Assembly: GCA_905235335.1 (NCBI GenBank)
Contig: CAJOKZ010000032.1
Span: forward strand, 1-42,007
Length of the DNA: 42,007 nucleotides
Direction: 5' to 3'
DNA from: an uncultured Succiniclasticum sp.
Lineage (GTDB): Bacteria > Bacillota > Negativicutes > Acidaminococcales > Acidaminococcaceae
Shown here: piece by piece, positions 1 through 42,007 of the stretch
Layout of the letters: each line of letters opens with the position of its first letter
Numbering within the stretch: position 1 is the first letter of the stretch
The notes under the pieces: generated by a model
What the model was told of the DNA's origin: nothing
Database searches by the model: none
Seen by the model: the letters and a program-made list of their open reading frames with translations, nothing else
Made by a program: the position numbers and the translations under genes

Positions 1-26
1 CAAAGATTCTGTGTTCCTTCCAATTT

Positions 27-581
27 TCAGAGTATCTTCTTCATAGATAATATCCCCAGCGCAGCGATGGTCTTACCGTCAAACAGCGTTCCGTCTTCTA
101 TCATGGAAAGCAGACTGGCCTTCGGCACTGCCTCCACGCAGATGAATTCATCCGGGTCAGTGTGCTGCTTGTGTGGATGCAGCCCGGTCACTGCGTACAG
201 ATGAATCACTTCGTTGGTAAAGCCCGGTGTTGTCGCTATAGCCCCCAAATATTCCCAATTGTCTCCTTCATATCCGGTCTCTTCAGACAGTTCCCTTACA
301 GCACACCGTTCAGGGGCTTCCCCCGGGTCGATCTTCCCGGCGGGTATCTCATACATGACAGTTCCCATAGGATAGCGGAACTGTTTTACAAGAATCACGC
401 TTCCGTCCGGCAGAAAAGGAACAATCGCAACAGCCCCCTGATGATCTGCCATTTCCCGGGTCGTAGTATTACCGTTGGGCAGGCGGACCGTATCCACATG
501 GACATGTAACAGCCTTCCCTTAAATGCCGGTCTGCTTTCTACAAATACCTCATCCAAGGCAGGGTCGTGCAGTTTTTTCAT
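27..581 (-). CDS. nudF: NUDIX hydrolase, ADP-ribose pyrophosphatase type
   Basis: This 184-residue protein should hydrolyse ADP-ribose (or a related nucleoside diphosphate sugar) to AMP and ribose-5-phosphate in the cytosol. The complete NUDIX box G(x5)E(x7)REUxEExGU is visible at residues 82-104, including G82, E88, R96-E97, E100-E101 and G103. The N-terminal part (about residues 20-70) is the usual beta-rich lead-in with QFRYPMG, as in the ADPRase subfamily. A strong AGGGAGG ribosome site lies 7 bases before the ATG at 581. It is the last gene of the recN cluster, 26 bp after recN, and is probably co-transcribed. The exact substrate within the NUDIX family cannot be fixed from sequence alone. 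Confidence 0.88.
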   Translation of the reverse strand: MKKLHDPALDEVFVESRPAFKGRLLHVHVDTVRLPNGNTTTREMADHQGAVAIVPFLPDGSVILVKQFRYPMGTVMYEIPAGKIDPGEAPERCAVRELSEETGYEGDNWEYLGAIATTPGFTNEVIHLYAVTGLHPHKQHTDPDEFICVEAVPKASLLSMIEDGTLFDGKTIAALGILSMKKIL

Positions 582-607
582 ATTTATCCCTCCCTTCTGT
601 CGGAATT

Positions 608-2293
608 TTATTTTTTATTATCATTTTTAAAAGCATCTGCCGCCTGCAGCAAATTTTCCGCATTCTCCCCTGCAGCTTTTGTAATACGTTCCCCGGCGGT
701 CATGCGAACCAGTTCACGAATCTTTCCGGCGCGATCCAGTATCGTCAGCCGGGTGCTAGTACGGCCATCCTCCGTCTCCTTAAGGATATGGATATGGCGG
801 TCGGCAAATGCCGCTATCTGCGCCAGATGGGTGATGCAGAGGACCTGTCCCTGCCGGGATATCAGTGAGAGCTTCTCGGCCATTTTCTGGGCAGTAACCC
901 CACCTACACCCGTATCGATTTCATCAAAAACCATTGTATCGACACTGTTCACACCAATCAATACCGTTTTCAGCGCCAGAGCCAGTCGGCTCAGTTCGCC
1001 GCCGGAAGCGACCTGAGACAGTAACTGCGGAGGTTCTCCCGCATTGGCAGAAAAGAGAAATTTCATCTCGTCTCTCCCGTCCTCCATAAAATCCTTTGTC
1101 TCCGAAAAAATGATCTGGAATTTCCCGTCCGGCATAGCCAGATCATGAATGTGCCGCTCCACTTCAATGCAAAGTTTTTCTGCATTCCTTTTACGCAAGT
1201 CTGTCAGTTTTAATGCAGACCTTTCCAGCTTTCCGGTACTGTCATTCAATTGTTTCCGCGCCTGCCTGATTCTGTTATCCAGATCCTGTAAGACGTCATA
1301 TTGCTCCCTTGCGCTTTCCAGATACACCAGGACTGCTTCTTCCCCGTTTCCGTACTTTCTCTGAAGCCGGTACAACAGATCCAGCCGCTCCTGCACTTCC
1401 GTCATACGCCCCGGATTATGATCCTGGCTGTTCACATAATCCTGGATCTGGGAGCAAGCATCATCTGCCGCAATCCAGGCACTGTCAATCCCGTCATAGG
1501 CTGACTGCAGGCGGGAATCATACCGCAGCGCAACAGCTATCTGATTCCGGATTTTTGCCAGACTGGCCAACGCGCCGCTTTCCTGTTCAAGCTCATCACA
1601 GGCCCCAGCCAGCGCATCCATGATCCTGCCACTGTTTTGAAGCAGCTTTGCTTCTTCTTTCAAAGCGTCTTCCTCGCCAACCCGAATACCAGCTTCACCG
1701 ATCTCCTGAATTTCCCAGGACAGCCGGTCCATTAGTCGTTCCCTCTGATTCCCTTTTTCCTCCAGTTCCCGAAGGGTGATCTTGGCATCTTCATACCTGT
1801 GAAAATTCTCCCGGTATTCTTCCAAAATCCCTTTTGCCTCGTCTCCACCATACGCATCCGTAAAAATACGGGGGGCAGTTGCAAGAAGCAACTCTTGGTT
1901 CTCATGCTGGCCGTGAATATTCGCCAACAGCACGGCAAACCGTTTCAGCACTGCCAGCGGCACCTGGATGCCGTTGACACTGCTCTGGCTTTTTCCGGCA
2001 GCAGTCACTTTCCGCTTCAGGAACAGCAAGTCCTCCTCTTCGATCCCCTGTTCCCGCAGCAACGCCGAAACCTTTCTGTCGGACGTGCTGAACACTGCCT
2101 GAACCCAAAACGCATCGGAACCCGACCGGACAAAAGCTGCTGAAGCCCGTCCGCCCAGTACCATGCTGAACGCATCAATCAATATGGATTTGCCGGCACC
2201 GGTTTCACCGGTGAAAATATTGAATCCGTCGGAAAATTCTATTTCTGCGTCTTCTATCAAAGCAAAGTTATGAACATGCAGCGATTGCAGCAT
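608..2293 (-). CDS. recN: DNA repair protein RecN (SMC-like ATPase)
   Basis: RecN is an SMC-like ATPase that acts early in double-strand break repair and promotes recombination. The 561-residue length is normal for the family. Walker A is GETGAGKS at residues 29-36, the ABC signature SGGELSR is at 430-436, and Walker B DEID is at 457-460, with a following TH (H489) typical of the switch region. The centre (about 150-370) is rich in charged residues and reads as the two coiled-coil arms. It follows argR by 34 bp, and this argR-recN order is conserved in Firmicutes. The AGAGGA site 9 bases before the ATG supports the start. A GC-rich palindrome sits just upstream of that site. Confidence 0.95.
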   Translation of the reverse strand: MLQSLHVHNFALIEDAEIEFSDGFNIFTGETGAGKSILIDAFSMVLGGRASAAFVRSGSDAFWVQAVFSTSDRKVSALLREQGIEEEDLLFLKRKVTAAGKSQSSVNGIQVPLAVLKRFAVLLANIHGQHENQELLLATAPRIFTDAYGGDEAKGILEEYRENFHRYEDAKITLRELEEKGNQRERLMDRLSWEIQEIGEAGIRVGEEDALKEEAKLLQNSGRIMDALAGACDELEQESGALASLAKIRNQIAVALRYDSRLQSAYDGIDSAWIAADDACSQIQDYVNSQDHNPGRMTEVQERLDLLYRLQRKYGNGEEAVLVYLESAREQYDVLQDLDNRIRQARKQLNDSTGKLERSALKLTDLRKRNAEKLCIEVERHIHDLAMPDGKFQIIFSETKDFMEDGRDEMKFLFSANAGEPPQLLSQVASGGELSRLALALKTVLIGVNSVDTMVFDEIDTGVGGVTAQKMAEKLSLISRQGQVLCITHLAQIAAFADRHIHILKETEDGRTSTRLTILDRAGKIRELVRMTAGERITKAAGENAENLLQAADAFKNDNKK

Positions 2294-2307
2294 CTTATCT
2301 CATCCTC

Positions 2308-2322
2308 TGGCGCCAGGCGCCA
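2308..2322. other. GC palindrome between argR and recN
   Basis: A perfect inverted repeat, TGGCGCC-A-GGCGCCA on the plus strand, fills most of the 34-bp argR-recN gap. It ends immediately upstream of the AGAGGA ribosome site of recN. It could form a small hairpin in the mRNA, but a one-base loop is impossible, so at most five or six pairs would form. A role in recN translation is only a guess. Confidence 0.5.
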
Positions 2323-2327
2323 CTTTA

Positions 2328-2822
2328 TTATTCCTTTTTTCTGCGCCTGTGTTTTTCAACCGGCTCAATATCGTCACGCCACCGGAAATACGAAGAAAAT
2401 TCTTCCGCGATTTCCGGACTTTCAATGGCCACAAATATCGTATCATCACCGGCAACCGTCCCCATAACTCCGCGCCATTTCATGCTGTCAATGGCATAGG
2501 CTGCACCCTGGGCAGCCCCCGGCAATGTATGCAACACCACCAGATTTCCTCCCGACCGGACGCTGATCACGGAATTCCGGATCAGTTGCTCCATCTGTTC
2601 GGACGACATCATATGATGCCGCTCTTTCGGGAATGCGTACCGGTATCCGCCACGCATATCGGTAACCTTTACCAACATCAGTTCCTTGATGTCCCTGGAA
2701 ACCGTCGCCTGCGTCGCATTAAATCCTCTGGCCTGTAACGCTTTTGCCAGTTCCTCCTGAGTCTCGATATTCTCGGATTCAACCAGTTCCCGGATAATCC
2801 TGTGCCGCTCCTGTTTTTTCAT
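2328..2822 (-). CDS. argR: Arginine repressor ArgR/AhrC
   Basis: ArgR is a hexameric, arginine-responsive regulator that represses arginine biosynthesis and activates catabolism. The 164-residue protein has the N-terminal winged helix with the recognition segment ATQATVSRDIKEL (about residues 37-49) and the C-terminal oligomerisation and arginine-binding core with GTVAGDDT. Length fits the family, with a slightly longer basic tail (KHRRRKKE). An AAGGAGG site precedes the ATG. It lies 11 bp after nadK and 34 bp before recN, as in the classical Firmicutes cluster. No arginine genes are present in this window. Confidence 0.94.
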   Translation of the reverse strand: MKKQERHRIIRELVESENIETQEELAKALQARGFNATQATVSRDIKELMLVKVTDMRGGYRYAFPKERHHMMSSEQMEQLIRNSVISVRSGGNLVVLHTLPGAAQGAAYAIDSMKWRGVMGTVAGDDTIFVAIESPEIAEEFSSYFRWRDDIEPVEKHRRRKKE

Positions 2823-2833
2823 GAAAATCCTCC

Positions 2834-3706
2834 TTACATATCCCGGATCAGTTTTTCCTGCCAGGTTTCATAATAGCTGCGGTCAATCAACCGTATCAGC
2901 CGCATTGATTTCCTGTTTCTTGTAATGGTGACAATATCCTGTTGCCCAATTTCAGAAATCGCTATCCCGTCGGCGGAAAGAACCATACTGCTCGTATTGA
3001 CTGGCAGCAGCCGGATAGAAACCTCCTCCGTTGCCGGGATCACCAGCGGTCTTGCAGACAGGGAATGAGCGCAGATAGGCGTGATGACCATAACGTCCAC
3101 CTCAGGCTGTACCAGCGGACCGCCTGCAGACAGTGAATAAGCGGTGGAACCGGTGGCAGTCGCAACGATCAATCCATCGGCCGCATATCGGCCGGAAGAC
3201 TTACCGTTGATCAACAGTTCCATGTAATTGATTGTAGAAAGGTTGCCCCGCGCTGCCACAAACTCATTGATGGCCAGCGCGCCCCGGACTATTTTCTTTC
3301 CGCCGGATACTACCTGGGCCTGCAGAAGATGGCGTTTTTCTGTTGTAAAGATGCCGGCTGCCAGAAAAGCAAGGGCCTGTTCCATCCCTTCAAACTCAAT
3401 CTCGGCTAAAAAACCCAGATGCCCAAAATTTATACCGAATACCGGCACATTGATCTTTACCATCTCGCGGGCCATCCGGAGGAAAGACCCGTCTCCTCCC
3501 AAAGATACGGCAGCGTCCAGCCGGGAATCTTTACCTGAAAACCGTTCCCGCCCCCAGGTATCTGCCAGTTCGCCGGGCAGCACAACCGTAATATCATATT
3601 TATCACACAGGGCGAGGACTGTATTCAAGCAGACCCGCACCTTTTCGATATTCATGTTGGGAAAAATCCCAAGGCAAACCCTTTTCTCCGTTTTCATTAT
3701 AAACAT
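2834..3706 (-). CDS. nadK: NAD kinase
   Basis: NadK phosphorylates NAD to NADP with ATP or polyphosphate. The family motifs are all present: GGDGS at residues 70-74, GINFGHLGFL at 91-100, and the NAD-binding stretch DGLIVATATGSTAYSLSAGG, followed by PICAHSLSARPLVIP. The 290-residue length is usual. The start is uncertain. The ATG at 3706 is only three bases after AGGGG, while an in-frame ATG at 3697 has that site 12 bases away. It starts 9 bp after tlyA stops, so the two are almost certainly co-translated from one operon. Confidence 0.94.
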   Translation of the reverse strand: MFIMKTEKRVCLGIFPNMNIEKVRVCLNTVLALCDKYDITVVLPGELADTWGRERFSGKDSRLDAAVSLGGDGSFLRMAREMVKINVPVFGINFGHLGFLAEIEFEGMEQALAFLAAGIFTTEKRHLLQAQVVSGGKKIVRGALAINEFVAARGNLSTINYMELLINGKSSGRYAADGLIVATATGSTAYSLSAGGPLVQPEVDVMVITPICAHSLSARPLVIPATEEVSIRLLPVNTSSMVLSADGIAISEIGQQDIVTITRNRKSMRLIRLIDRSYYETWQEKLIRDM

Positions 3707-3715
3707 AAACCCCTG

Positions 3716-4528
3716 TCAATCCAGTTTCTCATGGGATCGGGCTACCAGCGCGTCCACATCAATATCTCCTGTCGCCTCCTGCACATCTGTTGTAAGATAC
3801 AGCAAGTATTCGATATTTCCTTCCGGTCCTTTGACCGGAGAAAAGTCCAACCCGCCAATGCCAAAGCCTTCTGCCCTGGCGATGGAGATAACCCGCCCGA
3901 TCACTTCTTTGTGAACTTGCGCGTCACGCACGACGCCTTTCTTACCAACATTCTCTTTTCCCGCCTCGAACTGTGGCTTGATGAGCGCAATAACGAAGCC
4001 ACCAGGCGTCAATATTTTCTTTACAGCGGGCAATATCTTATCCAGTGAAATGAAAGCCACATCAATGGAAACGACATCCACCGGTTCCGGCAGGCTTTTC
4101 CCATCCAAGGTGCGGGCATTTGTACGCTCCATGTTTATGACTCGGGGATCGCTGCGCAGTTTCCATGCCAACTGTCCATATCCTACGTCTACAGCATATA
4201 CTCTGGCAGCCCCATTCTGCAGCGCACAATCCGTAAATCCACCGGTGGAAGCGCCAATGTCCGCCATTGTTTTTCCGTCAAGAGAAACCGGAAAGACCTG
4301 CAGTGCCTTTTCCAGCTTCAATCCGCCCCGGCTTACATAGCGTAGTTGTTCTCCCAAAATCCGGATTGCAGCCCCCTCTTTGACCAGAGTGCCCGGTTTA
4401 TCTATCTTCTGTTCGTCTACCAGAATCTGCCCGGCCATAATAGCCGCCTGTGCCCTGGATCGGGTTTCAAACAGCCCCAGTTCCGTCAGGTAGGTGTCCA
4501 ACCTGATTTTGTTCTTCTTTTCCATCAT
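3716..4528 (-). CDS. tlyA: TlyA-type rRNA 2'-O-methyltransferase (S4 + FtsJ domains)
   Basis: TlyA proteins methylate rRNA ribose 2'-OH groups using S-adenosylmethionine; the older name 'hemolysin' is misleading. Residues 8-65 form an S4 RNA-binding domain (IRLDTYLTELGLFETRSRAQ), and the rest is an FtsJ/RrmJ Rossmann methyltransferase. The SAM loop is ADIGASTGGFTD at 89-100, K71 in SRGGLKLEKAL corresponds to the first catalytic lysine, and SIDVAFIS holds the expected aspartate. The ATG overlaps the dxs stop codon by four bases (ATGA), which indicates translational coupling. Its place between dxs and argR matches B. subtilis yqxC. Confidence 0.93.
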   Translation of the reverse strand: MMEKKNKIRLDTYLTELGLFETRSRAQAAIMAGQILVDEQKIDKPGTLVKEGAAIRILGEQLRYVSRGGLKLEKALQVFPVSLDGKTMADIGASTGGFTDCALQNGAARVYAVDVGYGQLAWKLRSDPRVINMERTNARTLDGKSLPEPVDVVSIDVAFISLDKILPAVKKILTPGGFVIALIKPQFEAGKENVGKKGVVRDAQVHKEVIGRVISIARAEGFGIGGLDFSPVKGPEGNIEYLLYLTTDVQEATGDIDVDALVARSHEKLD

Positions 4529-6414
4529 GCCTTACCCAGCCATGCCAAAATTTGCTGTGCCATTTGGTCTGGCATCAAACCGATATCACGCATCAGCAGT
4601 TTCCTGTCACCCTGGGATATAAACTCATCCGGGATGCCCAGCGTCAATACCGAAACACTTTTCAGCAGGTTATGACGGTTAAGCGTCTGCATTACCATCT
4701 CGCCTACACCGCCGGTCACTACGCCCTCTTCCATTGTTACAATTGCGGGGACGGCATTTGCCTCCGCCAGCAGGAATTCCTCATCCAGTGGCTTTGCAAA
4801 GCGCATATTTACGACACTGGCTGAAACTCCTGCCTCTTGCAAAAGATCTGCGGTCCGTTCCGCCTCCGGAACCATGCTTCCAATGGCCCAGATTGAAACG
4901 TCAGTCCCGTCCCTCAGCTTTTCGGCCTTACCCAGTGGCAGTACATGAAGCGGTTCGCTACAGTCAGCCCCCGTCCCGCTGCCCCTGGGATAACGCAGGG
5001 ATATCGGTCCCCCTTGATACTCAACCGCAGTAAACAGCATATGTCGAAGTTCATTTTCATCCTTAGGCGCCATAATTACCATATGAGGCATGGGAAGAAG
5101 AAAGGCATAATCAAAGACCCCGTGATGGGTATAACCATCATCGCCAACAAGGCCCCCCCGGTCCATACACAGCTTCACCGGAAGCTGCTGCATGCAGACA
5201 TCATGGATCACCTGGTCATATGCCCGCTGCATAAAGGTCGAATAAATCGCAGTCACCGGTTTTATCCCTTCCGCTGCCAGACCGGCGGCAAAGGTAACTG
5301 CATGCTGTTCTGCAATACCTACATCGAAGAACCGATCCGGGAATTTTTTTGCAAAAGCGGAAATCCCGGTCCCATCCGGCATGGCCGCTGTAATCGCCAC
5401 AATGCTCTTATCATTCTCAGCAAGTTCCACGAGGGTTTTTCCAAATATCGACGTATAAGACGGGGGCGTCCCCGGCTTTACGATTTTTTCCCCTGTTGCC
5501 GGATCAAACGGCCCTGTACCATGAAACTCATTGGGCCTTTCCTCAGCCGGGGCGTATCCCTTCCCCTTCTTCGTAATCACATGAATCAGGACGGGGCCTT
5601 CTTCCTTTTTGGCAGCCGCCAACATGGGAAGCAGCGCTTCGATATTATGCCCGTCCACCGGACCGAAATATTTGATACCCATATACTCGAATATGGATTC
5701 CGGCATGACAAGATACTTAACACCAGCCTTGACCCGGTCAATAACTTCCAACACATCAGCACCGTGCTCCATCCCGCCGAGCCAGTTTTCCACATTGTGC
5801 TTCAGCCTGTTGTATGTCTCCCCTGTCCGCAACTGATACAGATACTGTGACATGGCCCCCACATTTTTGGAAATGGACATCTCATTATCATTCAGGATGA
5901 TGATAATGCGCCGCCCCGTGTCTCCTACATGATTAAGCGCCTCGAAAGACATCCCACCAGTCATAGCGCCGTCCCCGATTATCGCCACCACATGATAGTC
6001 TTCGCCCTTCAGGTCTCTGGCAACAGCCATCCCATCCGCCGCCGAAACAGACGTGGATGAATGCCCTACACCAAACGCATCATGTTCGCTCTCCTGACGT
6101 TTTGGAAAACCGGAGATCCCTTTGTATTTCCGTAACGTAGGAAAAACTTCCTTACGTCCGGTCAAAATTTTATGTATATAAGCCTGATGCCCGACATCAA
6201 AGATTATCTTATCTCTGGGCGAATCAAATACCCGGTGAAGCGCAATGGTCAATTCCACGACACCCAGGTTAGGCGCCAGGTGTCCCCCGTTCTTTGAGAC
6301 AACGTCTATGATCATCTGCCGAATTTCGCCAGCCAGTTGATTCATCTCATCCAGAGACAACGTCTTTAGATCCAACGGGCTTTCCACCCTGTCAAGAATT
6401 TTATCCTTCGACAT
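4525..6414 (-). CDS. dxs: 1-deoxy-D-xylulose-5-phosphate synthase
   Basis: Dxs condenses pyruvate and glyceraldehyde-3-phosphate with thiamine diphosphate, the first step of the MEP isoprenoid pathway. The 629-residue protein has the early TPP contact GHQAYIHKILTGR (about 75-87), the GDGxxx...N cofactor motif starting at G147, and the C-terminal transketolase domains with MDRGGLVGDDGYTHHG. The start is supported by AAAGGCGGA upstream. It follows ispA by 80 bp and overlaps tlyA by four bases. With ispA it supplies and extends isoprenoid units, probably for undecaprenyl and quinone carriers. Confidence 0.97.
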   Translation of the reverse strand: MSKDKILDRVESPLDLKTLSLDEMNQLAGEIRQMIIDVVSKNGGHLAPNLGVVELTIALHRVFDSPRDKIIFDVGHQAYIHKILTGRKEVFPTLRKYKGISGFPKRQESEHDAFGVGHSSTSVSAADGMAVARDLKGEDYHVVAIIGDGAMTGGMSFEALNHVGDTGRRIIIILNDNEMSISKNVGAMSQYLYQLRTGETYNRLKHNVENWLGGMEHGADVLEVIDRVKAGVKYLVMPESIFEYMGIKYFGPVDGHNIEALLPMLAAAKKEEGPVLIHVITKKGKGYAPAEERPNEFHGTGPFDPATGEKIVKPGTPPSYTSIFGKTLVELAENDKSIVAITAAMPDGTGISAFAKKFPDRFFDVGIAEQHAVTFAAGLAAEGIKPVTAIYSTFMQRAYDQVIHDVCMQQLPVKLCMDRGGLVGDDGYTHHGVFDYAFLLPMPHMVIMAPKDENELRHMLFTAVEYQGGPISLRYPRGSGTGADCSEPLHVLPLGKAEKLRDGTDVSIWAIGSMVPEAERTADLLQEAGVSASVVNMRFAKPLDEEFLLAEANAVPAIVTMEEGVVTGGVGEMVMQTLNRHNLLKSVSVLTLGIPDEFISQGDRKLLMRDIGLMPDQMAQQILAWLGKA

Positions 6415-6494
6415 TCCAATCCGCCTTTCAAAAGGTTTCAGGAAATACTGAACAATTTCCGAAAAATTTTGCCGTTTCGTTAAATACTGTTAAC

Positions 6495-7370
6495 TCAGTT
6501 CCTGCGATGGCACATCATCCCAGCAATCTGTCTGAGCGGTTCTGCTTTCTCACCGAACATATCCAGGCATGCCAGCGCTTCCTTCATTGTATCCTCTGCC
6601 ATCTGTTTCGCCCCGTCCAGTCCGAACAGGGTCACATACGTGGATTTATGATTTTTCTCGTCGCTGCCGATGGGCTTGCCAAGTTCCTCTTCCGTGCTGA
6701 CCACATCCAAAATATCGTCCTGAATCTGGAATGCGAGACCGATCAGTTCAGCAAATCGTGTCAGTGCCAGCAACTGCTCGTCTGACGCCCCGGCCAGATG
6801 AGCACCGCCACGGACGGCAGCGATGAACATTGCGCCAGTCTTTCCTTCATGCAGCGTTTTCAGCTCTCTGGCTGTAATTTGCCGATTCTCCGCATCAAGG
6901 TCGAGGGCCTGACCTCCCACCATGCCGAAGTTCCCTGCGCACATGGCGGTTTCATGCACCACTTCCACCAGAACGGACGGTTTTACATTGCGCTGTTCCA
7001 GCATCACCTCAAAGGCCAGGGTCAGAAGCCCGTCTCCCGCAAGTACGGCCATGCCCTCCCCATACACTTTATGATTCGTCAGCCTGCCCCGTCGGTAGTC
7101 ATCGTTATCCATACAGGGTAGGTCATCATGAATCAGGGAATAGGTGTGGATCATCTCCAGGCCGCAGGCCATGGGAAGATAATCATAACCGTTGGCCCCC
7201 ACCGCTTCCGCAGTCGCCATGAGCAGGATCGGACGGAGCCTTTTTCCGCCCGCCAGAAGGCTGTATTTCATGGCATCATCCACATTGGAAATTCCCTTTT
7301 TTTCCATCCTTTTTTCCAGAAAAGCATTGACGAGTTTTTTCCGACTTTCATAGTATTTCTGAAAATCCAT
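6495..7370 (-). CDS. ispA: Short-chain polyprenyl (farnesyl) diphosphate synthase
   Basis: This enzyme joins isopentenyl diphosphate to allylic diphosphates, most likely making farnesyl diphosphate. The first aspartate-rich motif is D82-D83-x4-D88 (DDLPCMD), preceded by HTYSLIH as in bacterial type farnesyl synthases. The second is DDILD at 218-222, and GGKRLRP is at 41-47. The 291-residue length is normal. Its ATG overlaps the xseB stop codon (TGATG), so it is coupled to the exonuclease VII genes, the same order as in B. subtilis xseB-ispA-dxs. Product chain length cannot be proven from sequence. Confidence 0.94.
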   Translation of the reverse strand: MDFQKYYESRKKLVNAFLEKRMEKKGISNVDDAMKYSLLAGGKRLRPILLMATAEAVGANGYDYLPMACGLEMIHTYSLIHDDLPCMDNDDYRRGRLTNHKVYGEGMAVLAGDGLLTLAFEVMLEQRNVKPSVLVEVVHETAMCAGNFGMVGGQALDLDAENRQITARELKTLHEGKTGAMFIAAVRGGAHLAGASDEQLLALTRFAELIGLAFQIQDDILDVVSTEEELGKPIGSDEKNHKSTYVTLFGLDGAKQMAEDTMKEALACLDMFGEKAEPLRQIAGMMCHRRN

Positions 7371-7660
7371 CAGAACACTTCCTCTCCATCGGAACCGTTT
7401 CCCCTTCCCGCTTCAATTTCTTCAAAGTTTTCTATCTGGTAATCTTCTTCATCCTCCGGATTGACAACCAGCTTTTGGACAGTGTTTTTCGCCGCATTCA
7501 GCTTTTCCAGACAGATTTTGCTCAATTCGGTCCCCCGCTGGAATTCTTCTATCGCTTCCTCTAGCGGAAGATCCCCGTTCTGCAGTTTTTCCACAACGGC
7601 TTCCAGTTCTGAAAGCGCCTCTTCAAATTTCATGTTTTTCATACTTTTTTTACCAGCCAT
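7370..7660 (-). CDS. xseB: Exodeoxyribonuclease VII small subunit
   Basis: XseB is the small subunit of exonuclease VII, which degrades single-stranded DNA; several copies bind each XseA. The core FEEALSELEAVVEKLQNGDLPLEEAIEEFQ pattern (two helices of the family) is present. The C-terminal end is unusually acidic (PEDEEDYQ to the end). Two starts are possible, at 7666 and 7660. I prefer 7660 because AAGGCAGG is directly against the 7666 ATG but six bases from the 7660 ATG. It overlaps the 3' end of xseA by 11 bases and the ispA start by three bases. Confidence 0.92.
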   Translation of the reverse strand: MAGKKSMKNMKFEEALSELEAVVEKLQNGDLPLEEAIEEFQRGTELSKICLEKLNAAKNTVQKLVVNPEDEEDYQIENFEEIEAGRGNGSDGEEVF

Positions 7661-9128
7661 TTTCATCCTGCCTTTCTATCTGCTGAATTATGGAAAATAT
7701 CTCCCCATCGTTCAATTTAGTATGTATTTCCTCGCCCCAGTGAGCATCTGCCACCGACTTTAGCACCTCACCCTTTTCATTGAGGGTCACGGAATAGCCT
7801 CTGGCAAGAACTTTCAGCGGACTCACTGCATCCAGTCGGGCAGAAAGCAAGGTCAACTTCCCGTTTTCCCTTTCTGTCAACCCCAAGATTTCCCGGTGCA
7901 GGTTCTCTCTGCTCTTCCGGTACCGCTTTGCGTAATCATCAAAAACATGTTTCTTTTCCAGCAATGCGCTTTGAAGCAGTAAAAACCGGTGTTCCGGCTT
8001 TTCCAGATATTTTTCCGGATAGCGCAGCACATTTTGCACTGCTGCGATCCGACGTTCCGCATCCATGAACAGCCTTTCCGGATGTTTCAGCATCTTAACA
8101 GCCTGTCGCAGCCGCATCTCCCTGTTCTGAATCCGTACCGGCAGGGTCTGGTGAAGCCGGATCAAGGCCCGGTCCAGACGCTCTTCCGGCCTGTCCAGGA
8201 TGCGCAGCGGCTCTTTCAATACGCGGCTGTTCGAGAGCTTCTCCAGGGCCTGCGTTTTTTCCCGCAAAATCCGGTCCATACAAAGCACCAGTTTTTCCCT
8301 GTCCTTTTCCGCTGTCCTGCGGTACTGGCCCGCGTCAGCGACGACCAGTTCCGCCGCATGGGACGGTGTCGCGGCACGCCTGTCAGCGGCAAAATCAGCC
8401 AATGTTACATCAGTCTCGTGACCTACGGAAGAGACCACAGGGATATCTGATTCCGCTATGGCGCGGACCACCATTTCTTCATTAAAAGCCCAAAGGTCCT
8501 CCATGGAACCGCCCCCACGGCCCACGATCAGCACATCTGCCATCTGATGCCGGTTCATGAACCGGATGGCCCGGGCTATCTCACCAGCAGCCGATTTGCC
8601 CTGCACCTGCACAGGAAACAACAGCAACCGTATTCCGGGATCCCTGCGCCGGGATACGGTAATCACATCCCGTACTGCAGCGCCAGCCGGTGATGTTATG
8701 ATGCCAACGGTACCGGGACGCGCCGGAAGCGCCTTCTTCTTTTCTTCCGCAAACAACCCTTCGGCCGCCAATTTGTTCTTCAGCTTTTCATAAGCCTGCA
8801 TCAGCGCACCGGTGCCTTCCGGCATTATCATGTCCACATACAGCTGATAGACCCCGTCACGCTCATACACGCTGATGCTTCCAATGGCAACCACCGTCTC
8901 CCCATTCCCGGGATATCGCGTCAGGCGGTCTGCACGGAATTTGAACATGACGCATTTCAGCACGCCTTCGTTGTCTTTTAACGAAAAATAGCAATGTCCG
9001 GAGGGATATCGTTTAAAGTTGCTTACCTCGCCCCGGACCTGTATATTGCTGACAATCCCGCTGCCTTCGAGCAAATTTTTAATGATACGGTTCGTCTCGG
9101 AAACAGAATAAGTACGGTTTTCAGCCAT
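7650..9128 (-). CDS. xseA: Exodeoxyribonuclease VII large subunit
   Basis: XseA is the catalytic subunit of exonuclease VII. From the ATG at 9128 it has 492 residues. An N-terminal OB fold (about 1-105) is followed by the catalytic domain with GIITSPAGAAVRDVI, the glycine-rich GRGGGSMEDLWAFN, and SSVGHETDVTLADFAADRRAATPSHAAE, then a long coiled-coil region that binds XseB. The reading frame stays open upstream to 9275, but family similarity begins only at MAENRTYSVSE and an AGGGGGA site precedes 9128, so the longer form is rejected. The ATG overlaps the end of the Kae1-like gene by eight bases. Confidence 0.95.
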   Translation of the reverse strand: MAENRTYSVSETNRIIKNLLEGSGIVSNIQVRGEVSNFKRYPSGHCYFSLKDNEGVLKCVMFKFRADRLTRYPGNGETVVAIGSISVYERDGVYQLYVDMIMPEGTGALMQAYEKLKNKLAAEGLFAEEKKKALPARPGTVGIITSPAGAAVRDVITVSRRRDPGIRLLLFPVQVQGKSAAGEIARAIRFMNRHQMADVLIVGRGGGSMEDLWAFNEEMVVRAIAESDIPVVSSVGHETDVTLADFAADRRAATPSHAAELVVADAGQYRRTAEKDREKLVLCMDRILREKTQALEKLSNSRVLKEPLRILDRPEERLDRALIRLHQTLPVRIQNREMRLRQAVKMLKHPERLFMDAERRIAAVQNVLRYPEKYLEKPEHRFLLLQSALLEKKHVFDDYAKRYRKSRENLHREILGLTERENGKLTLLSARLDAVSPLKVLARGYSVTLNEKGEVLKSVADAHWGEEIHTKLNDGEIFSIIQQIERQDENGW

Positions 9129-10077
9129 GCTGTTCCCCCTGATGCCATGCATATGCCGCGCATCCCGCGGCATTGTCTCCGCTGTAGCGGCTTTCCGGCA
9201 CCCACATGTGGATGCCGCGTTTTGCAAGTTTTGTCTTAATATGGTTACGGATCCACAGATTGGACGAAACCCCACCCGCCAGGATCACCTGTTTTACATC
9301 GTATTCCGCTGCCGCATTCCGAATCATCCGGACAAACGTCTCTGCCAGCCCCCATTGGACACCGGCTGCAATTGCCGGGGCAGACACACCCTCTTCCCGC
9401 AGCCTTCGGAGAACCGCTGTACAGGGACCGGAAAAGCTGACCTTCGTCTTTTGAATCGAAACAGGAATCTCTTCCACCGTTTCCGCCTCTTCAGCCAGCT
9501 TCTCGAGGGCCGGTCCGGCCGGAAACGGCAACCCGAGGGCCACGCCCACACGGTCTACAAACTGGCCGGCATGCAGATCTAAGCTGCTTCCAATCTCGGT
9601 CAACACAAATCTTCCAGCTTTTCTTTCCGCAAGCAGCAGATCCGTGGTTCCCCCCGATGCATGCAAAAAAAAGAACCTGTCCGAATCAGGACCGCCTGCG
9701 GACCATAGGGCCGCCTCCAAATGGTTTTCCTGATGACTGATCTGCCAGGCCGGGATGCCGTGCAGCGCAGCCAATGAACGAGCTAGGCCCTGCCCCACCA
9801 AAAAAGCAGGCATGTATGAATCCTCCCGGGGACGCGGCCGAACCGACACACCGATTCCCCGCAAAGAAAATTCATGTCCCTTTATGGCCTGTTCCATCAG
9901 ATCCGGCAAATTACGGGTATGCTGATACACCATCTCCGACTGCTGCAGCCCACACCCGCCCTGTTTCACACGCAGGATCCTCCGAGCTTCCGATACAGCT
10001 CTTCCCTGCCGATCCATGAATAAAACAGAGGTCGTATAACAACTGGTATCAATGCCGAGATAAATTGCTTCTGTCAT
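9121..10077 (-). CDS. Kae1/TsaD-like domain protein (TsaD paralogue)
   Basis: The 318-residue protein belongs to the ASKHA-fold Kae1/TsaD family but looks like a paralogue, not the tRNA t6A enzyme itself. It keeps the metal-binding pair H115-x3-H119 (SHQENH), a phosphate-loop-like LGIDTSCYTTS at the N terminus, HASGGTTDLLLAE and GGVSSNLWIRN, and SGDNAAGCAAYA near the end. The usual TsaD strings VSGGHT and TDNAAMIA are altered. It overlaps nusB by four bases (ATGA) and xseA by eight, so it is an operon member. It takes the slot where B. subtilis has folD. Its reaction is not known to me; a ligand-binding or t6A-related role is possible. Confidence 0.75.
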   Translation of the reverse strand: MTEAIYLGIDTSCYTTSVLFMDRQGRAVSEARRILRVKQGGCGLQQSEMVYQHTRNLPDLMEQAIKGHEFSLRGIGVSVRPRPREDSYMPAFLVGQGLARSLAALHGIPAWQISHQENHLEAALWSAGGPDSDRFFFLHASGGTTDLLLAERKAGRFVLTEIGSSLDLHAGQFVDRVGVALGLPFPAGPALEKLAEEAETVEEIPVSIQKTKVSFSGPCTAVLRRLREEGVSAPAIAAGVQWGLAETFVRMIRNAAAEYDVKQVILAGGVSSNLWIRNHIKTKLAKRGIHMWVPESRYSGDNAAGCAAYAWHQGEQHG

Positions 10078-10472
10078 TTTTCTTCCCGCATCAGCCTTCC
10101 CAAAACGCCATTAATGAAACGGGCGGACTTGTCTGAACCGAATTGTTTGGCGAGCTCCACCGCTTCATTGACAGCCACTGTCACAGGCAGCTTTTCCTCT
10201 GCGAAACGCATTTCATAAACAGCCATCCGCAGGATGTTCCGGTCAATACCGGGCATCCGCCTGACTTCCCAATTAATCGCATACTTTCCGATCAGCGCAT
10301 CTATTTCCTGAAGTTGCGATGCGGTTCCTTTTAACACTTTTTCCGCATACGGTAAAGCCTTTTCTGCCTCATCGCACTTTTCCTCATCACACTGCACACC
10401 GAAGGAAATTTTCAATGCCTCTTCAGGCTCCGCCTGAGTAAAATCCATTTGGAACAAACTTTGCAGCACCAT
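10074..10472 (-). CDS. nusB: Transcription antitermination factor NusB (N terminus possibly disrupted)
   Basis: NusB binds boxA RNA with NusE/S10 and supports rRNA antitermination. The 132-residue frame begins MVLQSLFQMDF and continues through ALIGKYAINWEVRRMPGIDRNILRMAVYEM, VTVAVNEAVELAKQFGSDKSARFINGVLG, which is the standard NusB core. The family normally starts M-S-R-R-x-x-A-R-E before this point. Here the codons for A-R-E lie upstream in frame but no start codon precedes them before a stop. The only ATG with a good GGAGG site is at 10491, and it is one base out of frame. Either the protein starts at 10472 without its basic N terminus, or one base is wrong or gained. Confidence 0.88.
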   Translation of the reverse strand: MVLQSLFQMDFTQAEPEEALKISFGVQCDEEKCDEAEKALPYAEKVLKGTASQLQEIDALIGKYAINWEVRRMPGIDRNILRMAVYEMRFAEEKLPVTVAVNEAVELAKQFGSDKSARFINGVLGRLMREEK

Positions 10473-10538
10473 CTCTCTGGCAACTAATCATATATGCCAA
10501 ACCTCCATTTACGGAACCTCCGACCAATCAGCGGCTCC

Positions 10539-10766
10539 TTATTTATGATACCCGGGAGGAAGAAGCCGGTCCAGCCATTCCACCAGGTCTTCCTTTTTAT
10601 CAATTTTATAACCGATAAAAAAACCACCCGCCACAAACAATAATAGGAACAGGGTCTGCCAGAAACCGGCCAGCAAAAACAGGGAAGCTATGATCAAGCC
10701 TGTCAATGAGCATAAGAAGCGCCCGCGATAATTGAGCCAGATGTCAGTAATAATATCCTTAAACAT
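10539..10766 (-). CDS. DUF2273 small membrane protein
   Basis: A 75-residue protein with two hydrophobic segments (about residues 18-34 and 36-52) and a charged tail ending in a short amphipathic helix. It matches the DUF2273 pattern, a small protein usually encoded with Asp23/Gls24 and AmaP. It is 18 bp after amaP, with a GGGAGG site before the ATG. It probably sits in the cytoplasmic membrane next to AmaP and helps anchor or organise Asp23. Its molecular role is not known. Confidence 0.85.
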   Translation of the reverse strand: MFKDIITDIWLNYRGRFLCSLTGLIIASLFLLAGFWQTLFLLLFVAGGFFIGYKIDKKEDLVEWLDRLLPPGYHK

Positions 10767-10784
10767 CGCAGTACCTCCCCGTCC

Positions 10785-11327
10785 TTAACCTTTTTCCTTC
10801 GCATGGGTCTTTATCTTTTTAAAATAAATTTCTATATTTTTCACTTCAAGCCCTACAACTTTTTTTATTGTTTCCTTAACATTATCCTTCACTTCCTCAG
10901 TGATTTCAAATACATTGACCCCCGGTTCAAGCGAAGCATGGATACGGGCGTTGATCGTAGTCTTATCCTCCGTCCGTACTGCCACTTTCACGCCGTATAT
11001 TCCATACACCTCCTGGGCTATATCGCTGATATATTCTTCCAAAGCCCGTTTCGAAACAACCGTCTTGCCAGAATCCGCATCAGAAAGCATAAGAGTGCTG
11101 CTGTTACTGTCGCTAAACACACCGATACCTGCCAAAAGCAGACGCACGCTGATAAGAAATAATATGACACCCCCTGCCGCAAATTCCCAGTTTCCCGGCA
11201 GGGCTGTGATAATGTACATGAAAAAATTGGAAGGGATCATCCCCAAAGTAGTCAAAACCAACACTACGGCAAAAACCGCCATCAAAAAAGTGTATAGCGT
11301 CAATATGATTCGGTCAGGTATGCCCAT
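10785..11327 (-). CDS. amaP: Alkaline shock response membrane anchor protein AmaP
   Basis: AmaP anchors the abundant Asp23 protein to the membrane in Staphylococcus. The 180-residue protein has two N-terminal membrane segments (about residues 8-28 and 48-68) and a soluble C-terminal domain resembling Asp23 (SKRALEEYISDIAQEVYGIYGVKV, then VFEITEEVKDNVKETIKKVVGLEV). It starts 15 bp after asp23 with AAGGAG overlapping the asp23 stop region. The asp23-amaP-DUF2273 trio forms an envelope-stress module. Confidence 0.87.
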   Translation of the reverse strand: MGIPDRIILTLYTFLMAVFAVVLVLTTLGMIPSNFFMYIITALPGNWEFAAGGVILFLISVRLLLAGIGVFSDSNSSTLMLSDADSGKTVVSKRALEEYISDIAQEVYGIYGVKVAVRTEDKTTINARIHASLEPGVNVFEITEEVKDNVKETIKKVVGLEVKNIEIYFKKIKTHAKEKG

Positions 11328-11342
11328 ATTTACCCACGCTCC

Positions 11343-11813
11343 TTAATTAAAAATACTGTCAGACATCTCTCCGTCCGGATTATTAAAACTGATTTCCAGT
11401 TCGCTTTTTTCCCTGCGTTTGACCCCTTCGACATGAACATCCACAAATTCAGCTGTATATTCCGTCATTTCATCCACAGCGCTTTTTACTTTTTTTTGAA
11501 GCTTCATCGCCACTTCCGGAATATTGCATCCGTATTCCAACGTCACATAAACAGCGATCCGGCAGCTGTGTCCCGTCACTTTCACCCGGACGCCTTTTGC
11601 CAAACTTTTTTTTCCGAGAAAATTGCTGATTCCCTCGCGGAACCCCGTGCTCATATCTATCACACCAGGTACATCCATGGCTGCAAGGCTCGCCACTATG
11701 GCAATCACTTCATCCGTCAGTTCAATGTACCCCAGGTCTTCCTCTTCAGAAACAGTAGCAGGACTGTTTTTGGAATGGTCTGGCTTTCCCTTTGCCAACT
11801 CTTTATCTGCCAT
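11343..11813 (-). CDS. Asp23/Gls24 family envelope stress protein
   Basis: The 156-residue protein has the Asp23/Gls24 fold. After a charged, low-complexity N terminus (to about residue 27), it reads GYIELTDEVIAIVASLAAMDVPGVIDMSTGF, then a conserved valine-rich strand KGVRVKVTGHSCRIAVYVTLEYGCNIPEVA and VDVHVEGV. Proteins of this family line the membrane through AmaP and are induced by envelope stress. It opens the long nusB-recN cluster. GGGAGG lies before the ATG, and a promoter with an extended -10 lies about 160 bp upstream. It matches B. subtilis YqhY by position. Confidence 0.9.
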   Translation of the reverse strand: MADKELAKGKPDHSKNSPATVSEEEDLGYIELTDEVIAIVASLAAMDVPGVIDMSTGFREGISNFLGKKSLAKGVRVKVTGHSCRIAVYVTLEYGCNIPEVAMKLQKKVKSAVDEMTEYTAEFVDVHVEGVKRREKSELEISFNNPDGEMSDSIFN

Positions 11814-11975
11814 CTACGCCTCCCAAGCCCCGGTATTAAAACCTGCTATGCCATCTCAATTAATGATTCCTCGTAATGCATAATTTAATAATTTCTGTTT
11901 ATCCGGATCATTGCTTTCACACAATGCAAAAATTCTACAGAACAGACACTATACCCCATTATTAAACTTTGCATT

Positions 11976-11984
11976 ATTATACCA
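11976..11984 (-). promoter_or_regulatory. Extended -10 promoter upstream of asp23
   Basis: On the minus strand the sequence reads TGG-TATAAT. A weak TTTATT lies 17 bases upstream in the -35 position. The predicted leader to the asp23 start is about 155 bases. A second -10-like TATAGT lies at 11948-11953. This promoter sits just after the efp terminator and probably drives asp23 through recN. Confidence 0.6.
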
Positions 11985-12034
11985 CAACGCCGGAAACAAA
12001 TAAACATTTTATCAGATACTAACCTGCAGACAAA

Positions 12035-12064
12035 AGAAAAAAGGGGGCTCCCTTCAGAACCCCC
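12035..12064 (-). terminator. Intrinsic terminator after efp
   Basis: On the minus strand, 17 bases after the efp stop, GGGGGTTC pairs with GAGCCCCC (one T-G wobble) around a six-base loop. It is followed directly by TTTTTTCTTTT. It ends the efp transcript and separates it from the asp23 promoter. Confidence 0.88.
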
Positions 12065-12080
12065 CGGAATCTTATATCTG

Positions 12081-12638
12081 TTAAGCCCGCTGAATATAGT
12101 CGCCGCTGCGGGTATCAATCAGCAGATGATCCCCTTCGTTGATGAACAGCGGCACCTTGACGACATAGCCAGTATCCATGGTAGCAGGCTTGCTTCCGCC
12201 GGTTGCCGTATCCCCACGGATGCCCGGTTCGGTCTTGACCACTACCAATTCCACCGTATTGGGAAGTTCAACACCCAAAATGCGGTTTTCATAAGAAATA
12301 ACTTTGACATCCATATTTTCTTTCAGGAAATTGATACCGTTCCCAAGCTGCTCCCTGCTCAGTTCAGTTTGTTCATAGGTATCGTTATCCATGAACACAA
12401 AATTTCCGTCGTTTTCATACAAATACTGCATGACACGGCGTTCAATATTTGCTTTCGGCATGCGTTCCCCAGCATTAAAAGTACGCTCTACGACAGCACC
12501 GGTAGCCAGATTGCGCATCTTCGCACGGACAAAAGCCGCACCTTTACCCGGTTTTACATGCTGGAACTCCACAACCTGCCAGGGATCATTATCGATCGTA
12601 ACCGTCAGGCCTGTCTTAAATTCGTTGGTTGATACCAT
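12081..12638 (-). CDS. efp: Elongation factor P
   Basis: EF-P binds stalled ribosomes and promotes peptide bond formation at polyproline stretches. The 185-residue protein shows the three domains of the family: KOW-like N domain with [12 protein letters not shown] (the tip lysine that carries modification in some species is K32), the middle OB domain ([24 protein letters not shown]), and the C-terminal OB domain ending [23 protein letters not shown]. An AGGAGG site precedes the ATG. It has its own promoter and terminator, so it is monocistronic or read through from pepP. No modification enzyme is encoded nearby. Confidence 0.97.
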
Positions 12639-12661
12639 AGATACATCCTCCTGTGTTCATG

Positions 12662-12689
12662 ATAATATCAAATTTATTATTTTAAACAA
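12662..12689 (-). promoter_or_regulatory. Promoter of efp
   Basis: The minus strand reads TTGTTT, 16 bases, then TATTAT, with TGA directly before the -10 (extended -10). The leader to the efp ATG would be under 25 bases, yet still contains the AGGAGG site. Confidence 0.6.
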
Positions 12690-12704
12690 ATTAATCTTAC
12701 CTGT

Positions 12705-13775
12705 TTATACTATTTCCGTCAAGGTTTTCTTCAGAGAAGTAAGGCTACGGGCGCCTTCTGCCGTCAGAACCACCGTGTCTTCGATCCTCACTCCGCCCCG
12801 GCCCTGGATATAGATTCCGGGCTCAATGGAAAAAACCATTCCTTCTTTCAGCACTATATCTCCCCGGCTGTTGATGTTTGGCAGTTCATGGATCTCAAGG
12901 CCGACTCCGTGACCCAGCCCGTGTGTAAAGTACTTCCCATAACCCCGGGAATCTATGTAGTCCCGGATCAGGGCATCCAGTTCCTTGCCTGTGATCCCGG
13001 GCCTTGCGGCTTTGATGCCTCTGTACTGGGCTTCATGGACCACTGTATAGATCTCCCGGTGCCATGAGTTGGCCATACCCATGACAACGGTTCGCGTTGT
13101 ATCCGAATGATACCCGTTGTACAACGCCCCAAAATCAAAGGTGACAAAATCTCCCACCTCGATTTCCTTATCGGTAGGAGCCCCATGAGGCAGTGCGCTT
13201 CTGTGGCCGGATGCAACGATCGTGTCAAAGGACACCCCTTCCGAACCAAGGCTGCGCATATAATATTCCAGCCGGGCCGCCAGCTCTTTTTCCGTCATGC
13301 CCGCCTTGATTTCCTTCAACAGCCTTTCAAATGCCATATCCGAAATCCTGAACGCCTGCCATAAACTTTTCAGTTCGTGTTCATCTTTCACAAGACGCAA
13401 CTCGCGAAGACTGACGCTAAGAAGTTCCGCATTTTCCGGAAGCACACCTTTCAACGCCTTCGCGTCCTCAAAAGAATAGACATCCCCGTCAAACCCAATC
13501 TTCTGATGTTTTCCCGCCAGTTCCGCAACCACTTCCCAGATACTGCTGTTCCGGGCTGCCGTGTATTCCAGCACGCGGCAGTACTTCAGCTGGGACCGGG
13601 CCTGTTCCAAGTAGCGCCCGTCCGTAATCAGCACCGCAATCCGGTCATCGGCGTAAAGTATGCTGGAATCTCCTGTAAAACCGGTAAGATAACGAATCGT
13701 GGAGACATCTTTGACAGCAATACAATCCAGGTCATGAGCTTTCATGAACTTAAAGATTCTGCCTATTCTTTCCAT
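12705..13775 (-). CDS. pepP: Xaa-Pro aminopeptidase (M24 family)
   Basis: This cytosolic metalloenzyme removes N-terminal residues that precede proline. The 356-residue protein has an N-terminal creatinase-like domain (to about residue 130) and the pita-bread M24 domain. All five metal ligands are visible: D214 (TFDFG), D225 (HSDTTRT), H289 (HGLGHGVG), E318 (SIEPG) and E332 (GVRIEDT). AGAAGG lies before the ATG. The gene lies immediately upstream of efp, a pairing common in Firmicutes. Its promoter overlaps a long perfect palindrome, which suggests regulation. Confidence 0.94.
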   Translation of the reverse strand: MERIGRIFKFMKAHDLDCIAVKDVSTIRYLTGFTGDSSILYADDRIAVLITDGRYLEQARSQLKYCRVLEYTAARNSSIWEVVAELAGKHQKIGFDGDVYSFEDAKALKGVLPENAELLSVSLRELRLVKDEHELKSLWQAFRISDMAFERLLKEIKAGMTEKELAARLEYYMRSLGSEGVSFDTIVASGHRSALPHGAPTDKEIEVGDFVTFDFGALYNGYHSDTTRTVVMGMANSWHREIYTVVHEAQYRGIKAARPGITGKELDALIRDYIDSRGYGKYFTHGLGHGVGLEIHELPNINSRGDIVLKEGMVFSIEPGIYIQGRGGVRIEDTVVLTAEGARSLTSLKKTLTEIV

Positions 13776-13797
13776 AACGTTTCAAACCTTCTTTAAC

Positions 13798-13824
13798 ACA
13801 ATAATTTGCCAAATTATTGTATCA
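13798..13824 (-). promoter_or_regulatory. pepP promoter with overlapping 23-bp palindromic operator
   Basis: The minus strand has an extended -10, TGA-TACAAT (13824-13816), with no good -35. Overlapping it, 13798-13820 is a perfect inverted repeat with half-site ACAATAATTTG around a single central base. A repressor bound there would cover the -10 and the start point. The half-site does not match a regulator I can name. Confidence 0.6.
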
Positions 13825-13852
13825 TATTATCATCATTTGCGCTACTACAAAT

Positions 13853-15079
13853 TTATTGTATCCGGCGGCGCAGAATGGAAGAAACCGGTATTTCCTGCTC
13901 AGCTGCACAGGTGAAGACCTGCTGGGCATGAGGTGCGCTGGCAATAGGGTTCCCATCCAGATCCCTCATATCGCGAAGAACCATTGTGAGCAGATTCCCA
14001 TCCGGACAGAAAATCTCCATCGTCTCCCCTTCGCTTACATGGTTCCGCTGTTCCACTGTCAGCCTGCCGTTTTCCCAGCCCCGAACCAGTCCGGTAAATT
14101 CATGGGTCTGCAAATAGGAAGACGTGGCGTAGACCTGGGCATCCTGACCCGGCTTACCCAGGGCAAAACCCAACGTATAGGGACGGTGGGATACTTTTTC
14201 CAGTTCATCCAGCCACTCCTGCCGCACGGCATATCGCGCCGGATCCTGCCAGCAGGAATCAATAGCCCTTCTGTACACGCTGGTGACACTTGCCGCATAA
14301 TGCGCGCTTTTCATCCTGCCTTCAATTTTAAAACTGCAAACGCCTGCCTGTATCAGTTCCGGCAGGCAGGAAAGCAGGCAGAGATCTTTTGAGTTCATTA
14401 TATATGTACCGCGCTCATCCTCTGCAACGTCAAATATTTCTGCCGGACGCTTTTTTTCTGTCAGGCCGAATTCCCAGCGGCATACCTGCGCACAGGCCCC
14501 GCGATTCCCATCGCGGCCTGTCAGGTAGCTGCTGAGCCAGCACCGGCCGGAATAAGAGATGCACATGGCCCCGTGTACGAAAACTTCCAGTTCCGTATCC
14601 GTCTTATCGGAAATTTCCTTAATTTCTGCCAAAGACAGTTCCCTGGCGAGAACAACCCTGCTTGCACCCGCCTGCTCCCAGGCTTTCACAGCCGCCCAGT
14701 TCGTTGTATTGGCCTGCGTGCTGACATGCAATGGCATATCCGGCACGACCTGCCGCGCAACAGCCCAGACACCCGGATCCGAAATCAGAAGCGCGTCCGC
14801 ATTCATATCCTGAAGACCCAAAAGATAGTCCGGCAAAATGGCCAAGTCTTCATTATGGGCAAAAATATTTACCGTAACATAGACCTTTTTATGAAGACTA
14901 TGGGCAAACTCGATCGCCTGCCTCATCTCTTCCATGGAAAAATTACCTGCAAAAGCCCTGAGTCCCAGGATCTTTCCCCCCAGATATACAGCGTCGGCGC
15001 CATACAGCAGGGCCATCTTCAATTTTTCCATATTTCCCGCGGGAGCCAAAAGCTCCGGTTTGATCAGTTTCTTCATCAT
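13853..15079 (-). CDS. trhP: U32 family peptidase-like protein, probable tRNA uridine-34 hydroxylation protein
   Basis: U32 proteins of this type are needed for 5-hydroxyuridine at tRNA position 34; 'peptidase' is the historical name. The 408-residue length fits the longer, TrhP2/YrrO-like form. The start PELLAPAGNMEKLKMALLYGADAVYLGG is typical. The U32 signature lies in EVFVHGAMCISYSGRCWLS, followed by further cysteines (GACAQVCRW) that may bind an iron-sulfur cluster. It lies after mltG as in B. subtilis (yrrL...yrrO), although the intervening yrrM and yrrN are absent. A terminator-like hairpin sits 27 bp before its start, and the start region (ATGATG) has only a weak AGACAGG site. Confidence 0.85.
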   Translation of the reverse strand: MMKKLIKPELLAPAGNMEKLKMALLYGADAVYLGGKILGLRAFAGNFSMEEMRQAIEFAHSLHKKVYVTVNIFAHNEDLAILPDYLLGLQDMNADALLISDPGVWAVARQVVPDMPLHVSTQANTTNWAAVKAWEQAGASRVVLARELSLAEIKEISDKTDTELEVFVHGAMCISYSGRCWLSSYLTGRDGNRGACAQVCRWEFGLTEKKRPAEIFDVAEDERGTYIMNSKDLCLLSCLPELIQAGVCSFKIEGRMKSAHYAASVTSVYRRAIDSCWQDPARYAVRQEWLDELEKVSHRPYTLGFALGKPGQDAQVYATSSYLQTHEFTGLVRGWENGRLTVEQRNHVSEGETMEIFCPDGNLLTMVLRDMRDLDGNPIASAPHAQQVFTCAAEQEIPVSSILRRRIQ

Positions 15080-15105
15080 CCTGTCTCACAAAACCGTTCT
15101 TTGAT

Positions 15106-15137
15106 AAAAAATCGCGGTATGTTTTTCCCGCGATTTT
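15106..15137 (-). terminator. Intrinsic terminator/attenuator between mltG and the U32 gene
   Basis: On the minus strand AAAATCGCGG pairs perfectly with CCGCGATTTT around a ten-base loop, and the T run continues to six. It stands 106 bases after the mltG stop and only 27 bases before the U32 start. It therefore either ends the mltG transcript or attenuates read-through into the U32 gene. Confidence 0.75.
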
Positions 15138-15242
15138 ACAATCCGGTTTTCCATTTAATTTCAGAGGAACACATTCCATACAGCCGGTAAAATTCACATC
15201 CCATCGGATTCCGATCCCTCACAGAAGGATCCGGTAAAATCC

Positions 15243-16262
15243 TCAGTCTTTCCGATGGATCTCCTCGATAGCCCGCAAATGCTCCTGATAGGTTTTCGTA
15301 AAGCGGTGATGCCCATCCTTTTCCGCCACAAAATACAGATAATCCGTCACTTCCGGATACAGCACCGCCTTGATCGCACTCATTCCCGGCGATCCGATAG
15401 GCCCCGGTGGGAGCCCCGTGTTCTGATACGTATTGTAAGGACTGGATATCTTAGTGTCTGCGATGGTGACCTCTTCCTTTTGGGCTCCTAACAGGTACTG
15501 TATCGTCGTATCAGACTGGATAGGCATGAAAATATGCAGCCGTTTTAGAAACACACCGGCAATACGCGGCTGCTCTTCCGGATGAACGGCTTCCAGTTCT
15601 ACCATGGACGCAATACTTACAAGATCCCGCAAATTAATTTTCTTTTCTTTTGCCAGTGCGGGAATATTCTCCCGGTTCATCTCCGAATTGAAGGTCCTCA
15701 CCATAAGGGACAGGATCTCCTTTTCCGACATATCCGGATCAAGCTTGTATGTCGTAGGATAGATAAACCCCTCCGCCTTGAAAATCACATTTGGGTTATC
15801 AGTCTCCATGTAGGGATACGGTGTATAATTACGTGCCGCTTCCTCAAACTTCCTGGCTTCTCCCAGTCCTTCCGCCTCGAGCCTTCGCCCTATCTTTACC
15901 ACGTTGAATCCTTCCGGGACAGTAAACTTCACATTATAGGTCTGCCCTTTGGAAAGGATATCGACGATCTCGCGGTTGGACATCCCGCCCACGATCTCAT
16001 ATCGTCCAGCTTCCAGCTTTCCTGCCAGCCCGCGCAGGCGGGCTTCCATGCGAAATGCCTCCGGCGTCTTCACCAGATGTTTTTTATGTAACAAATCTGC
16101 TATATCCGCCGTTGTCATACCGGGTTTGATCGTCACCAGATACCGGCGTCCCTGGGCAAATTCCGTATTATTCCCAGTAAAATATAGAAGCCAATATGCG
16201 CCAAGCCCCAGCATCAGCGTAAAAGCGAGTAATAATGGAATCAGGCGTTTAATCAAATCCAC
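15243..16262 (-). CDS. mltG: Endolytic murein transglycosylase MltG
   Basis: MltG cleaves nascent peptidoglycan strands and sets their length. The 339-residue protein has one N-terminal membrane segment (about residues 8-28), LysM-like region (YLVTIKPGMTTADIADLLHKK) and the YceG domain. It includes EGFIYPTTYKLDPDMSEKEI, the catalytic segment ASMVELEA with E222 as the probable acid, IQSDTTIQYLLG and SPYNTYQNTGLPPGPIGSPG. The first codon is GTG at 16262, only two bases from GGAGG. A TTG at 16256 has better spacing, so the true start may be two codons later. It lies in the ireB-ruvX-DUF1292-mltG order known from B. subtilis. Confidence 0.94.
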   Translation of the reverse strand: MDLIKRLIPLLLAFTLMLGLGAYWLLYFTGNNTEFAQGRRYLVTIKPGMTTADIADLLHKKHLVKTPEAFRMEARLRGLAGKLEAGRYEIVGGMSNREIVDILSKGQTYNVKFTVPEGFNVVKIGRRLEAEGLGEARKFEEAARNYTPYPYMETDNPNVIFKAEGFIYPTTYKLDPDMSEKEILSLMVRTFNSEMNRENIPALAKEKKINLRDLVSIASMVELEAVHPEEQPRIAGVFLKRLHIFMPIQSDTTIQYLLGAQKEEVTIADTKISSPYNTYQNTGLPPGPIGSPGMSAIKAVLYPEVTDYLYFVAEKDGHHRFTKTYQEHLRAIEEIHRKD

Positions 16263-16371
16263 TGCCTCCGTTCTATGTCAATACAAGGGAAGATATTACT
16301 CCGTTTTTTATTTTCCAGCAAATATGCCAGACAGCCTGCCATCATTCACAAAACCAAACCGCAAAACATTC

Positions 16372-16788
16372 TCAGTCGTCCAGTGACTCATAGACGAGCT
16401 TTGCCTGTTCAAACTCTTCGTCAGAAGGAACCTGGATATCAACATCACCATTCCCGTCTTCCACAATTTTGGCAAGGATGATATTCGGTCCGTCTTCCCC
16501 GTCTTCATCTTCCTGGACAGAGGTGTGTTCATGTTCGTGATTATGCGCATGTCCGTGGTCGTGGTCACAGCCGCATTCACAATCCTCTTCTTCGGAAAAG
16601 ACCGAAGGATCCACTTCCAACAGCGCCACATAATCATCCTGCCCCACCTTAAACCGGCTTTCCACCACAAAACAGTGATCCACGCCATTTTCATCAGTAA
16701 ACTCATAGGTTTCTATCGTTTCTTCTTCACTAATTTCTTCTTTCATTGTCTCTTCTTCAATGATTTCCGTATGGTTTTTGTCTGCCAT
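16372..16788 (-). CDS. DUF1292 protein with His/Cys-rich insert
   Basis: The 138-residue acidic protein carries the DUF1292 (YrzB) pattern: ETYEFTDENGVDHCFVVESRFKVGQDDYVALLEVD (about 25-60) and, after a break, GPNIILAKIVEDGNGDVDIQVPSDEEFEQAKLVYESL. Between them, residues 70-88 read C-E-C-G-C followed by seven histidines on alternate positions, a stretch that looks able to bind metal. Ordinary YrzB proteins are shorter (about 90 residues) and lack it. AGAGGAGAGGAG precedes the ATG. The function of DUF1292 is unknown; the gene follows ruvX/AsmA1 and precedes mltG. Confidence 0.85.
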   Translation of the reverse strand: MADKNHTEIIEEETMKEEISEEETIETYEFTDENGVDHCFVVESRFKVGQDDYVALLEVDPSVFSEEEDCECGCDHDHGHAHNHEHEHTSVQEDEDGEDGPNIILAKIVEDGNGDVDIQVPSDEEFEQAKLVYESLDD

Positions 16789-17018
16789 GATAACTCCTCT
16801 CCTCTTTACAAATCTTATAAGATGCTCCTGCTTTTGATACGATTGATTCTTAATATATTTGACAGTTTTAATACGCTATGCGCATTTTACTATTTCTGTA
16901 TGGTTTTAAGGCTTTTTTACTGTGTGAACGATATGCCGTTTTAACTCACCGACGGTTGGCATCCGTATGGTGCAAATGTGATTACTGTTGGTTTCACTAT
17001 TCTTTAAAGATTTACCGC

Positions 17019-18635
17019 CTAGAACAAAGAAGAAGAAATCTTTTTCCCGACTTTGACTTCCGCCGACTCTTTATTCCCTGCGGTCACAGATACGCTGTAT
17101 TTGTTCCGCCCGAGCTTGATTTCAGCATCCCGGCTCCCAAGCATTCCGTCACGGATCAGGATATTTCCTTCCAAATGGCGGATCTCTTCACTTCGAAGAT
17201 TTCCTTCTGTGCTATAATAGCGCCCTTTTTGCATAATAAACTGCCCGTTTCCTGCGGCGGAATCAGCCTGGTCTTTTCCGGAGACCTGCGCTTTCATCCA
17301 AAAAAGGCCTGTAACCCGGTTATCTGTCAGTGATCCCGCTTCCAGGTTTTGCCCTGAAAGAGTCAGATCATATTCCCCTCCGGGAATCATCAGAGAACCG
17401 CTGATGGAGATTTTCGTCCCCGCACCCATGGCTTCCGCATCTTTTAACGTAAATTTCCCGGCTTCCCATGCAAATGACCCTCGCACTCCCGTAAGTCTAA
17501 GAGGAGAAGCCAACAGGTAATCGCTGGAAAAGATTCCTTTCAGTTCAGGCTCCACCGCATTACCGGTCAGACGGCCTGAAAGTGTGACAGCTCCGTCATC
17601 CAGATACAATCCTTTGCTCAGGGTCTGGGTTTTAAAACGGTCTGCTGAAAATTCCAGGTCAAATCCCGGGGGGAACGGCGTCCCTCTTCCGCTTCTTATC
17701 GTACCCCGGAGCATCACGGGCATCCCGTTCACATCAGCCCTGACAGACTGCAGCATTGCCACATCCCGATCTGCGGAAAAACTGCCTTCCCCACCCGAAA
17801 ACTTCATTCCAAAAAACTCCCCTGCCATGTTGCGGGGTTTTCCTTCCAAACGGATGTGCCATCCGTCTTTATCTTTGGATGCATCGATCTTGACAGTGGG
17901 AATTGTTCCTGAAACAACCTTTATATTTTTAAGATCCGGATACATGGCCATCACATCTGCCACTTCCGCATTCTTGGCCTCGCCCTGGACCTTGGCCGTC
18001 CCATTTTCATAATCCATGCTCAAAACCAAATCACAACTTCCCTTACTGGCTGTGGTGCTGGTCCGAATCAGCGGATATTGCTTAAATGCCATCTGGGAAT
18101 TCAATTTATCTAGATTCACTATTTTCCCGTTCGAGGTCAGATCCACCGTGCCGTCTTTCACTTCAATCAGGCCGCGAAAGTCCGTAGGATGCACAGGAAT
18201 ATCGGCTTTCTTCCCAACCTCGATCGTTTCCTGGCCGGCCACCTTCAGCAGGTTGAGCAGGTCCAGTCCCTGCCCTTCTTCATATACACCATAAAATTTC
18301 GGTTTGTTCAAAACGATATTAGCAACAGATGCAACACCGCCGCCCTGGCGCAGTGCGTCAAAGAAATTCACGGAAACAGTCATCAGGGGGATCTCCATTT
18401 TAGTCCCCCCATTCGGAGCCTTCCATACAAGATTGCGAATTTCAACATCCCCTGCGAACCCGGCATTGATTTTTTCGTATGCCAGCGTCCCGGACACCAC
18501 GTTCTGCCTTTCCAGCATCTGCTCCGCAAGCTTTGCGGCAGCCCCGCCGCCCAATTTAATAATAAGGGCAATGACAATCAGGATTGCCAGCGCCCCGCCC
18601 ATAATAATTCTGTTTTTCGAAGAAATCTCTTCCAC
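17019..18635 (-). CDS. AsmA/TamB-like envelope protein (paralogue 1)
   Basis: From a GTG at 18635 the protein has 538 residues: a short cytosolic start, one membrane helix (about residues 13-27, MGGALAILIVIALIIKLGG) and a long beta-rich periplasmic region. The first part of that region resembles the second paralogue at 26184-27665 (a shared GDVxxxNLxW...P pattern). Repeated short strand motifs such as LSGRLTGNAVEPELKGIFSS recall AsmA/TamB proteins that shape lipid transport to the outer membrane. The frame stays open to 18695, but GGGTGGA stands before the GTG, which I prefer. It lies between ruvX and DUF1292, where monoderm relatives have nothing. Confidence 0.65.
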   Translation of the reverse strand: MEEISSKNRIIMGGALAILIVIALIIKLGGGAAAKLAEQMLERQNVVSGTLAYEKINAGFAGDVEIRNLVWKAPNGGTKMEIPLMTVSVNFFDALRQGGGVASVANIVLNKPKFYGVYEEGQGLDLLNLLKVAGQETIEVGKKADIPVHPTDFRGLIEVKDGTVDLTSNGKIVNLDKLNSQMAFKQYPLIRTSTTASKGSCDLVLSMDYENGTAKVQGEAKNAEVADVMAMYPDLKNIKVVSGTIPTVKIDASKDKDGWHIRLEGKPRNMAGEFFGMKFSGGEGSFSADRDVAMLQSVRADVNGMPVMLRGTIRSGRGTPFPPGFDLEFSADRFKTQTLSKGLYLDDGAVTLSGRLTGNAVEPELKGIFSSDYLLASPLRLTGVRGSFAWEAGKFTLKDAEAMGAGTKISISGSLMIPGGEYDLTLSGQNLEAGSLTDNRVTGLFWMKAQVSGKDQADSAAGNGQFIMQKGRYYSTEGNLRSEEIRHLEGNILIRDGMLGSRDAEIKLGRNKYSVSVTAGNKESAEVKVGKKISSSLF

Positions 18636-18742
18636 TCTTATCCACCCATACCATACAGGAACTTCATAATGGCGCCGGCAAAACAGTTCCAACACCAGCC
18701 AACATCACTCAACCTGTTCAACAGGCACGTTCCTGTTTTCCG

Positions 18743-19186
18743 TCAATCAGGTTTCAGGGCAGTCGGCCTGCGCAGAGCCCTGCTGTCCAAATAATTTTGC
18801 AGGATCACGACAGCCGCCATCATATCAATTACCTTACGCCGTTTTTTTCGTTGCAGATCGGCATCGATAAGGACTTTCTCAGCAGCAACCGTAGAAAGCC
18901 GTTCGTCCCACAGGATGACCGGAATACCGGGAAACCGCTGTTTCAGTTCTGCGGCAAATGATTCCGAAACCTTTGCCCTTTCCCCGATAGTGCCATTCAT
19001 GTTTTTAGGATACCCCAGCACAATCTCGCCTGCATCCCATTCCCGGAAAAGTTCTCCAAGCCGGGAAAAGTCCCGTTCGGGAGAAGTCCTATGTATGGTC
19101 TCCACACCGCTGGCGATCAACCCGGTCATATCGCTGACAGCCACGCCGATCGTACGGGAACCCAGGTCAAGAGCCATGATTCTCAT
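18743..19186 (-). CDS. ruvX: RuvX/YqgF Holliday-junction-resolvase-like nuclease
   Basis: YqgF has an RNase H fold and is implicated in pre-16S rRNA 5'-end processing and possibly in Holliday-junction cleavage. The 147-residue protein begins with MRIMALDLGSRTIGVAVSD, continues with VLGYPKNMNGTIGERA, WDERLSTVAAEKVL and ends VIDMMAAVVILQNYLDS. The acidic residues D7, E/D in WDER and D in VIDMMAA form the expected catalytic set. It lies 15 bp after ireB, an order conserved from B. subtilis yrzL-yrrK. Confidence 0.93.
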   Translation of the reverse strand: MRIMALDLGSRTIGVAVSDMTGLIASGVETIHRTSPERDFSRLGELFREWDAGEIVLGYPKNMNGTIGERAKVSESFAAELKQRFPGIPVILWDERLSTVAAEKVLIDADLQRKKRRKVIDMMAAVVILQNYLDSRALRRPTALKPD

Positions 19187-19201
19187 CAGCAGATACCGGT
19201 C

Positions 19202-19462
19202 CTATTTCCGGATTACGGCCAAATATGTCTCCAACAAAGCTTCCACCAGTTCGTATCTTTCATACTGGCGTAGTTTGTTGCGGGCGTCCTTATAGCTTGT
19301 AATATAGGTCGGATCACCGGAAAGCAGGTATCCCACCAGCTGATCCTTCGGGTTATATCCTTTTTCAGTAAGGGCATCACAAACTTCTCTGACAGTCTGC
19401 TCCACCGGAGCCTTTTCCCGGTTTCTTTTGAACATCATCGTTTCCTGGGATACGTTTGCCAT
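19202..19462 (-). CDS. ireB: IreB family (UPF0297) regulatory phosphoprotein
   Basis: IreB is a small dimeric substrate of the PASTA-domain Ser/Thr kinase IreK in Enterococcus and affects cephalosporin tolerance. From the ATG at 19462 it has 86 residues, with EVCDALTEKGYNPKDQLVGYLLSGDPTYITSYKDARNKLRQYER as the family core. The frame is open to 19534, but AAAAGGAGTGATTGAA before 19462 and the family start make the shorter form right. The N-terminal threonine/serine residues (SQETMMF) are where phosphorylation occurs in relatives. It begins the ruvX-mltG unit. No kinase gene is in the window. Confidence 0.92.
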   Translation of the reverse strand: MANVSQETMMFKRNREKAPVEQTVREVCDALTEKGYNPKDQLVGYLLSGDPTYITSYKDARNKLRQYERYELVEALLETYLAVIRK

Positions 19463-19631
19463 TTCAATCACTCCTTTTCCAAACTTAACAGGAACCTTAA
19501 CGTGCTGCTCCGCCAATCCTGACGGACACGGCATAATGTCCTTCTGGCACCGCTTTCAGAAATATCTGAGCCGGACAGATTGCCGGACAGATCCTAAAGA
19601 CAGCATTTCTAATATGTTCTTATAATGTTAT

Positions 19632-19640
19632 ATTTTACCA
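19632..19640 (-). promoter_or_regulatory. Extended -10 promoter upstream of ireB
   Basis: The minus strand reads TGG-TAAAAT with no recognisable -35. It stands about 165 bases before the ireB start, in the only non-coding gap between addA and ireB. The leader contains a direct repeat of ATCTGTCCGG (plus-strand positions 19571-19592). Confidence 0.5.
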
Positions 19641-19720
19641 TATTTTCGCATTCTTAGGGATTTTTTTCCCGCAAAACAAAAATAGTTCACCAAAAATTTT
19701 CTATTCCCGTTGCGCCCCTG

Positions 19721-22700
19721 TCATTTCCTGCACATGTACGAAAACGGGCAGTAATCGCAATGCGAAAGATTTGCAGCAAAGTCTTCCTCCATCTTCTTAT
19801 CCGCAATTTCACCGCACAGCGCAAGGATTTCCGACTGATAATCCGTATCCGGCAATATCCACTCGCTGCTGTTCCGGATAAAATGCAAGGATGCCCCGCT
19901 CACCGGTTTTTTCAGCAATGTTTCGGCCGCAATCTTATACAGGGCAAGCTGCCATGCATATCCCCTGTTAACTTCACCCTGCTCCTTAACCTGTCCGGAT
20001 TTATAATCCACAAGCCGGAGGGAGCCGTCCGTATCTTCCGCAATGGCATCAATAAACCCGGTAATCGTAAATGTATGCCTTTCATCCCGCAGCAGCGGGA
20101 GCCGGAATCCGTATTCGGCATATTTTTGTCGTACGGAAAACGCCTTGTACAGAGGCGAACACAGATACCGGCACAGCATATCTTCCGCATTGCAGGCCAG
20201 GTCCGACTTTCCTCCGGTAAGTCTTTCCGCACACTCCGTAAAAATCTTGCGCCAGACGGACTCATTTTCCCGAAACTGATGATCCATTCGCCATTTCCCG
20301 TATTTTTCCAGCACTTCATGGACAAGTGTCCCAAGCTGCGCCGCGGGCAGGTTCTTTCCCAATGTCTCCTGAATATCCACGGGCGGGATCTGTTCAATGA
20401 ACTGATAGTAATACCGGCGAGGACAATATGCGTATTCCTGAAGCGATGACGCAGAAAACCATATCATGGAACTTCCTCCGAAGCTGTCCAGCGGTTTTAC
20501 GTTATGCAGGGCCGCCGCGAAGGATTTTTCTTCCCTCGTTTCCTCCCTCGCTTCCGGCAGAACCGCTTCTTCTGTGTCCGCATCGTCTTCCACTTTTATA
20601 TCGGCGCGCCGGATATCCTGGCAGTTTTCCGGCAAAACTGCCAACAGACTATTTATCCAGTGAACCGCGGTTGACTGCCTCGTTGTCTCCTTCAATCCAC
20701 CCGACATGATCAACCTGTCCCTTGCACGGGTCATGGCAACATACAGTAATCGGATCTTCTCTTCTGCTTCCTTTTCATTATCAAGTTTTTTAATTTCTTT
20801 GAGAACAGGACTGTCAACCACCTTTCCGTTGTAGTCCCGCACGGATATGCCCAACCCAAGTCCAGGAAAAAGCACCGCCTTATCCGTATTTGATTTCAGC
20901 CCTGTGTCCATGAACGGAAGTGCCACCACGGGGAATTCCAACCCTTTTGATTTGTGAACCGTCATCAGCAGCACCGCATCATCCGCTTCCACATCGGCAG
21001 CCGCCTCCCGAACTCCACTCTCCTGAAGATGAAACAGATGCATCGCAAAATCCGGTACGCTTCCCTGATGCTCTGCAGCAAATGCGCCAGCTAACCGGAA
21101 AAATTTCCGGATATTTGCCAACTGTTCCTCCCCGTTATACTGCATGGCCAAAACAGCTTCCGGATGAAGGATCTTCTGCATCTCCCTGCAAAAATCAGGC
21201 AGGTTCAACATGGTTCCCGCCGTCAGCAAACGCCGTAAAAGCATAACGCTCCGAAAGGCCGCAGGATTTTTTTGCAGAGTTTCCGCAGTTTCCGGCTGCG
21301 ACAGGAGAGACCACAGTGAAACAGCCGCTCCCCCGTTCCGGTTACGGTCTGATAAAGCAAGCATCCATCCGGTCAGCATCTCGTCATCCCATCCGAAGTA
21401 AACCGACCGCAGGACGGCTGCCAGGTTCAGATTATCATGAGGATTCATCACAAAGGAAAACAAATCGACCATATCCCGGATCTCAATCCGGTCATAGAAT
21501 CCTCTTCCGTCTACCACTGCACAGGGCACTCCATGTTCCCGGAACGTTTCCGTCAGTATATCAATATGGGTCATCGTCTGCAGTAAGACAGCCATATCTT
21601 TATAGGCCAGTCCTTCCCCGTGCAGCTCTTTCAACCGGTCCGCAAGACAGTCCGCCTCTTTTTTCCTGGCCTTTGCGACAGGCAGCCCGTTACTGTAATG
21701 GAACACGGTAAACTCAGGTTTTATAACATCTGCCCTATGGGGCTTCAGGGATTCATAAAAAACATCTTTTCCCCTGTCCTTTCCCATCAACCCGGAAAAG
21801 ACACCATTGCAAAGATCCAAAACTGGCGTCACAGTCCGGAAGTTGTCATCTAGCAGGATGACCTCCCCTCCACCGTTGTTCATCTCTTGCCGCACCCTGG
21901 AAAAAACGCTGACATCTGCTCCGCGAAAACGATAGATGGACTGCTTCGGATCACCAACAACGAAGAGGCAGTTCCCTTTCAGAACCTCCTTGTTCCCGCC
22001 GCACAGCAGATAGATTAGCCGGCGCTGCCGTTCGTTGGTATCCTGAAACTCATCGACCATGATGTACCGGAACCTCCGCCGGTATCTCTCCAGCACATCC
22101 GGATGCCCTTCCAAAAGTTCCAACGCCATTGTTTCCAAATCGTCAAAGGACAGCTTCCCCTGCAGGCGCTTCTTTTCATTTAGTGCGGTCTGCATGCACA
22201 GAAGGTACTCATGCCAAAACGGCAGCAGGGTCAAAGCGCTCGCACATAAAGGACAGAGGCAAACATTTTGCATCCGCTCTTTTAAATTTCCAATCATTAT
22301 TTTGTCATTTTTTGCCCGCGTGCTCAGATTCCCTGCAATCGTCTGCAAATATCTCGCATTTTCCGGCAGATCCGGTTCTGAAAGCGCATCCCGGATCCTA
22401 TCCAGGGCCGGTTCCAATATTTTTTGATTACTTGCCGAACAGGCGTCCACAAACTCCCGGGTAAGCTCTTCTTTTATCGCAGCAGCTTCCTGCCGCCCCC
22501 TGTCCAGTACCGCCTGATATGCGGAAAGGGATATATCCTTTTCAGGCGTGATCCCTTTCTGCAGAAGAAGGCAGGTCTGCTCCAACAGGCTGCTGCTTCC
22601 GTATTCCGCACACAGTACCGTTGCGGCTTCGTCTTTCCTGCGCAGCATGCTGCGAAGATGATTCCGGGTCTCCGTTTTCAGAAATTCACTGCTGTCGTTT

Positions 22701-23101
22701 TCTTCCATTACGACGAAATCCGGATCCAGCCCGCATTCCACAGGGGCTGACCGCAGCAGGCCGCTACAGAAGCTGTGAATTGTTCCGATCGACGCCACAG
22801 AAAGAGCTTTGATCTGCTCCTGCCAATAGGTTTCGTCCACATTCCCAGAAACCTTCTTTTCCATTTCTTTCCGGATCCGTTCCCGCATCTCAGCCGCAGC
22901 TTTACGGGTAAAGGTCACCGCCAGTATCTCCTGTGGCAACACCTTTTTTTCCGGATTTCGGATTCCCATAGATACGATATACAGAAAACGCTGTACCAGT
23001 ACCCGGGTCTTCCCGCTCCCCGCCCCGGCTGAAACAGAAACATTCCTGTCAATGCAATGGATTGCCCGGGCCTGGGCAGGCGTAAACTTAAACGCATCCA
23101 T
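19721..23101 (-). CDS. addA: ATP-dependent helicase/nuclease subunit AddA
   Basis: AddA is the UvrD-like helicase and one of two nucleases of the AddAB complex, which resects double-strand breaks. From 23101 it has 1126 residues. GAGSGKT is at 26-32, followed by VDEFQDTNE, GDPKQSIYRFRGAD, LLDDNFRT, VHKSKGLEFPVV and LLYVAMTRARDRL. The C-terminal PD-(D/E)XK nuclease has H928, D1018, and D1032-x-K1034 (LVDYKSG). Unusually, C893 plus C1115, C1118 and C1124 make an Fe-S cluster pattern normally seen in AddB. The frame is open to 23158, but GAGGAGG precedes 23101. It overlaps addB by 14 bases. Confidence 0.95.
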   Translation of the reverse strand: MDAFKFTPAQARAIHCIDRNVSVSAGAGSGKTRVLVQRFLYIVSMGIRNPEKKVLPQEILAVTFTRKAAAEMRERIRKEMEKKVSGNVDETYWQEQIKALSVASIGTIHSFCSGLLRSAPVECGLDPDFVVMEENDSSEFLKTETRNHLRSMLRRKDEAATVLCAEYGSSSLLEQTCLLLQKGITPEKDISLSAYQAVLDRGRQEAAAIKEELTREFVDACSASNQKILEPALDRIRDALSEPDLPENARYLQTIAGNLSTRAKNDKIMIGNLKERMQNVCLCPLCASALTLLPFWHEYLLCMQTALNEKKRLQGKLSFDDLETMALELLEGHPDVLERYRRRFRYIMVDEFQDTNERQRRLIYLLCGGNKEVLKGNCLFVVGDPKQSIYRFRGADVSVFSRVRQEMNNGGGEVILLDDNFRTVTPVLDLCNGVFSGLMGKDRGKDVFYESLKPHRADVIKPEFTVFHYSNGLPVAKARKKEADCLADRLKELHGEGLAYKDMAVLLQTMTHIDILTETFREHGVPCAVVDGRGFYDRIEIRDMVDLFSFVMNPHDNLNLAAVLRSVYFGWDDEMLTGWMLALSDRNRNGGAAVSLWSLLSQPETAETLQKNPAAFRSVMLLRRLLTAGTMLNLPDFCREMQKILHPEAVLAMQYNGEEQLANIRKFFRLAGAFAAEHQGSVPDFAMHLFHLQESGVREAAADVEADDAVLLMTVHKSKGLEFPVVALPFMDTGLKSNTDKAVLFPGLGLGISVRDYNGKVVDSPVLKEIKKLDNEKEAEEKIRLLYVAMTRARDRLIMSGGLKETTRQSTAVHWINSLLAVLPENCQDIRRADIKVEDDADTEEAVLPEAREETREEKSFAAALHNVKPLDSFGGSSMIWFSASSLQEYAYCPRRYYYQFIEQIPPVDIQETLGKNLPAAQLGTLVHEVLEKYGKWRMDHQFRENESVWRKIFTECAERLTGGKSDLACNAEDMLCRYLCSPLYKAFSVRQKYAEYGFRLPLLRDERHTFTITGFIDAIAEDTDGSLRLVDYKSGQVKEQGEVNRGYAWQLALYKIAAETLLKKPVSGASLHFIRNSSEWILPDTDYQSEILALCGEIADKKMEEDFAANLSHCDYCPFSYMCRK

Positions 23102-26100
23102 CCGTTTCCTCCTCACAGCTTTCCTGCGATACCAGGTCAAACCGGCATATCTTCGCAACAGGACAGGTTTTCATACACTCTTTTTCCGGGGTCGGTGTAA
23201 ACCGGCCGCCACGCAGATCCCGCAACATCTTCGACAGCAATTCTTTTACGGCTTTCCGCAAAGCGGCGCTGTCGGCAGGAACTTCTCCATTTCCGTCCTT
23301 ATCTTTCTTTTTTGACCATGTTTTCCAGGGAACCTTCACAGAACCGTCCACCGTATCCGGAAACCGGAAACTGCTTTTTCGCTCCCCTTCTTTCAACGCA
23401 TAATAGCCTCCGCCGATGACCTCTGCACGATCCGTTCCTGCAAGTATTTCTTCCGCAGCCAGGATATAAAGGGGCATCTGCAGGTCACCATCAAGAAAAT
23501 CACTTTGGGACGGCACTTTTCCGCTTTTATAATCCGTAATGTAAAATGCGTTCCCATCCCTGTCGATCCGATCAATCTTTCCGTTCAGGAATATCCGTTC
23601 CCCGCCTTCAAGTTCGAACGGGATTCCTTCATGACCGCCCATACCGAATTCTTTTTCTGTATAAACGGGACGGAAACTTCCTGTCTCGCTGTATTCAATC
23701 TCCTTCTTCAGCCAGCGCTGTAAGTTTATCTCCGTCTCGCGTTTGTCCTGATTCCAGAATTCTCCCGCATAGAGGTCGCCGGCCTTATCCATCTCCCCGA
23801 CGACATCGGCAAAAATCCTGTCCAGTTCCGCTTGCAGCGCCTCCCCCTGTGAAGAAGAAAGCGTACCGTTCAAATGACGGTTGATGAACCGTTCCAGTAC
23901 CATATGCAAAAGGTTCCCCTTCTGCATTGGGGTAACGTCCTCCCCGGCAGCTTCCGTTTCTTTCTGACGCCAGCCATACAATGCCAGGAACCGAAAAGGA
24001 CAGCCCCGGTATGTTTCAAGCCCTGAAGCGCTGAAACGGTTCCCTATATGCTGTGCCAGCAGCCGCACCAATCCTTCCTCTTCTAGCACGCCGTTCCATC
24101 CGGCTTCGTTCTTTATACGTTTCCCATCGCTCTTTCCCGCCTCCACCAGTTCCGGTCCTGCCACTTCTTCCAACCAGCCGGTCAGTCCTTGCCGGGCCAG
24201 CGAAACCTCCAGTTCCTCCCGGGACAGACAGTCGGCCATCGTTCTCGCAATGTTTTTTTCCTGTATCTTCAGCCCGGTGAACAGGGCCAGAAGCTCTCCG
24301 ATATAAGGGGACGCCATCCGATCTTCTTCCGTGGAAAAAGACAGTACCATCCGTTCTGTGGCGGCCGCACAGGTATTAGCAAAAAAATGGATGTCTTCCT
24401 TATATCCGTCGGAAGAACAAGGCAGCAGGATTCCCAGGGAAGCCAGCTCCACGCGCTCCCTGTCGTTATAGATCCAGTTTTCATGTTTTAAAAAGGGGAA
24501 CCGGTTTTCCTGTAATCCCAGAACATAGACCTGTCTGAAGGCTGTATCATCTGTTTCCACGGCCGAAAGCACGGCGATACCCTCTTTATTTTCCGGACAG
24601 AGGGAAACGATCCCTCCTTTAGCCGCCATAGCCAGCGCCTCGGCAAAATCCGAGCAGGAAACAGGCCTTTCAGAAAGGCCCCCCATCTGATAGTCCAACG
24701 GCAGCTGCTGCAGCAAAACCTTGAGGGATTCGGCCGCGCAGGTAATATTCTTGAATTCTTTTAAGGTGATCTCTCCCTGCCGGTATGCCTGACCCGCTTT
24801 ATGGAACAGGTCGAGGGAGTCCAGGAGGACGGTAATCCGGTCACTGAATTCACGTACCGGCGCTTTGTCCGGAATCTGCCCGATCACCTGCCAGAGCCGC
24901 TGCACCCCGTCCCCCTCCGGACAGGCAGCAACAACCTTCTCCAGCACTTCCCCGGAATCCGTGTAATAGCGATAAGATACAATGTCCGAAACAGTTTCGG
25001 GCTCCAGTCCCAAAACAAACCGCTGCAAGGGAAGTGACAGAAATCCGATACAGGCCTCCGTCTTCTCCCGCCCGCCCAAGGTCACCAATTGCAAAACCGA
25101 TATTACATACCGGAAGACAGGATTCGCCGAAAGCAGGGCGTTATCCGCCATCTGCACCGGAATCCCGTACTCGTCGCACAAAGCACGTATGCCGGTGTAA
25201 TCATCCATACGGCGCACAACCACGGCAACCTCGTCAGGCCGTATTCCGCAATCCCGTATCTGCAATTTTATTTCCCGCAGCACATTCCTGACTTCCTCTG
25301 TCTTGTCCGCCGCCTGCCAGATTTCAATGCTGCCGTCAACCGGAACGGCTTTTCTGCCCGGATTGCGCAGATTCTGCAGGAGATACTCCAGAGAAGCCGT
25401 CCTGGCTGTTTTCACCGGCAGCGCAGCCCGTTCCTCCACCGCGTATCCCATCAGGCTTCCATAAGTAAATTCCGTTACCCCGTACAGCTCCGGCCGGGTC
25501 GTTTCATATGGCAGCGCAACCCAGACCTCAATACACTGGCTGAGACGGTGTACGATTTCCGTCTGCAGGGCGTCAAACTGATAAAACCCTGTAAAATACA
25601 GCGTTTTCCAAGGCAACACCTGTGATGCGTCTTCCAGTTTGGACAACTCCTCGGCTGCCATCCGGTACAGCCCCTGCACATCGAACAGGTTGTGCTTTAT
25701 GAGGTACGAAAGATATTCCCGGAATATGGCTGCCACTTCCGCATCTTTCCTGCGTAAAGAAGAAGCCCTTCCATCCCAGTGGGAAAATGCAGTTTCAATT
25801 TCCTCCGGCGTGGCGCCGCAGCTGCCAATTTGATCCATCAGCGCGGTCATAGAATGAAGGAAGCCTTTTTTAGAGATCATGTCCGCAAAATAGACAAGCT
25901 TCCCCTCCCGCAGCAGTTTCTCCAAAATCTCCCGGATAATCAGCTCCTGGGCACAACGGCTGATTTTCTTTGCGCCAAGGAGACCACAATGCCGCAGGAT
26001 ATCATTGGCCAGATAATCAAAACCCGCCGCGTTGACCCCATATTGCCGGGCTTTTCCCACCAATGGACGGGATGCGGTCACAAGCATGGCGTCATGATAC

Positions 26101-26174
26101 CCCTGCGCCAGGGCTTTGTCATAAAAATTACCGGCTGCGTTGCAGCCGATGGGCGCACAAACCAAATGCAGCAT
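23088..26174 (-). CDS. addB: ATP-dependent helicase/nuclease subunit AddB
   Basis: AddB is the second subunit of the AddAB helicase-nuclease, with an inactive helicase fold and a C-terminal nuclease. The 1028-residue protein shows the nuclease motifs GNLLHMVLERF, D868 (GKIDRID) and D881-x-K883 (TDYKSG). Cluster cysteines are C725 (YRGCPFRF) with C1000, C1004 and C1010 (C-x3-C-x5-C; the usual spacing is C-x2-C-x5-C). The N terminus reads CAPIGCNAAGN where Bacillus AddB has a P-loop, so ATP binding there is probably lost, as in RexB. It starts nine bases after AsmA2, and the AAGGTG site overlaps the AsmA2 stop. Confidence 0.93.
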   Translation of the reverse strand: MLHLVCAPIGCNAAGNFYDKALAQGYHDAMLVTASRPLVGKARQYGVNAAGFDYLANDILRHCGLLGAKKISRCAQELIIREILEKLLREGKLVYFADMISKKGFLHSMTALMDQIGSCGATPEEIETAFSHWDGRASSLRRKDAEVAAIFREYLSYLIKHNLFDVQGLYRMAAEELSKLEDASQVLPWKTLYFTGFYQFDALQTEIVHRLSQCIEVWVALPYETTRPELYGVTEFTYGSLMGYAVEERAALPVKTARTASLEYLLQNLRNPGRKAVPVDGSIEIWQAADKTEEVRNVLREIKLQIRDCGIRPDEVAVVVRRMDDYTGIRALCDEYGIPVQMADNALLSANPVFRYVISVLQLVTLGGREKTEACIGFLSLPLQRFVLGLEPETVSDIVSYRYYTDSGEVLEKVVAACPEGDGVQRLWQVIGQIPDKAPVREFSDRITVLLDSLDLFHKAGQAYRQGEITLKEFKNITCAAESLKVLLQQLPLDYQMGGLSERPVSCSDFAEALAMAAKGGIVSLCPENKEGIAVLSAVETDDTAFRQVYVLGLQENRFPFLKHENWIYNDRERVELASLGILLPCSSDGYKEDIHFFANTCAAATERMVLSFSTEEDRMASPYIGELLALFTGLKIQEKNIARTMADCLSREELEVSLARQGLTGWLEEVAGPELVEAGKSDGKRIKNEAGWNGVLEEEGLVRLLAQHIGNRFSASGLETYRGCPFRFLALYGWRQKETEAAGEDVTPMQKGNLLHMVLERFINRHLNGTLSSSQGEALQAELDRIFADVVGEMDKAGDLYAGEFWNQDKRETEINLQRWLKKEIEYSETGSFRPVYTEKEFGMGGHEGIPFELEGGERIFLNGKIDRIDRDGNAFYITDYKSGKVPSQSDFLDGDLQMPLYILAAEEILAGTDRAEVIGGGYYALKEGERKSSFRFPDTVDGSVKVPWKTWSKKKDKDGNGEVPADSAALRKAVKELLSKMLRDLRGGRFTPTPEKECMKTCPVAKICRFDLVSQESCEEETDGCV

Positions 26175-26183
26175 ACTTTCACC

Positions 26184-27665
26184 TTACTTCAAACTTCCGG
26201 TTTTCCTGTTTGCTTGTTTATCCCCGGTCATCGGTTCCCGATCTGCTTTCTCGCCTGACCCTTCATCCGGTTTCCTGTCCGCTTTTTTCAATACAATCGT
26301 CTTGCCGGTTTCCGGATCCGTATAAATAATATCTCCAAGTTTTACCCTGCCCTGTGTAATACTGAACGCATCCGTGGTAATTGCACCGTATGACGTCAAA
26401 ATCTTTGCGTCATAAATGCTCAGTTCCTTGAACTGGTTACTGAACCGTCCCTCCAGACGGTCAAAGTGGATAAAGGAATAGTGTCCTTTTCCAGAAGAAA
26501 ACTTCCCATAGGCGAGGGTATTGCGCGGATTCCCATCACACCGCACCGTCAGTTCCAAATCCACCGGGCAGATAAAGCTCCAGTCATTCAACGCGATCCG
26601 GCTGTCCAGTTTTGTTGCCTTGCCATAAATATTATATTCACGAGTATCAAGATTGTAATCACCCCGGGCCCTCAGGTCTCCGCTGAACACCTTTGCCTGA
26701 ACATCGCTCAGCCGGAAAACGGATTTGCTATAATACACATCACCGAGTACCTTTGTAAAACGCAACCCCGGTATGATCAGTTGCTCCATCCGAACCGTCC
26801 CCCTGCCCTGCGGATCTGTAACGGGGCCATTCATCTTGGCCACAAGGGTCATCAGGTCATGCATCTTTATACCGAAACCCAACGAGTCGGGATCTACATC
26901 CCGGAGTGTCACATCTATATCCATCTCAGGCGTCTTCGGTTTGAAATCAACGGAACCAAAAAGGGAAAGCCCGCCCCCTACCATGGTTCCCCCGAACCTA
27001 CCGGTAGATAAGTCAATCTGAGTTGTGCCGGATGTGTCCAGTTGCATCTTCATATTGACATTGTTCATAATATAATGCCGGTTCCGATAATGGTATCCCA
27101 TACGGCAGTTGTTAAGTTTGATTTCGCACTTAAGCTTCTTCCCGTTACGGTTGAAATTGGCCTCCCTGTTTTCCGGGTTAAATGCATTCCACGACGGCTT
27201 CGAATTTCTCGGACCGGACCGCCCTGTCTGCTTTCTTGTCAGTATATCCACCTGCATATTTTCATCAAATCCGACAGAGATTACCGCGTTATTCAACTCC
27301 AGGCGCTGAACCGTGGTCGACTTGAACTTTCTTGTAATAACGTCCCAGGGTCGTACACGGAAAGAACCCTCCGGAGCTTTAAGGATCACTTCACCGGACG
27401 GATCTACCCACAATAAATTTTCAAAGACAACATCACCTTTGATATTGGCTGCAATCCCTTCTACTGTGATTTTTCCACGCAGCATATCCTGCTTTTCCAT
27501 TTCCCGGTTGAAAATCATAGCCGCTCTGTGACTGGCAATTTCAGCCAGCACCAACAGTACAGTTACGACAACCAGTATGGTCAGACCGGAAACCCAGCAT
27601 ACTCTTTTCCAATTTTTTGACTTAACAGCTTCCTTAATTGACTTAACAGCTTCCTTAAGTTTCAT
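26184..27665 (-). CDS. AsmA/TamB-like envelope protein (paralogue 2)
   Basis: From the ATG at 27665 the protein has 493 residues: a basic cytosolic start containing a duplicated heptapeptide, one membrane helix (about 25-42, SGLTILVVVTVLLVLAEI), and a beta-rich periplasmic part with IKGDVVFENLLWVDPSGE, which parallels paralogue 1 (AGDVEIRNLVWKAPNGG). Later segments (DIDVTLRDVDPDSLGFGIKMHD, GRVKLGDIIYTDPETGK) fit an AsmA-like repeat fold. The C terminus is charged and proline/lysine-rich. The frame is open to 27758; the GGTGA before 27665 favours that start, and 27677 is an alternative. It is the first gene of the addBA unit. Confidence 0.65.
   Translation of the reverse strand: MKLKEAVKSIKEAVKSKNWKRVCWVSGLTILVVVTVLLVLAEIASHRAAMIFNREMEKQDMLRGKITVEGIAANIKGDVVFENLLWVDPSGEVILKAPEGSFRVRPWDVITRKFKSTTVQRLELNNAVISVGFDENMQVDILTRKQTGRSGPRNSKPSWNAFNPENREANFNRNGKKLKCEIKLNNCRMGYHYRNRHYIMNNVNMKMQLDTSGTTQIDLSTGRFGGTMVGGGLSLFGSVDFKPKTPEMDIDVTLRDVDPDSLGFGIKMHDLMTLVAKMNGPVTDPQGRGTVRMEQLIIPGLRFTKVLGDVYYSKSVFRLSDVQAKVFSGDLRARGDYNLDTREYNIYGKATKLDSRIALNDWSFICPVDLELTVRCDGNPRNTLAYGKFSSGKGHYSFIHFDRLEGRFSNQFKELSIYDAKILTSYGAITTDAFSITQGRVKLGDIIYTDPETGKTIVLKKADRKPDEGSGEKADREPMTGDKQANRKTGSLK
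27617..27658. repeat. Perfect 21-bp tandem duplication inside the AsmA2 gene
   Basis: Two identical 21-base units, 27617-27637 and 27638-27658, lie head to tail. They encode KEAVKS-x twice in the basic, amphipathic stretch just before the membrane helix. Because the unit is seven codons, copy-number change would keep the frame. Confidence 0.95.
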
Positions 27666-27756
27666 ATCGCTCACCATTCTGCCGCAATAAAATTCCAGCA
27701 CAACTTGCAAAAAAGACAAATTTTTACTTTCACACAACATACCTTCATACAAACAC

Positions 27757-27762
27757 ATTATA
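27757..27762 (-). promoter_or_regulatory. Possible -10 element upstream of AsmA2-addB-addA
   Basis: A perfect TATAAT lies on the minus strand, about 90 bases before the AsmA2 start and 15 bases after the DUF4130 stop. The hexamer 17 bases upstream (TACAAT) is a poor -35, and no TG precedes the -10. It is the best candidate in this gap. Confidence 0.35.
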
Positions 27763-27777
27763 TAATTTGTTTCGCAT

Positions 27778-28659
27778 TTATTGTATGACTTTATGTTCCG
27801 CAGTGCAATCCCCTGGTTCTGTCATTTCTGTCAGAAAATCCCAGTACCGTTTCGGCATATGGGAGCGACGGCAGATTTCATTATGCCGGGGCCGGATTTC
27901 AACAGCATCATAATAATTTTTCCAAAGACTCCGGTAATATTTCTCTTCCGCACTGATTTCTGAAATACTGAAACCATCCATGGGTACGATGGCTTTTTCC
28001 CCGGGCCGGTACAGCAATGCAATCTTATGGTTCCTGTCAAAAATCATAAAATGCTCGTTGCGATACCGGTCACAAAAATGGGACGCCATAAAAGGCAGCA
28101 CATTATTTTTCGCTCCGATTACGGCTACAAGGATTCCCCGTACATCACTAAAACGCACAAAACCGAGCCATTTATCAATTTCACGGCCCAGTTCCCGCAA
28201 TCCTTTAAGAATACTGTTTACGACCGTATCCTGACGGAGGTGCAGAATACTCATCCCATAACGGAATCCTTTGTGTGTAAACAACAGCATCTGTTCCTCC
28301 TTGTGCGGCATGCAGGAACAAAACGCCCGTTTCAAAATCTGCAGGAAACCAAATCCTATCCTGTCACAGATTCCTCTTTGCACACGCTCCGCCAGATCCG
28401 GCCTGGTTTCAATCACTTTTTTATAAAAAAGGGTTCCCTCAGCGCCTGTATCCCCGTCTGTTTTGGCAATGACCGTCCCAGGTATCTCCTTAGCCATATA
28501 ACTTTCACAGATACAGCAGAGCCAACCTTCCCAAGTGCCGTCGTAATAATATGTCAGGTCCGGAACCGGGGCAGGAATCGCAGCAAAAAAACAGGCACGC
28601 CCTGGAATCATGTCCCGCTCTGTAGTGCCAGTCAGCAAAACACCGGTATCGCTACGCAT
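27778..28659 (-). CDS. DUF4130 'DNA metabolism' protein (partner of radical SAM protein)
   Basis: The 293-residue protein fits the TIGR03915/DUF4130 family, which is found beside a radical SAM protein and is thought to act in DNA modification or repair. The family core begins at LTYYYDGTWEGWLCCICESY (about residue 35), continues with KGLRELGREIDKWLGFVRFSDVRG and HFCDRYRNEHFMIFDRNHKIALLY, and ends with HMPKRYWDFLTEMT. About 34 extra residues precede the usual start. The first ATG (28659) has a strong AAGGAGG at good spacing, so I keep it. It overlaps the end of the radical SAM gene by 28 bases. No experimental function is known to me. Confidence 0.82.
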   Translation of the reverse strand: MRSDTGVLLTGTTERDMIPGRACFFAAIPAPVPDLTYYYDGTWEGWLCCICESYMAKEIPGTVIAKTDGDTGAEGTLFYKKVIETRPDLAERVQRGICDRIGFGFLQILKRAFCSCMPHKEEQMLLFTHKGFRYGMSILHLRQDTVVNSILKGLRELGREIDKWLGFVRFSDVRGILVAVIGAKNNVLPFMASHFCDRYRNEHFMIFDRNHKIALLYRPGEKAIVPMDGFSISEISAEEKYYRSLWKNYYDAVEIRPRHNEICRRSHMPKRYWDFLTEMTEPGDCTAEHKVIQ

Positions 28660-30196
28660 TCCAGCGCCTCCTTCTGCCTGTCATCCAATGCGGGAACAAA
28701 AGATATGCCATCCCTCTGTCCGGCATTTCCGTCAGAATCATCAAACAAAGACGGTTGGAACCAATGCCGCTCCTGATGCCTGAACAAATCCCGCTCCCTT
28801 GGGGACATAAGGTCCAGCAAAAACGCATTCCTGTCATGGGACAAAAGCGGAAAGGTCCTCCCCTTGCACAAAAGAAAATACCTGGCACGCTTCAGCACAA
28901 CGCCGATTTGTTTCAGTCCGTCCCAGGTCAGCAGACACAGCTTTCGGGCCCGCATGATCCGGTACGCGCTTTCGGTACCGATTCCCGGCACCCGGAGCAG
29001 TTCATCAAAAGAAGCCCTGTTCACTTCTATCGGAAACAGTTCCGGATGACGCAGCGCCCAACAGCATTTGGGATCCAGATACGGATGGAGCCGGGAATGC
29101 TTTTCATCCAGCAATTCCGATGCCGTAAATCCGTAAAAACGAAGCAACCAGTCTGCCTGGACAGGCGGTGCTCCCGCCACAGGGGCGGGACCGTCTCCTT
29201 TGCCGGCAGCCTGTTATCTTCCACTACGGGAATATAGGCGGAATAAAACACCCGTTTCATCTGATACCGGTGATACAGATCCTCGGTCAGGCGCAGAATC
29301 TGCCGGTCGTTTTCGGGAGTAGCGCCAATAATCATCTGTGTGCTCTGGCCTGCAGGGGCGAAACGGTTCTTTCCCTTCTTCCATGCCCCCTGCAGCATAT
29401 TTTTCCCGACGGACTGCAATGCGCAAGCCCCAGCTTTTTCCGCAAAACGGATTTCCCTTTCATCATTTCCGTTCCACCGTCCGTCTCCGCCATTCCGAAA
29501 GGGAGGTCCCCCTTCCCTCACGGACGGTGTTCCGATTATCATTGCCTTTTGCTTACCCACCGGCTGGATGCCGCCGAAACGTCCGCATCCCTCCCGGTTC
29601 TCCCGGATCTTGTCATGAATCTGTTTCATGGGGAGCAGGATATTTTCTTTCGGTTTATCCGGTGCCAGCTTTTTCAGGCTGCCGGATGAAGGCATTTCAA
29701 TATTGACACTGATGCGATCTGCCAGTGCGCCCAGTTTTTCTACCAAAAGCGGGCTCGTCCCCGGAATCACCTTTACGTGGATATACCCGCCAAACCGGTA
29801 CTCATTACGAAGCACCTCAAGGACACTGAGAATCTGCTCGCTGGTATAGTCCGGCGATTTCCAAACAGCCGAACTTAAAAATAATCCTTCTATGTAATTT
29901 CGGCGGTAAAACTGCCATGTCAGATCCGCCAGTTCCCGAGGCGCAAAGGCCGTCCGCTTCACTGGATTGCTCCGGCGGTTCACGCAATACACGCAGTCAA
30001 AGCTGCAACAGTTGGTCAGCAGCACCTTTAACAAACTGATGCAGCGTCCATCCCCTGCAAAGCTGTGGCATATGCCAAAGTCACGGGAAGACCCCATTGC
30101 AAAAGCGCCGCCTTTTCGTTCCAGACCGCTGGATGTACAAGCCGCGTCATATTTTGCCGCATCGGCTAAAATCTTCAGTTTTTCCAGCACATCCAT
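28632..30196 (-). pseudogene. Radical SAM DNA modification/repair protein, broken by an apparent 1-base deletion
   Basis: The gene matches the TIGR03916 family that pairs with DUF4130. From the ATG at 30196 (GGAGAAGCAGG upstream) the first frame contains the radical SAM cysteines C64-x3-C68-x2-C71 and runs well through FAPAGQSTQMIIGATPE and VFYSAYIPV to PPLWREHRL. There it turns into nonsense and stops at 29027. The expected continuation QADWLLRFYGFTASELLDE, with the helix-hairpin-helix NRASFDELLRVPGIG and VVLKRARYFL, is intact in another frame down to 28632. Adding one base near 29160 (TCC back to TAC-C) would restore the family sequence. Residues 204-276 are an extra insertion. It is a real frameshift or a sequencing error. 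Confidence 0.82.
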
Positions 30197-30207
30197 CCTG
30201 CTTCTCC

Positions 30208-31533
30208 TCAGACCTTCGCACCGTGCTGCCGTTTCCATTCCTTGATCTGGCGCAGCCTCTCCTTATACCGGGATTCAAATCCTTCGTCCGTAGGCCGGTA
30301 ATAACACTTCCCCAACAAAGAATCCGGCAGGCACTGCATGTTGGTCAGCTTGTCCTCCGTATCGTGTGCATACTGATATCCTTTCCCGTAATGCAGTTCC
30401 CTCATCAGTTTTGTCGGCGCATTGCGGATCACCAGCGGGACCGGCTCTGCGATCATGTTCAGCGCATCCTCCCTGGCCATGTTATAGGCAACCTCCATAG
30501 CGTTGGACTTCGGGGCCAGCGACATATACACCACCGCTTCTGTCAGATGCACGGTGCACTCCGGCATGCCGATGAAATGGCATGCCTGATAGGCGGCCAC
30601 TGCAATCTCCAGCGCTTTCGGATCCGCCATACCCACATCCTCGCTGGCAAACCTTGTGACCCTGCGGGCCACATACAGCGGGTCTTCCCCCGCCTCCAGC
30701 ATCCGGGCCAGCCAGTAGACCGCCGCGTCAGGATCTGAGTTCCGCATGCTTTTGTGAAGGGCCGAAATCAGATTGTAATGTTCTTCCCCATTCTTATCAT
30801 ATAAAAGCGACTTTTTGGAGATACACTGTTCCAGGATATCCCGGTTCACAACAATGGTGTCGCCTTCAACATCACCGTTCAGCACCACCATCTCCAGGGT
30901 GGAAAGGGCCGAACGGGCGTCCCCGTTAGCAAAGTTCGCAATCACATCCAGAAGTTCTTCCCCGATTTCAATTTTCTGACCGCCCAGCCCCCTGGGGCTT
31001 TCAAGGGCATGACGCAGCATCTTCTTCAGGTCCCCGACAGCCAGCGACTGCAGCACAAAGACCCGGCAACGGGAAAGAAGCGCCCCGTTTACCTCAAATG
31101 AAGGATTTTCCGTCGTAGCCCCGATCAGTATGATGCTTCCTTTTTCCACAAAGGGCAGGAATGCATCCTGCTGCGCTTTGTTAAAACGATGGATCTCGTC
31201 TACGAACACGATGGTCCGCTGCCCGATCTGCCGGTTCATTTCCGCTTTCTCCATCACATTGCGGATTTCTTTGATCCCGCTGGTAACAGCCGAAAAGTTA
31301 ATAAAGACCGAACGCGTCATGCGGGCAATGATCTGAGCCAGCGTTGTCTTTCCCACACCGGGTGGTCCCCAAAAAATCATCGAAGAAATCCTGTCCTGCT
31401 CGATCATACGGCGCAACACCCTGCCGCGCCCCAACAGATGTTCCTGTCCCACATATTCATTTAGGGATTCCGGGCGAAGCCGGGCTGCCAGGGGCTGACT
31501 CACCAGATCATCAAAAATACCGGCCTGCTCCAT
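30208..31533 (-). CDS. rarA: Replication-associated recombination protein RarA (MgsA)
   Basis: RarA is a AAA+ ATPase related to clamp loaders that acts at stalled replication forks. From the ATG at 31533 it has 441 residues: Walker A GPPGVGKT at 56-63, Walker B VDEIHRFNKAQQD (D112-E113), sensor ATTENPSF, arginine finger LLSRCRVF, and the C-terminal tetramer domain with SDPDAAVYWLARMLEAGEDP and HFIGMPE. GAGG stands eight bases before 31533; the GTG at 31542 is too close to it. The radical SAM gene starts 11 bp after its stop, so a repair operon rarA-radical SAM-DUF4130 is likely. Confidence 0.95.
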   Translation of the reverse strand: MEQAGIFDDLVSQPLAARLRPESLNEYVGQEHLLGRGRVLRRMIEQDRISSMIFWGPPGVGKTTLAQIIARMTRSVFINFSAVTSGIKEIRNVMEKAEMNRQIGQRTIVFVDEIHRFNKAQQDAFLPFVEKGSIILIGATTENPSFEVNGALLSRCRVFVLQSLAVGDLKKMLRHALESPRGLGGQKIEIGEELLDVIANFANGDARSALSTLEMVVLNGDVEGDTIVVNRDILEQCISKKSLLYDKNGEEHYNLISALHKSMRNSDPDAAVYWLARMLEAGEDPLYVARRVTRFASEDVGMADPKALEIAVAAYQACHFIGMPECTVHLTEAVVYMSLAPKSNAMEVAYNMAREDALNMIAEPVPLVIRNAPTKLMRELHYGKGYQYAHDTEDKLTNMQCLPDSLLGKCYYRPTDEGFESRYKERLRQIKEWKRQHGAKV

Positions 31534-31583
31534 AATCTGCACCTCGCAAAACTTATTTTATATTCAAAACAACTGTTCGTTTT

Positions 31584-31612
31584 ATTTTATCATATTCACC
31601 TCAAAAAAACAA
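31584..31612 (-). promoter_or_regulatory. Promoter of rarA
   Basis: The minus strand reads TTGTTT, 17 bases, TAAAAT, with TGA directly before the -10 (extended -10). The -35 lies in the T run of the second metQ terminator hairpin, so one run of bases serves both purposes. Confidence 0.6.
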
Positions 31613-31625
31613 CCGGAATGCCGGT
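31603..31625 (-). terminator. Second hairpin of the tandem metQ1 terminator
   Basis: On the minus strand ACCGG pairs with CCGGT around a four-base loop (CATT), followed by TGTTTTTTT. It backs up the stronger terminator about 30 bases upstream in the transcript. Confidence 0.65.
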
Positions 31626-31644
31626 ACTTTTATGTCCAAAACGC

Positions 31645-31671
31645 AAAATGCCCGGCATCCTCTGCCGGGCA
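31645..31671 (-). terminator. Intrinsic terminator of metQ1
   Basis: On the minus strand TGCCCGGCA pairs perfectly with TGCCGGGCA around a five-base loop, followed by TTTTGCGTTTT. It starts about 30 bases after the metQ1 stop codon. Confidence 0.85.
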
Positions 31672-31702
31672 CATTGTGCGAATTTTTTTCTTTGCAAAAT
31701 CA

Positions 31703-32530
31703 TCAAAATGCGGGAACAACCGCGCCTTTGTATTTGTCCTCGATAAACTTTTTAACTTCCGGAGTCTTCAGGGCTTTTGCCACCTTAACCAGTTCAGGGC
31801 GTTTCTCATCGCCGGCACGTACCGCGATCACGTTTGCGTACGGGGAATCTTTTTCAATAAACAGGGAATCCTTTACCGGGTTCAGCTTGGCTTCCATAGC
31901 AAAGTTGGAATTGATGACTGCCAGATCCGTATCATCCAGCGCACGGGGCAGCGTCGCACTTTCCACCTCGATGATCTTCAGGTTTTTAGGGTTGGCAGCC
32001 AGATCGTTCGGCGTCGCAGTGATCCCCTTGCCGTCTTTTAATTTCAACAGGCCGGCCGCTTCCAGCAGCATCAGGCTCCGCCCTCCGTTAGTGGGATCGT
32101 TGGGAATGGCGACCTTGGCGCCATTCGGCAGTTCTTTCAGGCTTTTAATTTTTTTGGAATAGCAGCCCATAGGTTCAATATGTATCTTATCCAGCACCAC
32201 AAGCTTCAGGTTGCGCTCCTGGCATGTTTTTTCCAGGAACGGGATATGCTGGAAATAGTTAGCATCCAGTTCTTTATCTGCCAGGGAAAGGTTCGGTTTT
32301 ACATAATCGGTAAATTCGATGATCTGCAGATCCACGCCGTCTTTTGCCAACTGGGGCTTCACAAAGTTCAGCAGTTCCGCGTGGGGAACCGGTGTAGCCC
32401 CGACCTTGACTACTACCTTCTTAGCCGCCGGCGCCGGAGATGCCGCTTTCTTTTCCGCACCGCCGCCGCAGCCGGTAATAAGCAGGGATGCCATTGCTAC
32501 TGAAAGCAATCCTAAAATAAATTTTTTCAT
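31703..32530 (-). CDS. metQ: MetQ/NlpA family substrate-binding lipoprotein 1
   Basis: This is the substrate-binding lipoprotein of a methionine-type ABC importer. From the ATG at 32530 it has 275 residues. The signal peptide ends in LITGC with lipid-anchored C21, then a short alanine/proline/lysine linker. The NlpA pattern follows: VVVKVGATPVPHAELLNF, ANYFQHIPFLE, KVAIPNDPTNGGRSLMLLEAAGLLKL, DLAVINSNFAMEAKLNP, and SPYANVIAVRAGDE. No MetN ATPase or MetI permease lies beside it, so it is an orphan binding protein with its own promoter, operator-like repeat and tandem terminator. D- or L-methionine is the likely ligand, but related amino acids are possible. Confidence 0.9.
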   Translation of the reverse strand: MKKFILGLLSVAMASLLITGCGGGAEKKAASPAPAAKKVVVKVGATPVPHAELLNFVKPQLAKDGVDLQIIEFTDYVKPNLSLADKELDANYFQHIPFLEKTCQERNLKLVVLDKIHIEPMGCYSKKIKSLKELPNGAKVAIPNDPTNGGRSLMLLEAAGLLKLKDGKGITATPNDLAANPKNLKIIEVESATLPRALDDTDLAVINSNFAMEAKLNPVKDSLFIEKDSPYANVIAVRAGDEKRPELVKVAKALKTPEVKKFIEDKYKGAVVPAF

Positions 32531-32553
32531 TCCTACCACTCCTCGTAAATGTA

Positions 32554-32626
32554 ATTCCTATCGGTTTTGTAATAAATACTACTCAACTGATAGGAATATC
32601 TTAATTTGCTTTTCTTGTTTTGTCAA
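32554..32626 (-). promoter_or_regulatory. metQ1 promoter and inverted-repeat operator
   Basis: The minus strand has TTGACA (32626-32621), 17 bases, TAAGAT (32603-32598). A perfect 9-bp inverted repeat, ATTCCTATC at 32554-32562 and GATAGGAAT at 32589-32597 (plus strand), spans the start point and leader. The half-site recalls operator halves of Rrf2/CymR-type sulfur regulators as I remember them, but that link is not proven here. Confidence 0.65.
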
Positions 32627-32652
32627 CCGTTTTACTGCTTCCGGAACACGTA

Positions 32653-34038
32653 TCAGTTCCATCCGAGAATCGCACAGACCCGTTCCCGCAGGTACAGCGC
32701 AATTTTTTCATGGCCGCTGGACAGCGGATGAACCCCGTCCAGGAAATCGGACCGATCCAGCAGGGGGCCGTTTGCGTTCAGATCAATGAAGTACACCCTG
32801 CCGTCCCCTTCCGCCCGCAGTTCTTCCACAGCTCCGCCCATACCGGGAACAGACTGCCTGCTCGTTTCGGTATTGGCCGGCGTCATGCAGAAGATAACGG
32901 AATTGGGGCGGAATTGGCGCAGTTTCAGGATCAGCTTTTTGTACTGCATTTTAAAATATTCATCGGAAGGACGGTTCACCGCATCGTTAAAGTCATTTTC
33001 CCCGTAGGCTAGGATGACCAGGTCGGGATCATCCATCTGATTGTTCCACCGCGGCTCCTTCTGGGTGTAGAAAGCCCGTTCAATCTGCTCATCTGCATGC
33101 TTTGCGTTGTAAGGGGCCTTTTCATCATTGTTCCGCACAGCGCCTTCACCGGAAGAAGCGACGCAACTCCAGTCCGCATCCAGCATACGGGCCAGCCGCG
33201 GGCCAAACGCCAGGTAGCCGCTCTCACGCTGAAAATAATCCCCTTCCGGATAAATAAAGGCGCCTGCCGCCACGGAATCGCCTATTATCTCGATACTCCT
33301 GCGACGGGGAACAGACGGGACCGTAGCAGCGTCCGGGTCAGCGGAGGCGCCGTTTCCGGAACCACTGCCTGTTTTGGAAAGCGGTTCTCCGGAAGAGACG
33401 TTTTCAGCAACCGTCTTATCTGAAAGAATCTTTTTGGAATGCGGTTTTTTCACAGGCTGCTTTTCAGCATTCCGCCTGTCGGAAGAACGCCCGGCCGAAA
33501 GTTTTTTGTCGGAAATGGGATTGCCAGGCTCCTGTTTACCTGAAGACCGATCCTTTACAGTATCAACTTTCACAGACGTACTCGTATTGACAGCAGGCTC
33601 TTCTTTTTCGCCTATAAAAATAAAACCGCGCAGGATGGTGACTCCCCCCATCCCTTCCGTCTCCCGGATAATGGTCAGCGTGTGTTTCCCAAACGGAAGA
33701 TCCTGATAGAGGTCGTTGATCCCCATGCGGGCCTTGATACGTTCCATCGGTCCGTCATCCAGTTTCTTCAGCCACCAGACATCTTTCACAGAATCGCTGA
33801 ACATCTGTACCTGCACACCGGTTCCTTCAAACTCCACCGATGCGATGACCGCGCCGCGACCGGCATACAGACTGCCGTTATCCGCAGGGATCCACCGTCC
33901 CATAGTCTTCACCCGGTCACTGCTGGCAGATACAAAACCAGCCGCAGCCGTACCACAAAAAACCAGCCCTGCTGCAAGCAGGGCCAGAATCATTTGAAAA
34001 ATAATTGTCTTTCTGAAAGTGTTTTTCACAAACTTCAC
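32653..34038 (-). CDS. Secreted SGNH/GDSL esterase with CE2-like N-terminal domain
   Basis: The 461-residue protein has a signal or anchor helix (about 11-33), a beta-sandwich domain (about 45-144, GRWIPADNGSLYAGRGAVIASVE onward) like that of carbohydrate esterase family 2, a charged Ser/Lys/Pro linker of about 100 residues (145-247) and an SGNH hydrolase domain. Block I is GDS with S255, block III is GEND with N348, and D434/H437 sit in LDGVHP. It probably removes acetyl groups from a sugar polymer in the periplasm. The first codon is GTG 34038; a second GTG at 34029 is better spaced from the AGG site. It follows mscL by 113 bp. Confidence 0.82.
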   Translation of the reverse strand: MKFVKNTFRKTIIFQMILALLAAGLVFCGTAAAGFVSASSDRVKTMGRWIPADNGSLYAGRGAVIASVEFEGTGVQVQMFSDSVKDVWWLKKLDDGPMERIKARMGINDLYQDLPFGKHTLTIIRETEGMGGVTILRGFIFIGEKEEPAVNTSTSVKVDTVKDRSSGKQEPGNPISDKKLSAGRSSDRRNAEKQPVKKPHSKKILSDKTVAENVSSGEPLSKTGSGSGNGASADPDAATVPSVPRRRSIEIIGDSVAAGAFIYPEGDYFQRESGYLAFGPRLARMLDADWSCVASSGEGAVRNNDEKAPYNAKHADEQIERAFYTQKEPRWNNQMDDPDLVILAYGENDFNDAVNRPSDEYFKMQYKKLILKLRQFRPNSVIFCMTPANTETSRQSVPGMGGAVEELRAEGDGRVYFIDLNANGPLLDRSDFLDGVHPLSSGHEKIALYLRERVCAILGWN

Positions 34039-34052
34039 CTGTTTTAATCAAG

Positions 34053-34132
34053 TTATCTGAAACAAAATACAGACAACCGCCTGCATTTACACTGCAACCG
34101 GACCAGAAGAGCAAGCCGGCATTTTCAGATAA
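34053..34132. repeat. Spaced inverted repeat in the SGNH esterase leader
   Basis: TTATCTGAAA at 34053-34062 is matched by its perfect inverse TTTCAGATAA at 34123-34132. Between them a smaller imperfect stem (TTGCA/TGCAG type) is visible. The whole unit fills the 113-bp gap between mscL and the esterase gene. It could be a leader structure, a weak mscL terminator or a small palindromic element. Confidence 0.5.
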
Positions 34133-34151
34133 ACAGAACCGAAACCATCCC

Positions 34152-34586
34152 TCAGTCCAGCTGGCTGGTGCAGTGCGGGCAGCGGGTCGCATCGTCCGCA
34201 ATCTCACTCTTGCAGAACGGGCAGGTGCGGGCCGGCGCCGGTTCTTCCGCAGGCTTGCGCATCCGGTTGATCTGTTTGATCACGATAAACACAGCCAACG
34301 CAACCAACAGGAAATCAATAATCGTATTGATGAAGGAACCATAGGCGATAACAGCCGCTCCGGCCTTTTTCGCTTCCGCCAGCGTCGCGTAGTTCTTGTC
34401 CGTAAGATTGATGAACAGATTGGAAAAATCAGCATCGCCCACCAACTTGCCCAGAGGCGGCATCACGATATCATTGACAAACGAGGTGACAATCTTGCCA
34501 AAAGCGCCGCCGATGACAACGCCTACAGCCATATCTACAACATTTCCGCGTACCGCAAATTCTTTAAATTCACTGTAAAAGCTCAT
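34152..34586 (-). CDS. mscL: Large-conductance mechanosensitive channel MscL with zinc ribbon
   Basis: MscL opens under membrane tension and releases solutes during osmotic downshock. The 144-residue protein starts [31 protein letters not shown], then has the second membrane helix [25 protein letters not shown] (about 82-106). The C-terminal end adds a zinc ribbon with C122-x2-C125 and C136-x2-C139 in place of the plain helix bundle of E. coli. That tail occurs in other Firmicutes MscL proteins as I recall. AAGGAGGAG precedes the ATG, and a good promoter lies about 100 bases upstream. Confidence 0.95.
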
Positions 34587-34682
34587 GATAACTCCTCCTT
34601 AACTAACAAAAGCGCCCGACTCTGTTTCCGGGAACCTGTTTCCAAAAATGATATAGGATTCATACTTCTACATTACTAAATA

Positions 34683-34711
34683 ATTAAACCACATTACCGG
34701 GCTTTCGTCAA
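34683..34711 (-). promoter_or_regulatory. Promoter of mscL
   Basis: The minus strand reads TTGACG (34711-34706), 17 bases, TTTAAT (34688-34683). This is one of the two clear two-part promoters in the window. Confidence 0.7.
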
Positions 34712-34751
34712 TAAATACCTTGATGACGCAAAGAGAAATAAACATACTGAA

Positions 34752-34789
34752 GGAAGCTGTAACAATGGACCGTCACAACTTCCTTTTTT
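34752..34789 (+). terminator. Hairpin after hydE with its T run on the plus strand
   Basis: GGAAGCTGTAAC pairs with GTCACAACTTCC (12 pairs, two of them wobbles) around an eight-base loop. The run of six T follows on the plus strand. It sits just beyond the end of the minus-strand hydE gene, where a minus-strand terminator would be expected. On that strand the stem is followed only by TTCAG. It may work in both directions or block antisense transcription. Confidence 0.45.
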
Positions 34790-34801
34790 ATTGCGGCTCT
34801 T

Positions 34802-35899
34802 TTATTTTAAATTGTTGAAAAAGTGAGGAGAGTCACCCCACTGCCCCCATCCTACCGTGTCGCCCACGGAAGCCACCCGCGCACTCAGGCAGTTACGGCA
34901 TTGCTCCTGCCCGTCCTCCAGGCAGGGCTTGTTATCATACAGTTGATACTGTGTGCGGAACCGTGGCAGCGTCACCAGCGGCATCAGGATATTGGCTCCC
35001 GCTTTCAGGGCCATTTCCCGCCCAAACGGATGAAGTGTCTGCATAGCAGTGGTCGCCGCAATGTTCACATCCTTCAGGAAAAGCCTTGTCACCGCCACCA
35101 TGTTCACGCTCAAACGCAGGCGGTCAGCCCTTTCTTCCGGCGTATCAAGACCGGCTTCGACAACCTGTTTCCCCAGCGGCGTATTATGATGTACCACATA
35201 AGGTCCCATGCCAATCATGGCAATATCCTGTTTCTGATAAAACAGGATATCCTCCGCCAAATCCTCCAGCGTCTGGCCGGGCAAGCCGATCATCACCCCG
35301 GTCCCCACCTGGTAGCCGATTTCCGCCAAACTGTCAAGGCAGGCTTTCCGGACATCCCACCGATGATGCCCGTCCGAAGGATGCATCGTCTGATACAGTT
35401 TTGGGTTACTGCTTTCAATGCGCAGCAGATACCGGTGCGCGCCAGCGTCATACCAACGCTGATAGGTCTCCCTGGTCTGTTCGCCGACGCAGAGGGTGAT
35501 GCCCAGCGCGCCATCTCCGACAGCCTTGATTTCCCTCACCACATCTTCCACGAAATCAATAAAGGCTTCGTCCTGCCGTTCCCCGGACTGCAGCGTAACG
35601 GAACCGTACTGCCGGTCGTAACACCAACGGGCCATGGCGATGATATCCTGTTTCGGTGTATCGAAGCGCTCCACTTCCTCATTGTCACGCCGTATGCCGC
35701 AGTAACGGCAGTTCTTGATGCAGCGGTTGGAAAACTCCAAAAGGCCCCGGTAGTAATCCACACTGCCTACCCATTCCTTCTTTACCTCGTAAGCCGCACT
35801 GTACAGCTGATCCAGTTCGTCTTTGGCGGTACGGCCAAGTAAAAAAACGAGGTCCTCTTTATTTAGTTCTGTTTTGTTTAAAACAGCAGAGATATCCAT
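34802..35899 (-). CDS. hydE: [FeFe]-hydrogenase maturase HydE (radical SAM)
   Basis: HydE is a radical SAM enzyme that acts in building the dithiomethylamine-bridged diiron part of the [FeFe]-hydrogenase H-cluster. The 365-residue protein has LEFSNRCIKNCRYCGIR with C60-x3-C64-x2-C67. A second cysteine set C326-x7-C334-x2-C337 matches the extra cluster of Thermotoga HydE, and a BATS-like C-terminal half includes AATTAMQTLHPFGRE. BioB is less likely because of these strings. The ATG at 35899 has no clear ribosome site. It follows the crotonase gene by 33 bp. HydF, HydG and the hydrogenase are not in this window. Confidence 0.85.
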   Translation of the reverse strand: MDISAVLNKTELNKEDLVFLLGRTAKDELDQLYSAAYEVKKEWVGSVDYYRGLLEFSNRCIKNCRYCGIRRDNEEVERFDTPKQDIIAMARWCYDRQYGSVTLQSGERQDEAFIDFVEDVVREIKAVGDGALGITLCVGEQTRETYQRWYDAGAHRYLLRIESSNPKLYQTMHPSDGHHRWDVRKACLDSLAEIGYQVGTGVMIGLPGQTLEDLAEDILFYQKQDIAMIGMGPYVVHHNTPLGKQVVEAGLDTPEERADRLRLSVNMVAVTRLFLKDVNIAATTAMQTLHPFGREMALKAGANILMPLVTLPRFRTQYQLYDNKPCLEDGQEQCRNCLSARVASVGDTVGWGQWGDSPHFFNNLK

Positions 35900-35932
35900 G
35901 CGAACCGTATAGAAAATTACACACCCCGGATT

Positions 35933-36730
35933 CTATTTTCCGGTAAATTTCGCTTTCCGTTTTTCAAGGAACGCGGTAATGCCTTCTTTGAAATCAGCGC
36001 TTTTAGCGCATTCGTTCTGTAAAGCAACTTCTGCCTTGACGAAATCTTCAAAACCCTGATACATGCTCACAAACATCATCTTCTTCATGTTGGCATAGGC
36101 CAGCGTCGGACCGGCGGCCAGCTTCTTTGCGAAAGCCGTCGCTTTCGGCAGCAGTTCTTCCGCAGCAGTAACTTCCTTCACCAGCCCCAGTTCGAAACAT
36201 TCCTGCGCCGAAACCGGACGCCCCGTTACGAACATATCCATAGCCCGGTGCGTCCCGATAGCACGGGGCAGCATGTATCCGCCGCCGGTATCCGGAATCA
36301 GCGCGATTCCTACAAAGGCCTGCAGGAATTTGGCGTTGTCCGCCGCAAAAACAAAATCGCAGCCCAGCGCCAGGTTGCAACCGCCGCCCGCAGCCGCACC
36401 GGCTACCGCGCAGATTACCAGCTTTTTCATTTTTTTGATGTATAAAACGATTTCAGACAACTTTCCGGCCAGCGGCCCCATGGAAGCATCGGCAAAGTCC
36501 GGTTCCTCACAATGAGCCTTCATGAAGCGGATATCCCCACCGCCGCAGAAAGCCCTGCCCGCGCCGGTCAGCACGACCACTTTTGCGGCCTCGTCTTCCT
36601 CCGCCAGCTTGAGGGCCGCCTCCAGCTCCAGGGCCAGATTCATATCCAGCGCGTTTAAAGTTGGCGCGTAATCCAGCGTAATGGTCGCCACCGCATCTTC
36701 CACAACAAAACGCAACATTTTAAATTCCAT
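35933..36730 (-). CDS. Enoyl-CoA hydratase/isomerase family protein (crotonase)
   Basis: The 265-residue protein has the crotonase fold: LNALDMNLALELEAAL, the CoA oxyanion loop GAGRAFCGGGDIRFM, AVAGAAAGGGCNLALGCDF, and AFVGIALIPDTGGGYMLPRAIG. D147 stands where hydratases often have the second catalytic glutamate, and the first glutamate position is not acidic. This resembles PaaG-type isomerases more than classical hydratases. AAGGAGG precedes the ATG, and it has its own extended -10 promoter. The substrate is unknown; the neighbour hydE gives no clue. Confidence 0.85.
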   Translation of the reverse strand: MEFKMLRFVVEDAVATITLDYAPTLNALDMNLALELEAALKLAEEDEAAKVVVLTGAGRAFCGGGDIRFMKAHCEEPDFADASMGPLAGKLSEIVLYIKKMKKLVICAVAGAAAGGGCNLALGCDFVFAADNAKFLQAFVGIALIPDTGGGYMLPRAIGTHRAMDMFVTGRPVSAQECFELGLVKEVTAAEELLPKATAFAKKLAAGPTLAYANMKKMMFVSMYQGFEDFVKAEVALQNECAKSADFKEGITAFLEKRKAKFTGK

Positions 36731-36781
36731 GGCAATGCCTCCTTCAATATTATTGTGAGAGTGAAATCAACCTGATAAATA

Positions 36782-36790
36782 ATTATATCA
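36782..36790 (-). promoter_or_regulatory. Extended -10 promoter of the crotonase gene
   Basis: The minus strand reads TGA-TATAAT about 52 bases before the start codon. No -35 hexamer is recognisable at 16-18 bases. It probably drives the crotonase and hydE together. Confidence 0.65.
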
Positions 36791-36894
36791 CATTTTATTT
36801 AGTCGGTTTTTGTTGATTGGCATGATCATTCATTTATTCTGCATTCCCTCAGGAACATTCCCACAATGACCTGACGGCCAGTTTCAACGCCGCG

Positions 36895-38016
36895 TTATGG
36901 TTTCTCACGCAACACGCGCAGAACCAGTTCACGGAACACTTTTACCGCGCCTTCCAAGGCGTATCGGTCATACGTCATGGCCGGGTCATGCAGGCCCGGC
37001 GTCAGATCGCAGCCCACACCCATATCCACCGTCTTCAGGTGCGGACGCTCCTGCTTGAAGAAGTTAAAATCTTCCCCTACCGTGATGGCTTTCACCGGCA
37101 GCAGCGCTTTCTGTCCGAGCACGCCGACAATTACTTCCTGCACCAATGGCAGCAGTGTTTCGTCCGCTTCCGCCGCGGGACAGGTACCGATGATATGGCT
37201 GTCCGCTTCCGCCCCGTACACCTTTGCCATGTTTTCGATAATATCCTTCACCTTCTGCCGAAGTTCCAGCATCTCCGCATTGGACGTGCTGCGCAGATCA
37301 AAACCAAGATGAATTTTATTGCAGATTGCGTTGAGCGAACCGCTTCCCCCCTGAAAGCGCGTGGTCTTCACATTGCCGCCCAGCAGGGGATCGGAATGGA
37401 GCGCGTTCACCGCATTCACAATCGCCGCCCCCACATCAATGGCATTCACCCCCAAATGGGGCTGGGACCCGTGGGCCGCCCTGCCACGCACCTCCGCTTC
37501 AATCAGCGTACAGGCCGTCCATCTGATCTGGGGGATGATCTCGCCGGTACGGGCCATATCCCGCGGCATCACATGCATACCGAACAGGTAATCCACATCG
37601 TCCACCACCCCGGCGTCAATCATGGCCAGGGCGCCTTTTCCGATTTCCTCCGCGGGTTGGAACAAAATCTTCAGCTTTCCGCAGGGGATCCCCTCTTCCG
37701 CCAGCCACTCAGCCGCCGCCAGCACCGCCGTCATGTGCCCGTCGTGGCCGCAGGCATGGACGGCTTTTTCCGTACCGTCCTCCTGTTTGAACAAAAGACA
37801 GTCCATATCGCTGCGAATGGCAGCCACCGGCCCGGGTTTCCCACTGTCCAGTATGCCGGTCACGGCCGTGGTCCCGCCCACCTTTTCCTGTACTTCATAA
37901 CCGGCTTTACGCAAAACCTCCGCAACAAAGGCGGAGGTTTTAATTTCGCGGAAAGCAGGCTCGGGAATGGCGTGCAGATAAGGCCACAACACATCAATCC
38001 GTTTCCTGATATCCAT
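36895..38016 (-). CDS. M20 family amidohydrolase (N-acyl amino acid hydrolase type)
   Basis: M20D enzymes are two-metal hydrolases that release amino acids from N-acyl or dipeptide substrates. The 373-residue protein shows the N-terminal LHAIPEPAFREIKTSAFV, the SDMDCL strand, the metal site HACGHDGHM (C89, H91), FQPAEE (E123/E124) and GMHVMP (H148), and a central dimerisation domain with GRAAHGSQPHLGVNAIDVG. AAGGA lies ten bases before the ATG. It stands 94 bp after metQ2, and the pairing suggests that the imported compound is deacylated inside the cell. Which acyl amino acid is used cannot be told. Confidence 0.88.
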   Translation of the reverse strand: MDIRKRIDVLWPYLHAIPEPAFREIKTSAFVAEVLRKAGYEVQEKVGGTTAVTGILDSGKPGPVAAIRSDMDCLLFKQEDGTEKAVHACGHDGHMTAVLAAAEWLAEEGIPCGKLKILFQPAEEIGKGALAMIDAGVVDDVDYLFGMHVMPRDMARTGEIIPQIRWTACTLIEAEVRGRAAHGSQPHLGVNAIDVGAAIVNAVNALHSDPLLGGNVKTTRFQGGSGSLNAICNKIHLGFDLRSTSNAEMLELRQKVKDIIENMAKVYGAEADSHIIGTCPAAEADETLLPLVQEVIVGVLGQKALLPVKAITVGEDFNFFKQERPHLKTVDMGVGCDLTPGLHDPAMTYDRYALEGAVKVFRELVLRVLREKP

Positions 38017-38110
38017 TATTCATTTATCCTTTCAACGTAACGGTCGCAGCCGCGTTACCTGTTCCGGTATGCCGTCTCCCGTCATGCCGGCCGTATAACG
38101 GTGCGCCGCC

Positions 38111-38950
38111 TTATTCTTTCCAGCCAAGATATACGGAGCCCGGGAACTTGGTCTTGATGAAGTCGCCGTTTTCCTTGGACTGATAGGCTTCCTGGAATAC
38201 TTTCAGCCGCGGATCCTGCAGGTCTTTTTCCTGTACCGCCACAATATTTACATACAGGGAATCCGCCGTTTCCTTTACGATGGGATCCGTCGCGGGATTC
38301 AGCCCCGCATTCAGCGCGTAGGTGGTATTGATCGCCGCGCAGGTCAGGTCGTCCAGGCTGCGGGGAATGGCCGCCGCTTCCAGTTCCACGATTTCAAACT
38401 TGTGGGGATTGTCGGTAATATCCTGCACCGTGGTCGTGATATCCTTCGGATCCTTAACCTTGATCAGGTTGTTGGCCGCCAGCAACAGCAAGCTGCGCCC
38501 GCCGTTGGTAGGATCATTGGGGATGCCGATCTTCGCGCCATCGGGAATCTTGTCCCCGGGTTTCAGCTTTTTAGAATAGATATTGATGGGGAACAGCGCC
38601 GTATTAAAAGCTTTGGCCAGCTTGTATTTCGGTTCCTTTTTCATGGTCGCCTTGAGGAAGGGTTCATGCTGATAGCTGTTGGCCCAGATCTCCCCGGAGG
38701 CCAGCGCCGCATTGGGCGTCACAAAATCGCTGAACTCTTTGATCTCAATCTTCAGCCCCTTCTTGTCCGCAATCTTTTTTACATTTTCCATGATAATCGC
38801 ATGGGGTCCCGGATTGACGCCTACGATTACCGGCTTGTTCGCATCAGGCTTGGCCTTCTCCGCTTTTTTATCTCCGCCGCCGCAGCCGGCCAGGGCCAGC
38901 GCCAGCACCCCCAGCGCGCCCGTCAGCACGAATTTTTTCAAAGTCTTCAT
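38111..38950 (-). CDS. MetQ/NlpA family substrate-binding lipoprotein 2
   Basis: A second NlpA-type lipoprotein of 279 residues. The signal peptide ends LALAGC, giving lipidated C23, followed by a lysine-rich linker. The core contains VIVGVNPGPHAIIMENV, ANSYQHEPFLKATM, AKIGIPNDPTNGGRSLLLLAANNLIKV and AAINTTYALNAGLNPATD. It differs considerably from metQ1 (for example VGVNPGPHA against VGATPVPHA), so the ligand may differ. AGAAGGGTG precedes the ATG. The M20 amidohydrolase gene follows 94 bp later. No transporter ATPase or permease is adjacent. Confidence 0.88.
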   Translation of the reverse strand: MKTLKKFVLTGALGVLALALAGCGGGDKKAEKAKPDANKPVIVGVNPGPHAIIMENVKKIADKKGLKIEIKEFSDFVTPNAALASGEIWANSYQHEPFLKATMKKEPKYKLAKAFNTALFPINIYSKKLKPGDKIPDGAKIGIPNDPTNGGRSLLLLAANNLIKVKDPKDITTTVQDITDNPHKFEIVELEAAAIPRSLDDLTCAAINTTYALNAGLNPATDPIVKETADSLYVNIVAVQEKDLQDPRLKVFQEAYQSKENGDFIKTKFPGSVYLGWKE

Positions 38951-39047
38951 TACAGCACCCTTCTTTCGTAATAATATATGAAACGCTTCTCCTGTTTCGC
39001 ATCAAACCGCAAATGACAAAACTCTTTAACCCGTCAAAACGCCCTGC

Positions 39048-39371
39048 TTATTCCACAACGCCATCAATCTTCGCGTAGGCGCCAAAGACCCAGCCGACGG
39101 TCCCGTCTTCCATAATGATATAAATCCAGGAATCCGTCCCGTTCTTGTCATCCACCTTGTTCATGAACTTGCAAACGGTTCCCTTGTCAAGCTTTTTGAT
39201 GATGTAACCGTCCAGGTCGGGATGTGTCCGCACCCGTAGCTGGTCGCCCGTGATCACCACATTCGCAATGGTGTTGTCTGCAAAAATATCCTTTGTCGTG
39301 CGTTCTTCCGCCGCATAGCAGGAAGCCGCCAGACACAAAAGCATGGCTGTCAACGCCAATAGCTTTTTCAT
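39048..39371 (-). CDS. Secreted SH3b domain protein
   Basis: The 107-residue protein has a signal peptide (MKKLLALTAMLLCLAASCYA, cleavage likely after residue 20) and one bacterial SH3 domain: QLRVRTHPDLDGYIIKKLDKGTVCKFMNK, then WIYIIMEDGTVGWVFGAYAKI. Such domains often bind peptidoglycan or other cell-wall parts. AAGGAGAAG stands before the ATG, and an extended -10 promoter lies 80 bases upstream. No catalytic domain is attached, so it may be an adaptor or inhibitor in the periplasm. Confidence 0.85.
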   Translation of the reverse strand: MKKLLALTAMLLCLAASCYAAEERTTKDIFADNTIANVVITGDQLRVRTHPDLDGYIIKKLDKGTVCKFMNKVDDKNGTDSWIYIIMEDGTVGWVFGAYAKIDGVVE

Positions 39372-39451
39372 ATCGCATCTTCTCCTTCCGCAGTTTTGCT
39401 GTATAAAAATTTATCGTATACAGATTCCATACATCACACCCGATTATATTT

Positions 39452-39460
39452 ATTATAGCA
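39452..39460 (-). promoter_or_regulatory. Extended -10 promoter of the SH3b gene
   Basis: The minus strand reads TGC-TATAAT, with only a T run in the -35 position 17 bases upstream. The leader to the SH3b start is about 75 bases. Confidence 0.65.
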
Positions 39461-39680
39461 CAGAAACGGTTCTTAAAAAAGCAACTTCGGTGTTTTTGCG
39501 GATTTAATTCTTCCCTTGCCGCAGGCAATTTTCCCGCGGGATGATTTATTCTTTGTTGGAGGAGATGGTTGCGTTTGTTTTTTTGGTTGCTTCAGAAACC
39601 TCGTTACAAGTTGCGCGGTTTTTGTCCGGGCTCGTTTTTGTAATGGGGCTTTCATTTTCATTTCATTTTTGGTTCCGATT

Positions 39681-39773
39681 CCTTATATATGCTTATATTA
39701 TTATTTTATTAAAATATATATCACATATGTCATATGACTTATTATATTAATATTATTATATATATACTTATCT
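39681..39773. other. AT-rich tract
   Basis: About 90 bases made almost only of A and T (runs such as TTATTATTTTATTAAAATAT and TATTATATATATACTTATCT), in a window that is otherwise near 50% GC. It stands about 30 bases from the first 12-bp repeat. Low-stability DNA of this kind is found at origins and at recombination sites. Nothing in it looks like a gene. Confidence 0.8.
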
Positions 39774-39801
39774 GTGTTTTAATCCGCGCCGATTTCCGTA
39801 C

Positions 39802-39974
39802 CGTTACATCGGGCGTTACATAGTGGTGTTACACCCCCTGAAAACTCAGTATTCATGCGGTTTTCCGCATGGTCTTCACAGGGCGTTACATGGGGCGTTA
39901 CATTACCCGTTATATTTCGCGTTACAGTATCGGTTACGTTTTCTGTTACATTGCGTGCTGCATTTTTCGTTACG
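39802..39974. repeat. 12-bp-phased GTTACA repeat array with internal hairpin
   Basis: GTTACA-type hexamers start at 39803, 39815, 39828, then at 39885, 39897, 39909, 39921, 39933, 39945, a degenerate one at 39957, and 39969. The second block keeps an exact 12-base step over eight units. The fuller consensus is CGTTACAT followed by four variable bases. Between the blocks a perfect hairpin CATGCGG-TTTT-CCGCATG lies at 39854-39871. The units are too short for CRISPR and lack equal spacers. The pattern is like iterons or a protein-binding array. Confidence 0.85.
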
Positions 39975-40005
39975 GTTTCCGTGTTTGTGTTGAGGCTTTA
40001 GCGCC

Positions 40006-40034
40006 AAAAATGCCCGCCGTCGCCGGCGGGCATT
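40006..40034 (-). terminator. GC-rich intrinsic terminator
   Basis: On the minus strand AATGCCCGCCG pairs perfectly with CGGCGGGCATT around a four-base loop and continues into TTTTT. A smaller hairpin, GCACAA-AAA-TTGTGC, abuts it at 40035-40049. It would stop minus-strand transcripts coming from the 40488-41045 gene or from the 40060-40324 segment, before they enter the repeat array. Confidence 0.75.
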
Positions 40035-40049
40035 GCACAAAAATTGTGC

Positions 40050-40324
40050 GGTATTAATTTTTGAGACTGGCGTACCGGCAATGCCTTCTGCCTAATTCAG
40101 TTTGCCCCTGCAATGGGCGGCTGGGGCCAGTTCTCAATACTCTCGAAGCAGTCCACGGAAACATACTTCACGCCGTTTTCGGATATTATTCCACTCCGTT
40201 TCCACAACGTAACTCAATATCTGCAGGACGATGTCCGACAGGAACCGTCCTGTCAGTATCATGCAGTTCTGTTCAGCATTTAGCTTCTTGCCAAAACGTA
40301 TTACAATGCTTTGGGCCCACACTG
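40050..40324. other. Gene-poor segment, no supported feature
   Basis: No gene is supported here. Short frames exist on both strands: a plus-strand frame of 89 codons at 40061-40330, and a minus-strand one of 62 codons at 40134-40322 starting MWAQSIVIRFG. Neither has a ribosome site or a family pattern I recognise. It may be the remains of a gene cut by the adjacent palindromic element. Confidence 0.4.
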
Positions 40325-40493
40325 TTTTAAGGAGACGCTGATTAAATGAGTTTGTGCGATGACCGAGGGCTTTTTGCGACTGACAAGAAAATGGCCCTCA
40401 ACGCAGCCGTAGCTGCGTTGAAGGCCATTGCCGCAGTCAGTCACAAAAAGCACCGGTCAGCGTGCAGACGAATTAATCAGCGTCTCCTTAAAA
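40325..40493. mobile_element. MITE-like palindromic element with 15-21 bp terminal inverted repeats
   Basis: The ends are perfect inverted repeats, 40325-40345 and 40473-40493, with TTAA then GGAGACGCTGATTAA at the left. The whole 169 bases fold on themselves: the inner arms TGACCGAGGGCTTTTTG and the inverse of CAAAAAGCACCGGTCA pair with few mismatches, and the centre is AACGCAGC-CGTA-GCTGCGTT. If TTAA is the target duplication, the element proper is 40331-40487 (157 bp). It carries no transposase. GGAGACGCTGA-type ends and YTAR targets recall the IS5 group. The right end provides the stop codon of the 40488-41045 gene. Confidence 0.8.
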
Positions 40494-41045
40494 CTCGCTC
40501 AGCACAACCGATCCGTCTTCCCCGCTGGCGTTGATAGAATAATACCGCGTCTTTCCGTTGGCGTCCACATAAGAAAATCCGTTGTTGGGAATGCTGCCGA
40601 TCAGCGAGATCTTTGCCAGCAGCGGACGCTCCGGGCGCAATGTATCCTTCGTATACAGCTCTTTGATCAGGAAGACCGGTTTTCCGTCGGATCCGAATTC
40701 TTTCAGGCTGAGGGCTAGGATCTTAAAATCCTGCACTGGCCGTTTGGCAACAAAGACGATGCCTGTACTGTGTTCCGTCTGGCTTGTCACCACGGTGTCA
40801 TGGTCAGCCAGGGCCACGTCGCTTTCCCAGTTTGCCTCAATCTCTGGCGTCGCGTTTTTGCGTGCCCGGGTGCCGGCTTCCAGCGCCACCGCTTTCGTCC
40901 CTGCAGGATTGGCCGGGGCGATTTCGCATACCCCGTCCCTGCATACCGCAGACAGCGGCAGCATGGCGTTCCCGGGTTCCGCGCCGCAGACGGACAGTCC
41001 CGCCATAAGAACAGCGGTCATGATACCAGTCGCAAGCTTTTTCAT
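40488..41045 (-). CDS. Secreted protein of unknown function, stop codon inside MITE end
   Basis: The 185-residue protein has a signal peptide (MKKLATGIMTAVLMAGLSVCGA, cleavage probably near residue 22); LSVC is a poor lipobox because a valine precedes the cysteine. The mature part has AVCRDGVCEIAPANPAGTKAVALE and a C-terminal region with FKILALSLKEFGSDGKPVFLIKELYTKDTLRP and NGFSYVDANGKTRYYSINAS, which reads like a small beta-rich periplasmic domain. I do not recognise a family. GGGAGG stands before the ATG and a promoter just upstream. The final codons (SEF and stop) run into the palindromic element, so the original C terminus may have been different. Confidence 0.75.
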   Translation of the reverse strand: MKKLATGIMTAVLMAGLSVCGAEPGNAMLPLSAVCRDGVCEIAPANPAGTKAVALEAGTRARKNATPEIEANWESDVALADHDTVVTSQTEHSTGIVFVAKRPVQDFKILALSLKEFGSDGKPVFLIKELYTKDTLRPERPLLAKISLIGSIPNNGFSYVDANGKTRYYSINASGEDGSVVLSEF

Positions 41046-41081
41046 AACAGAACCTCCCGTTGTACGCTATTTGTTTTACAT

Positions 41082-41090
41082 ATTATATCA
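41082..41090 (-). promoter_or_regulatory. Extended -10 promoter of the secreted unknown gene
   Basis: The minus strand reads TGA-TATAAT about 37 bases before the start codon at 41045. No clear -35 is seen at 16-18 bases. The string is nearly identical to the crotonase promoter core. Confidence 0.65.
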
Positions 41091-41237
41091 TTTCAACAGG
41101 AACGGCACAAACAATTTCGTTTTTGATCCCGCAAAGTCCCTGTTCTTTCAGGCGCCAGTCGCAACACTGGGCACCCTGCATATGTCATCAACGGAAGCCG
41201 TCCGGTTTATCGGAGAATTTTTTGTTTTTCTACGCGC

Positions 41238-41852
41238 TCATACAGTCTGCTTCTCCCGGAACAGGATTAGCCCGCCTTTCCGTTCGAACCCGGTATTCCA
41301 GAGCTTGTCGAAATCCAGCCACTCGTAGGAACCGTAGGTCACTGCTTTTGTCAGAAAGCGTCCGTCCGGCCTCTCGTCATATCCTGTCAGCTGGAACCAG
41401 TGCCAGACGTAATCATCAAAAACCGGATTCTGATGCTGAAGAAGCAGGATAGGTATCGGGAACCCGTGGTCGATCTGTTTTTTAATCGCTTCCACCGTAG
41501 CTTTCAGGTCATTATCCCCGTCCCACTGCAAAACCTCCAGGTCGTCCTGCCCATGCTCGCGCAGAAACTTTTCGAACCCCGCCACAAAGATATCCAGCCT
41601 GTCGATCCCCATCAGCCGGGGCCGCAGGTATGGCTTCACAGATTGGAAGAATGTCGTGTATTCCTTTCCCTTCAGCTGGTTGGAAGAAAAAGGACAGAGG
41701 GCCTTTTTGTCCTTGTACAGCTTCATGTATATGCAGCTGTCGCAGGCCGTGACCGCTGCGCAGCCCGCGTGGCGCATGATAAAATCCGGCAGCTTGCTCT
41801 GGGTGCCGCCGTAATCATTACCGACCCAAAAATAATTCAGCTCTTTCTTCAT
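41238..41852 (-). CDS. C39-like/papain-like cysteine peptidase family protein
   Basis: From the ATG at 41852 the protein has 204 residues and no signal peptide. The start LNYFWVGNDYGGTQSKLPDFIMRHAGCAAVTACDSCIY has the Q...C arrangement of C39-type peptidases (Q and the GCAAVTA cysteine), and the histidine is likely in DDYVWHWFQLTGYDE. The end reads WLDFDKLWNTGFERKGGLILF. I recall similar uncharacterised proteins in Firmicutes. The frame is open upstream to 41990, but that part lies in the mobile-element end, and GGGTGGGGG before 41852 sets the start. Its substrate is unknown; there is no ABC exporter or bacteriocin gene nearby. Confidence 0.7.
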   Translation of the reverse strand: MKKELNYFWVGNDYGGTQSKLPDFIMRHAGCAAVTACDSCIYMKLYKDKKALCPFSSNQLKGKEYTTFFQSVKPYLRPRLMGIDRLDIFVAGFEKFLREHGQDDLEVLQWDGDNDLKATVEAIKKQIDHGFPIPILLLQHQNPVFDDYVWHWFQLTGYDERPDGRFLTKAVTYGSYEWLDFDKLWNTGFERKGGLILFREKQTV

Positions 41853-41909
41853 TATCCCCCACCCACGTATCTGACGTTTTATCAAACCGTTTACGAACCC
41901 AAATCCTGT

Positions 41910-42007
41910 TTTGAACCTCTCCTGCTTATAGAAGCGGGAGATTCTTGAGAAGTTTGATACACGGTCTAACGCCTGACAGTCATATCCCAAAGGAGTTAGC
42001 TGTCAGG
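41910..42007 (-). mobile_element. Probable right end of an IS200/IS605 (TnpB) element, partial
   Basis: On the minus strand this reads from the window edge through a stem CTGTCAGG (41972-41979 paired with 42000-42007) and then a strong hairpin at 41919-41940 (plus strand CTCCTGCTT-ATAG-AAGCGGGAG, one wobble) followed by GTTCAAAAC. Hairpins of this kind end TnpB-type elements, and the out-of-context translation GYDCQALDRVSNF is one I associate with such ends. The body of the element would lie beyond 42007. No transposase or TnpB sequence is in the window, so this is tentative. Confidence 0.4.

Follow-up and report, generated by a model that had tools for sequence, protein, structure and literature searches.

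Does the insertion of a mobile element account for the position at which a gene ends, when that gene stops exactly at the edge of a long palindrome? The window analysed here is a 42,007-nucleotide stretch of DNA from an uncultured Succiniclasticum sp. In it, a gene for a 185-aa protein with a signal-like N terminus, as judged by eye (40488-41045, minus strand; no Pfam family at E≤1), reads directly into such a palindrome. The first-pass annotation had taken the palindrome for a MITE that supplied the stop codon, may have shortened the protein and may now serve as its terminator. We conclude that a MITE inserted at the stop codon in the ordinary way, and that the truncating reading is refuted. 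In full, our preferred reading is that an IS5-type non-autonomous MITE, mobilised in trans now or formerly, inserted at the stop codon and left the protein unchanged (probability roughly 0.88). A transposase of the IS5 family (NF033581 kind) would have moved the element into a TTAA overlapping the stop codon of the gene. Duplication of this target would have kept both stop and protein, with the coding sequence now followed immediately by a hairpin of 157 bp.

The sequence and coordinates first given for the palindrome (40325-40493) were right, and these limits include two extra bases on each side that extend the palindrome by chance; the tighter limits are those of a 157-bp core at 40331-40487 (plus strand). 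The core is bounded by perfect 15-bp terminal inverted repeats (TIRs) at 40331-40345 (plus strand) and 40473-40487 (minus strand), and is flanked on both sides by TTAA (40327-40330 and 40488-40491), of which the right copy holds the TAA stop of the gene. Self-complementarity is nearly complete. The core folds into a hairpin of -112.5 kcal/mol, against a mean of -51.96 for shuffled sequences (z -14.0), and none of 200 shuffles equalled it. No transposase is encoded inside, the ORFs of at least 60 aa that overlap the core being two (62 and 96 aa), both extending beyond it. The element is therefore short, transposase-free and TIR-bounded, as is typical of a MITE. Within the window, the 15-bp end motif has two exact matches; a third appears when 3 mismatches are allowed, a tolerance at which one further match is about chance level. 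A covariance model of the hairpin (R1) matched the window copy with 145.3 bits, this copy (L001) being among the source sequences of the model, and it found no convincing match elsewhere in the window (one 26-base match at E 0.1). Two minor features lie close by. Just past the element, a 62-aa ORF on the minus strand (40134-40322) has no Pfam match and may be a gene remnant, and degenerate 12-bp repeats around CGTTACAT lie upstream of the element at 39802-39952.

The genome-wide copy count proposed in the first-pass annotation yielded 28 full-length, dispersed copies by blastn in the element's own genome (a draft of 2.08 Mb in 116 contigs), and two further copies (L028, L029) that are truncated where a contig stops. 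The remainder of the 78 blastn rows were fragments, or matches to these palindromes on the reverse strand. The TIR pattern occurred 81 times with at most one mismatch, and the reversed control pattern 0 times. Blastn detected the element in 11 of 14 genus genomes, the genus here meaning Succiniclasticum-like rumen bacteria, and weakly (E 6e-4) in 1 of the 47 other relatives searched. Exact matches to a 27-base pattern were found in 30 stretches of named genomes, namely Succiniclasticum ruminis DSM 9236 and MAGs of uncultured Succiniclasticum, Acidaminococcaceae and Selenomonadales, with one of the 30 titled uncultured Clostridia; red deer, reindeer, goat or water buffalo appear in several of the titles. 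Searches of plasmids returned 2 short unrelated matches only, phages gave no match, and viral contigs gave no match to one exact pattern.

Insertion by transposition left a clear trace in the flanks. Among copies of 100-174 bp in the genus genomes, counted where at least 60 bp of flank was available, with loci L070-L102 left out and identical stretches merged, 44 of 59 carry an exact 4-bp direct duplication, which is absent in the other 15. When flanks were paired at random the mean was 16.6 and the maximum 25, and 0 of 5000 shuffles reached 44. Where the left 4-mer is not itself a palindrome, it is matched directly in 17 of 26 copies and inverted in none, so the flanking repeat is a target site duplication and not the end of a longer palindrome. 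The duplicated sequences were TTAA (27), CTAA (5), TTAG (4), TTAT (3), TAAA (2), ATAA (1), CTAT (1) and CCAG (1), and 36 of the 44 (TTAA, CTAA or TTAG) fit YTAR. An excerpt of PMC10359306 gives YTAR as the target that IS5 duplicates, and both the presence of a duplication and its 4-bp YTAR form agree with an IS5-type MITE. Outside the set of 59 there were three shorter elements (one with a duplication) and four longer ones (two with).

What, then, did the insertion do to the gene? A longer C terminus could have been removed and a stop codon supplied, and this is suggested by a reading frame that stops exactly at the element and by two paralogues (L080, L081) that are 7 residues longer at the C terminus. 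The orthologues speak against it. All nine that were aligned (L071-L079, from the genus) stop at the same alignment column as the 185-aa protein, a result that had been named beforehand as refuting the truncation; the last residue at this column is F in eight of them and L in one, and the stop is TGA in seven and TAA in two. Nor did the element bring in the stop. The TAA sits in the duplicated 4-bp target and is thus also present in the reconstructed empty site, where the computationally joined flanks read GAG TTT TAA, an unchanged gene end. Because the TAA lies within the duplicated target and the orthologues end alike, the protein is unshortened, and a truncating insertion is barely credible. 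An R1 match close behind the gene was found at only one of the nine orthologous loci (L071), about 90 bases downstream of the stop. On the side of the element away from the gene, the adjoining 14 bases share 10 with the sequence that follows the stop codon in 3 of 15 relatives, a likeness that 11-14 of 1000 shuffles matched before correction for the 15 tries. Other genus genomes also hold C-terminal fragments related to the 185-aa protein (L082-L085), two of them with in-frame stops. At 3 of the 30 own-genome copies (L001, L022, L026) a flanking ORF stops within the element or at its border. In L022 and L026, around 1501-1667, the ORFs end within it, and a changed C terminus of the flanking ORF is possible there.

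The hairpin may now act as transcription terminator of the 185-aa protein gene, though at rather less than even odds. An inner stem of 18 pairs with a T-rich tail, TTCTTGTCAG, does lie directly downstream on the strand of the gene (40390-40429, minus strand), and is terminator-like by consensus match only. Against this role, the 1.4 kb considered contain 4 sites of this kind, compared with 1.9 (sd 1.4) in shuffles, and the full hairpin has no T-run behind it. The copies, which are mostly intergenic, also show no strand preference, since those between tandem genes lie with the genes' strand in 9 cases and against it in 12. The remaining copies of the 30 lie between convergent or divergent genes (6) or have no neighbour (3). 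These contexts were taken from simple longest-ORF calls, in which overlaps of about 60-130 bases reflect overextended starts.

The IS with the same ends that the first-pass annotation proposed to look for was found in part: insertion sequences with similar ends occur in other genera of the class, but none in the 14 genus genomes searched. The first of them, L143 (identical to L173), came from TIR-guided inspection of transposase loci in other genera, and further loci were found by searching with its protein. At 4 of the 31 loci examined, the end pair was accompanied by a 4-bp duplication. These accepted elements are L179 (1,263 bp, TTAA), L173 (1,225 bp, TAAA), L174 (1,228 bp, TTAA) and L194 (1,235 bp, TTAA), the last with stops in its transposase. 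Transposases of L143/L173 and L179 scored 303 and 318 bits against NF033581 (cut-off 140), and L143 contains the domains DUF772 and DDE_Tnp_1. The NF033581 type corresponds to the IS5 subgroup of the family. One end of L179, GGAAATACTGATTAATTC, differs from the family end GGAAACGCTGATTAATTC (L004) at 2 of 18 places and from the right end of the window copy at 3 of 18, so that the MITE has its ends in common with an IS5-family element carrying an NF033581 transposase. Beyond the ends, MITE and IS have no common sequence, and interior comparisons gave short chance matches only. Together, the copies, the 4-bp duplication and the IS with similar ends bear out the original identification as a MITE.

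IS and MITE can also be compared where they reside together. One genome (G271) holds both an IS and 159-bp MITEs. In g52/g70 the IS (L194) carries CTGATAAA instead of CTGATTAA, and the resident MITEs have CTGATAAA on both arms in 13 of the 14 matches read out and on one arm in the fourteenth; these 14 came from 22 match rows, the other 8 being 6 opposite-strand duplicates and 2 partial matches. Only in g52/g70 do MITE ends clearly follow the resident IS, and in g65 and g68 an IS of another lineage fits the MITE ends equally well or better. The own genome, a draft, yielded no partner by PF01609, PF05598 or IS5 protein at E≤1e-20, and the partner may have been lost from the genus or be missing from draft assemblies. 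Several candidates were set aside. The genus transposases with PF01609 and PF05598 have mismatching ends. An IS5-type gene in G008 (L086) showed no matching end pair, but may have had one that lay beyond its contig, which starts 68 bases before the gene. The 1,061-bp end pair of L112 encloses a 210-aa ORF that matches no Pfam family above cut-off, and L112 is thus no recognisable IS. L190 has a chance end pair (6 of 15 matches), and L195:1408-2416, with an apparent TTCA duplication, consists of the remains of an IS5 element, what looked like its right end being an entire MITE. L180 and L183, whose end pairs show no exact duplication, were left uncounted.

The MITE is a member of a large family in which length and hairpin fold stay the same across many genera of the class. 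The end motif GGARNCRCTGATTAA was found in 92 of 379 Negativicutes genomes, up to 107 plus 90 times in one; the reversed control pattern occurs once each in about 19 genomes, a level at which single TIR matches are meaningless. Seven genomes from six other genera contain 15 distinct elements of 158-162 bp with the same arms, and 11 of the 15 have an exact 4-bp duplication. The covariance model R1 matched 122 of 380 Negativicutes genomes in 36 of 102 genera at E≤1e-5, where matches near the threshold may be other long hairpins, and 72 genomes in 22 genera at E≤1e-20; 14 of the matched genomes had supplied sequences to the model. The scan scored no more than 7 candidates in any genome and so gives presence and not copy number, and the best-scoring places listed were nearly all 157-162 bp long, with a few of 152-183. 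Interior arms point to common descent within two sets. Likeness between the same arms was 0.65-0.77, against 0.59-0.66 between opposite arms, among g1, g30, g65 and g68, and 0.84-0.88 against 0.66 between g48 and g69 (first two elements per group). Since same-arm likeness is the higher, the elements within each of these sets are homologous and did not arise independently. Comparisons across the two sets, and those with g92, showed a small difference or none. Searches of Rfam gave 4 matches, all far below gathering scores, and no description of the family was found among the papers listed in literature searches on Succiniclasticum, Selenomonas, Negativicutes and IS5 MITEs.

Why the fold persists can be approached through the pattern of change. 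In an alignment of 23 hand-chosen elements from 7 genus groups (A2), two-sided changes are seen at 32 of the 48 pairs, where shuffles give 22.7. Two-sided cells number 183 (54.4 in shuffles), 93.6% of cells are paired (76.0% in shuffles), and covariation scores 0.499, compared with 0.179 for shuffled and at most 0.128 for slid alignments. Paired positions of the 28 copies resident in the own genome show instead 61 one-sided changes, 21 keeping and 40 breaking the pair, and 8 two-sided ones. Two-sided changes thus predominate between genera and one-sided changes within one genome, and from this we infer that elements are screened for the fold at the time of movement, and that the fold erodes in resident copies. 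A tentative extension is that the hairpin is itself a working part, in that IS5-type transposases would mobilise only elements with the fold and a length of about 159 bp, which then decay. The fold might, for example, bring the two ends together during transposition, and would be retained as well-folded, symmetric elements amplify. The main rival to selection on the fold, to which we give less than even odds, is that the hairpin is maintained by arm-from-arm repair and not by selection. In such quasi-palindrome correction, one arm is repaired from the other. Repair finds support in the same resident copies when scored on another structure, where two-sided cells exceed shuffles (9 against 2.8), and in copies L001 and L002, which are more symmetric in the centre than others. 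It is opposed by the excess of one-sided over two-sided changes (61 against 8) in these copies.

The strongly covarying stem, together with the non-coding nature of the copies and their position mostly between genes, would also suit a repeat or RNA element selected by the host, such as a processed or regulatory hairpin, that is no transposon at all. Exact 4-bp target duplications and IS-like ends argue against this, as does the lack of any Rfam match near gathering score, and we regard a host element as very unlikely. With IS5-family elements of the NF033581 type, the family shares ends starting GGA..C.CTGA..AA and the 4-bp YTAR-like duplication; it differs in having no transposase, in having the ends alone in common with them, and in forming one long hairpin. 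An excerpt of PMC10969869 lists RUP and BOX of Streptococcus pneumoniae, and ERIC, as bacterial MITE families that are, like the present one, short, non-coding, mostly intergenic and built on inverted repeats. These families have other ends and other hosts, whereas the elements described here recur over many genera with a constant length (157-162 bp) and the same covarying fold. The palindromic elements of Rickettsia, as outlined in the same excerpt (PMC10969869), are similar in being about 150 bp long, palindromic and present in many copies, but are found in frame inside genes, unlike the mostly intergenic copies of this family.

For the locus in the window, the IS5-type MITE reading means that a mini-transposon can hit a stop codon harmlessly, as the codon is itself part of the target that is duplicated. 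The family is also a clean test case for the question of whether folding affects MITE movement, combining a single family of one length, dozens of copies per genome, a candidate partner IS and contrasting patterns of change.

Rearranged and reduced forms were also observed. The ends of the element themselves contain the TTAA target, and at L110:1755-1998 a full copy is nested in the TTAA within the terminal repeat of a second element, so that three end repeats now follow one another at intervals of 15 bases. BOX, RUP and SPRITE likewise insert into one another, according to the excerpt of PMC10969869. Among the short forms, 16 of the 19 stretches taken keep both ends around a short centre (26-70 bp), and 5 of these 16 have exact duplications. 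Five internally deleted forms of 44-70 bp (L292, L293, L294, L288 and L289) retain both ends and exact 4-bp duplications; two of them, L292 and L293, measure 70 bp and occupy separate sites in the own genome (C65 and C17). Five others (L283, L284, L285, L286 and L299) are bare 26-bp palindromes that consist of the two end repeats alone and have no exact duplication. For annotation, such repeats matter in that they can break assemblies and mislead the calling of gene ends in genomes of rumen Negativicutes. In one genome (G238), many contigs start some 35-50 bases ahead of an end repeat, as though assembly had been interrupted by a high-copy element bearing these ends.
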